Source: Sphingomonas tagetis
Lineage (GTDB): Bacteria > Pseudomonadota > Alphaproteobacteria > Sphingomonadales > Sphingomonadaceae
Direction of reading: 5' to 3'
DNA length: 64,000 nucleotides
NCBI RefSeq assembly: GCF_024211275.1
Contig: NZ_JAMLDX010000003.1
Location: 186,001-250,000, forward strand
The notes under the pieces were generated by a model. The model did not search any database. It had not been told where the DNA came from and saw only the letters and a list, made by a program, of their open reading frames with translations. The translations under genes and the position numbers were made by a program. Positions 1-64,000 of the stretch are shown piece by piece. The stretch's first letter is position 1, and every line of letters begins with the position of its first letter.

Positions 1-993
1 CGGGCCGATGTCGTAGCTGACCCCGCCGAACATGCTGCGCACCTCGACTACGACGCCTTCATCGGTGTCGGGCGCGTCGCCGTAACCGGCGAACAGCCGC
101 AGCTTGCCGGTGACCTGCGCGTCGCCGCGCAGCGACCAGCCCATGCGGTGCGTGCCGCGCTCGTCGAACAGGTTGATCCAGCGGGCGGTCAGCCACACGC
201 GCTCGCCGAGATATTGCTCGATGCCCGGGGTGACGCTCTGCACGTCGCCGATCGCGAAACGCGCCTGGCGCGCGTCGAGCGTAAGGACGGTGGCATAGCG
301 GCCGCCGTGCAGACGCGCCGACACGCCGGCGCCGATCTGCCATTCCGGCCGGAAGTCGGGCTTGGCTGTCGCGCCGAAGCTTACATAACCCCGCACGCCG
401 GACGCGATCTGGCCGTCGAGCGAAAGCTCACCATAGACATCGTCGAGCCCGAAGCGCCTGGCATATTCGACGCGGCCGCCGACCGCGATCCTTTCATCGG
501 GATGGTAACGCAGCTGCGCCGCCGCCTCCTGCCAGTCGCGCTGCGGACCGGATAGGTGGCTGTAGCTGCCCTCCAGATCGAGCTGCCATTTGGGCTCCTC
601 CGGCGCGTTCAATTGCGCTCGCAGCGCGGCGGCGTCGGTGTTGCCGGGATCGACCGGTTCGAGCGCGCGCAACGCGGCAGTGCGGTCGCCGCGGCGCTGC
701 GCGACCCGGGCGAGGCCGATCCGCGCGTCGGCATAGCCGGGCGCGACCGCCAACGCCGCCTCGAACGCGGCTTGCGCGGGGGCAAGACGATTGAGCGCGA
801 GCTGCGCAAGCCCGAGCTGCACCTGTGCGTCGGCATTGCGCGGATCGGCCGCGACGATCGGCTGGAGCAGCCGCACGGCGCGTGCCGGATCGCCGGCAAT
901 GCGCGCCTGTACTGCGGCCTGGTAGGGATCATCCTGACCATGAGCGGGCGCGGCCAGCACGAGCGACAGGGCGACGGCGAACGTCACCCTCAT
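1..993 (-). CDS. YaiO-like outer-membrane beta-barrel protein with N-terminal TPRs (partial, cut by window start)
   Basis: The reverse strand is open from an ATG at 993 to base 1 with no stop, so the C-terminus lies outside the window; 331 codons are visible. Residues 1-20 form a signal peptide ending near APAHG. About residues 24-130 are alanine-rich helical repeats of TPR type (NADAQVQLGLAQLALN, YADARIGLARVAQ). From about residue 135 the sequence changes to alternating beta-strand segments rich in G, Y, R and D (LDLEGSYSHLSG, GVRGYVSFGATAKPDF). TPRs followed by a barrel is the YaiO architecture. The location should be the outer membrane; the ligand is unknown. The ATG overlaps the stop of the upstream response regulator as ATGA, so the two are one operon. 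Confidence 0.75.
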   Translation of the reverse strand, partial: MRVTFAVALSLVLAAPAHGQDDPYQAAVQARIAGDPARAVRLLQPIVAADPRNADAQVQLGLAQLALNRLAPAQAAFEAALAVAPGYADARIGLARVAQRRGDRTAALRALEPVDPGNTDAAALRAQLNAPEEPKWQLDLEGSYSHLSGPQRDWQEAAAQLRYHPDERIAVGGRVEYARRFGLDDVYGELSLDGQIASGVRGYVSFGATAKPDFRPEWQIGAGVSARLHGGRYATVLTLDARQARFAIGDVQSVTPGIEQYLGERVWLTARWINLFDERGTHRMGWSLRGDAQVTGKLRLFAGYGDAPDTDEGVVVEVRSMFGGVSYDIGP

Positions 994-1367
994 CGCGGCG
1001 CCGACAACAAGCGGGTGAGGCGGGTCATCAGCTCCTCCGGCATGAACGGCTTGACCAGATAGTCGCTCGCTCCGAGCGCAAAGGCCCCGACAATGTCCTG
1101 CTCCTGCCGCCGCGCGGTGAGCATCACGATCGGGGTTGCCGCGGTCTCCGGCGCGTCGCGCAGCCGACGCAGCACCTGCTGGCCGTCGAGCACCGGCATC
1201 ATCATGTCGAGGACCACCGCATCGGGCCGGTGCTCGAGCGCCAGCGATACCGCGTCGGCGCCATTGCTCGCGGCGATCACGCCGAACCCCTTGCTTTCGA
1301 GCCGGAACGTCAGCAGCTCGACGAGCAATTCGTCGTCATCGCAGACTAGAATCGTTCGTTGTGCCAC
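990..1367 (-). CDS. Single-domain CheY-like response regulator
   Basis: A 125-residue stand-alone receiver domain with no output domain. Acidic residues D10-D12, the phospho-acceptor D54 (VVLDMMMP), T84 and K106 (LVKPF) are all in place. The start is GTG at 1367 with a purine-rich GGGGCAAGG just upstream. It is translationally coupled (ATGA) to the YaiO-like gene, which suggests it acts through protein-protein contact in an envelope-related phosphorelay. The two hybrid kinases at 5.7-13.2 kb are possible partners, but nothing in the sequence proves the pairing. Confidence 0.85.
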   Translation of the reverse strand: MAQRTILVCDDDELLVELLTFRLESKGFGVIAASNGADAVSLALEHRPDAVVLDMMMPVLDGQQVLRRLRDAPETAATPIVMLTARRQEQDIVGAFALGASDYLVKPFMPEELMTRLTRLLSAPR

Positions 1368-1375
1368 GCCTTGCC

Positions 1376-1397
1376 CCGGACAAATGAACAGGTCCGG
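1376..1397 (-). promoter_or_regulatory. Hairpin in the leader of the response regulator gene
   Basis: A perfect 6-bp inverted repeat, CCGGAC at 1376-1381 and GTCCGG at 1392-1397 with a 10-base loop, ends 8 bases before the GTG start and touches the ribosome-binding region. It could modulate translation or simply be a short hairpin. The rest of 1368-1479 holds the end of the E2 operon and shows no other clear site. Confidence 0.35.
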
Positions 1398-1479
1398 AAA
1401 CGTAACTAACGATATATGGCGGGCGATCCACCCGTCCGCCGCATTTTGATGGTTGCTCAGCCGTTAACCACGACGGTGA

Positions 1480-2766
1480 TCAGGTGCAGAGCAGTGCCGG
1501 GTTCTCGACGATTTCGCGAAACGCCTGCATGAACTGCGCCGCGACCGCGCCGTCGATGGCGCGGTGGTCGAAGCTGGCGGTGGCGGCCATGACGGTGGCC
1601 AGGCCGAGCTGGCCATCGACCTTCCACGGCTGCTCGATCCCGGCGGCGGCGCCCAGGATCAGCGCCTGTGGCGGGTTGATCACCGGGAACATCTCGTCAA
1701 TGCCGAACATGCCAAGGTTGGAGATCGAGGCGGTGCCGCCTTCATAATCCTCCGGCGTCAGCTTGCCGTCGCGCGCCTTCTGCGCGAGCGCCTTGCTGGC
1801 CTGAGCGATGGCGGCGAGCGACAGCGCGCCCGCGTCGCGGATCACCGGCGTCACCAGCCCGCCATCGATCGCGACCGCCATCGAGATGTCGGCACGTGCG
1901 AATCGGTGGATCACATCGCCGCCGAACTGGACATTGGCGTCGGGCACTTCGGTCAGCGCAAGCGCGAGCGCCTTGATCAGCAGGTCGTTGACGCTGAGCT
2001 TGACCCCGCGCGCATCGAGCGCGGCGTTGAGCTGCGTGCGCAGCGCGAGCAACGGATCGAGGTTGCAGCGCGCGGTGAGGTAGAAATGCGGGACGCTCGT
2101 CTTGCTCTCGGTCAGGCGGCGCGCGATCGTCTTGCGCATCGTCGAGAGCTTGACCGTTTCGACCGGCACGCCTGCGGGCGGTGGCGCGATCACGGCGGCG
2201 GCGGGTGATGCCGCGGGCGCAGCGGTCGGCGCGAACGCGGCGAGCGGCGTCAGCCCCAGATCGGCGCGCACGATGCGGCCATTGGGACCCGAGCCGGCGA
2301 TCGCGACAAGATCGATGCCCTTCATGTCGGCGATGCGCTGTGCGAGCGGGCTGACCTTGATGCGGTCGGCCGGCGTGGTCCGGCGCGGCGGGAGCGGGGC
2401 TTCCGCCACCGGTGTCGGTGCGGCAGGGGCGGGGACAGGCCGTGGCGCGGCAGGCGCTGGCACTGGCGTGGCTTGGGCGGGCGCCGCAGCCACCGTCTCC
2501 AGCACGCGCGCAGGTGCAGCTTCGCCGGGCGCGGCGAGCAGTGCGATCACCGTGCCGACCGCGACCTCGTCAGTCCCTTCGGCGATCAGCAGGCTGGCGA
2601 CGATGCCCTCGTCGATCGCCTCATATTCCATCGTCGCCTTGTCGGTCTCGATCTCGGCGAGCAGGTCGCCGGGCTTGACCGCATCGCCCTCGGCCACCAG
2701 CCATTTCGCCAGCGTGCCCTTCTCCATTGTCGGCGAGAGCGCCGGCATCGTCAGTTCGATTGCCAT
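1480..2766 (-). CDS. Dihydrolipoamide acyltransferase, E2 of a 2-oxoacid dehydrogenase complex
   Basis: 428 residues. An N-terminal lipoyl domain (1-80) carries the lipoylation lysine K43 in ETDKATME. A long Ala/Pro linker (about 81-130) is followed by a peripheral-subunit-binding domain at 136-170 ([28 protein letters not shown]). The catalytic acyltransferase domain spans about 205-428 with the active-site HRxxDG motif (H401, D405). It transfers the acyl group from lipoyl to CoA. Its start lies 10 bases after the E1 gene stop, so the two are one operon. The length and single lipoyl domain are typical of alphaproteobacterial PDH E2. The true substrate is unclear because the partner E1 is not the usual alpha/beta heterotetramer and no E3 gene is nearby. 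Confidence 0.9.
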
Positions 2767-2776
2767 GTTCGGGGCC

Positions 2777-5122
2777 TTAATTGTCGAGGAAGAGTTCGGC
2801 GGCGGCGTCGGCGATCGCCTCGGCGTCGAGCCGGTAGGTGCGGTAGAGATCGGGCAAATTGCCGGTCTGGCCGAACCGGTCGGTGCCGAGTGGACTGACG
2901 CGCATGCCCTTGACCCCGCCGAGCCACGACAGCGCGCCGGGCGAGCCGTCGAGCACGGTCACCAGCCCCGCGCCGGGCGCCAGCGCGGAGAGCAGCGTCT
3001 CGGCATGGCAGGGCGCCGCCGCCGCGCCGTTCCAGCGCGCCGCGCGCCGCGCCGACCAGCCGCGATGCAGCAGGTCGGGCGAAGTCACGTTGAGCAGCCC
3101 CAGGCCGGGCAGGTCGTCGGCGAGCTGTTCCCACGCCGCCAGCGCCTCGGGTGCGACTGCGCCGCTGAACGCGATCGCGGCGTCGGCACCCGGCGCCGGC
3201 TTGCGCAGCCAGTAACCGCCTGCCAGCGCGTCCGCTTCCCACGCATCGTCCTCGCGCGCCGCTTGCGTGATCGAGCGTGTGGTCAGCCGCAGATAGACCG
3301 AGCTCCCGTCGTCCGCCTGCATATGATCGAACGCCCAGCGCATCATCAGCGCGACCTCGTCGGCAAAGGCCGGCTCGAAGGTGGTGAGGTTGGGCTGGCC
3401 CATGCCGATCAGCGGCGTGTTGATCGACTGGTGCGCGCCGCCCTCCGCCGCCAGCGTCAGCCCCGAAGGCGTGCCGACCAGCAGGAAGCGGCTGTCCTGG
3501 TAACAGCCATAGTTGAGCGCATCGAGCCCGCGCGCGATGAACGGATCATAGACCGTGCCCACGGGCAGCAACCGCGTGCCGAAATGCGGCGCTGCGAGTC
3601 CGAGCGAGGTCAGCATCAGGAAGAAATTATGCTCGGCGATGCCCAGCTCGATATGCTGCCCTGCCGCGTGCTGCGCCCATTTCTGCGCCGACGGGATCTT
3701 GGCCTTGTGGAACACATCGGCAAGCTCCTGCCGCCGGAACAACCCGCGCTGGTTGACGAACGCACCAAGATTGGTGGTCTGGGTGACGTCGGGCGCGGTG
3801 GTGACGATCCGGTCGGCGAGCGGCTCGCCCGACTTGGCGAGATCGAGCAGCACACGCCCGAACGCGGCCTGCGTGGACTGCTCTGCCCCCTCGGGCACCG
3901 GCAGCCGCGCAGGCACCGGCACCGCGGGCGCGGCAGGCTCGGCCTTGGCGCGCGCGATCGGGCTGTCGGTCACGAATGCCTGAAGCTGCGCGGCGAGATT
4001 GTCGCCGAGCCCGCCCCATTTCTCCCATTCCTGCCCCTCAGCGATGCCCAGGCTCGCGCGGAAGCCCGCCATCTGCGCCGGGTTCATCATCCCCGAGTGA
4101 TTGTCCTTGTGCCCCGCCAGCGGCAGGCCATTGCCCTTCACCGTATAGGCGATGAACAAGGTCGGCTTGTCGTCCTGCGCGCCGTCGAACGCTTCGATCA
4201 GGCTCTCGATGCAATGCCCGCCGAGATTGGTCATAAGCCTGGCCAGCGCGTCGTCGTCATAGCTGTCGAGCAGCTTCTGGACGTTCGGCTTGCCGCCGAT
4301 ATCGGCGATGAGCCGCGCGCGCCATGCCGCGCCGCCCTGATAGGTGAGCGCCGCGAACTCGGCATTGGGGCAGCCGTCGATCCACTCTTCGAGCGACTTG
4401 CCGCCGGGCTTCTTGAACGCCGCCTGCTGCAGCTTGCCATATTTGAGCGTGACGACGCGCCAGCCGCACGTCTCGAAGATATCGTCGAAGCGGCGGAACA
4501 TGCGGTCGGCGGTGGTCGCGTCGAGGCTCTGGCGGTTATAGTCGACGATCCACCAGCAGTTGCGCAGGTCGTGCTTGTAGCCCTCGATCAGGCACTCATA
4601 GATATTGCCCTCGTCGAGTTCGGCATCGCCCATCAGCGCGATCATCCGCCCCGCATCCTCGGCCTTCACCTGGCCGTGCGCGATCAGATAATCCTGCACG
4701 AGGCTGGTGAAGGCGGTGACCGCCACGCCGAGTCCGACCGAGCCGGTCGAGAAGTCGACCGGGATCGTGTCCTTGGTCCGGCTCGGATAGCTCTGCACGC
4801 CGCCGAGCCCGCGGAAGCGCTGCATCCGGTCGAGCGACTGGTTATCCAGCAGATAGTGGATCGCGTGCAGCACCGGGCCGGCATGCGGCTTGACCGCGAC
4901 CTTGTCGTTCGGCCCGAGCGCGTGGAAATACAAAGCCGACATGATCGCGGTCATCGACGCGCAGCTCGCCTGATGCCCGCCGATCTTCATCCCGTCGGTC
5001 TTCTCGCGGATGTGGTTGGCGTTGTGGATCATCCACGACGACAGCCACAGCAACCGCGTGTCCAGTTGCTCCAGGGCGCCGATCGTCTCGGCGCGGTCGC
5101 GTGCGATAGTGAGTGCCATCAT
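2777..5122 (-). CDS. Single-chain (AceE/transketolase-like) E1 component of a 2-oxoacid dehydrogenase
   Basis: 781 residues, somewhat shorter than E. coli AceE (about 890). The N-terminal half has a thiamine-diphosphate signature of the AceE type, GDAELDEGN followed about 25 residues later by VDYNRQSLD. Other AceE-like stretches are [17 protein letters not shown] and [16 protein letters not shown]. The C-terminal half resembles transketolase pyrimidine-binding and C-terminal domains ([22 protein letters not shown]). It decarboxylates a 2-oxoacid and passes the acyl group to the lipoyl arm of E2, encoded 10 bases downstream. A divergent Lrp/AsnC regulator recalls the Pseudomonas putida mdeR-mdeB arrangement, where a homodimeric E1 acts on 2-oxobutyrate; pyruvate is the alternative. 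Tandem ATGs at 5122 and 5119 leave the exact start open. Confidence 0.85.
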
Positions 5123-5242
5123 CCCGTCCCGTTATTGACCTCAACTATAGGCAGTTCGGTCCGGCAGGTCCTTGCGATGTGTAGCGAAAAATCATAGCAT
5201 TTCGGAACTATCTGCTTGCTGATCGGCACAGAAGGCAATTTT
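5123..5242. promoter_or_regulatory. Divergent promoter region with a candidate Lrp/AsnC operator
   Basis: This 120-base gap separates the E1-E2 operon (minus) from the Lrp/AsnC gene (plus). It is noticeably more AT-rich than the flanking genes. It contains an inverted repeat, CGAAA at 5185-5189 and TTTCG at 5200-5204 with a 10-base AT-rich spacer, the dyad-with-AT-centre form typical of Lrp-family sites. The position suits autoregulation plus control of the E1-E2 operon; binding is inferred. Confidence 0.45.
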
Positions 5243-5719
5243 ATGACCGAAATCCAGCTTTCTGCGACTGATCGTAAAATGCTCGCCGCGCTTCAGGAGA
5301 ACGGGCGAATCACCAACCAGGACCTGTCCGAGCGGGTGGGGCTTTCGCCCTCGCCGTGCCTGCGGCGGCTGCGCGCACTGGAAGAAAGCGGGGTGATTGC
5401 GGGCTATACCGCGCTGCTCGATCCCGCAAAGCTCGGCCTCAGCGTGACGGCATTCGTGCGCGTCCGGCTGGAGCGCCAGGACGACCGGCGGCTGGAGCAG
5501 TTCGAGCGTACCGTCGCGTCGTTCCCCGAAGTGATGGACTGCTATCTGATGACCGGCGATTGCGACTATCAGCTTCGCGTGCTGGTGCCGTCGCTCGATG
5601 CGTTCGAGGATTTCCTGCGCCAGCGGCTGACCAGGATCGAAGGCATCTCGCAACTTACCACGAGCTTCGGCCTGCGGCCGGTCGTCAACCGCACCGCCGT
5701 GCCGATCGACGCCGGCTAG
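5243..5719 (+). CDS. Lrp/AsnC family transcriptional regulator
   Basis: 158 residues from ATG 5243, preferred over an upstream in-frame TTG-type start at 5216 because GAAGG lies 7 bases before it. Residues 4-60 are the AsnC-type helix-turn-helix (DRKMLAALQENGRITNQDLS, SPSPCLRRLRALEESGVI). Residues 65-150 are the RAM/AsnC ligand-binding and oligomerisation domain (VMDCYLMTGDCDYQLRV). Such proteins usually sense an amino acid. Being divergent from the E1-E2 operon, it is the likely regulator of that complex, with the substrate derived from an amino acid such as methionine, threonine or a branched-chain amino acid. Its 3' end overlaps the stop of the convergent hybrid kinase gene by 4 bases. Confidence 0.92.
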   Translation: MTEIQLSATDRKMLAALQENGRITNQDLSERVGLSPSPCLRRLRALEESGVIAGYTALLDPAKLGLSVTAFVRVRLERQDDRRLEQFERTVASFPEVMDCYLMTGDCDYQLRVLVPSLDAFEDFLRQRLTRIEGISQLTTSFGLRPVVNRTAVPIDAG

Positions 5720-7781
5720 GCGGTGCCCCCCAGCGCGCTGTTCAGGCACGAGCGCAGCTCGACATCGCTGAACGGCTTGGTGAGGACGGGGGTGTCGGCG
5801 GACGGCGCGATCGCCGATCCGGGATTGGCGTTGCCGGTGATGATCGCGGCGGGCAGGCCGTGGCGCAGCTTGCGCAGCCGCCGGACGAGTTCGGTCCCAG
5901 ACAGTTTCGGCATCGCATAGTCGGTCAGCACGAGGTCGAACGCATCCGGCGCCGCCGTGAGCAGCTCGATCGCGCTCTGACCGTCGCTGACATCGACCAC
6001 GCCATGCCCCAGATCCTGCAGCAGCGCCGCTGTCGTCGCGCGCACCCCGTCATGATCGTCGACCAGCAGGATGCGGAGCTGGCGCTCGCATGGCGCGGGC
6101 GCTGCCGCCGCAACCCGCTTGCGCGGCGCGCTCGCACCTTCTGCGGCGGGCAGCCAGATCTCGACCCGGGTTCCGGCGCCGACCTCGCTTTCGATGCGGA
6201 TCGCGCCGCCCGATTGCTTGGCGAAGCCATAGACCATCGAGAGGCCCAAGCCCGTGCCCTTGCCCACTGCCTTGGTCGTGAAGAAGGGTTCGAGCACCTG
6301 ATCGAGCAGCGCGGGCTCGATCCCGCAGCCGGTGTCGGTGATCGCGATGACGACATAGCTGCCCGCGCCGAGATCGGGCGAGGCGCTCGCTTCGTCGATC
6401 TCGCGATTGGCCGCCTGCACGCTGATCGTCCCGCCCTCGGGCATGGCGTCGCGCGCGTTGATGATCAGGTTCATCAGCGCCAGTTCGAGCTGCGCGGCAT
6501 CGGCGAAGACGGGATGAAGCGCGTCCTCGAACTGCCATTTCAGCTCGGTGATGCCGCCCAACGTGTGCGTCATCAGCTCGTTGAGATTGCCGGCTAGACT
6601 GTTCACGTCGACCGCCGCCGGCTCGAGCTTCTGCCGCCGCGAGAAGGCGAGCAGATGCTTGATCAGCTCGGCGCCCTGCTCGGCGGCGTGGCGCGTCATG
6701 CCGACCACCTTCTGCTGCGCCTCGTCGAGCGGCACGCGCCGTTCGATCATGCCGATGCCGCCTAGCACCGCCGCGAGCAGGTTGTTGAAGTCGTGCGCGA
6801 TGCCGCCGGTGAGCTGACCGATCGCGTCCATCTTGCGCGCCTGGTTGAGCTGGAGCTCGAGCTCATGGCGATCGGTGACGTCGAGCAGGGTCCCGGCGAA
6901 TTCGAGCGGATCGCCGGCCGGATCGCGCAGCAGCACTGCCTGGTCGAGGAAGTGGCGGTAGCCGCCGTCGCGGCATTGCCAGCGATATTCGATCGACAGC
7001 CCGCGGCCGAGCGGGCGTTCGGCGAGCGTCGCCACCACGCGCTCGCGATCGTCGGGATGGAGCCGTTCGACCCAGGTTTCGGGCCGCTTGCGGATCTCGT
7101 CGAACTCGAACCCGGTCACCGCCGCGAAATTGCCGCTGACGAATTTGGGCAGGCGCGGCTGTGCGTCGATTTCTTCGAGATAGAGGATGATCGGCAGCGA
7201 CTGGATGATCGCCGCCTGACGCTGCTCGGCGAGGCGCAGGCGCTTCTCGACTTCGAGCAGTTCGGCGTTTGCGCGCAGATTGGCGTCGAGCAATTGCTGC
7301 TCGTGCCGCGCCTTGCGCTCGACCTCCTTGGTCATCTCGAACAGGTCGACGAACACGCTGACCTTGGAGCGCAGCACCGACGGCTCGACCGGCTTGAACA
7401 CATAGTCCACCGCGCCCATCGCATAGCCGCGCAGCAGATGCTCCATCTCCTTGTTGACCGCGGAGAGGAAGACAATCGGCACACGCTTGGTCTGCTCGCG
7501 CGCGCGGATCAGCCCGGCGGTCTCATAGCCGTCGATGCCCGGCATATAAACGTCGAGCAGGATTACCGCGAATTCGTGGCGCAGCAGCTGGCGCAGCGCC
7601 GCTTCGCCCGAGTCCGCGACGACCACCTCGGCGATGTCTTCGAGGACATTGGTGATCGCGAGCAAATTGCGCTCGTCATCGTCGACCACCAGCACACGCG
7701 GACGTTCGGTGGCTTCGGCGGCGAGTGGCGGCACGGCCGCTTCGGCGGGCTCGGCCAGACGAGATTTTCGCGCCATAAGCG

Positions 7782-7785
<4 letters not shown>
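5716..7785 (-). CDS. Hybrid sensor histidine kinase: REC-PAS-HisKA-HATPase-REC
   Basis: 689 residues. A receiver domain comes first ([10 protein letters not shown], phospho-acceptor D78, FKPVEP), then a helical coiled segment (about 150-190), a PAS domain (about 190-305, with PAC-like [17 protein letters not shown]), and a dimerisation/phospho-acceptor domain with H331 in [12 protein letters not shown] HATPase_c domain follows ([35 protein letters not shown]), then a C-terminal receiver with D622 (LTDYAMP). There are no membrane segments, so it is cytoplasmic. The proposed TTG start at 7785 sits 5 bases after GGAG and overlaps the upstream kinase stop by 4 bases; ATG 7776 is the alternative. 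An N-terminal receiver lets the upstream kinase or another donor phosphorylate it. Confidence 0.9.
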
Positions 7786-13163
<5,378 letters not shown>

Positions 13164-13488
13164 CAATCACTCCTTGCATCTCCCTCCCGCGAGAAAAACG
13201 CAATTAGAACAACCCCCCGGCTGTGCGCGGGATGTAGCAGATGTGCTGCGGCTCGCGCGAGAAAAAACAGGGTTACCCAAGCCAGCCTGTCGATAACCGG
13301 GTTTTGCCCGGCAGAATCCGGGCGTCGCGGAACGAACGTCACGCTTCGCGGCGGGAGACATTCACGGGTTCGCTAGCGACGCATCGGAGAAATCGACTGG
13401 CGGCATACGCCTCGCCGGGGCAGGCCAGTCCCGCCATGCCGCTGGATCGGCTGGACGGGCATGACCCGGAGCAGGCGGGGAGAGGGTG
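13164..13488. promoter_or_regulatory. Divergent intergenic region between the giant kinase and the glycoside locus
   Basis: This 325-base region has no convincing gene on either strand. An 11-base direct repeat, CGCGAGAAAAA, occurs at 13188-13198 and 13256-13266 and could be a paired regulator site. The kinase ribosome-binding site AAGGAG and the GGGGAGAGG of the plus-strand hydrolase mark its two ends. I could not assign promoters with confidence. Confidence 0.4.
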
Positions 13489-14430
13489 ATGCGGATCGCA
13501 AGGACGATGGCGGCGGCCGCGGTGCTGGCATTGGGCATGCCGGCCGCCGCGCAGGATGGACCGCCGCCGGTGGTGGCGGCCGAGGCGCCGACCGAGCCCA
13601 AGGCGATCCCGCTCTACGGCGATGCGACGCCGGGGAACGCCGCGACCGAGAATTGGGGGCGGATCGGGGGCGCCAGCTATTTCGTCCGCAACGTCACCCG
13701 TCCGACGCTGACCCCTGTTCTTCCCGATCCGGCCAAGGCGACGGGGGCTGCCGTGGTGGTGGCGCCGGGCGGCGCGTTCATGGGGCTGGCGATCAGCCAT
13801 GAAGGGTGGCGCGTCGCGCAGGCGCTCGCCGATCGCGGGATCGCCGCCTTCGTGCTCAAATACCGGCTGCTGCCGACGCCCGGGGACGAGGCGGAGGCCG
13901 GCCGGTTCATCGCGCAGCGCCTCGCCGCCGCCGATGGCGGCAATGCCGACGGCCCGCCCCGGATCGGCAATCCGCAGACGACGCAGGACGGCCTCGCGGC
14001 GCTGGCCATGGTCCGCGCTCGCGCCGCCGAATGGGGCGTGGATCCAAAGCGGGTCGGCATGATCGGTTTCTCCGCCGGGGCGATGACCGCGCTCAATACG
14101 GCGCTCGCTGCCGGCGCCGACGGCAATTCGTCCGAGGGTCCGGCATTTATCGGTTATATCTATGGGCCACAGGACGCGCCGGCGGTGCCGACGGATGCGC
14201 CGCCGCTGTTCGACGCGATCGCCTTTGACGATCCCCTGTTCCCGACCAAGGGGTTTCCGGTCGCCGCAGCATGGCGCAAGGCCGGGCGTCCGGTCGAGCT
14301 GCACGCCTATCAGCGGGGCAGCCACGGCTTCGGCCTCGGCCTCAGTGGCACGACGACGACCGGCCTGCTCGACCAGTTCACCGCCTGGCTGACCATGCAG
14401 GGCTTTTTGACGCCGGCTGGCTCGCGATGA
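13489..14430 (+). CDS. Secreted alpha/beta hydrolase (acetyl-esterase-like)
   Basis: 313 residues from ATG 13489; a GTG directly before it (13486) is in frame but worse placed relative to GGGGAGAGG. A signal peptide (about 1-22, ending PAAAQD) implies a periplasmic location. The nucleophile elbow is GFSAGAM, the oxyanion region is VVAPGGAFMGLAISHEG, and a C-terminal GSHGFG supplies the catalytic His. It resembles esterases that accompany glycosidases in polysaccharide or glycoside loci and remove acyl groups from sugars. It starts the plus-strand series hydrolase, GH106, TonB receptor, GH1, hydrolase. A paralogue lies at 21633, sharing FVLKYR and SHGFG. Confidence 0.8.
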   Translation: MRIARTMAAAAVLALGMPAAAQDGPPPVVAAEAPTEPKAIPLYGDATPGNAATENWGRIGGASYFVRNVTRPTLTPVLPDPAKATGAAVVVAPGGAFMGLAISHEGWRVAQALADRGIAAFVLKYRLLPTPGDEAEAGRFIAQRLAAADGGNADGPPRIGNPQTTQDGLAALAMVRARAAEWGVDPKRVGMIGFSAGAMTALNTALAAGADGNSSEGPAFIGYIYGPQDAPAVPTDAPPLFDAIAFDDPLFPTKGFPVAAAWRKAGRPVELHAYQRGSHGFGLGLSGTTTTGLLDQFTAWLTMQGFLTPAGSR

Positions 14431-14455
14431 CCCGGCCGCGATTGCAGGAGAGAGC

Positions 14456-17400
14456 ATGAACCGGATTTGGTGCGGCACGCTCGGTGTGCTGATGGCGACG
14501 TCGATGCTGGGCGGTTGCGCTTCGACGCCGCCGCCCGCGGTTCGGACGAGTGCGGCCGATCCGCTTGCCGCCGGTTTCAGCAGTCCGCCGCGCTCGGCGC
14601 GTCCGCGCATCTGGTGGCATTGGCTGAACGGCAACGTCACCAAGGAAGGCATTGCCCGCGATCTCGAATGGATGGAGCGGATCGGGCTGGGCGGCGTGCA
14701 GAATTTCGACGCCAGCCTCGGCACCCCGCAGGTCGTCGACAAGCGGCTGGTCTATATGACGCCGGAATGGAAGGATGCGTTTCGGTTCGCGGTGGCCGAG
14801 GCGGATCGCCGGAACCTCGAATTCGCCATCGCCGCATCGCCCGGCTGGAGCGAGACGGGTGGCCCATGGGTCAAGCCCGAGGACGGGATGAAGAAGCTGG
14901 TATGGTCGGAAACGACCATCCCCGGCGGCACGCGGTATCGCGGCGTGCTGCCCGCGACCCCGGGCGTCACCGGCCCTTATCAGGGCGCTGCGTTTCACGA
15001 CCCGCTGTCGCTCTCGGGCGAGACCGCCGCTCCACCAAGAGCGCAGGGAAGCATTGCGGTGATCGCGGTGCCGCTTTCCGCGCCACCGCTTCCGGCGCCG
15101 CGGCTCGCGACGGCGACGGGCACCGCGCTCTCCGGCACGGCCACGCTCGACGGCGATTTCGGGACGTCAGGCGCGCTGCGGCTGGACGAGCGAATGGAGG
15201 GCGACCTGCGGATCAGCTATCCGCGCGAGGTGACTGTTCGTTCGGCGCAATTGTTTATCCCGGGATTGAAGAACCCGTTTCGCGCCGCGCCGCTGATCCC
15301 GCTGCTCGAAGCCGAGACGCCGCAAGGCTGGCGGCGGGTCGCGCAGTTCGAGTTGACCGAGGTGCCGAGCAGCGTCGGCTTCGCGCCCGTCAGCGCGCGC
15401 AACTTCCGCGTGCGACTGGCCGCGAACACGGACGGCAAGGGACCCAGCATGGAGCGCCCCGCGGAGGGCGCCGAATCGTTCGATATCTTTGCGTTCGGCA
15501 AGCTGGAGAAGGTCGATATCGCGGAATTGACGCTGTCTCCCGAACCGCGCCTGGGTCATGCCGAGGAGAAAGCGGGGTTCGCCACCCTGCTCGACTATCA
15601 CGCCGCCGCATCGGCTGCCGATCTGGCGGGCATCGACCCGGCGCGCGTGATCGATCTTACCGGACGCGTCGGCAGCGACGGCGCGCTCGACTGGACGCCG
15701 CCGGCAGGAAGCGGCTGGCGAATCCTGCGCTTCGGCTGGTCGCTGACCGGCAAGACCAACCACCCGGCACCGCCGGAGGCCACCGGATTGGAAGTCGACA
15801 AGCTCGATCCCGCGGCGGTGGAACGCTATCTTGAAACCTATCTGGCGATGTACCGCGATGCGCTGGGCGCGGACGCGAAGGCGCTCGATGCGCTGCTGAC
15901 GGACTCGATCGAAGTCGGCGCGGCGAACTGGACGCCAGCGATGGAGCGCGAATTTCAGGCCCGTCGCGGCTATGCCCTGCGGCCATGGCTTCCCGCACTG
16001 GCCGGCGCTGTGATCGGATCGGCCGCACGGACCGAGAAATTCCTGTACGATTACCGTCGAACCCAGGCCGAGATGGTCGCCGAACACCATTACGGCACGG
16101 TCGCCAGGGTGGCGCGGCGGTATAGGCTGAAGGTCTATGGTGAGGCGCTGGAGAATGGCCGCCCCTCGCTCGGCGACGATCTCGACATGCGCAGCCATGC
16201 CGATGTGCCGATGGCGGCGCTGTGGACTTTCGGACGTGACGAGGGGCCGCGCTGGTCGCTGGTGGGCGACATGAAGGGCGCCGCGTCGGTCGCGCATGTC
16301 TATGGCCGCAAGCAGGTCGCGGCGGAATCGATGACCTCGGCCAACGCGCCTTGGGCGTTTGCGCCGCGCGACCTCAAGCGCATCATCGATTTCGAATTCC
16401 TGCACGGCATCAACCTGCCGGTCATCCACACCTCGGCGCATGTGCCGGTGGAGGACAAGAAGCCGGGCCTGTCGCTGATGATCTTCGGCCAGCATTTCAA
16501 CCGCAACGAGACCTGGGCCGAGATGGCCGGGCCGTGGATCAGCTATATCGCGCGCAGTTCCTACCTGCTCCAGCAGGGGCGCGATCATGCCGATGTCGCG
16601 GTGTTCCATGGCGAGGAAGCCCCGTTGACCGCGCTGTTCGCCGCGGGCGTGCCGCAGGGGCTGCCGCAGGGCTATGCCTATGACTTCGTCAATGCCGCGA
16701 TGCTGGCCGACGCGCTGCGCGTGGAAAACGGCATGATCGTCAGCAGCGGCGGGGCGCGCTACCGCGCATTGCAGCTCGCGGGTTCCAGCGAGCGGATGAC
16801 CTTGGCGACGCTCAAGCGGATCGCCGCGTTTGCCGACGCGGGCGTGATGATCGTCGGCCGCCAGCCCGTCGCCAGTCCGTCGCTGATCGACGATCCCGCC
16901 GAGTTCGCCGCGCTCGTCCGGCGCGTGTGGTCGCTGCCCAATGTCGTCGGGCCGGTCGCGATCGAGCGCGCGATGGCGGCGGCGGGCTTGGCGCCGGATT
17001 TCGCATTCGGCGGCGCGAATGCCGATGCCGATGTGCGGTTCGTCCATCGTACCCTCGACGATGGCGAGCTGTATTTCGTCAACAACCGCCGCGACCGGGC
17101 CGAACGCGGCGAGGCGCGCTTCCGCGTCACGGGCAAGGTGCCCGAATTGTGGGATGCCATTACCGGTGAGGTGCGGCCGCTGCCCTATCGCATCGAAAAT
17201 GGCGTGACCGTGGTGCCGATCGAGCTCGCGCCGGAGGATGCCAAGTTCGTTGTGTTCCGCACCGCGGCAGTGGCGGACTCAAAGGCCACCGCGACGCTGG
17301 AGCTGACTCCGCTCGCCCGCGTCGATGGCGCATGGAGCGTCGCGTTCCAAGCCGGACGCGGCGCGCCCGATGCGATCCGGCTGGATCGCCTGATCTCGCT

Positions 17401-17788
17401 GTCGCAGCACGATCAGCCCGGCGTGCGCTACTATTCGGGGATCGCGACTTACCGCACGACCTTCACCTTGCCCAAGGCGCAGGGTGCGCGGGGCAAGCTC
17501 TGGCTCGATCTCGGCGACGTCGCGGATGTCGCGGAGGTCCGGCTCAACGGCAAGCTCGCCGGGATCACCTGGTTCGCGCCCGATCGGGTCGAGATTTCGG
17601 GGCTGGTCGTTGCCGGCGCCAACGAACTCGAGGTGCGCGTGGCGAACAAATGGATCAACCGCCTGATCGGCGACAAGCAGGCGGGGGCGGACAAGGTGGC
17701 GTTCGTCGCGGCGCCGACCTATCGCGCCGACGCACCGCTGCGCCCGTCCGGATTGATCGGCCCCGTCCGCATTCTCGCGGCGCGGTGA
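14456..17788 (+). CDS. GH106-family alpha-L-rhamnosidase, lipoprotein
   Basis: 1110 residues, the usual size for GH106. A type II signal peptide ends in MLGGC with C21 as the lipidated cysteine, so the enzyme is membrane-anchored. The family signature WWHWLNGNVTKEGIARDLEW begins at residue 53, followed by GLGGVQNFDA. The C-terminus has beta-sandwich segments (KLWLDLGDVADVAEVRLNGK, ANELEVRVANKWINRLIG) as in other family members. It should release L-rhamnose from plant glycosides such as rhamnogalacturonan fragments or flavonoid rhamnosides. The start has CAGGAGAG immediately upstream. Only 25 bases separate it from the esterase-like gene, so they are probably co-transcribed. Confidence 0.88.
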   Translation: MNRIWCGTLGVLMATSMLGGCASTPPPAVRTSAADPLAAGFSSPPRSARPRIWWHWLNGNVTKEGIARDLEWMERIGLGGVQNFDASLGTPQVVDKRLVYMTPEWKDAFRFAVAEADRRNLEFAIAASPGWSETGGPWVKPEDGMKKLVWSETTIPGGTRYRGVLPATPGVTGPYQGAAFHDPLSLSGETAAPPRAQGSIAVIAVPLSAPPLPAPRLATATGTALSGTATLDGDFGTSGALRLDERMEGDLRISYPREVTVRSAQLFIPGLKNPFRAAPLIPLLEAETPQGWRRVAQFELTEVPSSVGFAPVSARNFRVRLAANTDGKGPSMERPAEGAESFDIFAFGKLEKVDIAELTLSPEPRLGHAEEKAGFATLLDYHAAASAADLAGIDPARVIDLTGRVGSDGALDWTPPAGSGWRILRFGWSLTGKTNHPAPPEATGLEVDKLDPAAVERYLETYLAMYRDALGADAKALDALLTDSIEVGAANWTPAMEREFQARRGYALRPWLPALAGAVIGSAARTEKFLYDYRRTQAEMVAEHHYGTVARVARRYRLKVYGEALENGRPSLGDDLDMRSHADVPMAALWTFGRDEGPRWSLVGDMKGAASVAHVYGRKQVAAESMTSANAPWAFAPRDLKRIIDFEFLHGINLPVIHTSAHVPVEDKKPGLSLMIFGQHFNRNETWAEMAGPWISYIARSSYLLQQGRDHADVAVFHGEEAPLTALFAAGVPQGLPQGYAYDFVNAAMLADALRVENGMIVSSGGARYRALQLAGSSERMTLATLKRIAAFADAGVMIVGRQPVASPSLIDDPAEFAALVRRVWSLPNVVGPVAIERAMAAAGLAPDFAFGGANADADVRFVHRTLDDGELYFVNNRRDRAERGEARFRVTGKVPELWDAITGEVRPLPYRIENGVTVVPIELAPEDAKFVVFRTAAVADSKATATLELTPLARVDGAWSVAFQAGRGAPDAIRLDRLISLSQHDQPGVRYYSGIATYRTTFTLPKAQGARGKLWLDLGDVADVAEVRLNGKLAGITWFAPDRVEISGLVVAGANELEVRVANKWINRLIGDKQAGADKVAFVAAPTYRADAPLRPSGLIGPVRILAAR

Positions 17789-17920
17789 AGCGAGCTATCG
17801 ACTGCATCGATATCACTGAATGCAATGAGGCAATTTTACATGCCTCGTCCGAACCGAAATGATCGTCGGGTGAAATCAAGCGAATGCCGGACCTGATCCG
17901 GCATCGAAAGCGGGAGGGGA
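17789..17920 (+). promoter_or_regulatory. Intergenic leader of the TonB receptor with two hairpins
   Basis: Two inverted repeats are present: GAGGCA/TGCCTC at 17827-17832 and 17841-17846 (8-base loop), and ATGCCGG/CCGGCAT at 17884-17890 and 17898-17904 (7-base loop). The first could be a weak attenuator or terminator after the rhamnosidase gene, though it lacks a T run. The second lies in the leader 16 bases before the receptor start and just upstream of GGGAGGGG. Confidence 0.35.
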
Positions 17921-20230
17921 ATGATGGCCTATAATATCGGACGCAGCCTGTATGCAGGTGTCGCGCTCGCGGTGCTTGCCGCCACGGCGCCGGCGCAGGC
18001 GCAGGACGAAAGCGCTGCCGCGCAGAGCGACGAGGGCGCGATCATCGTCACCGCGCGCAAGCGTGCGGAGAATCTGATCGACGTACCGCTTGCGGTCACC
18101 GTCGCCACGCAGGAGCAGCTGGCGCGCGATCAGGTCTATAACGTCAACGACCTGCAACGCGTCGCGCCGGCGCTGGAAATCAGCCAGACCTCCGGCGGCG
18201 AGACCAATGGCGGCGGACGCCTTCGCGGCCTTGGCACCGGCGTGTTCAACCCGTCGGTCGCTTCGTCGGTGGCGCTGGTGATCGACCAGGTGCCGGTCGG
18301 CAACCTCAACTTCCCGCTGCTTTACGATCTGGCTCAGGTCGAGGTGCTGCGCGGGCCGCAGGGCACGCTGTTCGGGCAGGGTGCGTCGGCCGGTGTGCTC
18401 AACATCACCACGCGCAAGCCGTCGTTCGACAAGATCGCGGTGAACGGCAGCGTCGACTTTGCCGACAAGGGCACGGCGGGGTCCGAGGTCGGCGAGCTGG
18501 TGCTCAATGCCGGGTTCAACGTGCCGCTCGGACAGAATGTCGCGCTGCGCTTCTCCTCGCAGTACAAGAAGGAAACCGGGCTTCAACGCAGCGCGACGAC
18601 CGGCAAGGACAACGAGATCACCGATTTCGGCCTGCGCGGCAAGTTGCTGTTCGAACCCTCGGACGCGCTGTCGATCACGCTGACCGGCGAATATGGGAAG
18701 GAAAAGACCGACGGTCAGACCTTCTTCGCCATCGCCATCGCGCCCAATTCCACGACACCGTTCGGCGCGCCGGGCGGTACGCTGGGTGGCACGTCGACGG
18801 GTGCCTATACCAGCGCCACCGGCTGCAAGATGCCGGTGATCAGCGCGCGCGCGGAATGGTATTGCGAGGCCGCGCCGACGCAGATGGACATCGAGTTCAT
18901 GACCGCCTCGGCGCTGATCGATCTCGAGCTCAGTGACTCGCTCAGCCTGACGTCGGTCACCGGCTATCGTGATCGCCGCTTCGACCAGTCGAGCCGCGAC
19001 TTCTCGCGCATTCTGCCGCAGCCCGCCGCGCGCCAGGAGCGGACGCGCGAGGATTCCGATCAGTTCAGCCAGGAACTGCGCCTCAACTATACCGCGAGCG
19101 GCTTCGACCTCGTCACCGGCGTTTTCTACAACAAATATACGTTCGACCGGCAACCCATGGGTGCCGCGCCCTACACTTATGGCAGCCGGCTGCCGGGCCA
19201 GCGGATCGGCTTTTCGGTCTGCGCCTATGACGGCAGCTTCTGCCCTGTGCCGCCGAGCCTGACCGATGAGAATACCAGCAACCGCGTGCTGGCGGCGTTT
19301 GCCGACGCGACGGTCAAGCTGGGCGCTCAGGTCGAGCTGTTCGGCGGCCTGCGGCTCGACGATTACAAGAACACGACGCGGACGCAGACGCTCGGTGCGA
19401 CGACCGGCGCGGCATCGACTTTCGTGACCACCGACAGCAACGTGTCGGGCCGCATCGGCGTCAGCTTCAAGCCCAATGCCGATACGAACCTGTTCGCTTC
19501 CTACTCGCGCGGTTACAAGCCGCCGGCGGTCGGCACCGATCCGTCCGGCGTGCTGTTCGAGCTGAAGCCCGAATCCGCCAACGCCTTCGAACTCGGCGCC
19601 AAGTTCGGCGTCGGTCGGCTCCAGCTGTCGGCCAACGCGTTCTATAGCGAGCTGCTCAATTTCCAGAGCCAGACCAGCGTGTTCGTCGGCACCGCGCTGA
19701 TCTCACGCCCGCTCAACATCCCCAAGATCACCTCCAAGGGGTTCGAACTGAACGCGTTCGGCCAGATCGCGCCGGGCTTCAACATCAACGCCGGCTATCA
19801 ATATAACGACATCAAGTTCCCGGCCGGCTATCTCGGCGATGACGGCGGTCAACTGGGCGGCACGCAGTTCCTCAATGCGCCGAAGCACAAGTTCACCCTG
19901 TCGGGCGACTATGGCTTCGCGCTGAGCGAGGGGCTCGAACTCTTCGTCAACGCCAACATGGTCTACAAGAGCTCGGTGCTGCTCGCGACGCGCGCGGACC
20001 CGCGCTATCGCTATCCGGCGCACGAGATCATCAATGGCGGGATCGGCGTTCGCGCGCCCGACGGTGGCTGGACCGCATCGCTGTTCGTGCGCAATCTGAC
20101 CAAGGAGCGCGAGCCGACCGCCTATCTCGCCAGCACCTTTGCGGGGCAAGCCGATGGCGGCATCCGCGCCTGGCCGGTCGCGGGGCTTACCGCGCGCGTC
20201 GTCGGCGTGCGGGTCGGCTTCGACTTCTGA
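17921..20230 (+). CDS. TonB-dependent outer-membrane receptor
   Basis: 769 residues. The signal peptide covers about 1-27 (ATAPAQAQ). A TonB-box-like stretch GAIIVTARKRAENL is followed by the plug domain (VEVLRGPQGTLFGQGASAGVLNI) and a 22-strand-type barrel ending in VRVGFDF with a terminal aromatic residue. It is set between a rhamnosidase and a beta-glucosidase, so the probable cargo is a glycoside or oligosaccharide rather than a siderophore; this is inferred from context. The start ATGATG at 17921 is preceded by GGGAGGGG. A strong intrinsic terminator follows the gene. Confidence 0.92.
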   Translation: MMAYNIGRSLYAGVALAVLAATAPAQAQDESAAAQSDEGAIIVTARKRAENLIDVPLAVTVATQEQLARDQVYNVNDLQRVAPALEISQTSGGETNGGGRLRGLGTGVFNPSVASSVALVIDQVPVGNLNFPLLYDLAQVEVLRGPQGTLFGQGASAGVLNITTRKPSFDKIAVNGSVDFADKGTAGSEVGELVLNAGFNVPLGQNVALRFSSQYKKETGLQRSATTGKDNEITDFGLRGKLLFEPSDALSITLTGEYGKEKTDGQTFFAIAIAPNSTTPFGAPGGTLGGTSTGAYTSATGCKMPVISARAEWYCEAAPTQMDIEFMTASALIDLELSDSLSLTSVTGYRDRRFDQSSRDFSRILPQPAARQERTREDSDQFSQELRLNYTASGFDLVTGVFYNKYTFDRQPMGAAPYTYGSRLPGQRIGFSVCAYDGSFCPVPPSLTDENTSNRVLAAFADATVKLGAQVELFGGLRLDDYKNTTRTQTLGATTGAASTFVTTDSNVSGRIGVSFKPNADTNLFASYSRGYKPPAVGTDPSGVLFELKPESANAFELGAKFGVGRLQLSANAFYSELLNFQSQTSVFVGTALISRPLNIPKITSKGFELNAFGQIAPGFNINAGYQYNDIKFPAGYLGDDGGQLGGTQFLNAPKHKFTLSGDYGFALSEGLELFVNANMVYKSSVLLATRADPRYRYPAHEIINGGIGVRAPDGGWTASLFVRNLTKEREPTAYLASTFAGQADGGIRAWPVAGLTARVVGVRVGFDF

Positions 20231-20253
20231 AGCAGGCGGGACCGGGGCAATTC

Positions 20254-20290
20254 GGGGGGCGGTGGCCGCGGGCGACCGCCCCCTTTTCTT
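20254..20290 (+). terminator. Intrinsic terminator after the TonB receptor gene
   Basis: A 9-bp GC stem, GGGGGCGGT at 20255-20263 and ACCGCCCCC at 20275-20283, with an 11-base loop, is followed directly by TTTTCTT. It lies between the receptor stop and the GAGGAG ribosome-binding site of the beta-glucosidase gene, so it may attenuate rather than fully separate the two genes. Confidence 0.85.
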
Positions 20291-20302
20291 GAGGAGCAGC
20301 AT

Positions 20303-21622
20303 GTGAAGCTCGACCGTCGTAATTTCGTTTCGCTCGGCGCCACGCTCGCCACCGCCGCCGTCCTGCCAGCCGGTGCGCAGAGCCGGGGCAAGCTGGCTTT
20401 TCCCAAGGGCTTCATCTGGGGTGCGTCGACTGCCGGGCATCAGGTGGAGGGCAACGACACCGCGTCCGACACCTGGTTCATGGAGAATATCGCGCCGACC
20501 GTGTTCAAGGAACCGGCCGGCGATGCCGCCAACAGCTTCGAACTATGGGAAACCGATCTCGATCTGTGCAAGGCGATGGGCCTCAACGCCTATCGCTTCA
20601 GCGTCGAATGGTCGCGCGTCGAGCCGGAGAAAGGCCGCGTCTCGCAGGCCGCGCTCGATCATTACAAGCGGATCGTCGCGGGCTGCCACAAGCGCGGGCT
20701 GCGGCCGATCGTCACCTATAATCATTTCACCTCGCCGCGCTGGTTCGCAGCGGCGGGCGGCTGGCTCAATCCCGACGCAGCGGCCTGGTTCGCCGCCTAT
20801 TGCGAGCGAGTGACTCGCGCGTTCGGCGATGGCATCGACCATGCCGTCACCTTCAACGAGCCGAACCTGCCCAAGCTGATCGGCAGCCTGAACCTGCCGC
20901 CGCAGATCGCCGAGATGGACCGCAAGACGCTCGAGCGGGCGGCTGAGCTGACGCGGAGCGAGCGGTTCGTCCCGACCAACGTCGTGCTGCCGCAAAATCT
21001 GCAGCCGATGGAAGCTGCGATGCTCGTCGGCCATGCCCGCGCACGGCAGGCGATCAAGGCGATCCGCGGCAACCTGCCGGTCGGCTTCTCGCTGGCGATT
21101 TTCGACGATCAGGCGGCGGGCGGCGGCACCGCGAAACGCGACGCGGTGCGCCGTCACCTCTATGGTGCCTGGCTCGAAGCGGCCAAGGCTGACGACTATA
21201 TCGGCGTGCAGAATTACGAGCGCGCCATATGGGGTGCGCAGGGCCGCCTGCCCCCGCCGGACGGGGCGCGGCGCGGGCATTTGGGGGCGGAGGTCTATCC
21301 CGCCTCACTCGCCGGCGCGGTGCGCTATGCCCATGGCGCAACGGGCAAGCCGGTGCTGGTCACCGAGCATGGCGTCGGCACCGATGACGACGCGACGCGC
21401 CAGTGGATGATCCCCGAAGCGCTCGGCCATCTGCACAAGGCGATGGCCGATGGGGTGCCGGTGAAGGGCTATTGCCATTGGTCGCTGATCGACAATTTCG
21501 AATGGATCTTCGGCTATGGACCGAAATTCGGGCTGCACAGCCTCGACCGCAAGACATTCGTGCGAACACCCAAGCCGAGCGCCAGGCTCTATGGCGCGAT
21601 CGCTCGTGCCAACGCGGTCTAG
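20303..21622 (+). CDS. GH1-family beta-glucosidase-like enzyme with Tat signal
   Basis: 439 residues from GTG 20303, with GAGGAG 6 bases upstream. The N-terminus LDRRNFVSLGATLATAAVLP is a twin-arginine-type signal, so a folded enzyme is exported. The (beta/alpha)8 GH1 hallmarks are present: FIWGASTAGHQVEG, YRFSVEWSRVEP, the acid/base E186 in TFNEPN, the nucleophile E355 in VTEHG, and HWSLIDNFEW near the C-terminus. The nucleophile motif is TEHG instead of the common TENG. It should hydrolyse beta-glucosides or related beta-glycosides in the periplasm, working with the rhamnosidase. Confidence 0.87.
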   Translation: MKLDRRNFVSLGATLATAAVLPAGAQSRGKLAFPKGFIWGASTAGHQVEGNDTASDTWFMENIAPTVFKEPAGDAANSFELWETDLDLCKAMGLNAYRFSVEWSRVEPEKGRVSQAALDHYKRIVAGCHKRGLRPIVTYNHFTSPRWFAAAGGWLNPDAAAWFAAYCERVTRAFGDGIDHAVTFNEPNLPKLIGSLNLPPQIAEMDRKTLERAAELTRSERFVPTNVVLPQNLQPMEAAMLVGHARARQAIKAIRGNLPVGFSLAIFDDQAAGGGTAKRDAVRRHLYGAWLEAAKADDYIGVQNYERAIWGAQGRLPPPDGARRGHLGAEVYPASLAGAVRYAHGATGKPVLVTEHGVGTDDDATRQWMIPEALGHLHKAMADGVPVKGYCHWSLIDNFEWIFGYGPKFGLHSLDRKTFVRTPKPSARLYGAIARANAV

Positions 21623-21632
21623 GAGTCGCGCC

Positions 21633-22502
21633 ATGCGGATAATCCTGACCTTCCTGCTTGCCCTCCTCCCGCTTGGACCAGCCTGGGCGCAACCCGCCCT
21701 GTCACAGGCCAATCCCGAAACCGTGCCGCCCGTCCGCCAGCCGGAGATCGCACTGTCGGATCGGCCAGTCGGCGCCGAGACCTGGACGCGGGTGTTCGGC
21801 CAGACCTGGGTGCGCAATGTCGAACGGCCGACATTATATCCGGTGCGGCCAAAAAACGGGCGCAACACCGGCAAGGCGGTGATCGTCGTCCCCGGCGGCG
21901 GCTATCAGTTCGTGTCGATCGGCAGCGAGGGCTTCGACGTCGCCGAACGGATCGCGGCGCAGGGTCACACCGCCTTTGTGCTCAAATACCGCCCCAAGCC
22001 GACCCCGCCGGCGCCGGGTGCGTTCATGGCCGAAATGGCGAAGGCGTTCAGCGGGCTGGGCAAGGGCGAATTGCCGGACCATCCGCCAGCGGTGGATGAT
22101 CTCGCCGCCGCGATCGACCGTGTTCGCGCCGATGCACGCGACTATGGCATCGATCCGCGGGAAATCGGGGTGATCGGTTTTTCCGCCGGGTCGCGCACGG
22201 CCATCCGGCTGATCGAGCAGCGCCCGCAGGCGGCGTCGCTCGACCATGTCGCGCTGATCTATCCACCGATGACTCAGACGATCACCGGCGGTCCGCGGCC
22301 CGACCTGTTCCTCGCCATCGCTGCCGATGACCCGCTGTTCGTGCAGGGCGGTCTCAAGCTGGCGGACGGATGGCTGAAGCAGAGCCGCGCGGTCGAATTC
22401 CATCTCTATTCGGCGGGTAGCCACGGCTTCGGGATGCGGCCGCAGGGGACCACCAGCGACCTCTGGATCGACCAGTATCTGGCGTGGCTGGCCCTGCAAT
22501 GA
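21633..22502 (+). CDS. Secreted alpha/beta hydrolase (acetyl-esterase-like), paralogue of the 13489 gene
   Basis: 289 residues from ATG 21633; longer in-frame openings run into the GH1 gene. AGGAG lies 8 bases upstream. A signal peptide spans 1-20 (LLPLGPAWAQ). The oxyanion segment is VIVVPGGGYQFVSIGSEG, the nucleophile elbow GFSAGSR, and the catalytic His lies in GSHGFG. It shares FVLKYR and the general layout with the hydrolase at 13489. It is 10 bases after the GH1 stop, and its own stop overlaps the next gene start (ATGA), giving a GH1-hydrolase-lipoprotein operon. Deacylation of acylated glycosides is inferred. Confidence 0.8.
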   Translation: MRIILTFLLALLPLGPAWAQPALSQANPETVPPVRQPEIALSDRPVGAETWTRVFGQTWVRNVERPTLYPVRPKNGRNTGKAVIVVPGGGYQFVSIGSEGFDVAERIAAQGHTAFVLKYRPKPTPPAPGAFMAEMAKAFSGLGKGELPDHPPAVDDLAAAIDRVRADARDYGIDPREIGVIGFSAGSRTAIRLIEQRPQAASLDHVALIYPPMTQTITGGPRPDLFLAIAADDPLFVQGGLKLADGWLKQSRAVEFHLYSAGSHGFGMRPQGTTSDLWIDQYLAWLALQ

Positions 22503-23008
22503 TGCGCACGGCGCTCGCGGCGGCAAGTGTGCTGGCGCTCGGTGGATGCATGGGGGCGGGTCCGCGAGCGGTCCCGCTCGTCGCGGGGGAGACCCTAGCC
22601 AAACACGACTATTCGCTCGCCGACACGCCGAACAAGCGCACCGCGCTCGCCTATCTCTACACGGCGTGGAACGATGGGCGCGTCGCCTATGCCCGCCAGA
22701 TCTATTGGGTGCCCGGCTCTTTCCCCGAACCGGCCAAGGGCACCGCGCCCGCCGATCTGCCGCGCAATATCGGCACGCCGCATTATACGATGAAACAGGT
22801 GGTGGAGGAGCGGGACCGGGTGGTCGTGCTCGCTTTCGTCAAGGGCGTCGGCATCGGCCAGCCGATCACCACCATTTTCGGCACGCCCGGCGGCACCAAG
22901 ATCGGCGACGCGGTGGTCGAGATCTTCCAGTTCGCCCCTGACGGCCGGATCGCCCGCAAATGGGATTTCATCCAGCCGGTGTCCGAGGAAAGCTACGACT
23001 TCCGCTGA
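22499..23008 (+). CDS. SnoaL-like (NTF2-fold) lipoprotein
   Basis: 169 residues. Tandem ATGs at 22499 and 22502 overlap the upstream stop. A lipoprotein signal ends in LALGGC. The mature part (KRTALAYLYTAWNDGRVAYA, VEERDRVVVLAFVKGVGIGQ, VEIFQFAPDGRIARKWDFIQ) has the look of the SnoaL-like domain found in small predicted cyclases and isomerases. The substrate is unknown. It closes the glycoside operon. Its 3' end overlaps the convergent MFS gene by 16 bases. Confidence 0.7.
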   Translation: MMRTALAAASVLALGGCMGAGPRAVPLVAGETLAKHDYSLADTPNKRTALAYLYTAWNDGRVAYARQIYWVPGSFPEPAKGTAPADLPRNIGTPHYTMKQVVEERDRVVVLAFVKGVGIGQPITTIFGTPGGTKIGDAVVEIFQFAPDGRIARKWDFIQPVSEESYDFR

Positions 23009-24327
23009 TCCGCTGCCTGCTGCGCGCTCATGAAGCGCAGCAACGGTCCGCGCGTCGCGATCACCAGCACCAGGTTGAGCGCCAGCGCGCTTGTCGCGAC
23101 GATCTGCATGGCCAGCCCAAGCCGGCCCTCGCCCACGACATATTCGCTGAGCCAGCCGACCAGCGCCGGCCCGCCCGCAAAGCCGATGATGCTGATCGCG
23201 AAGATCATCACTGCGGAGATGCGCGAGCGCAGCGCCGGTGGCGCGACTTGCTGCGCCAGCGTGTTGTTGAGCGCGTTGAATGGCGTGATGCAGAGCAGGA
23301 ACACGAACAGCAGCGGATAGAAGCTCGCGGTGTCGCGCGCGCCGAAGGCCAGCCAGCCGAGCGGGATCGACAGCGCGATCGGCAGCAGTCCGACGCGGAT
23401 CGGCGCGTCGAGCGCGCCGCGGCCCGCGAACCAGTCGACGATGATGCTGTACAGCCCCTGGCCGAGGATCGCGGCCGCGAGCAGGATGCTGCCCATCGCC
23501 GCGCCCGCCGCCATTGGCGATACGCCGAGCGTGCGTTGAAGATAGGCGGGCACCCAACCCGTCACCACGCCGAGCGAGATCGCCGAAACCCCGGCTGAGA
23601 CGAAGATCAGCGTCATCAACAGCGCGTTGCCGCGCAGGAACGGCCAGAACTCGCCCGATGTGCCGACGTCGGGCGCGGCGCGCACGCGATGCGGCTCGTG
23701 CAGAAGCGGGATGAGCATGAGCGCGAGCAGCCCGGGCAAGCCGATCAGCACGAACGCGACTCGCCACGGCGCCAGCTCGCCAAGTAGCGGCCAGCCGGCG
23801 AACGCCCCGCTTGCCCCTCCGGCAAGGATGGCCCCGGCTGCCGCGACGCCGATCGCCGGTCCGACCTGGAAGCCGATGCCCTGCACGGCGAGCGGCTTGG
23901 CGAGCGCATGGCGTGGAAAGCTGTCGCCGATGATGCCGTGCGAACAGGGGCCGATCGCCGCCTCGCCGGCGCCGACGATCATCCGCGCAAGAAACAGGCT
24001 GACGAAACCGGCCGCAAAGCCGCAGGCGATCGTCGCCGCCGACCAGACAGCCAGGCAGATGGCGAGCACGCGCCGCCGCGAGAAGCGGTCGGCGGCCATG
24101 CCGATCGGGAGCAGGAACAGGACGTAGAACAGCGTGAAGGCGAGCCCGATCAACAAGCTCGCCTTGAAATCGCCGAGCCCGAACTCCGCCTTGATCGGCC
24201 CGATCAGCATCGAGATCGCCATGCGGTCGGCCAGCGCGATCGAGGTCAGCACGAAGATGACCGCCGTCGACAGCCATGCCTGGCCGCGGGTGGGCAGCGC
24301 CGTTAGCGGCTCGCCTGCTGGTGCCAC
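22993..24327 (-). CDS. MFS transporter (spinster-like type)
   Basis: 444 residues from GTG 24327, chosen because GGAGGGG lies 5 bases upstream and the start clears the upstream gene; the longer reading frame has no membrane character before this point. Twelve membrane segments can be traced. MFS signatures include LADRMAISMLIGPIKAEF, GMAADRFSRRRVL between TM2 and TM3, and GAGEAAIGPCSHGIIGD. This type is common in sphingomonads for organic acids or aromatic compounds. It lies 49 bases downstream of the SIP-type reductase and may belong to the extradiol dioxygenase-hydrolase-reductase operon. Confidence 0.85.
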   Translation of the reverse strand: MAPAGEPLTALPTRGQAWLSTAVIFVLTSIALADRMAISMLIGPIKAEFGLGDFKASLLIGLAFTLFYVLFLLPIGMAADRFSRRRVLAICLAVWSAATIACGFAAGFVSLFLARMIVGAGEAAIGPCSHGIIGDSFPRHALAKPLAVQGIGFQVGPAIGVAAAGAILAGGASGAFAGWPLLGELAPWRVAFVLIGLPGLLALMLIPLLHEPHRVRAAPDVGTSGEFWPFLRGNALLMTLIFVSAGVSAISLGVVTGWVPAYLQRTLGVSPMAAGAAMGSILLAAAILGQGLYSIIVDWFAGRGALDAPIRVGLLPIALSIPLGWLAFGARDTASFYPLLFVFLLCITPFNALNNTLAQQVAPPALRSRISAVMIFAISIIGFAGGPALVGWLSEYVVGEGRLGLAMQIVATSALALNLVLVIATRGPLLRFMSAQQAADQRKS

Positions 24328-24376
24328 CTGATCCCCTCCATATCTCGCCGCCGCGCCATCGCGCCGGTCGTGTTCG

Positions 24377-25147
24377 TCAGGAACGTCCGGCGCGTTCGAG
24401 ATCGTCGCGCTTGGCGATCTTGTGCTCGTCTTCGGACAGACCGGCCTTCCAGTAGCTCGAAATATACAGGCGATCGGGGCCGAGGCCGCGTTCGTCACGC
24501 AGATAGCTGCGCAGCGCGCGCATCGCGGCGAACTCGCTTGCCACCCACGCATAGATATCGGCGTCACCGGAATCCGCGGCGCGCAGCCGTTCGGCGATCG
24601 CGGCGCCGCCGGTGCCGGGATGCGGGTTGACGATCCAGTCGATCTCGACGCCATCGGGCTTGGCCAGCGGCTGACGATCCGCGTCGCTCTGCACTTCGAT
24701 CACCGCGACCCCGCGTGCGTCGGCGGGCAGGCGTTCGAGATTGACCGAGATCGCCGGGAGCGCGGTCATGTCGCCAGCGATCAGATAGCGCGCGTGTCCT
24801 GCGGGCAGCGGCTTGGCCGGCCCAGGTCCGCCGACCTCGATCGCGTCGCCTTCGCGCGCCGCGAGCGCCCAGTCCGTCGCCGGGCCATGCCGCCCGTGAT
24901 CGTCCGCGTGCAGCACGAAATCGAGATCGATCTCCCCATCGCGCTGATGGCGGATGGTGTAGGTGCGCACCACGAGCCGGTCGCCGCCATCGGGGAACAG
25001 CCGCAGTTTGACATAGCCGCCCTCCGCTTCCGGCGGAAAGCCAGCCAGCCCTGCGCCGCCCAGCGTCACGCGCAGCATGTTCGGCGTGATGCTGCGTTTG
25101 GCGAGCACGGTCAGGCGGCGCGGCGGCGGGCGGTTGGGCGGCGCCAT
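24377..25147 (-). CDS. Siderophore-interacting protein (SIP) family FAD reductase
   Basis: 256 residues from ATG 25147, whose A overlaps the upstream TGA. The N-terminal ferredoxin-reductase-like FAD-binding barrel has the VRTYTIR flavin motif. The C-terminal SIP domain ends with the typical YISSYWKAGLSEDEH. Characterised members reduce ferric siderophores. Here it sits in an aromatic catabolic operon directly after a hydrolase and an extradiol dioxygenase, so re-reduction or supply of Fe(II) to the dioxygenase is an attractive alternative; that role is inference. Confidence 0.85.
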   Translation of the reverse strand: MAPPNRPPPRRLTVLAKRSITPNMLRVTLGGAGLAGFPPEAEGGYVKLRLFPDGGDRLVVRTYTIRHQRDGEIDLDFVLHADDHGRHGPATDWALAAREGDAIEVGGPGPAKPLPAGHARYLIAGDMTALPAISVNLERLPADARGVAVIEVQSDADRQPLAKPDGVEIDWIVNPHPGTGGAAIAERLRAADSGDADIYAWVASEFAAMRALRSYLRDERGLGPDRLYISSYWKAGLSEDEHKIAKRDDLERAGRS

Positions 25148-26307
25148 CAGGCCGCGGTCCGTCCGCCCAGCGTTTCGGCGAACCAGTCGGCGATATAGTC
25201 GATCGCGAAGGCGTGATTGTCCGCGCCGACATGCTCGACCCCGCCTTCGCGCGGCGTGAACCATTTGAGCTCGCGCCGCGGCGAGTTGATCAGCTGGTCG
25301 TAGCTCTGGTCGGCATAGTCCTTCGAGATTTGCCGATCCTGGACGCCGTGCGTGACGAGGAACGGCACCTTGATCCGGTCGAGATGGCCGTTGAGGTTCA
25401 TGTCCTTCGTCTTTTCGAGGAAATCATCCATGTCGCTGGCGCCGAACACCCAGAAGACGTGATTCCAGTAATGCGGGACCGGGTTCTCGCCCTCGCGCTT
25501 CATCCGCCCGAACTGCACCTCGTGCCAGTTATGGTTGGCGCCCCACGCCGCGCCGCTGGCGAAGCGCGGCTCATAGGCGACCGCGCGCGGCGCGTAATGA
25601 CCGCCGAGCGAGATGCCGGTCATGCCGATTTTGTCGTTCGCCACATCGTCGCGGGTCTCGAGATAGTCGACCCATTTCGACGCCCAGCGCTCGGCATAGG
25701 GGGTCGCGGGCAGCCCTTCGAGCCGCAGCGCCTCGCCGGTGCCCGGCTGATCGACGCAGAGCGTGTGGATGCCGCGCTTGGCCAGCGCATAGGGGATGCC
25801 CCCCATCCACAGCATCTCCTTCATCGAATCGAGCCCGTTGCAATAGACCACGCACGGCATCGGGCCGTCACCCGGCGCCTTGTGGAAGAGGCCCGAGATG
25901 GTCTTGCCCTCATAGGGGATTTCGACCCGCGTGACTGGATCGCCGGCGAGCTGGACGCCGCGCAGGAAATTCGAAATCGCCTTGGCATAGGTTTCCTCGC
26001 GCCCCGGATGGCCGAGTCCCTGCATGCGCTCGCCGGTCTGATAGTAGATCGCGCTGCGCTTGAACTTGTTGCCAGCCGAGAATTCGCGGCCCTGCGCCAG
26101 GTCTTCCTCGCCGAGCTCGACCAGCTTGTCGGCCATCTTGACCCATTCGATCATGAAATCCTGGGTGTTGGCGTCCTCGCCGGCCTGCGCCTTGGCCTTC
26201 AACGGCTCGATGATGTCGATGATCTCGCCGATCCGCCCTCCATTTTCGAGCGCGATCGAAACCGAGAGGTTCCAGACATAATTGGGAAAGGGTTCGAACA
26301 GGGCCAC
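25147..26307 (-). CDS. Alpha/beta hydrolase, C-C bond hydrolase-like (2,6-dihydroxypseudooxynicotine hydrolase type)
   Basis: 386 residues from GTG 26307, with GGAG 8 bases upstream. A helical N-terminal part (about 1-130) is followed by an alpha/beta hydrolase core with nucleophile elbow GISLGGHY, an acid in THGVQDRQIS and a His in GGVEHVGAD. This two-part build with VVYCNGLDSMKEMLW resembles hydrolases that cleave C-C bonds in diketone-like products. It is 3 bases downstream of the extradiol dioxygenase gene, so it most likely hydrolyses the ring-fission product. The specific substrate cannot be read from sequence. Confidence 0.75.
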   Translation of the reverse strand: MALFEPFPNYVWNLSVSIALENGGRIGEIIDIIEPLKAKAQAGEDANTQDFMIEWVKMADKLVELGEEDLAQGREFSAGNKFKRSAIYYQTGERMQGLGHPGREETYAKAISNFLRGVQLAGDPVTRVEIPYEGKTISGLFHKAPGDGPMPCVVYCNGLDSMKEMLWMGGIPYALAKRGIHTLCVDQPGTGEALRLEGLPATPYAERWASKWVDYLETRDDVANDKIGMTGISLGGHYAPRAVAYEPRFASGAAWGANHNWHEVQFGRMKREGENPVPHYWNHVFWVFGASDMDDFLEKTKDMNLNGHLDRIKVPFLVTHGVQDRQISKDYADQSYDQLINSPRRELKWFTPREGGVEHVGADNHAFAIDYIADWFAETLGGRTAA

Positions 26308-26310
26308 GAC

Positions 26311-27213
26311 TTAAACTCCTGCGGATTGGAACAGCCCGGCATCGGGCTCGGGACGCGGCATGGTCTGCGGACCGCCGAAGCCGGTACCCCATTGGTCCAT
26401 GATGTCGGGCGCCGGAGCGAAGGTGCGCGGCTCCCAATGGTCGTCGTCCACCGTTTCGAGGTCGGAGGTGTATTCGACCGCGAATCCGTTGGGGGTCACG
26501 AAATAGCTGAAGGTGTTGTTACCCGCCGTATGGCGTCCCGGCCCCCACACCGTGTCGGATCCGGCACGGCGCAGCCGCTTGAGCCCGCGCATCATCTCAT
26601 CGACGTTCGGCATGTCATAGGCGACGTGGTTGAGACAGGCCGGGCCGGGCAGGAAGGCGATGCGATGGTGCGCGCTGTTGCAGCGGATCAGGCTCATGAA
26701 ATCGCCGATCCAGTCCGACAGGCGGAAACCCAGCGTGTCGATGAACCACTGGGTGATTTCCTTGTGTTGCGGCGAGTGGAACACCACATGGCTGATCTTC
26801 TCGGGCACCGCTTCGCGCGGTTCCAGCGCCCGCATCGGGCCGCGCTCGACGTCCGACGAGATTTCCATCGGCATGCCGTCCGGGTTGAAGAAGCGAAAGC
26901 CATAGCCGCCGCCGAACTGGTCGAGCTCGCGCGGGGCGAAGACTATCTCGCAGCCGGATGCGAGGACTCGATCGTGAAGCGCATCGACATCGGCACGGCT
27001 GGCCGCAGCGAGACCGACGACGTCGATGCGGCGCGGTTCGCCCTGCCGCAGCCGGACGACGAACAGCTCGTCATGCCCTTCGGTCGCGAAATAGACGAGC
27101 CCGTCCGCTTCTTTGACCTCGCGCAGCTTCCACACGTCGCGATAGAAGCTGCGCTCCGCCTCCAGATCGGGGACGGCATAGCCGACATAGCGGACATCGG
27201 TGACACGGCTCAT
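26311..27213 (-). CDS. Two-domain VOC protein, type-I extradiol ring-cleavage dioxygenase
   Basis: 300 residues from ATG 27213, with AGAGGAA upstream. Two vicinal-oxygen-chelate modules are present. The C-terminal one carries the full metal triad H142 (ISHVVF), H196 (LNHVAYD) and E247 (FAVEYTSD), the arrangement of catechol 2,3-dioxygenases of the BphC type. It is the first gene of the minus-strand operon dioxygenase-hydrolase-SIP (and perhaps MFS), divergent from another MFS gene. It should open a catecholic ring with O2 and Fe(II). A paralogue lies at 37996. Confidence 0.85.
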   Translation of the reverse strand: MSRVTDVRYVGYAVPDLEAERSFYRDVWKLREVKEADGLVYFATEGHDELFVVRLRQGEPRRIDVVGLAAASRADVDALHDRVLASGCEIVFAPRELDQFGGGYGFRFFNPDGMPMEISSDVERGPMRALEPREAVPEKISHVVFHSPQHKEITQWFIDTLGFRLSDWIGDFMSLIRCNSAHHRIAFLPGPACLNHVAYDMPNVDEMMRGLKRLRRAGSDTVWGPGRHTAGNNTFSYFVTPNGFAVEYTSDLETVDDDHWEPRTFAPAPDIMDQWGTGFGGPQTMPRPEPDAGLFQSAGV

Positions 27214-27373
27214 TGAATTCCTCTTTTTCTGCTGGCGGCCTAGCCGGTGCCGGCGCCAGCCGAAATGCGACTGAATTGATCGGGACCTATCGACTTCATT
27301 CATTCGTCCCGCGCGCCCGTGATCCATAGGATCGTCCAGCAAGCGCCGCCGGAAGCGGACGGGAGAGGACAGG
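27214..27373. promoter_or_regulatory. Divergent promoter with a CTATCG-type site
   Basis: This 160-base gap lies between the dioxygenase operon and the plus-strand MFS-SDR pair. It contains CCTATCGAC at 27286-27294, resembling sites at 31593, 39147 and 44320 in the other catabolic promoters. A short TGAA...TTCA dyad overlaps it. It may be the operator of the local LysR regulator. Confidence 0.4.
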
Positions 27374-28591
27374 ATGAGCGCACGCCACGACCCGGGGTTC
27401 ATGACGGGCATCTCGCTGCTGCTGCCGATCACGCTGTCGACGATGGCGATCGTCCTGCTCGCACCGATCCTGCCGTTGCTGCTGGACGAGTTTCGCGGGG
27501 TCGCCGGGCATGACTATCTGGTGCCGATGATCCTGACCGTGCCGGCGCTGTGCGTGGCGCTGCTGTCGCCGGTGGCGGGGATGCTGGGGGACTATTTCGG
27601 GCGGCGCAAGCTGCTGCTGTGGTCGTTCGTGGGCTATGCCGTGGTCGGCATGTTGCCGGTGTTGCTGAGCGATCTGACCGCGATTCTGATCAGCCGGATC
27701 GGCGTGGGGATCGCCGAAGCGCTCATCATGGTGCTGTCGACGACCATGATCGGCGATTATTTCCGGGGAAGCGCCCGCGACAAATGGCTCGCCGCGCAGA
27801 CTGCCTTCGCGTCGCTGTCGGCGCTGCTGTTCTTCAATCTGGGCGGGCAGCTCGGCCAGTTCGGCTGGCGCACGCCCTTCTGGGTCTATGGCTCGGCGCT
27901 GCTGATGCTTGCGCTGGTGCTGGCCTTCACTTGGGAGCCCAAGGTTGCGCAGGCCAGCGCCGAGCCCGACGGGCTGCCGCGCAACGCGCGCTGGGACGGT
28001 TTTCCCTGGGCGCGCATGCTGACGATCGTCGCGATCACCATCTATGGCTCGGTGTTCTTCTACACGGTGCAGATCCAGGCCCCGCTCGGCCTGACCGAGC
28101 TTGGCTGGAGCGATCCCGCGCGGACCGGCTTCTGGACTTCGATCGCGAGCATCGGCGTGCCGCTCGGGACCTGGGTCTATTCGCGGATCAGCCGCTGGCC
28201 GGTCAGGCGGTTGTTGCTGGTCGAGTTCGCCATGCTCGCGGTCGGCTTCACCGTGATGGGCACCGCGGCCGCGCCCACGCAATTCCTGATCGGCTGCTTC
28301 ATCAACCAGCTTGGCGCGGGCATGCTGTTGCCGACCTTGCTGGTGTGGGCGATGAGCCTGCTGCCGTTCGCGATCCGCAGCCGCGGGGCGGGGATGTGGA
28401 CCGGCGCCTTCTCGATCGGCCAGTTCATCTCGCCGATCGCGGTGACGCTGCTGGGCAAGCAGTTTGGCGGTCTGCTTCCGGCGTTCGCGGCGCTGGCGGT
28501 GGGCGCACTGCTCGGCGTCGCAGTTGCGCTGCTTGGGAAATTCCAGCGCGGCGAGCATCTCGCCGACGGCGCGGTGCCAGCGCATGGCTGA
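27374..28591 (+). CDS. MFS transporter (DHA1-like)
   Basis: 405 residues, about twelve membrane helices. Motifs include MLGDYFGRRKLLLWS after TM2 and GVGIAEALIMVLSTTMIGDYF. ATG 27374 is preceded by GGGAGAGGACAGG. It overlaps the following SDR gene by 8 bases, so the two are coupled. Uptake of an aromatic or glycoside-derived substrate, or efflux of a toxic intermediate, are both possible; the location in the catabolic island favours uptake. Confidence 0.85.
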   Translation: MSARHDPGFMTGISLLLPITLSTMAIVLLAPILPLLLDEFRGVAGHDYLVPMILTVPALCVALLSPVAGMLGDYFGRRKLLLWSFVGYAVVGMLPVLLSDLTAILISRIGVGIAEALIMVLSTTMIGDYFRGSARDKWLAAQTAFASLSALLFFNLGGQLGQFGWRTPFWVYGSALLMLALVLAFTWEPKVAQASAEPDGLPRNARWDGFPWARMLTIVAITIYGSVFFYTVQIQAPLGLTELGWSDPARTGFWTSIASIGVPLGTWVYSRISRWPVRRLLLVEFAMLAVGFTVMGTAAAPTQFLIGCFINQLGAGMLLPTLLVWAMSLLPFAIRSRGAGMWTGAFSIGQFISPIAVTLLGKQFGGLLPAFAALAVGALLGVAVALLGKFQRGEHLADGAVPAHG

Positions 28592-29297
28592 CCGGCTGGC
28601 CGGCAAGGTCGCGATCGTCACCGGCGCCGCGAACGGCATTGGCCGCGGTTGCGCCGAGATGTTCGCGGCTGAAGGCGCCACGGTGATCGGTATCGACCGC
28701 GAAGACGCCGACGTCGTGTGCGACCTGCTCGAGGAAGAGGAAGTGCGTGTGCACTTTGCCTGGCTCGGACGCGAATATGGCCGCGTCGATATTCTGGTCA
28801 ACGCCGCCGCGTTCGCGCATTTCGCCTGGATCGGGGCGATGAACTACGCACAGTGGCGCGAGACGCTGGCCGGAGAACTCGATATCGTGTTCCTCGCCAC
28901 CCGCGCCGCCTGGCCCTATCTCAAGGCGAGCGGGGCGGCGAGTGTGATCAACTTCGCGAGCGCCAACGCCGCGCATGCGCTGCCCGGCTCGCCCGCATTG
29001 GCGCATTGCGCGGGCAAGGGCGGCGTGCTCGCGATGACGCGTCAGCTGGCGATGGAGGGCGCGCCGCACGGCATCCGCGCCAACACCATCTCGCCCGGCT
29101 TCATCCGCACTGCGGCAACGGAACGGCATCTGGCGAGCGATCCCGCGCTCGAAGTGCAGGTGCGCGCCAAGAACATGCTCGACCGATTGGGGGAGCCGGC
29201 GGACATCGCGTGGTGCGCGACCTGGCTGGCGAGCGACGAGGCGCGCTATGTCACCGGGGCGGACATCGCGGTCGATGCGGGGGCGACGGCGTGGTGA
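28584..29297 (+). CDS. SDR-family protein with the catalytic Tyr replaced by His
   Basis: 237 residues from ATG 28584. The Rossmann NAD(P) motif TGAANGIG and the NAA motif are intact, as is the C-terminal NTISPGFI. The YxxxK catalytic pair reads HCAGK (codon CAT for the Tyr position), and the region between the second and third strands is short. It may therefore be a non-canonical dehydrogenase or have lost activity. It is coupled to the upstream MFS gene by overlap. Nearest functional class: 3-oxoacyl reductase or alcohol dehydrogenase-like SDR. Confidence 0.8.
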   Translation: MADRLAGKVAIVTGAANGIGRGCAEMFAAEGATVIGIDREDADVVCDLLEEEEVRVHFAWLGREYGRVDILVNAAAFAHFAWIGAMNYAQWRETLAGELDIVFLATRAAWPYLKASGAASVINFASANAAHALPGSPALAHCAGKGGVLAMTRQLAMEGAPHGIRANTISPGFIRTAATERHLASDPALEVQVRAKNMLDRLGEPADIAWCATWLASDEARYVTGADIAVDAGATAW

Positions 29298-29301
29298 GCG
29301 G

Positions 29302-30060
29302 CTAGCTGCCGTCGGTGATCACGGTCCCGCCGTCCACCACCAGCGTCTGACCGGTGACGAACGCGCCGGCGTCCGAGGCGAGGAACTGCGCGGCGCCGGC
29401 GATCTCCTCGGGCGTGCCGGGGCGGCGCAGCGGCGTCATCGCCATGCGGTGCGCCATGAACGCTTCATCCTCGAGCAGCGTCCGCGACAATTCGGTGGCG
29501 ATGAAGCCGGGCGCGATCGCATTGACCCGCACGTTTCGCGGTCCCCATTCGACCGCGAGATTGCGCGCCAGCTGCGCGACGCCCGCCTTCGACAGCGCAT
29601 AGGCGTTGATCGCGCCATTGCCGCGCAGCGCCGAAATGCTCGCCATCAGGATCGCCGCGCCACCACCGCGCGCGGCGATGTGCGGCAGCGCGAGGTTCGC
29701 CAGCACCACTTGGCTGCGCAGGTTGAGGCCCATCACCCGGTCGAAATCGGCCATGTTAATGCTGGCAAACGGCCCCGCCCGGCCGGTGACCCCGGCGTTG
29801 CACACGAGGATGTCGAGTCCGCCCAGCGCTGCCAGCGCGTTATCGACCAGCGCCGCCAGCGCCACGTCGTCGGTCACGTCACAGGCGATGCCCGGCTGGC
29901 CGAGTTCAGCCGCCACCCGCGCGGTATCGCGGCTATCCTCGCTGGAGATCACCACCCGCGCGCCCGCGGCGACGAACGCCTTGGCGATCGCCAGCCCGAT
30001 GCCGCGCGTCGATCCGGTGACCAGCGCCACCTTTCCCGCGAGCGAGAAGGGAGAGGTCAC
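29302..30060 (-). CDS. Short-chain dehydrogenase/reductase (classical)
   Basis: 252 residues from GTG 30060, overlapping the upstream cupin stop as GTGA. TGSTRGIG (cofactor), CNAG, catalytic YALSK and NAIAPGFI are all intact. The phosphate-discriminating region ISSEDS suggests no simple call between NAD and NADP. It is the last gene of the FAH-cupin-SDR operon. It probably oxidises or reduces an alcohol intermediate of the ring-cleavage or side-chain pathway. Confidence 0.88.
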   Translation of the reverse strand: MTSPFSLAGKVALVTGSTRGIGLAIAKAFVAAGARVVISSEDSRDTARVAAELGQPGIACDVTDDVALAALVDNALAALGGLDILVCNAGVTGRAGPFASINMADFDRVMGLNLRSQVVLANLALPHIAARGGGAAILMASISALRGNGAINAYALSKAGVAQLARNLAVEWGPRNVRVNAIAPGFIATELSRTLLEDEAFMAHRMAMTPLRRPGTPEEIAGAAQFLASDAGAFVTGQTLVVDGGTVITDGS

Positions 30061-30587
30061 GGAATACGCGCGCCGTCGTAGCGATCGTCCATCTGCTCGG
30101 GCTTGTACTCGTCAAGCGGCTGGCCGTCGTGGAGATAGGCCGGCGCCTCGATCAGGATGAAGGCGATGCGGCAGATCTGATCGGTGGTGTTGCGCCAGCG
30201 GTGGTTGGTGCCGCGCTGAACGATCACGCCATGCCTGCCGACGGTCTTCTTGCGGCCGTCCTCCAGCTCCAGCTCGATCTCGCCTTCGAGCACGATGCCA
30301 TAGTCGATCGAGTTGGTGCGATGCATCGGGCTCTCGCCGCCCGGCAGCATATCAACGATACGGAAGGCGCTGCCGCCCATAAGCGTGGTGCCGACGTCGC
30401 GGTCGCGGCCGTCGGTCTCGTCATTATTGTCGGCGGGAACGGTCGGCGTCGTCCACAGCAGCAGGAAGTTGGCGTCGCCGGTCGGAACGGGCTGCGGCTC
30501 GCGCACATCCTCCGACTTGAACACGGCACGGCCGTCCGCATCATGGCCGGTAACCACGCGCTGGATCGGGGGCAGGCTTGCGCTCAT
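30057..30587 (-). CDS. Cupin-domain protein
   Basis: 176 residues. A single cupin barrel has motif 1 GGESPMHRTNSIDYGIVLEGE and motif 2 GVIVQRGTNHRWRN. The His and Glu positions expected to bind metal are partly kept (MHRT, YGIVLEGE, TNHRW). Its ATG overlaps the FAH stop (ATGA) and its stop overlaps the SDR start. A related cupin at 33801 shares VTGHD, HRT-SIDYG/FG-EGE and GTNH-W. It could be a small dioxygenase, isomerase or lyase of the pathway; the reaction is unknown. Confidence 0.78.
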   Translation of the reverse strand: MSASLPPIQRVVTGHDADGRAVFKSEDVREPQPVPTGDANFLLLWTTPTVPADNNDETDGRDRDVGTTLMGGSAFRIVDMLPGGESPMHRTNSIDYGIVLEGEIELELEDGRKKTVGRHGVIVQRGTNHRWRNTTDQICRIAFILIEAPAYLHDGQPLDEYKPEQMDDRYDGARIP

Positions 30588-31528
30588 GGCTTCACCACCG
30601 TCTGCTCGAGCGCGCCGAACGGCGTTCGCCCGTCGGCCAGATGCGCCTCCATCCGCACGGTGTCGCCATATTGCATGAAGCCGGTCTTCGCCGCGCCGGT
30701 ATCGACCACCTCGATCCCGCGTCGCTCGGCGATGCACGAGGAACCGACCTCGCGGTAATTCTCGTTCGACACGGTACCCGACCCGATCACCGTGCCGGCG
30801 ACCAGATTGCGGGTGCGCGCGGCGTGCGCGACCAGCGCGTCGAAGCCATAGGCCATCGCAGCGCCCCAGGCATTGCCGAACTGCGCGCCATTCCAGTGGA
30901 CGCGCAGATGCGCTGCGACCTGGCAATCCTGCCACTGTTCGCCCAGCTCGTCCGGCGTCACCGCGAACGGCGCCATGCCGCACGGCGGTTTCGCTTGAAT
31001 CCAGCCAAAGCCGCTCTTCATTTCCGGGCCGGCGAGCTTGCGCAGCGACCAGTCGTTGATCTGCACGATCAGCTTTATGTGCTTGCGCGCGTCGGCGATG
31101 CCGGTGCCCATCGGCACCGCATCGGTGATGATGCCGAACTCGCCCTCGAAATCGATGCCGAGCTCCGGGTCGGCCATCGGCACGTCGGCATGCGGCGCGT
31201 AGAAAGTGTCGGATACGCCCTGATACATTGGCGGCCAGTCGGGCTTGAACGGTTCGATCCCCAGCGCCTTGTCCATCAGCGCGCCGTGGCTCGGATAGAC
31301 CGAGCCATCGAGCCACTGCCAGGCGCGGGGGAGCGGAGCGGCCAGCGCCCGCACGTCCAGCGGGTGCGGAAATTCGGATGTGGCGGCGAGGGTGTCCGCC
31401 ACGTCGGTCCAGCGCTCCAGCGCCGCCTGCAAGGTCGGAACCGGTGCCTCGGCATAATGCGTGGCGTCAGGCGACACGACGATCAGCCGGCCGTCGGGCG
31501 CGCCGGTCTTCAGCGTGGCAAGGCGCAT
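30584..31528 (-). CDS. Fumarylacetoacetate hydrolase (FAH) family protein
   Basis: 314 residues from ATG 31528, with a perfect GGAGGG upstream. The C-terminal FAH fold shows the acidic metal-binding motif DFEGEFG and later KSGFGWIQAKP, VIGSGTVSNEN and YGDTVRMEA. FAH proteins hydrolyse C-C bonds of 2,4-diketo acids or hydrate or tautomerise 2-hydroxydienoates, as in meta-cleavage pathways. As first gene of the FAH-cupin-SDR operon it should act after ring fission. It is divergent from the HisD-like dehydrogenase. Confidence 0.87.
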   Translation of the reverse strand: MRLATLKTGAPDGRLIVVSPDATHYAEAPVPTLQAALERWTDVADTLAATSEFPHPLDVRALAAPLPRAWQWLDGSVYPSHGALMDKALGIEPFKPDWPPMYQGVSDTFYAPHADVPMADPELGIDFEGEFGIITDAVPMGTGIADARKHIKLIVQINDWSLRKLAGPEMKSGFGWIQAKPPCGMAPFAVTPDELGEQWQDCQVAAHLRVHWNGAQFGNAWGAAMAYGFDALVAHAARTRNLVAGTVIGSGTVSNENYREVGSSCIAERRGIEVVDTGAAKTGFMQYGDTVRMEAHLADGRTPFGALEQTVVKP

Positions 31529-31686
31529 CTATCCCTCCGTTATCAATTGCCCGCCTTCTGTTCTCGCGCGCGATCACCGGCAACGGATTTGGATCGATAG
31601 CTTGGCATTGATGAATTGCGATGGTCCCCGCCCGGCACCGGGTGGCAGGGCCGCCGCAACATATGATGCACTGGAGGGAATCAACG
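31529..31686. promoter_or_regulatory. Divergent promoter with a CTATCG-type site
   Basis: This 158-base region separates the FAH operon and the HisD-like gene. ATCGATAGC at 31593-31601 (GCTATCGAT on the minus strand) matches the sites at 27286 and 44320. CGGCAACGG just upstream of it also occurs within the 39147 site. GGAGGG sequences at both edges are the ribosome-binding sites of the two genes. Confidence 0.4.
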
Positions 31687-33018
31687 ATGGCGGTGTGGCT
31701 CAAGCGCGGCGCGACTGCCGAGGCGAAGGCGGATGCGGACCGCAAGGTGCGCGACATCGTCGAAGCGTCGCTCGCGGATATCGAGGCGCGCGGCGATGCC
31801 GCGGTGCGCGAGATGTCGATCAGGTTCGACGGCTGGGACCGCGACGACTATCGGCTGAGCCAGGCGGAGATCGACGCCTGCGTCGACAGCCTGTCGGCGC
31901 AGGAGCGCAAGGACATCGAATTCGCGCAGGCGCAGGTGCGCAACTTCGCGCAGATCCAGCGCGACAGCATGACGGATGTCGAGGTCGAGACGCTGCCCGG
32001 CGTGGTGCTGGGTCACAGGAACATCCCGCTCAATTCGGCGGGCTGCTATGTGCCCGGGGGCAAATATCCGCTGCTCGCGAGCGCGCATATGTCGGTCATC
32101 ACGGCGAAGGTCGCGGGCGTCCCGCGCGTGATCACTTGCGCGCCGCCTTTCCAGGGCAAGGTCGCGCGGGCGATCGTCGCGGCGCAGGCGATGGCCGGCG
32201 CCGACGCGATCTATGCGCTCGGCGGCATCCAGGCGGTCGGTGCGATGGCGATCGGCACGCAGAGCATCGATCCGGTCGATATCCTGGTCGGCCCCGGCAA
32301 CGCCTATGTCGCGGAGGCCAAGCGCCAGCTCTATGGCCGCGTCGGCATCGACCTGTTCGCCGGCCCCACCGAAACGCTGATCATCGCCGACGAACAAGGC
32401 TGCGATCCGGAAATGGCGGCGACCGATATCCTCGGCCAAGTCGAGCACGGCCCCGACAGCCCCGGCGTGCTGCTGACCAACAGCGAGAAATTCGCGCGCG
32501 AGACGATGCGTGAGATCGAACGGCTGCTGGAAATCCTGCCCACCGCCGACCACGCGCGCAAGGCGTGGGAAAGCTATGGCGAGGTGATCGTCGCCGACAG
32601 CTATGACGAAATGGTCGCGATCGCCGACGACATCGCCAGCGAACATGTCCAGGTGATGACCGCCGACCCCGATTATTTCCTTGAGAACATGACCAATTAC
32701 GGCGCGCTGTTCCTGGGGCAGCGGACCAATGTCAGCTTCGGCGACAAGGTGATCGGCACCAACCACACGCTGCCGACCAGGAAGGCGGCGCGCTATACCG
32801 GTGGGCTGTGGGTCGGCAAGTTCCTCAAGACCTGCACGTATCAGCGCGTGCTGACCGACGAGGCGAGCGCGCTGATCGGCGAATATTGCAGCCGGCTGTG
32901 CGCGCTCGAAGGCTTTGCCGGACATGGCGAGCAGGCCAATATCCGCGTGCGGCGCTTCGGCGGGCGCAACGTGCCCTATGCCGGTCAGGCGGAGCCGACG
33001 GCGGCCACGGCGGCGTAA
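31687..33018 (+). CDS. Histidinol dehydrogenase-family enzyme, HpsN-like polyol/sulfopropanediol dehydrogenase type
   Basis: 443 residues from ATG 31687, with GGAGGGA 8 bases upstream. It has the HisD fold signatures [55 protein letters not shown] and GHGEQANIR. The presumed zinc ligands (Gln, His, Asp, His) are in place. The overall pattern is closer to the HisD paralogues that oxidise alcohols to acids, such as HpsN, than to biosynthetic HisD. No other his gene is nearby. It is coupled (TAATG) to an SDR. A four-electron oxidation of an alcohol intermediate in the catabolic island is inferred. Confidence 0.83.
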
Positions 33019-33779
33019 TGGCCGAGGCGCTGCCACGCACGCCTTCGTTCCGGCTCGACGGCAAGCGCGCGCTCGTCACCGGGGCGGGGCGGGGGATCGG
33101 CCTCGCCGCTGCCGCAGCGCTGGCCGAGGCCGGCGCAGAGGTGACGCTGGTGGCGCGCTCGGCCGACGAAATCGAAGCGGCGGCGCAGGCGATCGGCGAC
33201 ACCGCTCGCGCGGCCGTGCTCGACGTATCCGATCTGAACGCGGTCGCCGCGTTTTTCGCCGAGCGCGACCCGTTCGACATCCTCGTCAACAATGCCGGGA
33301 CCAACCGGCCCAAGCCGATGTGGGACGCCAGCGAAGCGGATTACGATGCGGTCATGGACCTCAACGTCAAATCCGCCTTCTTCGTGGCGCAGGCGTGCGC
33401 GCGGCGGCTCATTGTCGCGGGAAGCGGGGGCAGCCTGATCCACATGGGATCACAGATGGGCCATGTCGGCGGCCCGAACCGCAGCCTCTATTGCGCATCG
33501 AAATGGGCGCTGGAGGGGATGAACAAGGCCTTCGCGCTCGATCTCGCCGCGCATGGCGTCCGCTCGAACACGATCGCGCCGACCTTCATCGAGACGCCGA
33601 TGACCAGACCGTTCTTCGAGGATCCCGCGTTCCGCGACAACGTGCTCGCCAGGATCAAGCTCGGCCGGCTTGGCCGGGTCGAGGACCTGATGGGCGCGGT
33701 CGTCTTTCTCGCTTCCGATGCGTCAGCGCTGATGACGGGCACCAGCCTGGTCGTCGATGGCGGCTGGACCGCCGACTAG
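33018..33779 (+). CDS. Short-chain dehydrogenase/reductase
   Basis: 253 residues. Its ATG overlaps the upstream TAA by one base. TGAGRGIG cofactor motif, NNAG, catalytic YCASK and NTIAPTFI are intact. The pairing with an HpsN-like dehydrogenase suggests consecutive oxidations of a diol or sugar-like side chain; this is inference. It converges on the cupin gene at 33801. Confidence 0.88.
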   Translation: MAEALPRTPSFRLDGKRALVTGAGRGIGLAAAAALAEAGAEVTLVARSADEIEAAAQAIGDTARAAVLDVSDLNAVAAFFAERDPFDILVNNAGTNRPKPMWDASEADYDAVMDLNVKSAFFVAQACARRLIVAGSGGSLIHMGSQMGHVGGPNRSLYCASKWALEGMNKAFALDLAAHGVRSNTIAPTFIETPMTRPFFEDPAFRDNVLARIKLGRLGRVEDLMGAVVFLASDASALMTGTSLVVDGGWTAD

Positions 33780-33800
33780 CGGCCCAGCTGAAACGTTCGG

Positions 33801-34388
33801 TCATCCGACCGGCGGCTTGGGCGGTGTGCCCAGCAGGCTGCGCAGTTCGGGGTCATAGTCACCGTCCAGCAGCACGAAGCAGATGCGCGCATTGGTTTCG
33901 CTACGGTTTTCCCAGCCGTGGTTGGTGCCGACCTGCACGACCACATCCCCGGGACCCAGCACGCGCTCGCCTTCTTCCATGATCAGCACGAGTTCGCCTT
34001 CGATCATGATGCCGAAGTCGATCGATTCGGTGCGGTGCATGAAGGCGTGCTTCCAGTTGTCCCGCGACGGCACCGCGTCTTCCGAGCCGACCGACTTGAA
34101 GTGCTCGACGATCTCTTCGTAGCTCAGCTTGCTGGCCTTGTCCCCGGCGGGGTCGAAATCGTGCATGCGGATGCGCACGCCGCCGCGCGGCGGCGGATGG
34201 TTCAGGAAATCCTCATTGTCCTGCATGTGCCGCGACACCGTGACGGGCACCTGCTTCTCGTTCCAGATCTCGTAGAACGTCGTCAGGAACTTCGGGTTGG
34301 GATAGGTACGTGGGGCGGCATCCGAGATGATGATCGCCTTGCCGGTTTCATCATGGCCGGTAACGATGACTTTGGGTTCGCGAGGCAT
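33801..34388 (-). CDS. Cupin-domain protein, paralogue of the 30057 cupin
   Basis: 195 residues from ATG 34388. The N-terminus (VIVTGHDETGKAI) and the cupin core (FMHRTESIDFGIMIEGE, VVVQVGTNHGWEN) parallel those of the other cupin. An additional charged segment at about 50-95 (GGVRIRMHDFDPAGDKAS) is unique to this copy. It is monocistronic, divergent from the cyclase-VOC-methyltransferase-GH79 operon. The role is unknown; two related cupins in one catabolic island may act on successive or alternative substrates. Confidence 0.77.
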   Translation of the reverse strand: MPREPKVIVTGHDETGKAIIISDAAPRTYPNPKFLTTFYEIWNEKQVPVTVSRHMQDNEDFLNHPPPRGGVRIRMHDFDPAGDKASKLSYEEIVEHFKSVGSEDAVPSRDNWKHAFMHRTESIDFGIMIEGELVLIMEEGERVLGPGDVVVQVGTNHGWENRSETNARICFVLLDGDYDPELRSLLGTPPKPPVG

Positions 34389-34569
34389 GCGGCAGTCCAG
34401 TTCGAGAATGTCGGGAAGCGCAACTGCTAGGGCGCGCCGCGGGCGGGGAGAAATTCATTCCAGCGGATGATCGGGTTCGCGCACATGAATATGACCCGGG
34501 GGTGCTTGCGGTGGTAATGCTTCGGCGCGCTGGCCGATCTGGCCCTGCGTGCGAACCGGGGAAAGCTGC
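34389..34569. promoter_or_regulatory. Divergent intergenic region, cupin / cyclase operon
   Basis: This 181-base region has no credible gene. It holds GATGATCGGG near 34466-34475, similar to the flank of the 27286 site, but no CTATCG core. GGGGAAAG 7 bases before ATG 34570 is the only evident ribosome-binding site. Confidence 0.35.
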
Positions 34570-35370
34570 ATGCCGCGCCGTTACGTCGATCTTTCGATGA
34601 CTCTTTCGAACGACGTGGTCAGCGACCCGCCGTTCCTGAAACCGCATATCACCTACGAAACGCACGCCGACACGCGCCAGGAACTGGTCGATTTCTTCCC
34701 CGGCTGCGACATCGACGGCATGCATGGCGGCGATCCGTTCTGCGCCGCCGAATGGGTCAAGCTGACGACGCACAGCGGCACGCATGTCGATGCGCCGTGG
34801 CACTATCATCCGACTCAGGATGCCGCGCTCGAAGGCGGTTCGCGTCCGGCGCAGACGATCGACCAGATGCCGCTCGAATGGTTCTTCAACCCCGGCGTCA
34901 AGCTCGACTTTCGTGATCGTCCCGATGGGCATGTCGTGAGCGCGGCCGAGGTCGAGGCGGAACTCGAGCGCATCGGCCATGAACTCCAGCCGCTCGACAT
35001 CGTCGTCGTCAACACCGCGGCCGGGATGGCGCTCGCCAACCGCGACCCCGCCTATGTCAGCCGCGGCGCGGGGGTCGGTTACGAGGCGACGATGTACCTG
35101 CTCGAACGCGGCGTTCGCGTGACCGGCACCGACGCGTGGAGCTGGGACGCGCCGTTCAGCTACACCGCCGAAAAGGTCAAGGCGACCAACGATCCCAAGC
35201 TGATCTGGGAAGGGCACCGCGCCGGCGTCGATATCGGCTACTGCCACATCGAGAAGATGCACAATCTCGAGGCGATCCCGGCGACTGGCTTCATGATCAG
35301 CTGTTTCCCGCACAAGATCGAGGGCGCCAGCGCCGGCTGGACGCGCGCGGTCGCGATCTTCGAGGAATAG
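34570..35370 (+). CDS. Cyclase-family metal-dependent hydrolase (kynurenine formamidase-like fold)
   Basis: 266 residues from ATG 34570 (GGGGAAAG upstream); an earlier in-frame GTG at 34549 is less likely. The family motif HxGTHxDxPxH is present as HSGTHVDAPWH near residue 70. The C-terminal part has GTDAWSWDAPF. Members hydrolyse amides, lactones or esters with bound zinc or manganese. It heads an operon cyclase-VOC-O-methyltransferase-GH79. In the catabolic context it could open a lactone produced after ring cleavage. Confidence 0.82.
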   Translation: MPRRYVDLSMTLSNDVVSDPPFLKPHITYETHADTRQELVDFFPGCDIDGMHGGDPFCAAEWVKLTTHSGTHVDAPWHYHPTQDAALEGGSRPAQTIDQMPLEWFFNPGVKLDFRDRPDGHVVSAAEVEAELERIGHELQPLDIVVVNTAAGMALANRDPAYVSRGAGVGYEATMYLLERGVRVTGTDAWSWDAPFSYTAEKVKATNDPKLIWEGHRAGVDIGYCHIEKMHNLEAIPATGFMISCFPHKIEGASAGWTRAVAIFEE

Positions 35371-35374
35371 GCGA

Positions 35375-35782
35375 ATGGCCGACTTCACCTTCCACCATGG
35401 CGGCGTCTCGGTCCCCAGCCTTGACGATGCGATCGACTGGTATGGGCGCGTGCTCGGTTTCGAGCTCGAACGCAGCTTCTATATCACCGAAGCGCGCAGC
35501 AAGACCGCGATGGTACGCAAGGGGCAGCTGCGCTTCGAGCTGTTCGAGGTGGAGGATGCGGCGCCCTTGCCCGACGAACGGCGCCATCCGCCCAGCGATA
35601 TCAGGACCCACGGCAACAAGCATGTCGCGTTCCGTATCGCCGATCTCGACGCCTTTCTCGACGAGATGCGTGCCAAGGATGCGGACATCGCCTTCGTGGT
35701 GCGCCAGGCCTATGGCGCGGGCTGCTTCATTCGCGATTGCGCGGGCAATCTGATCGAGTTCGTGGAGGAGCCTGCGGCATGA
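35375..35782 (+). CDS. Small VOC-family (glyoxalase-like) protein
   Basis: 135 residues, a single VOC domain (FHHGGVSVPSLDDAIDWYGR, VAFRIADLDAFLDEM, FIRDCAGNLIEFVEE). The N-terminal HHGG and the C-terminal EFVE provide metal-ligand candidates. It starts 5 bases after the cyclase stop, and its own stop overlaps the methyltransferase start (ATGA). It may be an isomerase, epimerase or lyase; the reaction cannot be assigned. Confidence 0.78.
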   Translation: MADFTFHHGGVSVPSLDDAIDWYGRVLGFELERSFYITEARSKTAMVRKGQLRFELFEVEDAAPLPDERRHPPSDIRTHGNKHVAFRIADLDAFLDEMRAKDADIAFVVRQAYGAGCFIRDCAGNLIEFVEEPAA

Positions 35783-36423
35783 TGTTCGATGACCCGAAGG
35801 TGCAGGCGGTGCATCTCGCCTATGAGGTGCGCAACGCGGCCGAGGCCGAGCGCGTCCGCACCGGCGGCGTGTCGGGGGTCGACATCCGCGACGAGCTGCT
35901 GTTGCCGGTCGGCACCGAAGTGGGGCAGTTGCTCCACGCGCTGATCCTCGCGCGCAAGCCGCGGCGCATCCTCGAGCTCGGCACCAGCTATGGCTATTCG
36001 ACGCTGTTCCTGGCCGACGCCGCGCGCGCGGTCGGCGGGACCGTCATCACGATGGAGAATGCCGACTACAAACAGGCCGAGTCGCGGCGCCAGATCGCGG
36101 CGGCGGGCCTGTCGGATCATGTCGATTTCCGGCTGGGCGACGCGGTCGCGATGATCGCGGCCGACGACGGGCCGTTCGACGTGGTACTGCTCGACATCTG
36201 GAAGGAGCTGTATCTGCCGTGCTTCGAGGCTTTCTATCCCAGGCTGTCCGAAGAGGCGATCGTCGCCGCCGACAACATGATCTTCCCGCCTCAGGCGCGG
36301 CCTGACGTCCGCGCCTATCGCGAGGCGGTTCGCGCCAAGGGCGACATGCAGCAGGTGCTGCTCCCGGTGGGTTCGGGCGTGGAGCTGGCGGTCAAATGGA
36401 GCGCGGGGAGCGCGAAGCTATGA
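35779..36423 (+). CDS. SAM-dependent O-methyltransferase
   Basis: 214 residues. The class I methyltransferase motif is ILELGTSYGYSTLFLADAA, with an acidic residue at the end of strand 2 (TMENADYKQAE) and LGDAVAMI. FDVVLLDIWKELYLPCFEAF and AADNMIFPPQA resemble the cation-dependent catechol/caffeoyl-CoA O-methyltransferase family. In an aromatic island it probably methylates a catecholic hydroxyl, either for detoxification or as part of the route. It is coupled to the VOC gene. Confidence 0.83.
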   Translation: MMFDDPKVQAVHLAYEVRNAAEAERVRTGGVSGVDIRDELLLPVGTEVGQLLHALILARKPRRILELGTSYGYSTLFLADAARAVGGTVITMENADYKQAESRRQIAAAGLSDHVDFRLGDAVAMIAADDGPFDVVLLDIWKELYLPCFEAFYPRLSEEAIVAADNMIFPPQARPDVRAYREAVRAKGDMQQVLLPVGSGVELAVKWSAGSAKL

Positions 36424-36433
36424 CGGCCTCGTC

Positions 36434-37978
36434 ATGACGGTGCGGTCCCGGCTGATGCTGACGGGTTGCGCGAGTCTCGTGCTGGCGGCCTGCGCTACGA
36501 CTCCGGGGGGATCCGGGCAATTGCGCCAGCCTTCGGTGCTGTCCGGCTTGACTAAAATCGCGGAAGTCGATCGCCGTTATCAGTCCTACAATATAGAGAT
36601 GGTGCAGGTCACCGGTGGCCGTTTCTGGGCGCCCTATGGCGGACCGGCCGGCGAGACGCACCGCTATCTTCCGCCCGTCGATCTGGCCTCGCCGCGGCTG
36701 CGCGCGCTCGCCTCGCATCTCGCGCCTGCCTATCTGCGCGTCAGCGGCACCTGGGCGAACTCCACCTATGTCGCGCTCGAAGGCGAGGTCGTCGCCACGC
36801 CGCCGCCGGGCTTCGGACAAGTGCTGACGGGCAGCCAATGGCGCGGCGTGATCGATTTCGCCAAGGCAGCCGATGCGCCGATCGTCACCAGTTTCACCGC
36901 CAGCGCCGGAGCGCGCGACCGCAACGGCCAGTGGACATCAACGCAGGCCGACCGCCTGTTGCGGCTGACCCAAGCAGTCGGTGGCCGGCTGCATGCGGCC
37001 GAGTTCATCAACGAGCCGTCGCTGGTGGTCCCCGGCGGCTTGCCGCGTGATTATGGCAGCGCCGCCTATGCACGCGATTTCGCCGTCTTTGCGAAATGGG
37101 CGAACAAGCGCGCGCCGGACATGCTGCTGCTCGGCCCCGGAAATCTGGGCGAGGAGACGGTCGATCCCGGCATCGCGGCAAAGTTGATGGCGCCCGGCGG
37201 GGCGATGAAATCGGAATTGCTGCTGGCGGCGACCGGTCCGCGGCTCGACGCGGTCTCGTGGCATTTCTACGGGGCCGTTTCGCCCCGCTGTGGGGGCGGC
37301 AACGGCCTGTCGTCGCGCGACGCCGCCCTGACACCGGAATGGCTCGACCGCACGCTGATCGAGGCCGATGCGATGACCGTGCTGCGCGACCGGCTGGCGC
37401 CGGGCAAGCCGCTCTGGCTGACCGAGACCGCGCAGGCCGCGTGCGGCGGAAGCCCATGGGCGGCGGGGTTTCGCGACACGTTCCGCTATCTGAACCAGCT
37501 CGGCGCGCTGGCGCAGCGCGGGGTCAAGGTGGTCATCCACAATACGCTCGCGGCTTCTGAATATGGGCTGGCCGATCCCGCGACGCTCGAGCCGCGCCCG
37601 AATTACTGGGGCGCGGTGCTGTGGCGGCGCATCATGGGTCCGGTGGTGCTGGCATCGCCCGCCGGCGTTCAGGGCAAGCTACGCTCGTTCGCGCATTGCG
37701 CCCCGGCGATGAATGGCGGGGTGGGGCTCTTGCTAATCAATGCCGGTGAGAGCGAGCAGGTGTTCCGCGCCGGTGCGGCGGGGGAGCGCTGGATCATGAC
37801 GGCAGCGAATCTCGATACCGGTCAGGTCAGCGTCAATGGCGTGCCGCCCGCGCTATCGCCTGACGGGTCGATCACCGGTCTGGGCGCAGCGCGCTTCGTG
37901 GACGAGATTGCCGTGCCGGCACGCTCGGTCGTCTTCGCCTCGGTCGCCGCCAACAACCCGCACTGCCGGCGTCGCTGA
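36434..37978 (+). CDS. GH79-family (heparanase/beta-glucuronidase-like) lipoprotein
   Basis: 514 residues. Lipoprotein signal with lipobox LAAC (C20). The (beta/alpha)8 core carries acid/base E194 in FINEPS and nucleophile E331 in LWLTETAQAACGG, the latter resembling the heparanase-type GETSSAYGGG pattern. A C-terminal beta domain follows (about 430-514). GH79 enzymes release beta-glucuronic acid or its methyl ether; some relatives act on flavone glucuronides. It follows the methyltransferase by 10 bases and extends the glycoside theme (GH106, GH1, GH79) into the aromatic island. It converges on the second ring-cleavage-type gene. Confidence 0.78.
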   Translation: MTVRSRLMLTGCASLVLAACATTPGGSGQLRQPSVLSGLTKIAEVDRRYQSYNIEMVQVTGGRFWAPYGGPAGETHRYLPPVDLASPRLRALASHLAPAYLRVSGTWANSTYVALEGEVVATPPPGFGQVLTGSQWRGVIDFAKAADAPIVTSFTASAGARDRNGQWTSTQADRLLRLTQAVGGRLHAAEFINEPSLVVPGGLPRDYGSAAYARDFAVFAKWANKRAPDMLLLGPGNLGEETVDPGIAAKLMAPGGAMKSELLLAATGPRLDAVSWHFYGAVSPRCGGGNGLSSRDAALTPEWLDRTLIEADAMTVLRDRLAPGKPLWLTETAQAACGGSPWAAGFRDTFRYLNQLGALAQRGVKVVIHNTLAASEYGLADPATLEPRPNYWGAVLWRRIMGPVVLASPAGVQGKLRSFAHCAPAMNGGVGLLLINAGESEQVFRAGAAGERWIMTAANLDTGQVSVNGVPPALSPDGSITGLGAARFVDEIAVPARSVVFASVAANNPHCRRR

Positions 37979-37995
37979 CCTTCCCGCACGCGGCG

Positions 37996-39066
37996 TCAGA
38001 TCGCGTGCTCGTCGTCCTGCGTGAGTTCGGCGAGCTTGCCGCCGATCGGCCGCTTGCCGGGCTTGTCCTTGCGGTAGGCGTCGAAGCTCTTGCGGTCGAG
38101 GTCGAACGCCATGTCCCAAGGGATGTCGTTGCCGCGGAAGATCTTTGGCGCGTTGTTCGACCAGAGCAGACTGCCGAAGCGGAAATCCCATGCGCGCGGG
38201 ACCCAATTGTCGTCGAGATAGTCGGTGTCGGCGTGATATTCGGCCTCGCCGGCATGGCCCGGAATGTCGCAATAATAATAGATCGCGCTGGTCGCGCGGT
38301 GGCGCGAGATGCCGCCCGAGCTGTTCATGCTGCTGTTCACCCAGCCCTTTTCTTCCATCCGATTGGCGCCGAGCATCACCTCGTCGATATCGTCGCAGCC
38401 AAAGGCGATGTGCATGAACTTGAAGTGATCCGGCGCAATCGGCAGGTCGCAATTCACCCAGAAGATCGAATGGTGCTCGTTGGTGCCATCGGCGCGCGCG
38501 AACAGCCCCGTGCCCTTGCTGTGATCGGTGTAGCGAAAGCCGAGATGCCGATCATAGAATTCGAAGCTGCCGATATAATCGCGGCTGAAGAAGACGACAT
38601 GGTTGATCGTCTTGGGGATCGCCTTATGCCGCCAGATGCGGTGCTGGTTGAAGCGCGGATGGTGGGTCGGCGTGTTGACCGGGCTGGCGGCGCTGACGAA
38701 CGGCCGTTTGGTCCACAGCCGCAATGCGATCGGCTGGCCGTCAGGACAGACGCAGCGCACCGTGCCGTCGGCGTCGCGCGCCACGGCGACCTCGGTCGCG
38801 AGGCTCGCGGCATAGCGGTCGAGCGCGGCCTGATCGGCGACACCCCAAATGGTTTCCTTGAGGCCGTCGCCGGGGAAGGGGTCGGGCGAGGGCAGGCGCG
38901 CGTCGCCATGCCGATACAGGATCACGCGACTGCCCGATGGCAGGCGGAACACCGCTTCGCGATCATCCGCGCTTTCCAGCGTCAGGCCGAAATCGGTCCA
39001 GAAGCGCTGGTGTTCGGCCAGATCGCCGACCCCGAAAACGGCCGATTCGACGCCGATGATGCTCAT
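37996..39066 (-). CDS. Two-domain VOC protein, second extradiol dioxygenase-like enzyme
   Basis: 356 residues from ATG 39066. The N-terminal VOC module (1-120) is joined by a spacer to a C-terminal module with the metal triad H156 (INHVVFFS), H219 (FMHIAF) and E276 (EAEYHADTD). The C-terminal tail (about 290-356) is longer than in the 26311 protein. It is monocistronic, with its own CTATCG-type palindrome about 80 bases upstream. It is probably a ring-cleavage dioxygenase for a different substrate or step; the similarity between the copies is moderate. Confidence 0.78.
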   Translation of the reverse strand: MSIIGVESAVFGVGDLAEHQRFWTDFGLTLESADDREAVFRLPSGSRVILYRHGDARLPSPDPFPGDGLKETIWGVADQAALDRYAASLATEVAVARDADGTVRCVCPDGQPIALRLWTKRPFVSAASPVNTPTHHPRFNQHRIWRHKAIPKTINHVVFFSRDYIGSFEFYDRHLGFRYTDHSKGTGLFARADGTNEHHSIFWVNCDLPIAPDHFKFMHIAFGCDDIDEVMLGANRMEEKGWVNSSMNSSGGISRHRATSAIYYYCDIPGHAGEAEYHADTDYLDDNWVPRAWDFRFGSLLWSNNAPKIFRGNDIPWDMAFDLDRKSFDAYRKDKPGKRPIGGKLAELTQDDEHAI

Positions 39067-39146
39067 GCAAAGTCCCCGATATCCTGTTCGGGGCCGAAAA
39101 TGCCGTGCGCACCGCGCCGGCAAAAACATATTCGATGGGTCCGCGC

Positions 39147-39165
39147 CTATCGGCAACGGCGATAG
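39147..39165. promoter_or_regulatory. Palindromic CTATCG-N7-CGATAG site (candidate LysR operator)
   Basis: A perfect 6+7+6 palindrome, 81 bases upstream of the second dioxygenase start. Its inner part reads ATC-N9-GAT, the core spacing described for NodD-type LysR binding sites. A NodD-like LysR gene lies 4 kb away. Related sites are at 27286, 31593 and 44320. Confidence 0.5.
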
Positions 39166-39175
39166 TTGCCGGACT

Positions 39176-39400
39176 CTATTTGCGGAACAGCATCGTCAGC
39201 AGGAACCAGATCGTCCGCGCGTCGAGCAGCTTCAACGCTTGGCGCGCCTGAGCCGGGGTGAGCTTGGCGACCATCGGCATCGCGCCGAAGATCTTGCCGC
39301 GAATGACCAGATCGCTGCCGTCGCGTTCGATCCGGCGGATCGTCATCAGTTCGTTGTTCTGCGCGTCGATGACGGTCGCGCCCGTCTTTGTCTTTGCCAT
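39176..39400 (-). CDS. Small conserved-looking protein, function unknown
   Basis: 74 residues. Its ATG (39400) overlaps the stop of the upstream flavoenzyme by one base (TGATG), which supports a real, coupled gene. The N-terminal half looks like a small beta barrel (ATVIDAQNNELMTIRRIERD, DLVIRGKIFGAMPMVAKL). The C-terminal half is helical and hydrophobic (ARTIWFLLTMLFRK). It might be a small accessory subunit of the flavoenzyme. I do not recognise the family. Confidence 0.65.
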   Translation of the reverse strand: MAKTKTGATVIDAQNNELMTIRRIERDGSDLVIRGKIFGAMPMVAKLTPAQARQALKLLDARTIWFLLTMLFRK

Positions 39401-40983
39401 CAGACCGACCCTCCGCAGACCTTGTCGTAATCGATATCCAGATCGTCCATCATCTGGATCGCGGTCGCGCGGCCCGCGCCGAACACGCCGCCGCCCGGGT
39501 GCATGAATGGGCCGACCAGATACAGCCCCTCGATCTCCGGCACGCGCAGCGACCCCAGGTCGGGCGTCGGGCGATGCCCCACCGTCTGGTAGAAGAACGG
39601 CGCGCAGCCATGAATGTCGCCCTTGACGAAGCTCGCCGGGCTGTCGCGTTCATGATCGACCGGCGAGCGGACCAGCCGCCCGGTGATGTTGTCGTCGGTC
39701 AGGTTGGAATAGAATTTGCGGTACTGGGCGAGCGCCTTGTCCGAATATTCTTCCTTCTTCTCGTCCCACGCGGCACTGCCGCCGTCGTGTAGGTCATAGG
39801 GCGCGAAGTTGACGCCATAGAAGACGCCGGCCCCGGCCGGGGCGCGGCTGGGATCGAAGATCGTGTTGTCGCCGCCCGCGATCAGCCGCTCGCTGACCTC
39901 GCCGCGTTGCAGCTTGTCATATTCCAGCAGCATGTCGCGCACGGTGTAGAAGTCCATCAGCTCGGTCATCATCGCATTGGTTTCGTTGCCCGCCTTGAGC
40001 TTGAGCTGCTCCCTGAGCGTCAGATGCGTGAGATTGATCGAGAAGGTCGATGGCGTGACGCGTTCGGCACGCTCGAGCACCGGTTCCGGCGTTTCGGCGA
40101 CGAACTTGCGCAGCACATGCGGATGGATCGCGCCGATCACCCCGTCCTTCGCCATGAACTGCTCGCCATCGGTCAGCTCCAGCCCGACCGCCTTGCCCGA
40201 CGAGACGATCACGCGGCGCACCTCGGCATTGCAGCGTACTTCGCCGCCCCAATGCTCGATCGCGCGCACCAGCGACTTGGACAGCTCACCCGATCCGCCG
40301 CGCGGCATCGAACAGCCATAGGTGTGGATGATCCCCGGCATCAGGAACGCGCCCATGCCGGTGCCCAATTCCTCCGGCAGCTGAAGATTCTCGGTCACCA
40401 TCCGCACGATGTGGATCTTGAGCAGGTCGCTCTCGAAATACTGGTTGACCACGTCGAGTGCGCTGCGCTGCATGACGTCGAGCAGGAAGCGCCCCTCGCT
40501 CGACTGATCCATCATCGCGACGAACGCGCCCATGGGGAAGGGCGGAGCATAGAGTCCCGACATGAACATCGGAATCGCCGCCATGCTCGCGCCGGCGAAC
40601 TTGCGATAGGCCTCGGCGTCCTTTTCCGAGAATTGCGCGATACCCTCGCAGGTGCGGTCGAGATCCTTCCAGCTCAGCACCCTGGTGCCGTCCTCCCACA
40701 CGCTGGCATGCGGCAGCTCGGGATAGATGTAGTCGAGGCCGAACTTGCCGAGCAGGCCCAGCTCGTCATTGCGCAGCATCGGATTGCCCTGGATCATGAT
40801 GTGCACATTGCTGTGCTCGTCATGCCAAAAGCCGGGCTGGATCAATTCGCGCGTCGACACGCCGCCGCCGAAATGCGGCTTCCGTTCGAGCACCAGCACC
40901 TTCTTGCCCGCCTTGGCCAGATAGGCGGCGGCGGTCAGGCCGTTATGGCCCGCGCCCATCACGACGACGTCATAGCGGCTCAT
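39400..40983 (-). CDS. Phytoene desaturase-like NAD(P)/FAD-dependent oxidoreductase
   Basis: 527 residues from ATG 40983, overlapping the upstream SDR stop (ATGA). N-terminal FAD Rossmann motif [20 protein letters not shown] with [15 protein letters not shown]-terminal [23 protein letters not shown] completes the CrtI/amine-oxidase-like fold. No carotenoid genes are nearby. The location after an SDR in the catabolic island suggests dehydrogenation of a cyclic or side-chain C-C bond of the substrate. The order is SDR, flavoenzyme, 74-residue protein, all overlapping. Confidence 0.83.
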
Positions 40984-41786
40984 ACATGCTCTCCGAAGAA
41001 CTGGCGAAACTGGTCGATGCCCGGCACGTGGCTGGCGCAACCGCCGTCACACACCAGCAGCTGACCGGTGATGTTGCGCGCGGCGTCGCTGGCGAGAAAG
41101 GCGATGGCCTCGGCGATGTCGTCGGGTTCGCCGAGCCGGTCCCGCAGCGTCTCGGCCTCGACCGCTGCGCGCAGCTGGGGCGGGAAGGCGGCCTGCAGGG
41201 CGGGCGTCATCGTCATGCCCGGCGCGACCGCGTTGCATCGCACGCCGGCCTTGCCATGGCTGGCGGCGATAGCGCGGGTCAGCTGGATGATCGCCGCCTT
41301 GGACGAGCTGTACGCGGCCTGGATCAAATGGCCCTGCAAGGCGAGGTTGCTCACCGTATTGACGATATTGCCCCGCGTCGCGCGCAGGTGCGGTAGCGCC
41401 GCGCGGCTGGCGACCATCGTCCCGCGCACATTGACGGCATAGGTGCGGTCCCACAGCGCGGTGTCCATCGTCTCGACGTCGCGGTCGGCCTGCGCGATCT
41501 CGGGTCCGAGCAGCGCGGCGTTGTTGCACAGGATGTCGAGCCGGCCGAACGTCCTGACGGTCTGTGCGATCATCGCCTCGACCGAGGCTTCGTCCGCCAG
41601 ATCGAGTGCGAGGCCGACCGCGCCGGGCAGTTCCAACGCGAGTTCGCAGGCGCGGTCGGCGGCGATATCGGCGATCACCACCTGCGCGCCGCGCGCCGAC
41701 ATCAGTTGCGCTGTGGCGAAACCGATCCCGCCCGCGCCGCCGGTCACGATCGCCACCTTGCCGTCGAGGCGGATCGCATCGCCCAT
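40980..41786 (-). CDS. Short-chain dehydrogenase/reductase
   Basis: 268 residues from ATG 41786. TGGAGGIG cofactor motif with DIA after strand 2 (NAD preference likely), CNNAA, catalytic YSSSK and NAVAPGMT are intact. It is the first gene of the SDR-flavoenzyme-74-residue operon, divergent from the HxlR regulator, which may control it. Confidence 0.88.
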
Positions 41787-41890
41787 CCTGCCGCTCTCCC
41801 GTCTTTACCTTGTCGCGGGGCAGCCTAAGCTCGTCGTGACGATGGACGGAAGACGGCACTTTTTTGTGCCCTCACGGCAGGAGGGGCGGA

Positions 41891-42331
41891 CTGAACGAAC
41901 CGGACGACATCGATGCGTCGGCCCATGCCGCGATCGCCGCGCTGACCCGCCACATGGCGGTGCATGGCAAGTCGCGCGACGGCCCGGTGCGTTCGCTCTC
42001 GGCCTATGTCGGCGACCGCTGGTCGACGCTCATCCTGCTGGTGCTCGACACCGGGACCTGGCGGCACGCCGCGCTGCGGCGGGTGCTGGGCGAGATCTCG
42101 CACGAGGGCGCGATTTCGCAACGTGTGCTGACGCTCAAATTGCGGTCGCTTGAACGCGATGGGCTGGTGCATCGTGACACCACGACCGACACGCCGCCGC
42201 GAGTCAGCTATCGCCTGACGTCAAACGGTCAGGGGCTGGTCGGCGAGATCCGCGGGGTGCTCGGCTGGATCGAGGACCACAGTGCCGATGTGGTCGCCGC
42301 ACGCTGCCGCTTCGACGCGCGGGAGATGTGA
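41891..42331 (+). CDS. HxlR-type winged-helix transcriptional regulator, possible CTG start
   Basis: 146 residues if started at CTG 41891. The HxlR helix-turn-helix spans about residues 35-110 (GDRWSTLILLVLDTGTWRHA, ISQRVLTLKLRSLERDGLV). No ATG or GTG exists upstream in frame. The best ribosome-binding site AGGAGGGG (41879-41886) points to CTG; TTG at 41864 is the alternative and adds 9 residues. It is divergent from the SDR-flavoenzyme operon, its likely target, and ends adjacent to the convergent LysR gene. Confidence 0.8.
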   Translation: MNEPDDIDASAHAAIAALTRHMAVHGKSRDGPVRSLSAYVGDRWSTLILLVLDTGTWRHAALRRVLGEISHEGAISQRVLTLKLRSLERDGLVHRDTTTDTPPRVSYRLTSNGQGLVGEIRGVLGWIEDHSADVVAARCRFDAREM

Positions 42332-43318
42332 TCAACCGCGCCGGTTGAACGTATCCGCCTGGAACTCGACCCCGATCCGGCCGTGATCCTGCGACTCGCC
42401 CGGACCCTTGCCGAACAATTCCAGCGCCACGGTGCGCAGCTGGCCGATCATCCACTGAATCGCGAAATCGTTGCGGCTGGTGAGGTGCCACTGGATGCCT
42501 TCGCGGATCGGCGGGATGTCGAACGGCACTTCCTGCGCCGCCAGCGGAAAGCGTTCGAGCACGCGCTCCGCCAGCTTGCGGTGCATCGTCGCCACACGGT
42601 GCGTGCCGATCAGCAGCCCCGGCAGCGAGAGGAAGGTCGGCGCGACCACCTCTATCCGTCGCGCCTGCTTCTGACGGCGCAGGAACCAGTCGTCGAACGC
42701 CGGAATGCGCGAGCGGCCGAAGCGCGTGGTGACATGGCTGAGCTCGAAATAGGCCTCGCGCGTCAATTCCGTCGCGAGCGCAGGATTGGTGGCGTCGCCG
42801 ACCACGAGATAATCGTCCTGAAACAGGATTTCGCTGGGATGATCCGCCGAGAGCGCGAAATCGACCGTCAGCAGCAAGTCGATCAGTCCGCGTTCGAGCG
42901 ATTCGACCGGCGCGCTCGCCATCCCCTGGATCTCGAAACGCATCAGCGGCGCGGTGACCGCGAGCCTCGCGATGACTTCGGTCAGCAGCACTTCGGTCGA
43001 ATAGTCCGACGCCATGATCCTAATCTGGCGGTCGCAGCTTTCCGGTTCGAATTCGGGCGCGACGGCGACCGTCGTCCGGATCTGTTCGAGCACCGCGCGG
43101 ACCGGATCGATCAACTCCTCGGCCCGCGGCGTCAGGATCATCTGCCGCCCCTTGAGCAGCAGCAGCTCGTCCTTGAAATATTCGCGCAGCCGGCCGAGCG
43201 CGCTCGATGTCGCGGATTGCGACAGGCAGAGCCGGTCGGCGGCGAGCGAGACGCTCTTTTCCTCCAGCAATACATCGAGCGCCACGAGGAGATTGAGGTC
43301 GAGCCTCTGAAACCGCAC
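42332..43318 (-). CDS. NodD-like LysR-family transcriptional regulator
   Basis: 328 residues from GTG 43318, with GGGAG 7 bases upstream. The N-terminus RFQRLDLNLLVALDVLLEE and helix-turn-helix SVSLAADRLCLSQSATSSAL are typical of the NodD/NahR branch of LysR proteins. The effector domain spans about 90-328. NodD-branch regulators respond to flavonoids, salicylate or related aromatics. It lies 15 bases downstream of the epimerase gene in the same direction, next to a FAD monooxygenase. It is the best candidate for binding the CTATCG-type sites. Confidence 0.9.
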   Translation of the reverse strand: MRFQRLDLNLLVALDVLLEEKSVSLAADRLCLSQSATSSALGRLREYFKDELLLLKGRQMILTPRAEELIDPVRAVLEQIRTTVAVAPEFEPESCDRQIRIMASDYSTEVLLTEVIARLAVTAPLMRFEIQGMASAPVESLERGLIDLLLTVDFALSADHPSEILFQDDYLVVGDATNPALATELTREAYFELSHVTTRFGRSRIPAFDDWFLRRQKQARRIEVVAPTFLSLPGLLIGTHRVATMHRKLAERVLERFPLAAQEVPFDIPPIREGIQWHLTSRNDFAIQWMIGQLRTVALELFGKGPGESQDHGRIGVEFQADTFNRRG

Positions 43319-43333
43319 GCTCGTTCTCCCGCG

Positions 43334-44257
43334 CTAGTCGAGCGTCGCAAGCGCTCGTCGCACGAGTGTAGCGACACTTCCATCATGCGCAAATCCCGCG
43401 CGTTCGGCGGCGGCGGTGGTCAGGCGCGGATGCGACCCGAACGCGCGTTCGAGGTCGGGGTCGGGCGCACGGCTGACCAGCGAGGGATCGACGCCGCACT
43501 GGCGCGCGATTTCCTCGACAAGATCGCCCATGCGGATCGTCAGCGCGGGCAGCGTCACCGCGCGCGTCGGCGGCAACAGCGCCGTGTCGCAGGCCAGCGC
43601 GGTTACGAAATTCGCCGCGCAGCACTCGACCGACTCCGCCCAGATCGTCGCGTCGGGTGACACCGGGCAGACGAACGGCTCGCTCGCCTTCAGCGCGTGG
43701 AACAGGTCGGACATGAATGCGGACTTCATGCCCGAAGGTCCCTTGGGGCGTGCGAGGATGCCGGGCAGGCGCACGGTCACGCCATCGATCGCGCCGCGAT
43801 TGGACAGCATGGCGACCGCCGTCTCCATCATCGCCTTGTGTCCGCCATAGATCATTCGCGGCGACAACGGCGTGGCGTCGTCGACCCCGCCGGTCGGCAA
43901 CGGATCGCCATAGACCGCGATCGTGCTGGCAAAGACCACGCGGGGACGATTGCCAGCAGCGGCGGCTTCTTCGAGCAGGTCGTACATCGCATCGATGTTG
44001 ATCCGTCGCGAGGCGCCGGGATCGACCTCGGCGGCGCCCCCGGGAACGGTAGCGAGATGGATCAGCGCTTCGCACCCGTCGCGGAGCGCATCGGCACGCA
44101 CCGCCGGATCGCCCAGATCGCCCGCCACCGCGCGGGCTCCCGCAGGGATTGACGACGCGGCCGTGTCCAGTCCGACGACCGGCGGCCCGCCCGCAAGCAG
44201 CCTGGCCACCAGATGGCGGCCGACGAACCCGCCCGCGCCGGTCACTATGATCGTCAT
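43334..44257 (-). CDS. NAD-dependent epimerase/dehydrogenase, D-erythronate dehydrogenase (DenD)-like
   Basis: 307 residues from ATG 44257, with GGAGAGG 8 bases upstream. Extended SDR fold: TGAGGFVGRHLV, DLGD, IHLATVPGG, catalytic YGGHK (YxxxK) after FASTIAVYGDPLP, and RLPGILARPKGPSG. The last two motifs resemble the DenD group that oxidises D-erythronate, but the context (LysR, FAD monooxygenase) fits a dehydrogenase acting on an aromatic-pathway or sugar-acid intermediate. It forms an operon with the LysR gene and is divergent from the monooxygenase. Confidence 0.78.
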   Translation of the reverse strand: MTIIVTGAGGFVGRHLVARLLAGGPPVVGLDTAASSIPAGARAVAGDLGDPAVRADALRDGCEALIHLATVPGGAAEVDPGASRRINIDAMYDLLEEAAAAGNRPRVVFASTIAVYGDPLPTGGVDDATPLSPRMIYGGHKAMMETAVAMLSNRGAIDGVTVRLPGILARPKGPSGMKSAFMSDLFHALKASEPFVCPVSPDATIWAESVECCAANFVTALACDTALLPPTRAVTLPALTIRMGDLVEEIARQCGVDPSLVSRAPDPDLERAFGSHPRLTTAAAERAGFAHDGSVATLVRRALATLD

Positions 44258-44319
44258 CGCCTGTGCCTCTCCATTCGCCGCACGGGCTATTCTGCCAACG
44301 CGCCCAACGCCTGCGAATT

Positions 44320-44329
44320 CTATCGATAG
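44320..44329. promoter_or_regulatory. CTATCGATAG palindrome in the epimerase-LysR / monooxygenase divergent promoter
   Basis: A perfect 10-bp palindrome in the 189-base gap 44258-44446. It is 63 bases from the epimerase start and 118 bases before the monooxygenase start, a place suited to autoregulation by the LysR protein. It is related to the sites at 27286, 31593 and 39147. Confidence 0.5.
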
Positions 44330-44446
44330 CCGGTCATCCACCGCGCGGGACGCTTTGCCGCGACCGATACAGCTCCATCCATTCTGTCGATTTTGCCGCG
44401 GCCGGCCCAACGATTAGCGATCATGACAAAGCGGAGGGGCGCGACG

Positions 44447-45574
44447 ATGATTTCGAGTATTTCCAGCGCGCTGATCGTCGGCGGTGGCGTTGGCGGCATG
44501 GCGGCAGCGATCAGCCTCGCCGAACGCGGCGTGGCGGTCGAGCTGATCGATCTCGACCCTGAGTGGCGAGTCTATGGCGCGGGGATCACGATCACCGGGC
44601 CGACGCTGCGCGCGTACAAGCATCTCGGCATGGTGCGCGACATCGCCGAACAGGGCGCGATCACCAATGGTTCGAGCATCTTCCACTTTACGGGCAAGCA
44701 TCTCCACGACCTCGATGAGCCGGCGCTCGAGGAAGGGCTCCCGGCAACCGGAGGCATCATGCGTCCGGTCCTGCACCATATCATGCAGGGGCGGGTCCGC
44801 GCGCTCGAGGTCCCGGTGCGGCTCGGTGTGACCGTGGACGCGCTGGCCAATGACGGCGGCGGCGTGAAGGTGGTGTTTTCGGACAGCAGCACCGGCCGCT
44901 ATGATCTCGTCATCGGGGCTGACAGCGTGCATTCGCGCGTGCGCTCGCTCGCCTTCCCGCACATGGGCGAGCCCGAGCGGACCGGGCAGGGGTGCTGGCG
45001 CATCTCGATCAGTCGCCCCCCCGGCCTCGAACGCGGCGAATTCTATTTCGGGCATCAATATCCGGTCGGCATCACCCCCTGCGGTGAGGATGCGGTGTAT
45101 ATGTGGATGCTGACTCCACATGTGCGGCGCGAGCGCCATTTCGACGACGCCGAACTCTACGACCAGCTCAAGGCGAATCTCGCCGGGTTCGGCGGCAGCG
45201 CAGGCTGGATCCGCGACAACATGACCCGCGATGACTGGATCAACTACCGGCCGCTGTCGGCCAGGCTGCAGCCCGGGCCGTGGTCGAACGGCCGCATCGT
45301 CCTGCTGGGCGATGCCGTCCATGCGACGACACCGCATCTGGCGTCGGGCGCGGGCATGGCGGTCGAAAGCGCGATCGTGCTGGCCGAGGAACTCGACCGC
45401 GACGTGCCGGCAGAGTCGGCGCTCGCTGCCTATGAGGCGAGGCGCTTCGATCGCTGCAAGGATATCGTCGACACCAGCATTTCCGTCGGCCGCCTCCAGC
45501 TTGAAGGCGGCAGCCCGGACGCGATCGGCGCCCGGATCGGGGCCGCGCTGCACCGGCTCGCCGCACCATTCTAA
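44447..45574 (+). CDS. FAD-dependent aromatic-ring monooxygenase (PHBH-type)
   Basis: 375 residues from ATG 44447, chosen for GGAGG about 9 bases upstream; ATG 44423 and an earlier start add residues without fold support. The three flavoprotein-hydroxylase motifs are complete: GGGVGGMAAAISLAERG (ADP), GADSVHSRVR (DG motif) and VLLGDAVHATTPHLASGAG (GD motif). Such enzymes hydroxylate phenolic rings next to an existing OH, creating the catechol needed by extradiol dioxygenases. Position beside a NodD-like LysR recalls the FdeE/FdeR pair of naringenin degradation in Herbaspirillum; equivalence is inference. Confidence 0.87.
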   Translation: MISSISSALIVGGGVGGMAAAISLAERGVAVELIDLDPEWRVYGAGITITGPTLRAYKHLGMVRDIAEQGAITNGSSIFHFTGKHLHDLDEPALEEGLPATGGIMRPVLHHIMQGRVRALEVPVRLGVTVDALANDGGGVKVVFSDSSTGRYDLVIGADSVHSRVRSLAFPHMGEPERTGQGCWRISISRPPGLERGEFYFGHQYPVGITPCGEDAVYMWMLTPHVRRERHFDDAELYDQLKANLAGFGGSAGWIRDNMTRDDWINYRPLSARLQPGPWSNGRIVLLGDAVHATTPHLASGAGMAVESAIVLAEELDRDVPAESALAAYEARRFDRCKDIVDTSISVGRLQLEGGSPDAIGARIGAALHRLAAPF

Positions 45575-45612
45575 GCAAGGTCAGCCATGTTCGAGCCGCA
45601 AATCTATATCTA

Positions 45613-45627
45613 TATATATGATATATA
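45613..45627. promoter_or_regulatory. AT-rich palindrome TATATAT-G-ATATATA (TATCRTAY family)
   Basis: A perfect 7+1+7 palindrome in an otherwise GC-rich region, 59 bases before the Tat-signal remnant at 45686. On the minus strand it contains TATCATAT, shared with the sites at 49074 and, with one change each, 53159 and 57681. It probably is the operator of a promoter whose gene has been lost. Confidence 0.5.
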
Positions 45628-45685
45628 TTGAAAATGACCTGACGCCGGTTTAGCGTCCCGCTCGATACCGAACGGGAGAGGTGGA

Positions 45686-45924
45686 ATGGTCGATCGCCGA
45701 ACGATGATGAAGGGCGCCGGCGTCGCCCTCGGCATGGCGGTCAGCGCAGCTATGCGCGGATCAGGGGCGCCAACGACCGCATCGACACGATGCAGCCCGA
45801 CCTCGCTTATGCGGACGGGCGCTCCATTCGGTGGACGGGCATAGCGGCAACGGCGCGTTGCTCGCCGCCGAACTCGTGCTGACGGCGCAGGCGCGCGCCG
45901 TCAGCGCGCATCGGTCCCAAAGGC
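45686..45924 (+). pseudogene. Remnant of a Tat-signal oxidoreductase gene (Gfo/Idh/MocA-like)
   Basis: An ATG with GGGAGAGG upstream starts MVDRRTMMKGAGVALGMAVS, a twin-arginine-like signal. The frame then closes early, while the next frame continues as SYARIRGANDRID, a stretch typical of the start of Tat-exported Gfo/Idh/MocA oxidoreductases. After that no frame holds a recognisable protein, and the region ends at the dgoA stop codon. It is therefore a frameshifted and truncated gene relic with an intact upstream operator-like palindrome. The family call is tentative. Confidence 0.55.
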
Positions 45925-46551
45925 CTAGCCGAGCGCCTTGATGAAGGCAGCAGCGCGCGTGCCGACTTCGGCGGCAGTGAAGCCGGGCTTGTAGAGCGCC
46001 GAGCCGAGGCCGAAACCTGCCGCACCTGCGTCGCGCCAAGGCTGCATATTGTCGGGTGCGATCCCGCCGACCGGCAGGATGCGAAGCACCTTGGGCAGCA
46101 CGGCGCGCATTGCCTTGAGCACGGTGGGCGAAGCAGCCTCGGCGGGGAACAGCTTGAGCGCGGTGGCGCCGGCATCGAGCGCGGCAAAGGCCTCGGTCGG
46201 TGTGGCGATGCCGGGCAACGAGACGAGGCCGCGCGCTGCCGACGCGGCGATCACCCCGGGATTGGCGTTGGGCGAGATGATGAGGGTGCCGCCAGCCGCG
46301 GCGACGGCAGCGACATCGGCTTCGCTCAGCACCGTCCCCGCGCCGACCATCGCGCGCCCGGCTGCCGCTTGGGCGAGCCGCGCGATGCTCTCGAGCGGAT
46401 CGGGCGAGTTGAGCGGAACCTCGATCAGCGTGAAGCCGGCGCCGATCAGCGCCTCGCCGACCGGCACCGCCTCGTCCGGCGTCAGTCCGCGCAGGATCGC
46501 GATCAGCGGGCAGCGGGCAAAGGCGGCGTCGAATTCAGCGAGATGGGTCAT
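45925..46551 (-). CDS. dgoA: 2-dehydro-3-deoxy-6-phosphogalactonate (KDPGal) aldolase
   Basis: 208 residues, the length of class I KDPG/KDPGal aldolases. CPLIAILRGLTPDEA at the N-terminus, general base E44 in IEVPLNSP, and Schiff-base lysine K133 in LKLFPAE. VPLNSPDPLESI is the DgoA rather than the Eda pattern. It splits KDPGal into pyruvate and glyceraldehyde 3-phosphate. The ATG overlaps the dgoK stop, and the order symporter-dgoK-dgoA makes one operon. Its 3' end abuts a gene relic. Confidence 0.9.
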   Translation of the reverse strand: MTHLAEFDAAFARCPLIAILRGLTPDEAVPVGEALIGAGFTLIEVPLNSPDPLESIARLAQAAAGRAMVGAGTVLSEADVAAVAAAGGTLIISPNANPGVIAASAARGLVSLPGIATPTEAFAALDAGATALKLFPAEAASPTVLKAMRAVLPKVLRILPVGGIAPDNMQPWRDAGAAGFGLGSALYKPGFTAAEVGTRAAAFIKALG

Positions 46552-47411
46552 GACTGGCTCTCGATGGCGATGATGCCGGCGACGAACGCGGCGTGGCTGT
46601 CGATCAGTTCGGCCTCGCGGCCGTTGGCGCGGATTGCGGCGGCGTAGAGCTTGCCGAGTTCGGGTCCCGACAGGATGTGGACGGTGTCATGTAGCGAAGC
46701 TTCGAGCCGTGCGGCGACGTCGCTGCCGATCAGCAGCCCGCTGGCATAGGATGCGGCGTCCGCATCGTCGCGTGTGCCCAGCATCTTCGCGGCGCGGATT
46801 CCGAACAGCGAAGCGCCGAAATCGCGCTGCTTCGCTTCCTCGACGCCCGCCAGAAATGCGGCATTAGCGCTGACCTCGCCGTGAAGCTGGGCCGCGAGCA
46901 GGCCGTGATTTCGCAACAGCGCGAACAGCTCGCCGGTCATCGCGGTGGTGAAGCCGGCGATGCAGCCCGCCGCCATCTCCGCCCATTTGCAATGCGTGCC
47001 GGGCTGGGCGAGCAGCGCGTCGCCAGGTACCAGCCCGGCCGCCACCGCGCCGAGCAGTTGCACTTCCTCACCGCGCATCACGTCGGGCCGGCCGCCGGCG
47101 AGCGTCGAGACGCCGGGGACGATCGCGGTTTTCGCGTCGATGCGCAGCAGGTTGGCGGCCAGCTCGCCGGCCCCGGCGGGAGCGGCGACATAGGGCGCCA
47201 GCCGCCAGCCGATGTTCGATCCGACCATGCCGGCGAGCAGCATGGGGAGGTCGCCGAACCGTGCCCGGATTTCGGTCACCGCTGCGTCGAAATCCCGCAC
47301 GGCGGTGACGCCGAGATCGTCGCGTTCGGTGCGCGTGACCTCGCCGTTTTGGATTAGATAGACCCGGCGGTTGGTGGTCCCCCAATCAACCGCCAGGAAC
47401 GGCTCACCCAT
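46548..47411 (-). CDS. dgoK: 2-dehydro-3-deoxygalactonokinase
   Basis: 287 residues from ATG 47411. The N-terminal phosphate-binding motif FLAVDWGTTNRRVYL, GMVGSNIGW, PGVST and LLAQPGTHCKWAEM are characteristic of the DgoK family. It phosphorylates 2-dehydro-3-deoxygalactonate for the aldolase encoded immediately downstream with a 4-base overlap. It starts 2 bases after the symporter stop. Confidence 0.92.
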   Translation of the reverse strand: MGEPFLAVDWGTTNRRVYLIQNGEVTRTERDDLGVTAVRDFDAAVTEIRARFGDLPMLLAGMVGSNIGWRLAPYVAAPAGAGELAANLLRIDAKTAIVPGVSTLAGGRPDVMRGEEVQLLGAVAAGLVPGDALLAQPGTHCKWAEMAAGCIAGFTTAMTGELFALLRNHGLLAAQLHGEVSANAAFLAGVEEAKQRDFGASLFGIRAAKMLGTRDDADAASYASGLLIGSDVAARLEASLHDTVHILSGPELGKLYAAAIRANGREAELIDSHAAFVAGIIAIESQS

Positions 47412-47413
47412 GC

Positions 47414-49027
47414 TCACCACCAGGTTGCATAGAGCGCGATCAGGATCAGGATAACGCCGACACCGGCGATGTTGAAGCTGCCCGACGTGCGGAAGCTGAC
47501 ACCCTCCATCGTCACGCGGTTGGCGTCGCCGCGGCCCTTGAACGCGAGGCTCAATCCCACCGCGAGCGCGAGACTGGCAAGGAAGACGATGCCCATCCGA
47601 TCCATGAACGGAATTTCCGGCATCCACATCTTGAACCCATAAGAAAGCGCCACCGAAGTGATCGCCGCGGCAATGGCGCCGGCTTCGCTGGCCTTCTTCC
47701 AGAACAGGCCGAGCAGAAAGATCACCGTGATGCCCGGCGTGAAGAAGCCGGAGAATTCCTGGATGAACTGGAACGCCTGATCCGAATTGCCGAGCAATGG
47801 CCGTGCGGTGAGCAGGGCGATCACCACGGCCAGCGCGGCGACGAGGCGGCCGACCAACACCAGATGCTTTTCGTGGCCGACCGTGCCGCCCGGCGCGTCG
47901 GGGTCACCGGTTACGGTCCGCGCGCTCATCCCGCGCGCCTTGGCGTAGAGATCGAGCGTGAAGATGGTGGCGATCGAGTTGATCTTGCTCGCCGTCGACG
48001 CGATGATCGCGGCGATCAGCGCCGCGAAGACGAGGCCGAGCAGGCCCGGCGGCAGCAGTTTCATCATCGTCGGATAGGCTTCGTCGGGTTTGGCGAGCTC
48101 CGGCGCCAGCACCACCGCCGCGATGCCCGGCAGCACGATGATCACCGGCATCAGCAGCTTGAGATAGGCCGCGAACACCACACCCTTCTGCGCCTCGCCG
48201 AGGTTCTTCGCGGCGAGCGCGCGCTGGATGATATACTGGTTGAACCCCCAATAAGAGAGGTTGGCGATCCACATGCCGCCGACCAGCACCGAAATGCCGG
48301 GGAGGTCCTTGTAGAAGGGATGGTCGCTGGCGAGGATCATGTCGAAATGGCCGGGCACGCGCTCGCTCAGCACGCCGAATCCGGCCAGCACGCCCTGCCC
48401 GCCGCCGATTTGGTTGAGCGTCAGATAGGAAATCACAAGCCCGCCGAGCACGAGCAGCGTGACCTGCACGATGTCGGTCAGCGCCACCGCTTTGAGGCCG
48501 CCATAGAGCTGATAGAGCAGGGCGAAGGCCCCGAGCGCGATCAGCGCTGCATCCTGGTTGATCCCGGCCACCTTGTTCACCGCGATCGAGCCCAGCCAGA
48601 TGATCGAGGTGAGGTTCACGAACACGTAGAGCGCGAGCCAGAACACTGCCATCAGCACCGGCAGCACGCGGCCGTACCGCTGCTCCAGGAACTGCGGCAT
48701 GGTGTAGATCTCGTTCTTGAGAAAGATCGGCAGGAAGTATTTGCCGACGATCAGCAGCGTGAGCGCCGCCATCCATTCATAGGACGCGATGGCGAGGCCG
48801 AGCGCATAGCCCGAGCCCGACATGCCCACGATCTGTTCGGCCGAGATATTGGCTGCGATCAGCGACGCGCCGATCGCCCACCACGGCAGCGACTTGGACG
48901 CCAGGAAATAGTCGGACGTGTCCTTGGCATGGCCCGCTTTCTCGCGGCTCACCCATTGCGCGAGGCCGAAGATGCCGATGGCGTAGACGATCACGACGAT
49001 CAGATCGATTTGCGACAAACTCGTCAT
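47414..49027 (-). CDS. Sodium/sugar symporter (SSS family, vSGLT-like)
   Basis: 537 residues with about 14 membrane helices. SSS features include ASKSLPWWAIGASLIAANISAE in TM1, GGLKAVALTDIVQ, and LIAAIIASTASKINSIATIF, which carries the second sodium-site serines. It resembles the galactose transporter vSGLT. It is the promoter-proximal gene of the symporter-dgoK-dgoA operon, so galactose or a related sugar is the probable substrate. An AT-rich operator-like site lies about 45 bases upstream. Confidence 0.9.
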   Translation of the reverse strand: MTSLSQIDLIVVIVYAIGIFGLAQWVSREKAGHAKDTSDYFLASKSLPWWAIGASLIAANISAEQIVGMSGSGYALGLAIASYEWMAALTLLIVGKYFLPIFLKNEIYTMPQFLEQRYGRVLPVLMAVFWLALYVFVNLTSIIWLGSIAVNKVAGINQDAALIALGAFALLYQLYGGLKAVALTDIVQVTLLVLGGLVISYLTLNQIGGGQGVLAGFGVLSERVPGHFDMILASDHPFYKDLPGISVLVGGMWIANLSYWGFNQYIIQRALAAKNLGEAQKGVVFAAYLKLLMPVIIVLPGIAAVVLAPELAKPDEAYPTMMKLLPPGLLGLVFAALIAAIIASTASKINSIATIFTLDLYAKARGMSARTVTGDPDAPGGTVGHEKHLVLVGRLVAALAVVIALLTARPLLGNSDQAFQFIQEFSGFFTPGITVIFLLGLFWKKASEAGAIAAAITSVALSYGFKMWMPEIPFMDRMGIVFLASLALAVGLSLAFKGRGDANRVTMEGVSFRTSGSFNIAGVGVILILIALYATWW

Positions 49028-49070
49028 CGCTGTTCCCCTCCTTACGACGCCGTGCGCCTTGCCATTGGCT

Positions 49071-49086
49071 AATTATCATATAAATT
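49071..49086. promoter_or_regulatory. AT-rich operator-like site (TATCATAT) between symporter operon and GntR gene
   Basis: AATTATCATATAAATT: outer AATT arms flank the core TATCATAT at 49074-49081. It is 44 bases upstream of the symporter start and 18 bases upstream of the GntR start, the expected position for an autoregulatory GntR operator controlling both directions. Confidence 0.55.
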
Positions 49087-49104
49087 GGGTCTGTCTAGCA
49101 AAGC

Positions 49105-49893
49105 GTGGCGCATTCGCTAAAGAATGTGGTCGGCAAGAGCAGGGAAGGCGAGGATTTGGCGAGCGTACTGACGACCTTGGCTGATGGGGTACGGCCGGAG
49201 CTGGGCCGCAACCTCACATATGGCCTGCTCGACAATCTGGGGCGGGCGATCGTGACCGGCCGGTTCGAGCGCGAAAGCTTCCCGACCGAGGCGGAACTGG
49301 CCAAGCAGCATGGGGTCAGCCGTTCGGTCACGCGTGAGGCGGTGAAGATGCTGACCGCCAAGGGTCTGCTCAGCGCGCGGCCGCGGCAGGGGACAGTGGT
49401 TCAGCCGACCACCTCGTGGAACCTGTTCGACACCGATGTGTTGCGCTGGCTGCTCGAACGGCAGTTTTCGGTCGAGCTGCTGAAACAGTTCAACCAGCTG
49501 CGCGTCGCGATCGAACCCGAGGCGGCGGCGCTGGCGGCGCAGTTTGCGGGTGAGGACGATCTGCAGCGGATCGATCAGGGCCTCGGACGGATGGAGGCCG
49601 CCGACCGCGGTCTCGACGACACGCTGGAATCGGACATCGCGTTCCACGTCGCCATCCTGCGCGCGTCGCGCAATCCCTTCTACGCGCAGTTCCGCGACGT
49701 CGTCGGCACCGCGCTGCGCACCTCGATCCGCTTCACCAACCGGATCAAGGGGCGGACCGCCAGCGTCGCCGATCACGCCGCGGTGCGCGACGCGATCATG
49801 GCGCGCGACCCTGACGGCGCCCGCAATGCGATGCGCTCGCTGATCGGCGATGTGCTCGACCTGATCGAGGAAAAGGGCGACACGGCGGTCTGA
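49105..49893 (+). CDS. GntR/FadR-family regulator (DgoR-like)
   Basis: 262 residues from GTG 49105; a later TTG near residue 17 is possible since conserved sequence begins about residue 33 (LGRNLTYGLLDNLGRAIVTG). Winged helix FPTEAELAKQHGVSRSVTREAVKMLTAKGL is followed by the all-helical FCD effector domain with metal-binding His/Asp (DIAFHVAILRAS, DHAAVRDAI). Divergent from symporter-dgoK-dgoA, it is the likely repressor responding to a galactonate-type sugar acid. The mutarotase relic begins at the base after its stop. Confidence 0.88.
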   Translation: MAHSLKNVVGKSREGEDLASVLTTLADGVRPELGRNLTYGLLDNLGRAIVTGRFERESFPTEAELAKQHGVSRSVTREAVKMLTAKGLLSARPRQGTVVQPTTSWNLFDTDVLRWLLERQFSVELLKQFNQLRVAIEPEAAALAAQFAGEDDLQRIDQGLGRMEAADRGLDDTLESDIAFHVAILRASRNPFYAQFRDVVGTALRTSIRFTNRIKGRTASVADHAAVRDAIMARDPDGARNAMRSLIGDVLDLIEEKGDTAV

Positions 49894-50391
49894 CCGGAAG
49901 CGGCCGTCGGGGCTGACATAGCGCAGCGTGACCGAAGCGGCCGGGCCGTCCTTCACCGACACGATCTCCCACAGCACCTTGTCGAAGCCGGTGGTGCCGC
50001 CGTGCAGCGCGTTCTTTCCGTTGTTGATCGGCGTCTGATAGGTCTTGCCGTCCAGCGTGAAGCGGCCGCCCGCGAGACGGTTGGCGAAGCGGCCGACGGT
50101 GGTGCCGAAATATTGCGGCTTTTCCAGATAGTCGCGGATATTGTCGTAACCGAGCGCGACGTCGGCGCGCTTGCCGGTGCGATCGGGCATCACCACCGAC
50201 TGCAGCGTCGCGCCCCAGGCGATGACGGTGGCGGTGACGCCGCGCCCGTTGGCAAGCGTGACCGCACCGACATTGCGGCCATCCTGCAGCTTGCCGAAGA
50301 CCGACCTTTTGGCGGTCGCCGCCTCGGCGCTTCCCGCCGCGATGCAGGCCGCCGCAGCCGCCGTCAAAAACAGTGCCTTGTTGCTCGCCAT
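49894..50391 (-). pseudogene. 3'-truncated aldose 1-epimerase (mutarotase) gene
   Basis: From ATG 50391 a signal peptide (ALFLTAAAAACIAAGSAEA) leads into a GalM-type mutarotase: GVTATVIAWGATLQSV, FGTTVGRFANRLAGGRF and NALHGGTTGFDKVLWE. At TLRYVSPDGRF the homology stops exactly where the convergent GntR gene ends; only 166 codons of an expected 350-390 remain, and the frame runs on into GntR antisense. The catalytic His and Glu of the C-terminal half are gone. A deletion that removed everything between here and the GntR stop explains it. Confidence 0.8.
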
Positions 50392-50404
50392 CGAACGCTC
50401 TCCT

Positions 50405-51258
50405 CTATCCGCCATATTTTCCGGTGCCCGGCCACGGCAACCGGGATCGATTTCGAACAGGGCGCCGCCGTGCGGCTCGTCCACGCCTTCGCCCGCCGAA
50501 GTGACGAACATGCGGTCGAGACCGGGGCCGGCGAAGGTACAGCTGGTGATCTGGCTGGCGGGCAACGCGATCGAACGGTCGCGGATACCCTCCGGCGTGA
50601 ATCGCGTGACGCAGCCCGCGCCCCAGCAGGCGACCCACAGCCCGCCCTGCGCGTCGAAGGTCATGCCGTCGGGATTGCCCCAATCGGCCTCGAACATGAT
50701 GAATGGCTGGCGCTGGCCGAGGCTGCCGTCGTCATTGACGTCGAAGCGGAAGATCGTCGCAAGCGCCGTATCGGTGTGCAGCAGGAAGCGGGCTTGCGGG
50801 TCGATCGCGGGGCCGTTGGCGATCGTATAGGGGCCATCGGCATGGACGATCAGCCCATCGGGGTCGATGCGAAAGAAGGCGCCGCTTGGCCGGTCGCAGC
50901 TTGCCGGCATCGTCCCTGCCCAGATGCGGCCGAGCGAGTCGGCCTTGGCGTCGTTGAGGCGGTTGCCGGCGATGCCGCGATCGACCGATCCGATCGGCGC
51001 GCGGCGGTTCGCGGGCAGGTCCAGCCGAACGATGTCGAGCCCGATCCCGGCGACGAAGCCGCCACGCTCGCGTTCGATGATCCACGCGGCATAGTCGGGC
51101 TGTTCGAAGCTTTCGACCTGGCTGTCCGCCAGCGACAGGCGGTTGATGCGGTGATCGAGAATGTCGACCCAATAGAGCGCATCGTCGCGCGCCGACCAGA
51201 GCGGACCTTCGCCCAGCCGGTCGCCGCGCTCGCGCTCGATCACGCGCACGTCAGCCAT
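50405..51258 (-). pseudogene. SMP-30/gluconolactonase-family sugar lactonase with a C-terminal frameshift
   Basis: From ATG 51258 (overlapping the dehydratase stop) the six-bladed propeller is complete: LGEGPLWSARDDALYWVDI, NDAKADSLGRIWAGTM, GNPDGMTFDAQGGLWVACWG, FVTSAGEGVDEP and LFEIDPGCRG. After CRG the frame misses its stop and enters the mutarotase start. In the neighbouring frame the sequence reads PGTGKYGG and stops at 50405-50407, a normal ending for the family. The span is 854 bases, one short of a whole number of codons, and the slip lies in the C/G run near 50427-50433. The frameshifted product would be fused to the mutarotase relic and may still fold. It would hydrolyse galactono- or arabinono-lactone. 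Confidence 0.75.
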
Positions 51259-53063
51259 CAATGGCTGTCCCGCGGCAGCCCCTGAGTCTGGGCGATGCGC
51301 TGATATTTGACGGCCAGCTCGATCACCGCGCCGCCATCGAACTGGCCGGTGATGGTGCGGTGGATTTCCTGCCACGGCGTCTGCGAGGCCGGGACATAAT
51401 CGGGCGAGCCGGCCAGCTCAGCGCGCCGCCGTGCCAGCTCAGCCTCATCGACCAGCATGTCGGCGCTGCGCCGGGCGAGATCGATGCGGATGCGGTCGCC
51501 GGTGCGGACCAGCGAAAGCCCGCCGCCGACCGCGGCCTCGGGCGCCGCGTTGAGGATCGACGGGCTGCCGCTGGTGCCGGACTGGCGGCCGTCGCCAAGG
51601 CAGGGCAGCGCGTTGACGCCGGCCTGGATCAGCGCGACGGGCGGGCGCATGTTGACGACTTCGGCACCGCCCGGATAGCCGATCGGGCCGGTGCCGCGCA
51701 TGATCAGGATCGAGTGTTCGTCAGCGCCGAGCGCGGGATCGTCGATGCGCGCATGATAATCCTCGGGGCCGTCGAAGACGATCGCATTGCCCTCGAACGC
51801 ATCGGGGTCTGCCGGATTGCTGAGATAGCGGTCGCGGAATTCGGGCGAGATCACGCTGAGCTTCATCACGGCATTGTCGAACAGATTGCCCGACAGGACG
51901 GTGAGGCCGGCGGACGGCTTGAGCGGATCGGCCAGCGGGCGGATCACATCGGCATCCTGCGTCGCCGCGCCGCCGACATTCTCGGTGACGGTCTTGCCGT
52001 TCGCACCCGTCACCGTGCCGTCGAGCAGGCCTGCGTCGAGCAATTGCCCCATCACCGCCGGCACGCCGCCGGCGCGGTAGAAGTCCTCGCCGAGATAAGT
52101 CCCGGCCGGCTGGAGATTGACGATCAGCGGCACCCCGGCGCCGTGCGATTCCCAATCCTGAAGGGTCAGTTCGACACCGATGTGACGCGCGATCGCGTTG
52201 AGGTGGATCGGCGCGTTGGTCGATCCGCCGATGGCCGAATTGACGCGGATCGCATTGAGGAACGCCGCGCGCGTCATGATGTCCGACGGCTTGCGGTCGG
52301 TCTGGACCATCTCGACGATCTGGAGCCCCGTGCGATAGGCATTTTCCTGGCGGTCGCGATAGGGCGCGGGGATCGCTGCCGACCCCGGCAACGACATGCC
52401 GAGCGCCTCGCACAGCGAGTTCATCGTCGTCGCCGTGCCCATCGTGTTGCACCAGCCGGTCGAGGGTGCCGACGATGCAACCAATTCGATGAAGCCCTTG
52501 TAATCGATCTCGCCGGCGGCGAGCATCTCGCGTGCCTTCCACACGATCGTGCCAGAGCCTGTGCGCTCGCCCTTGAACCAGCCGTTGAGCATCGGGCCGA
52601 CCGACAGCGCGATCGCGGGGATGTTCACGGTCGCGGCCGCCATCAGGCAGGCTGGCGTGGTCTTGTCGCAGCCGATCGTCAGCACCACGCCGTCCATGGG
52701 ATAGCCGTAAAGCGACTCGACCAGGCTCAGATAGGAGAGGTTACGGTCGAGGCCCGCGGTCGGGCGCTTGCCCGTCTCCTGAATCGGGTGCACCGGAAAT
52801 TCGATCGCGATGCCGCCTGCGTCGCGAATGCCATCGCGCACGCGCTTGGCGAGCTCGATATGATGCCGGTTGCAGGGAACGAGGTCGCTGCCGGTCTGGG
52901 CGATGCCGATGATCGGGCGGCCCGATTGCAGTTCTTCCAGGCTGATCCCGTAGTTGAGATAGCGTTCGACATAGAGCGCGGTCATGTCGGGCTTGTCGGG
53001 GTCGTCGAACCACGCGCGCGAACGCAACTCCCGTGGCCCATTGCTTCCCTGCCCCAAAATCAC
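51258..53063 (-). CDS. IlvD/Edd-family sugar-acid dehydratase
   Basis: 601 residues from GTG 53063 (GAGAGGAA upstream; a slightly later start is possible). Iron-sulfur ligands lie in [10 protein letters not shown] and GWCNTMGTA, and the family segments [14 protein letters not shown] and GCRG-like [11 protein letters not shown] are present. The length and [26 protein letters not shown] match the pentonate/hexonate dehydratases (arabonate, xylonate, galactonate) rather than the IlvD of branched-chain synthesis. With the lactonase (1-base overlap) and the divergent dehydrogenase it forms an oxidative sugar pathway. Confidence 0.87.
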
Positions 53064-53180
53064 TTCCTCTCCGCTCGCCGAGTCCCCTTGCGGACTCGCA
53101 CCTTATGCCCTCACAGCATGCATTGATAATATGTTTGGCGGCGGATAGGAAGCATATATATCGTATAAAAGAGCGAATGG
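53064..53180. promoter_or_regulatory. Divergent promoter with a hairpin and an AT-rich TATCGTAT site
   Basis: TATCGTAT at 53159-53166, within a run of alternating A and T, matches the AT-rich sites near 45616, 49074 and 57681. It lies 15 bases before the plus-strand dehydrogenase and about 96 bases before the minus-strand dehydratase. A 7-bp inverted repeat, CGAGTCC/GGACTCG at 53079-53098, lies in the dehydratase leader. Confidence 0.5.
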
Positions 53181-54104
53181 ATGAACAGCATGAAACTCGG
53201 CCTCGTCGGCATCGGCAAAATCGCGCGCGATCAGCATGTCCCGGCATTGGCCCGGAGCATTGATTTCGACCTGTGCGCCGCGGCCAGCCGTCACAATCGG
53301 CTCGAGGGTGTCGACCATTATCCGAATGTCGAGGAGATGCTCGCCGCGCGGCCCGAACTGGACGCGGTGTCATTGTGCACGCCGCCCGACGGGCGATACG
53401 AGCAAGCGGCGGCAGTGCTCCGCGCGGGCAAGCATCTGATGCTCGAAAAGCCGCCAGCTGCAACGGTGTCGGAGATCGAGGCGCTCGCGCTGATGGCTGC
53501 GGCGAGCGGGGTGACGCTGTGCGCGACTTGGCATTCGCGCGAAGCCGCCGAGGTCGATGCGGCGCGTGACTGGCTGGCCGGCAAGCGGATCGCCGCGGTG
53601 CGCATCCGCTGGAAGGAAGACATTCGCCAATGGCATCCGGGGCAGGACTGGATCCTCGCCGCGGGCGGCTTCGGTGTGTTCGATCCCGGCATCAACGCGC
53701 TGTCGATCGCCACGCAAATCCTGCCCGATCCGCTGGTAGTGACCGGCGCGGTCCTGTCCGTCCCGACCAACCGCGTCAGCCCGATCGCCGCGTCGATCGC
53801 GTTGCGCACCGGCGACGCGCCGGTCGCCGCCGAGTTCGATTTCCTCCAGACCGGACAGCAGAGTTGGGATATCGAGGTCGATACCGATGCGGGCGTGTTG
53901 CGCCTGCGTGATGGCGGCAGCCGGCTCGAGCTGCCCGACGCGGCCCCGCTCGCCGGGCCGAATGAGGAATATGCGCGGCTCTACCGCCGCTTTGCCGAAC
54001 TGGTACGAGCGGGGGAAAGCGACGTCGATCTGCGGCCGCTGCAGCTCGTCGCCGACGCGTTTCTGGTGGGCGAGCGCAGGGTCGTCGAGCCGTTCGACTT
54101 CTGA
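53181..54104 (+). CDS. Gfo/Idh/MocA oxidoreductase, D-galactose/L-arabinose 1-dehydrogenase-like
   Basis: 307 residues (ATG 53181; ATG 53190 possible). N-terminal Rossmann motif LGLVGIGKIARDQHVPAL, catalytic EKPPAA, then ATWHSREA and RWKEDIRQWHPGQDWI. The last two motifs are the hallmark of the dehydrogenases that oxidise galactose or arabinose to the lactone. The product would be the substrate of the adjacent lactonase, then the dehydratase, DgoK and DgoA, completing a De Ley-Doudoroff route. It is divergent from the dehydratase and shares its AT-rich site. Confidence 0.87.
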   Translation: MNSMKLGLVGIGKIARDQHVPALARSIDFDLCAAASRHNRLEGVDHYPNVEEMLAARPELDAVSLCTPPDGRYEQAAAVLRAGKHLMLEKPPAATVSEIEALALMAAASGVTLCATWHSREAAEVDAARDWLAGKRIAAVRIRWKEDIRQWHPGQDWILAAGGFGVFDPGINALSIATQILPDPLVVTGAVLSVPTNRVSPIAASIALRTGDAPVAAEFDFLQTGQQSWDIEVDTDAGVLRLRDGGSRLELPDAAPLAGPNEEYARLYRRFAELVRAGESDVDLRPLQLVADAFLVGERRVVEPFDF

Positions 54105-54111
54105 CCGTGCC

Positions 54112-54303
54112 TCAACCGCGGATGATGCAGCGAAAGCCGATATGGCTGGTCGGGCTGTCGACCGCCTGGGGGTGGCGCGCGGCGGGCCGGTAGCGCTGGC
54201 AGTAATTGGGGGCGCAGAGATGCGATCCGCCCTTGATCACCTTGCGGCCGGTGCGCTGCGTGTCCGCGGGATGACCGCCGGCGCCCATGCGGTGGCGGCG
54301 CGC
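54112..54303 (-). pseudogene. C-terminal fragment of a formylglycine-generating enzyme (FGE/SUMF1-like)
   Basis: The minus strand reads [20 protein letters not shown] followed by [19 protein letters not shown] and a TGA at 54112-54114. This is the invariant C-terminal tail of FGE, including both active-site cysteine positions. Nothing upstream of about 54260 in this frame looks like FGE, and the fragment is cut at the stop codon of the GntR gene. It is a deletion relic. It implies that a sulfatase-maturation gene, and perhaps a sulfatase, once lay here. Confidence 0.8.
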
Positions 54304-55053
54304 TCAGACGGTGGTGCGCGCCACCACGCGCTTGCGCTGGGCGGCGAAATCGGCGCGGGCCTTTTCGATCATGTCCAGCTCGGTCGCGGCGAGCAGGTCG
54401 TCCGTCACCCGGCGCAAATGCGTGCGCATCGCCTCGCGAGCGCGCTGCGGATCGCGCGCGGCCAGCGCATCGACGATCGCCTGATGCTCGTCGACGCGAG
54501 GGGTGACGCCCTCGCGCCGCGCCTGCGCGAACATATGCGCGCAGAGCGGCGATTGCTCGCGGATGGTCCACAGCCGTTCGACCACCGACGCGACCACGCT
54601 GTTGCCGGTGGCCTCGGCGATGGCGAGGTGGAAGCGCTTGTCGGCCTCGAACGCGTTGGCCACGCTGCAGGGCCGCGCCATCTGGCGCAGCAATTGTCGC
54701 AGCTCACCCAGTTGCGCGTCGTCGATCGATGCTGCAGCCAGCGCGGCGGCTTCGCTCTCGAACATCGCCCGGGCCTCGATCAGCTCGAACGCGCCGACGT
54801 CGAGCTCGGCCTGAGGGTTGGCCGGGTCCGGCGAGGCGGCGCGGACATAGATGCCCGAACCCTTGCGGGCGCCGACCAGTCCGCGAATGTCGAGCGCGAT
54901 CATCGCTTCGCGGATCGTTGGCCGGCTGACGCTGAATTCGTCGGCCAGGTCGCGCTCGGCCGGCAGCCTGCTGCCGAGCGCATATTGCCCGGCGTCGATC
55001 CGCGCCGCGATGGTGTCGGCGATCCGCTGATACAGCTTCTGACTTCCGGTCAT
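54304..55053 (-). CDS. GntR/FadR-family regulator (UxuR/ExuR-like)
   Basis: 249 residues from ATG 55053. The N-terminal winged helix is KLYQRIADTIAARIDAGQYA, SRLPAERDLADEFSVSRPTI and REAMIALDIRGLV, followed by the FCD effector domain (DKRFHLAIAEATGN, DEHQAIVDAL with metal-binding His). It stands between a transporter relic and the dehydrogenase, near manD, so it probably senses a hexuronate or mannonate intermediate. A TTGGTCAGG site lies about 90 bases upstream. Confidence 0.88.
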   Translation of the reverse strand: MTGSQKLYQRIADTIAARIDAGQYALGSRLPAERDLADEFSVSRPTIREAMIALDIRGLVGARKGSGIYVRAASPDPANPQAELDVGAFELIEARAMFESEAAALAAASIDDAQLGELRQLLRQMARPCSVANAFEADKRFHLAIAEATGNSVVASVVERLWTIREQSPLCAHMFAQARREGVTPRVDEHQAIVDALAARDPQRAREAMRTHLRRVTDDLLAATELDMIEKARADFAAQRKRVVARTTV

Positions 55054-55143
55054 GCCGTTTCCTACCGAGTGAGCGATGCGGCGTCGAGAGCAGCCGCCGA
55101 TCCGCGGATTATTGGCAATGCCAAATTCGGCACGTTTTGATTT

Positions 55144-55152
55144 TTGGTCAGG
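55144..55152. promoter_or_regulatory. TTGGTCAGG site between the GntR gene and the transporter relic
   Basis: TTGGTCAGG sits in the imperfect palindrome TTTTGGTCAGGACAAAA (55143-55159). The same nonamer occurs in the manD promoter at 56639-56647 on the minus strand. FadR-type GntR operators contain TGGTC-like half sites, so this is a candidate operator of the 54304-55053 regulator. Confidence 0.45.
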
Positions 55153-55200
55153 ACAAAATGCAATGAAGCGATGGGTACAGCGCAAATCAAGGATCATGCA

Positions 55201-55380
55201 GTGATTAAACATTTGCGCTGTGGATCATCGGGCTCGTGACGCTCGGCACGATCCTCAACTATCTCGCCCGCTCGACGCTCTCGGTCGGCGCGCCGATGCT
55301 GAAAAGCGAGTTCGCGATATCGACTGAGCAATATAGCTGGTTCGTGCTGGCCTTTCAGGCGAGCTACACGGCGATAGGCC
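55201..55380 (+). pseudogene. N-terminal fragment of a hexuronate MFS transporter (ExuT-like)
   Basis: From GTG 55201 the sequence reads IKHLR; a missing G near 55220 (TGTGG for TGGTGG) then shifts the frame to WIIGLVTLGTILNYLARSTL, FAISTEQYSWFVLAFQASYT and AIG. This is the first two membrane helices of an ExuT-type transporter. Homology ends near 55380, 10 bases short of the manD stop codon. The gene is thus both frameshifted and truncated. The TTGGTCAGG site upstream is still present. Confidence 0.78.
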
Positions 55381-55391
55381 GGGCTGGCGGC

Positions 55392-56600
55392 TCACCAGTT
55401 CCACATCGTCCCGTCTTCGAGCCGCGCGACCGGCAGATAGGCGGGCTTGTAGGGATATTTGGCGGCCAGTTGTTCGTCTATATCGACGCCATGGCCGGGC
55501 GTCTCGCCGGCGAACAGATAGCCGTCCTCGAACCGGTAGTCGTGCGGGAAGACCGCGTCGGTCTCCTCGCTGTGGCGCATATATTCCTGGATGCCGAAAT
55601 TGGGCACCCAGGTGTCGAAGTGCAGCGCCGTGCCCATCGTCACCGGTGACAGATCGGTCGCGCCATGGCAGCCGGTGCGGATCTGATAGAGGCTTGCGAG
55701 GTCGGCGATGCGCTTGAGGTGGGTGACCCCGCCCGCGCCGACGATCGTCGAGCGGATATAGTCGATCAGCTGGTTCTGGATCAGGTCCTTGGCGTCCCAG
55801 ATCGTGTTGAAGATCTCGCCCACCGCCAGCGGCGTGACGGTGTGCTGGCGGATCAGCTTGAACGCTTCCTGATTCTCCGCAGGCGTCACGTCCTCCAGCC
55901 AGAACAGCTGATACGGCTCGAGCATCTTGCCGAGATTTGCGGCCTCCTGCGGCGTGTAGCGATGGTGCCCGTCGTGCAGCAGGTGATGGTCGAAGCCATA
56001 AGTGTCGCGCAGCTTCTCGAACAGCTTGGGCACATAGTTCAGCGCCTTGCGCGTGTCCCACCCGGTGACCGAGGGCAGCGCGGCATCGGCGGGTTCATAG
56101 TAAAGCTTGCCGCGGCCGACCCCATACGCATCCTTGATCCCCGGCACGCCGGTCTGCGCGCGGATCGCCTTGTAACCCATGTCGATATAGTGGCCGACCG
56201 CATCGACCGTCTCGCCAATATCGCTGCCATTGGCATGGCCATAGACCATCACGCCGTCGCGGCTGCGGCCGCCGAGCAGTTGATAGAGCGGCATGCCCGC
56301 CATCTTGGCCTTGATGTCCCACAGTGCGACGTCGACCGCGGCGATCGCCCGCATCGTCACCGGACCCCGCCGCCAATAGGCGCCGCGGTAGAGATACTGC
56401 CAGATATCCTCGATCCGCCGCGGGTCCATGCCGATCAGGCACGGCGCGACATGGTCCGCGAGATACGACACGATCGACAGTTCGCGGCCGTTCAGCGTTG
56501 CATCGCCGATGCCGTAAACGCCCTGATCGGTCTCGATCTTCAGCGTGACGAAATTGCGCCCGGGACACGTCACGATGACGCGGGCGGCGGTGATCTTCAT
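55392..56600 (-). CDS. manD: D-mannonate dehydratase, enolase superfamily (ManD)
   Basis: 402 residues from ATG 56600, exactly the length of characterised Novosphingobium ManD. Metal ligands D210, E236 and E262, and the catalytic R147, Y159 and H212 of the family are all conserved at the expected numbers. Signature stretches include [35 protein letters not shown] and [13 protein letters not shown]. It converts D-mannonate to 2-keto-3-deoxygluconate. No uxaC, uxuB or kdgK is in the window, so the rest of the hexuronate route lies elsewhere or is lost. Confidence 0.95.
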
Positions 56601-56638
56601 GGCACTTCCTTTGTCGCTTGGCACCGTCGTAGCGATTG

Positions 56639-56663
56639 CCTGACCAATATCAACCAAAATGGT
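56639..56663 (-). promoter_or_regulatory. TTGGTCAGG site and ACCAAAATGGT palindrome upstream of manD
   Basis: On the minus strand TTGGTCAGG lies 39-47 bases before the manD ATG, at a promoter-like distance. Eleven bases further out ACCAAAATGGT (56653-56663) is a 4+3+4 palindrome. The nonamer is shared with the region upstream of the GntR gene at 55053, suggesting common control. Confidence 0.45.
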
Positions 56664-56698
56664 AAGGCCAATTTATCCGACTTATTCGGAGCGATGAG

Positions 56699-57643
56699 CT
56701 ACATGCCGTGCCGGCGCGCGAAACGCTCGAACAGCCCCGGCCATGGGTGATCCTTGCCCGCTTCCTCGAGCGGCAGGCTGTGGCCGCCCTTTTCGAAGAT
56801 ATGAAGCTCGGACGGGATCTTCGCGGCTTGCAGCGCGGCGAACATGATCAGGCTGTTGGCAGCACTGACAACCGGATCGTCGGCAGCATGCGCGACCAGC
56901 GTCGGCGGCATGTCCGATGGCAAGTCGCGCTCCGCCGAAAATCGCGCGACCCGCGCCGGTGTCACATCGCCGCCCAGTAGTTCGCGCTTGGAATGTGCAT
57001 GCGCGGAAGGCTCGGTCATGGTGATGACCGGGAAGAAGAGACCCGCAACGGTCGGCCGCGGGGTCTGCCGATCGGCGTCGTCGACGGGTTCGTAGGTCCT
57101 TTGCGAATGACGGCTCGCAAGCCGGGCCGTGAGATGGCCGCCCGCAGAGAAGCCGATCGCCGCGACCCGCTCGGGCGCGATGCGCCATTTCGCCGCACCG
57201 GCGCGGATCAAGCGCATTGCACGCTGCGCATCCTGCAGCGACACATCGGGTCCGGCGGCCCAGCCGTCGCGCGGCAGGCGATAGAGCAGTTCGAACACCG
57301 TGAAGCCGCGCGCGGCAAATGCCCAGGCTTGCGGCGATCCGGTCCGGCCGACGGCAACGCGCGCATAGCCGCCACCGGGGATCAGCAGGATCGCGCCGCC
57401 ATTGGACTGGCCGGGCGGAACGACGTTGAGCATCGGCGTCGCGACATGCGGCCAGGCGATATCGTCGGGCGGGCCGTCCGGCGAGCGCTTGACGAATTCG
57501 TCGCGAACGCGGATTCGCTCGCCACCGGGTGGCAGCGCCGGCCAGATCGGAAGCCGTTCGATCGCGGAACCTTGGGCGCGTAACGGCGCGGCCGCCGCCG
57601 CTGCTCCCGCTGCGATCACTGTGCGACGCGTCATCCTCGTCAT
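56699..57643 (-). CDS. Secreted alpha/beta hydrolase (acetyl-esterase-like) with Tat-type signal
   Basis: 314 residues from ATG 57643, with GGAG upstream. RMTRRTVIAAGAAAAAAPLRAQ is a twin-arginine-type signal. Oxyanion segment AILLIPGGGYARVAVG, nucleophile elbow GFSAGGH, acid in HAADDPVVS and catalytic His in EKGGHSLPLEE. It resembles sugar-acetyl esterases. It is related in layout to the two hydrolases at 13489 and 21633. An AT-rich TATCATAC site 38 bases upstream suggests membership in the sugar-acid regulon. Confidence 0.82.
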   Translation of the reverse strand: MTRMTRRTVIAAGAAAAAAPLRAQGSAIERLPIWPALPPGGERIRVRDEFVKRSPDGPPDDIAWPHVATPMLNVVPPGQSNGGAILLIPGGGYARVAVGRTGSPQAWAFAARGFTVFELLYRLPRDGWAAGPDVSLQDAQRAMRLIRAGAAKWRIAPERVAAIGFSAGGHLTARLASRHSQRTYEPVDDADRQTPRPTVAGLFFPVITMTEPSAHAHSKRELLGGDVTPARVARFSAERDLPSDMPPTLVAHAADDPVVSAANSLIMFAALQAAKIPSELHIFEKGGHSLPLEEAGKDHPWPGLFERFARRHGM

Positions 57644-57870
57644 GGTTACTCCACCCTCACATCTTCTACATTATATGAATTATCATACTTTAAATTTTGA
57701 GGTAGGTGGCTTTTGTCTGTTGAGTACCGCTCGTTCTAGTGCCGCAGCGGTGGCACCGCGCCACGTCAAACCGCTATACAGCGTCACGATCGAGGCATAT
57801 CCTCGCCTGCAACGAGGGCCTTGGCGGGCCGCAAGCGTTCGGCCCGTCTTCTCAATCGCGGGAGGGGCTT
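57644..57870. promoter_or_regulatory. Divergent promoter region, esterase / gdhA, with an AT-rich dyad
   Basis: TATGA-N4-TCATA (57674-57687) forms a perfect 5-bp dyad, and the core TATCATAC at 57681-57688 resembles the other three AT-rich sites. It is about 31 bases from the esterase start and 180 bases from gdhA, so it probably serves the esterase. The gdhA side holds no obvious site apart from GGGAGGGG before its GTG start. Confidence 0.5.
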
Positions 57871-59226
57871 GTGGCGACTGAAGGCCATGTCGACTTCAAC
57901 GGCTTCATGGAAGGCGTGAAGCGGCGCAATCCGCACCAGCCGGAGTTCGTCCAGGCGGTGCAGGAGGTCGCCGAGGACATTTTCGACTTCATCCGCGACA
58001 AGGCGGACTATCACGACCAGCAGATCCTGCGCCGCATCGCCGAGCCGGACCGCATCGTTTCCTTCCGGGTGTGCTGGGAGGACGATCGCGGCAATGTCCG
58101 CGTCCAGCGCGGCTGGCGGGTGCAGAACAACAATGCGATCGGTCCTTACAAGGGCGGCATCCGCTTCCACCCGAGCGTGAACGAAAGCGTCCTCAAGTTT
58201 CTCGCTTTCGAACAGACGTTCAAGAATGCGTTGACCGGCCTGCCGATGGGCGGCGGCAAGGGCGGCGCGAACTTCAATCCCAAGGGCAAGAGCGTGCGCG
58301 AGATCATGCGCTTCTGCCAGAGCTTCATGACCGAGCTGTACCGTCACATCGGCGCGGACGTGGACGTGCCGGCGGGCGATATCGGCGTCGGCGCGCGCGA
58401 GATCGGCTTCATGTTCGGCCAGTACAAGCGCATCACCAACCACTTCACCGGCGTGCTGACCGGCAAGGGTCTCGAATATGGCGGCTCGCTGATCCGGCCC
58501 GAGGCGACCGGCTATGGCGCGGTCTATTTCCTGGCCGAGATGCTCGCGGTCAAAGGGCAGGACCTGACCGGCAAGACCGCGGTGATCTCCGGCTCCGGCA
58601 ACGTTGCGACCCATGCCGCGGAGAAGCTGGTGCAACAGGGGGCGAGGGTCGTCACGCTGTCGGATTCGGCGGGCTTCGTCCACGATCCTGCCGGACTCAC
58701 GCAAGAGAAGATCGACTGGGTCAAGGCGCACAAGACTCACCGGCGCGGGCGCATCGAGGAGTATGTCGAGGCATTTCCCGGCGCGACCTTCCATTCCGGC
58801 CAGACGCCGTGGGGTGTGCCCTGCGACGTGGCGCTGCCCTGTGCGACGCAGAACGAACTGTCGGGCGACGATGCCAAGGCGCTCGTCGCGAATGGCTGCA
58901 TCGCGGTCGCCGAAGGCGCGAACATGCCGACCGACCTTGCCGGTGTGCACGTCTTCAAATCGGCCAGGACTCTCTTCGCGCCGGGCAAGGCGGCCAATGC
59001 CGGAGGCGTCGCGGTGTCTGGCCTCGAGATGAGCCAGAATTCCGAACGGCGGTCGTGGAAGGAGGCAGAGCTCCAGCAGATGCTCAAGGACATCATGGCC
59101 GGCATTCACCAGCGCTGTGTCGCCTACGGTGAGGGCGAGGGCGGCTATATCGACTATGTGAAGGGCGCCAACGTCGCCGGCTTCAAGAAGGTCGGTGATG
59201 CGATGCTCGCGTTCGGGGTGGTATGA
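57871..59226 (+). CDS. gdhA: NADP-type glutamate dehydrogenase
   Basis: 451 residues from GTG 57871, chosen for GGGAGGGG 3-10 bases upstream and because similarity to E. coli GdhA (447 residues) starts here. Substrate and catalytic regions QFKNALTGLPMGGGKGG-like and DVPAGDIGVGAREIGFM are intact, with the nucleotide motif SGSGNVA and CATQNEL, AEGANMPT and APGKAANAGGV. It aminates 2-oxoglutarate with ammonia. Its stop overlaps the start of the PycTM-like gene (ATGA). Confidence 0.93.
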   Translation: MATEGHVDFNGFMEGVKRRNPHQPEFVQAVQEVAEDIFDFIRDKADYHDQQILRRIAEPDRIVSFRVCWEDDRGNVRVQRGWRVQNNNAIGPYKGGIRFHPSVNESVLKFLAFEQTFKNALTGLPMGGGKGGANFNPKGKSVREIMRFCQSFMTELYRHIGADVDVPAGDIGVGAREIGFMFGQYKRITNHFTGVLTGKGLEYGGSLIRPEATGYGAVYFLAEMLAVKGQDLTGKTAVISGSGNVATHAAEKLVQQGARVVTLSDSAGFVHDPAGLTQEKIDWVKAHKTHRRGRIEEYVEAFPGATFHSGQTPWGVPCDVALPCATQNELSGDDAKALVANGCIAVAEGANMPTDLAGVHVFKSARTLFAPGKAANAGGVAVSGLEMSQNSERRSWKEAELQQMLKDIMAGIHQRCVAYGEGEGGYIDYVKGANVAGFKKVGDAMLAFGVV

Positions 59227-59762
59227 CCGGCGAAACGGAACGCGCGCCGGTGCTGTCGCCCCAGGCGATCCATCTCATTCGCACGACAACCACGGCCAAC
59301 CTCACGTTGAGCCAGATGGCCGACCAGAAGGCGAGCATCCTGATGGGCGCGAACTTCGTCGTCTTCACCGTCGCGGTCGGTCAGGCGGGGCGGGGCGGCG
59401 TGCCGCCGGCGTTGCTGGTGCTGGCCTGCGCGGCGTTTCTCTCCGCGCTCTGTGCGGTGGTGGCGGTGCTGCCCGCGATCCGGCCGAGCAAGGTCGCCCC
59501 CGGCGGCGAGAATATCCTGTTCTTCGGCGTGTTCAGCCAGATGAGCGAGGAGGAGTTCACCGCCCGCGCGTTCGAGGCGCTGGCGAGCGACGAAACGGTC
59601 ATGCGCGCCATGCTTCGCGACATCCACCAGAACGGCATGGTGCTTCAGCGGAAGAAATACCGTTTTCTGGGGCTGGCTTATCGCGTCTTCTTGATCGGCC
59701 TGACGCTGACGCTCGTCACTTTCCTGATCGACAATCGCGCGAACCTGCCCCGGCTCTTCTGA
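59223..59762 (+). CDS. PycTM (Pycsar effector-like, DUF5706) membrane protein
   Basis: 179 residues. The N-terminal helix LIRTTTTANLTLSQMADQKA and the following SILMGANFVVFTVAV match the PycTM family pattern. Three hydrophobic segments lie at about 39-55, 62-85 and 150-168, joined by a soluble part with ENILFFGVFSQMSEEEF and RDIHQNGMVLQRKKYRFLGL. In Pycsar defence, PycTM effectors respond to cyclic pyrimidine nucleotides. No pyrimidine cyclase is in the window; instead the gene is translationally coupled to gdhA. It could be a housekeeping relative rather than a defence effector. Confidence 0.75.
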   Translation: MTGETERAPVLSPQAIHLIRTTTTANLTLSQMADQKASILMGANFVVFTVAVGQAGRGGVPPALLVLACAAFLSALCAVVAVLPAIRPSKVAPGGENILFFGVFSQMSEEEFTARAFEALASDETVMRAMLRDIHQNGMVLQRKKYRFLGLAYRVFLIGLTLTLVTFLIDNRANLPRLF

Positions 59763-59768
59763 CGGCTC

Positions 59769-60686
59769 TCAGCGGATACCGAGCATCGCGGCCTGTTGAC
59801 GCAGCATGTCCGACTTGCCGGGATTTGCGGCCAGCGCCTGCTGCAACGCCTGCGCGGCCTTCTCGGGCTGGCCGAGCGTCATGCGGCTGCGCATCAACAT
59901 GACCCAGCCATCGACGTTGCCCGGCTCGGCCTGTAGCCGCGCTTCGAGCCGACCGACCATGCCCTCGGCCATGCCGCGCTGCTCGCTGGGGGGAAGTTTC
60001 GCTGCGGCTTGCAGGTCCTGCGCGGTGGGACCGGGGATGGCGCGGGTTGCGACTGCCGATTGCGGGGCGGGCTGCACGACGGCGGCGAGGCGCGGTGCGA
60101 CATCGATCTTGTTGATCTTGCCGACCTGTTCGATCGTGCGGCGGAGGTCCTTTTCCCATGGCGCGTCGGCGGGTGTGTCGGCGAGCAAGGCGAGCCAATC
60201 CTCGATCGCGCCGGCATGGTCGCCGGCCAGATCCTTTTTCACCGCGAGAAAATAGCGTGCGCGCGGGTCCCTGGCGTCGAGCGTGATCGCACGCTCGAAA
60301 TTCGCGGCCGCGGCCGCCGGCATCGGGTCGCGCTCGCTCGCCAGCACGCGCGCTTCGCCCAGCGCGGACCACAGCGACGCCGTGGCCGGGCTGAGCTCAG
60401 TCGCCTTCTCATACGCTGCCGCCGCATCGTTGAAGCGGCCGGCATCGAAATAGGCCGCCCCGAGCGCGGCCCATGCGGCACTGTCCTGCGGATTGTCGCG
60501 CGAGCGCTTTTCGAGCGCCGCGATCGGGTCTTCAGCAGCGCCGGCCATCTGCGGCGCGGTTGCCGGGGAAAGCGGCACATCGTGATCCCGCTTGACCGCA
60601 TAACCGATGGCGAGGCCCAGCAGGATGATCGCGGCGAAGAACACGATCCGCCCGGTTCGCGAGACGCGCATCCCCTGTTGTGTCAT
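59769..60686 (-). CDS. Membrane-anchored TPR protein (CcmI/NrfG-like)
   Basis: 305 residues from ATG 60686 (GGGGGCGGA upstream; ATG 60671 possible). One N-terminal membrane helix (IVFFAAIILLGLAIGYAV) is followed by TPR units (SAAWAALGAAYFDAGRFNDA, TASLWSALGEARVLA, DPRARYFLAVKKDLAGDHAG and NVDGWVMLMRSRMTLGQ). The DPIAALEKR-NPQDSAAW and final TPR patterns resemble the periplasmic domain of CcmI/CycH, which chaperones apocytochrome c. That would fit the neighbouring electron-transfer operon, from which it is divergent. Confidence 0.77.
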   Translation of the reverse strand: MTQQGMRVSRTGRIVFFAAIILLGLAIGYAVKRDHDVPLSPATAPQMAGAAEDPIAALEKRSRDNPQDSAAWAALGAAYFDAGRFNDAAAAYEKATELSPATASLWSALGEARVLASERDPMPAAAAANFERAITLDARDPRARYFLAVKKDLAGDHAGAIEDWLALLADTPADAPWEKDLRRTIEQVGKINKIDVAPRLAAVVQPAPQSAVATRAIPGPTAQDLQAAAKLPPSEQRGMAEGMVGRLEARLQAEPGNVDGWVMLMRSRMTLGQPEKAAQALQQALAANPGKSDMLRQQAAMLGIR

Positions 60687-60772
60687 TCCGCCCCCAGGGT
60701 CCATAGTTGTCCAAGTCTGGATGACGGGGTGCGATGATGCAACCGGCGTCCACACGGCGAGGGGGGACAGCG

Positions 60773-63217
60773 GTGACGGAACGTCTTCGCATTGCCATTG
60801 TCGGCTCCGGCCCGGCCGGGATGAGCGCCGCCGCCCGCGCCGCGCAGCTGGGCCTCTCCCATGTGTTGCTCGAAAAGACCGGGCACCTTTGCGACACGAT
60901 CTTCAAATACCAGAAGGGCAAGGACGTCATGGCGACGCCCGCCTCGCTGGTGCTGCGCTCCGACCTCGATTTCGAGGCGGGCAAACGCGAGGCGGTGCTC
61001 GACACCTGGAACCGGCAAACCGCGGACGCCGCGATCGCCGTCCGCCTCAATGCCGAGGTCGCGAAGATCGAGGGCGAGAAGGGCGCGTTCGTCCTGACGC
61101 TGAAGGGCGGCGAAGCCGTCCATACCGAAGCGGTGATCCTCGCCATCGGCACGCAGGGCAATCCCAACCTGCTGCGCTGCGATGGCGCGGGCCTGCCGCA
61201 TGTCCAATATCAACTCGACGATCCCGGCGCGTTCCTCGATGAACACATCACCGTCATCGGCACGGGCGATGCCGGAATCGAGAACGCGCTCGGCCTCGCC
61301 GCCGACCCGGTGCAGCGCAACACCGTCACCATCCTCAACCGCGGCACCGATTTCGCCCGCGCCAAGCCTGCCAACGTCAAGCTGCTGACAGAGGCCGAAG
61401 CCGCCGGACGCATCCGCATCCGCACCGAGACGACCCCGGCGCAAGTCCGCTCCGGCGAGCTGCTGCTCGACACGCGCGACGGGCAGGAGACGATCCGCTG
61501 CGACCGCATCATCGCGCGCATGGGCTCGACCGCGCCGCGCGCGTTTCTCGAGGCATGCGGCATCGCCTTCACCAGCGAAGACCGTGAGGCGTTCCCGGTG
61601 CTCTCGCCCGAGTTCGAAACGACCCGGCCGGGCATCCACGTCATCGGCGCGCTGGCCGGTTATCCGCTGATCAAGCATTGCATGAATCAGGGCTATGACG
61701 TGGTCGAGTTCCTCAACGGCAACACCGCGCTCAAGCCTGCCGACGAACCGATGCTGGCGGCGAAATTCGCGAGCCTGCCGGGCAAGCGCAGCGTCGACGA
61801 GTGGCTGACGCTGTTCGGCAGCAATATCGGCATTTTCGCCGACGTGTCCGCGCTCCAGCTACGCGAACTGATGCTGGACAGCGAGGTGAAGCGCTTCGGC
61901 CCGGGCGACGTGATCTTCGAGCGCAACGAGACCGGCGCCTCGCTGTTCGCCATCGCATTGGGCGCGGTGCGTGTCGAGGTCGACAGAAACGACACCGCGA
62001 AGACGGTGCCGATCGACCAGGGCTCGATCTTCGGCGAGGTCGGGCTGATCTCCGGCCGCCGGCGCGGCGCGACGGTGCGCGCGGCGGAACCGACGGTGGT
62101 GGTCGAACTGACGCGCACCGCGGCGCTCAAGCTCATCGCCACCGTGCCTGCCGCCGGACGGGCGATCGCGCGCATTTCGATCGAACGGCAGCTGCTTCAG
62201 ATCTTCGGATCGGGGCTGACCAGCGAGGATGTCGCCGAGCTGGTCGCACAAGCCGAAGTGCAGACCAAGCGCGCCGGCGAAGTCTTGCTCGCCGAAGGCG
62301 ATGACGGCAACGATCTCTATGTCATCCGCCGCGGATCGATGGTCGTCGAGAAGCTGATCGGCGGCAAGCCGGTATTCCTCTCCTATCTGCCGGCCGGCTC
62401 CTATGTCGGCGAGATGGCGCTGATCGACCGCGGGCAGCGCACGGCGACGGTCAAGGCGGCGATCAAGTCCGAAGTGATCCGCCTGCCCGGCGAGGCGTTC
62501 CTGCGTCTGCTCGAACGCAAGCCGCAATTGCTGGACAAGGCGCTGACCGACATGGCGGCGCGGCGCGACGTCAACGCCTTCATCGAAGGGCGCAAGGACA
62601 ATTTCTCCGGCGCGGTCGACCTGTATTCGGAAACCGCGCAGTTTCTGGTCGACAACGGCATCGGCGAAGCGACCGACGTGCTGCTGATCGACGAGAAACT
62701 GTGCGTGGGCTGCGACAATTGCGAAAAGGCGTGCGCCGACAGCCATGACGGTCTCTCGCGCCTCAACCGCGAGGCGGGCAAGACGTTCGCGCATCTGCAC
62801 GTGCCGACCAGCTGCCGCCATTGTGAGCATCCGCACTGCATGGCAGACTGCCCGCCCAATGCGATCAAGCGCGGGCCGGATGGCGAGGTCGTCATCGACG
62901 ACAGCTGCATCGGCTGCGGCAATTGCGAGCGCAACTGCCCCTATGGCGTGATCCGCATGGACAGCGTGCCGCCGCCCAAGCCGTCATTGCTATCCTGGAT
63001 GTTCCTCGGACGCGGGCCGGGACCGGGCGAACCATCGAAGAAGTGGCGCAAGGAGCATGCCGCCAAGGGGCCTGCGCCCAAGCAGGCGATCAAATGCGAC
63101 ATGTGCTCGGGCATCTCGGGCGGCCCGGCCTGCGTCCGCGCCTGTCCGACCGGGGCGGCGATCCGCGTGGCGCCCGAAGCCTTCCTCTCGGTCGCACGGC
63201 TGGCGGACGAGACCTGA
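60773..63217 (+). CDS. Chimeric FAD/NAD(P) oxidoreductase - two cNMP-binding domains - four-cluster ferredoxin
   Basis: 814 residues from GTG 60773, supported by GAGGGGGG upstream; an earlier ATG at 60734 adds 13 poorly supported residues. Residues 1-335: thioredoxin-reductase-like flavoprotein (VGSGPAGMSAAARAAQLG, second nucleotide motif VIGTGDAGIENALG) without a CxxC redox pair. Residues about 350-480 and 490-620: two cyclic-nucleotide-binding folds (DQGSIFGEVGLISGRRR; LPAGSYVGEMALIDRGQRTA). Residues about 640-800: sixteen Cys in four 4Fe-4S motifs of the DmsB/HybA type. It likely passes electrons from NAD(P)H through FAD and Fe-S to the membrane partner encoded next, gated by a nucleotide or other ligand. 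Confidence 0.87.
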   Translation: MTERLRIAIVGSGPAGMSAAARAAQLGLSHVLLEKTGHLCDTIFKYQKGKDVMATPASLVLRSDLDFEAGKREAVLDTWNRQTADAAIAVRLNAEVAKIEGEKGAFVLTLKGGEAVHTEAVILAIGTQGNPNLLRCDGAGLPHVQYQLDDPGAFLDEHITVIGTGDAGIENALGLAADPVQRNTVTILNRGTDFARAKPANVKLLTEAEAAGRIRIRTETTPAQVRSGELLLDTRDGQETIRCDRIIARMGSTAPRAFLEACGIAFTSEDREAFPVLSPEFETTRPGIHVIGALAGYPLIKHCMNQGYDVVEFLNGNTALKPADEPMLAAKFASLPGKRSVDEWLTLFGSNIGIFADVSALQLRELMLDSEVKRFGPGDVIFERNETGASLFAIALGAVRVEVDRNDTAKTVPIDQGSIFGEVGLISGRRRGATVRAAEPTVVVELTRTAALKLIATVPAAGRAIARISIERQLLQIFGSGLTSEDVAELVAQAEVQTKRAGEVLLAEGDDGNDLYVIRRGSMVVEKLIGGKPVFLSYLPAGSYVGEMALIDRGQRTATVKAAIKSEVIRLPGEAFLRLLERKPQLLDKALTDMAARRDVNAFIEGRKDNFSGAVDLYSETAQFLVDNGIGEATDVLLIDEKLCVGCDNCEKACADSHDGLSRLNREAGKTFAHLHVPTSCRHCEHPHCMADCPPNAIKRGPDGEVVIDDSCIGCGNCERNCPYGVIRMDSVPPPKPSLLSWMFLGRGPGPGEPSKKWRKEHAAKGPAPKQAIKCDMCSGISGGPACVRACPTGAAIRVAPEAFLSVARLADET

Positions 63218-64000
63218 TGGCATCGACGCCGCGCGCCGCCAGGCAGACCAGCCGCCAGATTTCCACGGACCATGAGGGCTTCCTGCGCCATCGCGGCTTC
63301 CGCTGGCTCAAGCTCTCGGCCCTGCTCTGTCTCGCCGCGCTGGCGGGCTATGTCGCCGCCGATGTCGAACCCCGGCCCAATGGCGGAAGCTGGTATGGCT
63401 ATACGCTCGGGACCATCGGCGCAGCGCTGATCCTGTGGCTGGCGCTGCTCGGCATCCGCAAGCGGGCGATGACGCGCGGATCATGGTCGCTCAAGGCGTG
63501 GACCTCGGCGCATGTCTACCTCGGCCTCGGCCTGATCGTCATCGCCACGCTGCACACCGGCTTCCAGTTCGGCTGGAACGTCCATACGCTTAGCTTTGCC
63601 CTGATGGTGCTGGTGATCGTGTCGGGCATCTTCGGCGTCGTCGCCTATGCCACGCTGCCCGCCGCGCTCAGCGGCAATCGCGAGGAGATGACGCAGGGGC
63701 AGATGCTCGAGGCGCTCAAGGCGGTCGATCGCCAGCTCAACGATGCGGCCCAGCCGCTGTCGCGCGATCACGCCGACTTCGTGCTGTCGGCGTTGGGCGA
63801 GGGGGCGCTGTCGGGCGGGCTGTGGCGGCGGCTCAGCGGCAATTACCGCAACAGTGCGACACAGGCGGCGGTCGATGCCTTCAACCGCATCCACGCCGCG
63901 CACTCGGCTGAGCCAGCGATCCAGCGGGTCGAGGCGCTGCTCCAGCGGCGGCTCGCCCAGCTCGACCGGATGCGGCGGCACATGCGGCTCAAGGCGCTGC
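63217..64000 (+). CDS. Membrane cytochrome b-like protein, partial (cut by window end)
   Basis: Its ATG overlaps the upstream TGA by one base; 261 codons are visible and the frame is open at the window edge. Four hydrophobic helices are at about 30-48, 64-82, 98-118 and 125-148. His residues in SAHVYLGLGLIVIATLHTGF and NVHTLSF are candidate haem b ligands. A charged, helical soluble part follows (about 150-261). As partner of the Fe-S/flavin chimera it is probably the quinone- or cytochrome-reducing membrane subunit. Further subunits likely follow outside the window. Confidence 0.72.
   Translation, partial: MASTPRAARQTSRQISTDHEGFLRHRGFRWLKLSALLCLAALAGYVAADVEPRPNGGSWYGYTLGTIGAALILWLALLGIRKRAMTRGSWSLKAWTSAHVYLGLGLIVIATLHTGFQFGWNVHTLSFALMVLVIVSGIFGVVAYATLPAALSGNREEMTQGQMLEALKAVDRQLNDAAQPLSRDHADFVLSALGEGALSGGLWRRLSGNYRNSATQAAVDAFNRIHAAHSAEPAIQRVEALLQRRLAQLDRMRRHMRLKAL

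Follow-up and report, generated by a model that had tools for sequence, protein, structure and literature searches.

A flavin reductase–cyclic nucleotide receptor–iron-sulfur chimera as a candidate messenger-controlled entry module to a haem conduit in Sphingomonas tagetis

The window analysed here, a 64,000-nt stretch of the Sphingomonas tagetis genome, ends inside a gene cluster with predicted functions in electron transfer, the cytochrome-b gene of which runs past the window end. At the centre of our interest is a protein of 814 amino acids (60773..63217, + strand), in which Pfam, alignment and AF2 modelling delineate a flavin reductase, two cyclic nucleotide-binding domains (CNB1 and CNB2) and a part with four predicted [4Fe-4S] clusters, and which we regard as an electron-entry chimera. 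Its open reading frame spans 60734..63217 on the same strand, with a GTG start probably at 60773, and it is the sole full-length match within the genome. Full-length copies on plasmids are annotated as ‘hypothetical protein’ in 11 of 12 cases, the twelfth being a ‘cyclic nucleotide-binding domain-containing protein’. In Sphingobium herbicidovorans MH the cluster is located on plasmid pMSHV, and a homologue also occurs in Novosphingobium.

The N-terminal domain (residues 1-330; 60773..61762, + strand) matches Pyr_redox_3 (E 1.4e-26) and Pyr_redox_2 (E 1.1e-24) and presumably binds flavin and NAD(P)H. Foldseek with the AF2 model placed it closest to the fold of YpdA/Bdr (7a76_D, E 7.7e-26, TM (target) 0.84; 0.82-0.86 across YpdA chains) and of the TrxR-type ferredoxin-NADP reductases (TM up to 0.78 for a B. 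cereus FNR2 chain, and 0.48-0.65 for other FNR chains), from both of which it differs in sharing only about 20% identity and in the CNB and Fe-S domains that follow. The cysteines of residues 1-340 lie at positions 40, 136, 243, 262 and 303 and form no CxxC, which excludes a thioredoxin reductase and bears out the original prediction of a TrxR-like flavoprotein devoid of that pair. By profile the domain does not qualify as a YpdA bacillithiol disulfide reductase proper, the TIGR04018 model scoring 113 bits against a cut-off of 339.9 despite the similar fold. An AegA/YgfT-type reductase is rejected, as its NCBIfam matches span the Fe-S part alone and fall far below cut-off.

At the opposite end of the chimera lies a DmsB/HydN-like domain (residues 640-795; 62690..63157, + strand) that is matched by Fer4-type 4Fe-4S dicluster models of Pfam and offers four predicted [4Fe-4S] sites. 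The sixteen cysteines anticipated for it are all present, in four groups, and every one is kept in 90/90 aligned relatives; the AF2 model is unreliable in this part (pLDDT <50). As in the four-cluster subunits DmsB, HydN and HycB, the gene for a membrane protein comes next, but that partner resembles a di-haem cytochrome b, the CNB domains are fused in front and the cluster genes that were scanned include no molybdoenzyme. The NCBIfam models for HydN (61 bits) and DMSO_dmsB (54 bits, cut-off 214.1) both remained below their cut-offs, so that by profile the domain does not qualify as a B subunit of DMSO reductase proper.

Between these two redox domains lie CNB1 (residues 345-475; 61805..62197, + strand), with the cassette F-G421-E422-V-G-L-I-S-G-R-R-R431-G-A-T, and CNB2 (residues 480-605; 62210..62587, + strand), with the cassette V-G546-E547-M-A-L-I-D-R-G-Q-R556-T-A-T-V. 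That the chimera holds two CRP-type sensor folds, as had been proposed, is confirmed by PF00027 (cNMP_binding), which matches over two stretches (E 2.7e-33, 114 bits, cut-off 27.5), and a phmmer search with the CNB region retrieved cAMP/cGMP-binding chains. The chimera thus shares the canonical cNMP-binding cassette with CRP/FNR and other CNB proteins, with an electron-transfer chain instead as its predicted effector; Pfam detected no DNA-binding domain, which excludes a CRP/FNR-type regulator. A precedent for the fusion of an enzyme to a CNB domain is the mycobacterial acetyltransferase Pat, although the Pat model scored only 76.8 bits on the chimera against a cut-off of 460. Pat is regulated by cAMP.

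Whether these domains still bind a ligand can be judged from their cassettes, the conservation of which had been suggested as a check. G421, E422 and R431 of CNB1 and G546, E547 and R556 of CNB2 are invariant in 90/90 distinct aligned homologues, and those of CNB1 also in alignment A3 (10/10 diverse sequences). It is possible to imagine that the chimera belongs to an ordinary NAD(P)H-driven trans-membrane shuttle in which ligand-free CNB domains merely serve dimerisation or docking and no second messenger exerts control. CNB folds can indeed lose the cassette, as illustrated by the genome itself, where the other five of seven PF00027 matches are CRP/FNR-like proteins that by eye lack the Gly-Glu, and G280 (L109) as well as, when inspected by eye, related shorter proteins of the L109/L151 type have a degenerate second CNB domain. 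We nevertheless consider this explanation unlikely, as the ligand-contact residues are far better kept than the rest of the domains among distant homologues: against five homologues belonging to other classes of the phylum, identity is 67-76% in the CNB1 cassette and 34-40% over the whole domain, and 52-71% and 37-40%, respectively, for CNB2. The ten sequences of A3 share 15 invariant columns in the CNB part, and 6 of these belong to the CNB1 cassette of 14 residues (hypergeometric p 1.5e-5, for an interval picked by the analyst). Among the PF00027 matches of the genome, the chimera is the only receptor candidate that we see.

The start codon of the next gene lies within the stop codon of the chimera (..TGATG.., a one-base overlap). 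It encodes a di-haem cytochrome-b-like membrane subunit (63217..64000, + strand, continuing to 64092 outside the window), in agreement with the predicted haem-b-like protein, although the match to Ni_hydr_CYTB/cytochrome b561 is weak (E 1.3e-4 for the part within the window and 0.0029 for the full protein) and below the Pfam cut-off (PF01292, 17.8 bits, threshold 30.1), and Foldseek with its AF2 model (pLDDT 76) returned no PDB fold below E 0.2. His 99, 113 and 269 are each kept in 85 of 86 sequences and His 283 in all 86, and these four look as if placed for two b haems. Wherever 1.5 kb or more of downstream sequence was available (74/74 loci), the gene directly follows the chimera, and in two genomes (L106 and L107) the two are fused into a single protein of 1118-1123 aa. 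Together these observations exclude chance adjacency. Two observations had been named beforehand as counting against the original prediction, namely CNB domains without ligand-binding residues and the lack of a conserved membrane partner; we looked for both and found intact cassettes and a partner present at each of these 74 loci. On the other side, a divergent gene (59769..60755, − strand) encodes the expected CcmI-like TPR protein (PF23914 TPR_CcmH_CycH, E 9.7e-19), which has one N-terminal hydrophobic helix in a hydropathy scan and an uncertain start codon, possibly at about 60671; among 77 loci with 1.5 kb or more of upstream sequence, 75 have this gene upstream of the chimera and divergent from it.

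Past the window, where multihaem cytochromes had been suggested as likely neighbours, there are genes for an FHA-decahaem cytochrome, a phosphodiesterase-like enzyme of class III and two more multihaem cytochromes, and further ones for a putative outer-membrane barrel, an HbpS-like lipoprotein, FecR and a cyclase of the CHASE2-class III type. The cytochromes carry 10, 10 and 4 CXXCH motifs plus one longer CX4CH, and one of them is C554-like. The FHA-decahaem gene is found downstream of the chimera in 74/74 loci, with its CXXCH cysteines kept in 82/82 sequences. The large cytochrome (1310 aa, 10 CXXCH and LVIVD repeats) adjoins the barrel, a designation that is putative and based on size, the absence of Cys and a C-terminal Tyr, in a protein with no Pfam match. 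The arrangement of an inner-membrane entry, an anchored decahaem cytochrome and a large multihaem cytochrome beside a putative barrel recalls the Mtr/Pcc conduits; here, however, the entry would be an NAD(P)H-dependent flavin-FeS protein with CNB domains rather than a quinol dehydrogenase, and the decahaem protein carries an FHA domain. No Mtr family scored above cut-off in Pfam, with which cytochromes and barrel were scanned, or in NCBIfam, with which the cytochromes alone were scanned; the Mtrc-MtrF domain reached 19 bits on the decahaem protein against a cut-off of 30.

These genes also bear on where the electrons may go. The complex could be controlled by a cyclic nucleotide and still perform a local or periplasmic task, such as supplying electrons for repair, for the reduction of haem or metals or for the detoxification of oxyanions, in place of extracellular electron transfer. 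Haem or small oxyanions are possible substrates of the HbpS-like protein and the C554-like cytochrome, the resemblance of the large cytochrome to known families is confined to LVIVD repeats or short stretches with CXXCH, and sphingomonads are typically aerobes. Moreover, the outer genes of the cluster lie near the chimera in few of 80 loci with flanks of at most about 8 kb: the barrel in 23, mostly partial, the HbpS-like gene in 3, FecR in 3 and the C554-like gene in 2. Against this stands the 1310-aa protein, whose position beside the putative barrel is reminiscent of the way in which outer-membrane conduits are organised, and we regard a local role as credible though less than probable.

Candidates for enzymes that would make and destroy the ligand are both encoded in the cluster. 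The cyclase (PF00211, E 3.7e-16), 14.4 kb downstream, is the only PF00211 match in the genome, in which we found no class I cyclase, and it is therefore the sole candidate source of the messenger that we see. Its catalytic Asp, Asp, Lys, Asn and Arg are kept in 6/6 aligned cluster cyclases, and Lys and Ser at the two base-selecting positions presumably specify ATP. The sensor part presumably faces the periplasm, as CHASE2 domains do. As the candidate sink, the metallophosphoesterase (PF00149, E 2.1e-16; best solved relative Rv0805, E 5.7e-23) retains the metal motifs D-x-H, GD, GNHD, HH and GHxH in 72/72 sequences. It scored 141 bits with the model of the 2',3'-cNMP enzyme SpdA (NF050112, cut-off 400) and 93 bits with that of the 3',5'-cAMP enzyme CpdA (PRK11148, cut-off 225), both below cut-off, and since the SpdA score is the higher, 3',5'-cAMP may not be its substrate. 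By profile and motif the two enzymes are of the same types as the CyaC/CyaB cyclases and the Rv0805, CpdA and SpdA phosphodiesterases, from which they differ in sitting among multihaem cytochrome genes.

The presence of both enzymes is also relevant to the nature of the ligand. That the CNB domains bind something else, for instance haem, an ordinary nucleotide or a flavin, and serve as sensors of redox or metabolite state is conceivable, because the residue after the CNB1 cassette Arg is Gly, not Ala, Ser or Thr, in 85 of 90 sequences, which speaks against a cyclic nucleotide, and there are precedents for CNB-type folds that take other ligands. We find this quite improbable, given that in most aligned sequences the CNB2 Arg is followed by T or S and then by A-T, and that the cluster encodes both a cyclase and a phosphodiesterase-like enzyme of class III.

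A sample of 296 genomes from the order contained 75 with the chimera, all of which (75/75) also have a class III cyclase, as do 38/221 of those without it; this comparison ignores kinship. Within the genus the contrast is 3/3 versus 2/22 for genomes listed by name, which include all cyclase-positive genomes and may lack some negative ones. The cyclase lies within 40 kb of the chimera in at least 43 of the 75 genomes, where a rough random-position estimate, which assumes a round 3.3-Mb genome and 1.7-2.5 cyclases per genome, predicts about 3-4.5; both this linkage and the consistent co-occurrence further weaken the idea of purely structural CNB domains. On the other hand, 32 of the 75 have no cyclase within 40 kb among the matches listed, cyclases are common at the level of the phylum regardless (261/398), and within flanks of at most about 8 kb the cyclase appears in 7 of 80 loci (5 full-length). 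As judged from sequence, the row of chimera, cytochrome b and decahaem cytochrome is conserved and co-occurs with a class III cyclase. Of 15 distant loci that were read, 13 again combine a CNB-FeS protein with cytochrome b and multihaem c; these three apparently stay together, with a fused YpdA-like flavoprotein as donor in one type and what looks like a stand-alone FNR-type gene, located upstream, in another.

We favour, with modest confidence, the interpretation that the chimera forms the entry module, on the cytoplasmic side, of a membrane-bound complex for electron transfer that feeds a trans-envelope haem conduit under the control of a cyclic nucleotide, most likely cAMP. NAD(P)H would reduce the FAD domain, from which electrons would travel via the four [4Fe-4S] clusters to the two b haems of the membrane partner and on to the membrane-anchored FHA-decahaem cytochrome, while further multihaem cytochromes and the putative barrel would pass them to the periplasm or the cell surface. 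The two CNB domains, located between flavin and Fe-S domain, would decide whether electrons cross; the ligand would be made by the CHASE2-cyclase, with its presumed periplasmic sensor part and FecR neighbour, and removed by the phosphodiesterase-like enzyme encoded in the chimera's own gene row. The anatomy of the chimera, its intact cassettes and the intact motifs of cyclase and phosphodiesterase are apparent at the sequence level; the identity of the ligand, the gating step, the direction of flow, the role of the outer-membrane genes and the terminal acceptor are what we infer from them. The allosteric control of electron flow that we likewise infer for the CNB domains, as the original prediction had done, is strengthened because the CHASE2-cyclase and the phosphodiesterase-like gene share the cluster and because each of the 75 chimera genomes sampled from the order has a class III cyclase.

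A full-text literature search, judged by title and the start of the abstract and covering longer result lists in part, revealed no description of a CNB-flavin-FeS fusion or of a CNB-FeS/cytochrome b/multihaem c cluster, and the main text of a survey of outer-membrane multihaem proteins (PMC11475568) does not mention Sphingo, cyclic nucleotide, FHA, Erythrobacter, Alphaproteobacteria or Novosphingobium. We tentatively propose, at somewhat less than even confidence, a widespread class of second-messenger-gated electron wires, in which tandem CNB receptors are fused to an Fe-S subunit that feeds a trans-envelope chain of di-haem b and multihaem c, the donor module is interchangeable and the cluster encodes cyclase and phosphodiesterase, such that in some bacteria the sole recognisable class III cAMP circuit would act on electron transport and not on transcription.

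As a rule, transcription and the supply of substrate are regarded as what regulates trans-envelope electron conduits. If our interpretation is correct, cells may switch electron flow directly by a second messenger and not via gene expression, and an outward current could be turned on and off by outside signals (CHASE2/FecR) as quickly as cAMP turns over. Such a fusion of receptor and enzyme would also provide a blueprint from nature for bioelectronic circuits under ligand control. Apart from that, proteins now annotated as ‘hypothetical’ or ‘cyclic nucleotide-binding’, chromosomal relatives included, would gain a concrete function, and cAMP in some sphingomonads, to judge from the one genome examined, may lack a classical CRP target.

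The chimera is encoded by the open reading frame at window positions 60734..63217 (+) of a 4.68-Mb genome (G000:C23:186001-250000), with GTG 60773 as the probable start of an 814-aa product, and its nearest full-length relatives in the genome contigs searched are Novosphingobium proteins (best 81% identity among the matches listed). The product's Pfam matches are Pyr_redox_3/2, cNMP_binding over two stretches, and dicluster models of the Fer4 type. In the AF2 model (mean pLDDT 74) the flavin and cyclic-nucleotide-binding (CNB) parts mostly score 80-96 and the Fe-S part mostly below 50; the modelled first third resembles YpdA/Bdr (E 7.7e-26, TM 0.84) and ferredoxin-NADP reductases of the TrxR type, and a check of cysteine positions found no CxxC in the flavin domain. 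We aligned 90 sequences, all distinct (80 loci, the window's own, that of the Sphingobium herbicidovorans plasmid pMSHV, and homologous loci L100-L107), with L099, by its length the same contig as L022, left out; none of the 90 has lost any of the 16 Fe-S cysteines. The chimera match is split in two around residue 256-271 in two genomes, where the open frames are 863 aa (G435:C1:55011-57479) and 839 aa (G558:C1:367197-369689) long; the flavin domain there apparently carries a small insertion.

On contig C23 the chimera, with a divergent CcmH/CycH-like TPR gene upstream, is followed by genes for a cytochrome-b-like protein (249217-250092), a decahaem protein with an FHA domain (24 bits against a cut-off of 20.7), a single hydrophobic helix and 10 CXXCH (250103-251794), and a class III phosphodiesterase-like protein (251808-252656). 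The opposite strand encodes a large cytochrome of 1310 aa that starts with a hydrophobic stretch and carries LVIVD repeats and 10 CXXCH (252662-256594), a putative 616-aa outer-membrane barrel without cysteine or Pfam match (256594-258444), an HbpS-like protein whose N-terminus resembles a lipobox (258441-260405), a C554-type cytochrome containing one CX4CH besides 4 CXXCH (260402-261739) and a FecR protein (261899-263119); a CHASE2-class III cyclase follows at 263603-265852 (+). On pMSHV the row reads TPR, chimera, a hypothetical protein in the place of cytochrome b, 'cytochrome c3 family' and metallophosphoesterase, with a 'multiheme c-type cytochrome' and a hypothetical protein on the opposite strand. 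Elsewhere in the window we noted a PycTM-family membrane protein of the Pycsar effector family (59223-59759 (+); PF18967, E 1.8e-24), whose gene has the TPR gene on one side and a Glu/Leu dehydrogenase-type gene on the other and lies upstream of the chimera in 10/66 loci that extend 5 kb or more on that side, a hybrid histidine kinase of 1794 aa in which nine or ten consecutive HAMP domains are combined with GAF and two receiver domains (7785-13166 (-)), and a single ORF joining SMP-30/gluconolactonase-type and aldose 1-epimerase domains (49120-51375 (-)).

Conservation of the row was counted in 80 loci drawn from 522 confirmed candidate stretches in genome contigs. Cytochrome b and the FHA-decahaem gene each accompany the chimera in 74/74 loci with at least 1.5 kb on the relevant side, the TPR gene in 75/77 with at least 1.5 kb upstream, the phosphodiesterase gene in 65/68 with at least 3.5 kb and the large cytochrome gene in 49/63 with at least 7.5 kb. 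The flanks reach only about 8 kb, which makes the test weaker for the outer genes than for this inner row: the barrel was matched in 23/80 loci, mostly partially, the HbpS-like, C554-like and FecR genes in 3/80, 2/80 and 3/80, and the cyclase in 7/80, five of them full-length and upstream. The decahaem protein keeps all 20 CXXCH cysteines in 82/82 sequences, with 10 complete motifs in 80/82. In cytochrome b, His 99, 113 and 269 are kept in 85/86 sequences and His 283 in all 86; these form two pairs with a spacing of 14 residues, on two helices, as is usual in proteins that bind two trans-membrane b haems.

Both CNB domains carry a phosphate-binding cassette whose key residues (Gly421, Glu422 and Arg431 in CNB1; Gly546, Glu547 and Arg556 in CNB2) are invariant in 90/90 chimeras. 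Five homologues belonging to other classes (L103-L107) show 67-76% identity in the CNB1 cassette versus 34-40% over the domain, and 52-71% versus 37-40% for CNB2. When ten diverse sequences were aligned, two of them at only 31-32% identity, 6/15 invariant CNB-part columns fell within the CNB1 cassette (p 1.5e-5, for an interval of our choosing). Among the best 60 of 161 matches, solved relatives include the PKA and PKG regulatory domains, SthK and CAP, all known cyclic-nucleotide binders. Against ligand binding, however, the residue after the CNB1 Arg is Gly in 85/90, and CNB2 of one homologue (L109) lacks the cassette Glu.

The genome's single PF00211 match is the CHASE2 protein of the cluster, and no class I cyclase was found there. 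Its catalytic motifs CDI, IDKFIGD and YSLIGDTVNLTSR are kept in 6/6 aligned cyclases, bar I/V, F/Y and T/A changes; solved relatives include CyaB and the adenylate cyclase 1wc0/1wc1 (CyaC). The base-selecting positions hold Lys and Ser, a pairing that suggests that the enzyme uses ATP. PF00027 gives seven matches, two in the chimera and five in CRP/FNR-like proteins, of which 0/5 have Gly-Glu at the cassette. On these counts the cluster cyclase is the only recognisable cyclic-nucleotide source in the genome, with class III and class I searched, and the chimera the only receptor of CNB type recognisable there from sequence. The phosphodiesterase-like protein matches Rv0805 (E 5.7e-23), as well as SpdA and CpdA, both under the cut-off, and keeps five metal motifs in 72/72 sequences (71 distinct). 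Its action on 3',5'-cAMP is putative, since Sinorhizobium SpdA is described as a 2',3'-cyclic nucleotide enzyme (PMC4222275).

Among 296 Sphingomonadales genomes, with the chimera called at E <= 1e-100, 75 have the chimera and 113 a class III cyclase; 75 have both, 38 the cyclase alone and 183 neither (Fisher p 5.6e-42, uncorrected for phylogeny). Within the window's genus the cyclase occurs in 3/3 genomes with the chimera versus 2/22 without (p 0.004), counting genomes listed by name, and any same-genus genome not so listed would be cyclase-negative. The two genes lie within 40 kb in at least 43/75 genomes, with the cyclase downstream at 14-33 kb in at least 41 of these, against 3-4.5 genomes expected by a rough random-position estimate; among the matches listed, 32/75 have no cyclase within 40 kb.

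The CNB-CNB-FeS unit was also sought in 398 Pseudomonadota genomes. It matched 88 at E <= 1e-25, 61/88 over the CNB or Fe-S part only, and spanned at least 380/460 positions in 27 genomes of 13 families. Class III cyclase is present in 27/27 of these versus 234/371 others (p 9e-6), a weak test because the cyclase background is high at this level. At 15 spanning loci read in 13 genomes (L103-L109, L160-L167), genes for a relative of cytochrome b and for a multihaem cytochrome lie downstream in 13/15; L105 and L163 showed neither. L105 holds a second chimera copy of genome G001, an orphan that lacks both the cytochrome b and the decahaem gene beside it and has a divergent 1106-aa cyclase-domain ORF about 1.7 kb upstream (L105:4472-7789 (-) and L105:9485-11962 (+)). 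Type A loci (L103, L104, L106, L107, L160, L161) have the flavin domain and an FHA-type multihaem protein with 9 or 10 CXXCH; L103 retains the HbpS-like protein (44% identity) and barrel (55%), and L161 part of the large cytochrome. Type B loci (L109, L162, L164-L167) have ORFs of 553-607 aa, with no room for a flavin domain, and a multihaem protein with Cys-rich N-terminus and 10 CXXCH (7 in L166, where the contig end cuts the gene). At L109 an ORF read by eye as an FNR-like flavoprotein lies upstream (L109:5971-7233 (+)), an apparent replacement of the electron-donor module by a separate gene. L108 represents a smaller form that includes a tetrahaem protein. Chimera and cytochrome b form a single ORF in L106:3052-6423 (1123 aa) and L107:9850-13206 (1118 aa), and these fusions are the best evidence for the proposed electron transfer from the Fe-S domain to cytochrome b.

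From domain content, gene order and these fusions, electrons would pass from FAD through four [4Fe-4S] clusters, two b haems and ten c haems to further c haems, with the direction suggested by the reductase fold. In type A the CNB pair separates the donor from the Fe-S wire; in the type B proteins read it stands ahead of the Fe-S domain. On ligand binding the connecting helices (459-478 and 584-606 in the AF2 model) would shift, so that the simplest gate would be opening or closing of the flavin-FeS contact. A second point of control may lie in the decahaem protein, as its FHA Gly-Arg is kept in 82/82 and this Arg has a role in phosphopeptide binding. The chain may also feed back on cAMP, which is plausible because, according to the abstract of PMC10463352, the redox state of respiration influences how Sinorhizobium CyaC makes cAMP.

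Among the papers listed by full-text searches of openly available articles, none showed this combination in its title or opening abstract lines. The parts of the cluster are of known kinds, and their combination would be a new form of trans-envelope electron conduit; on the sequence evidence a stronger reading, that of a second-messenger-gated electron wire, is possible.
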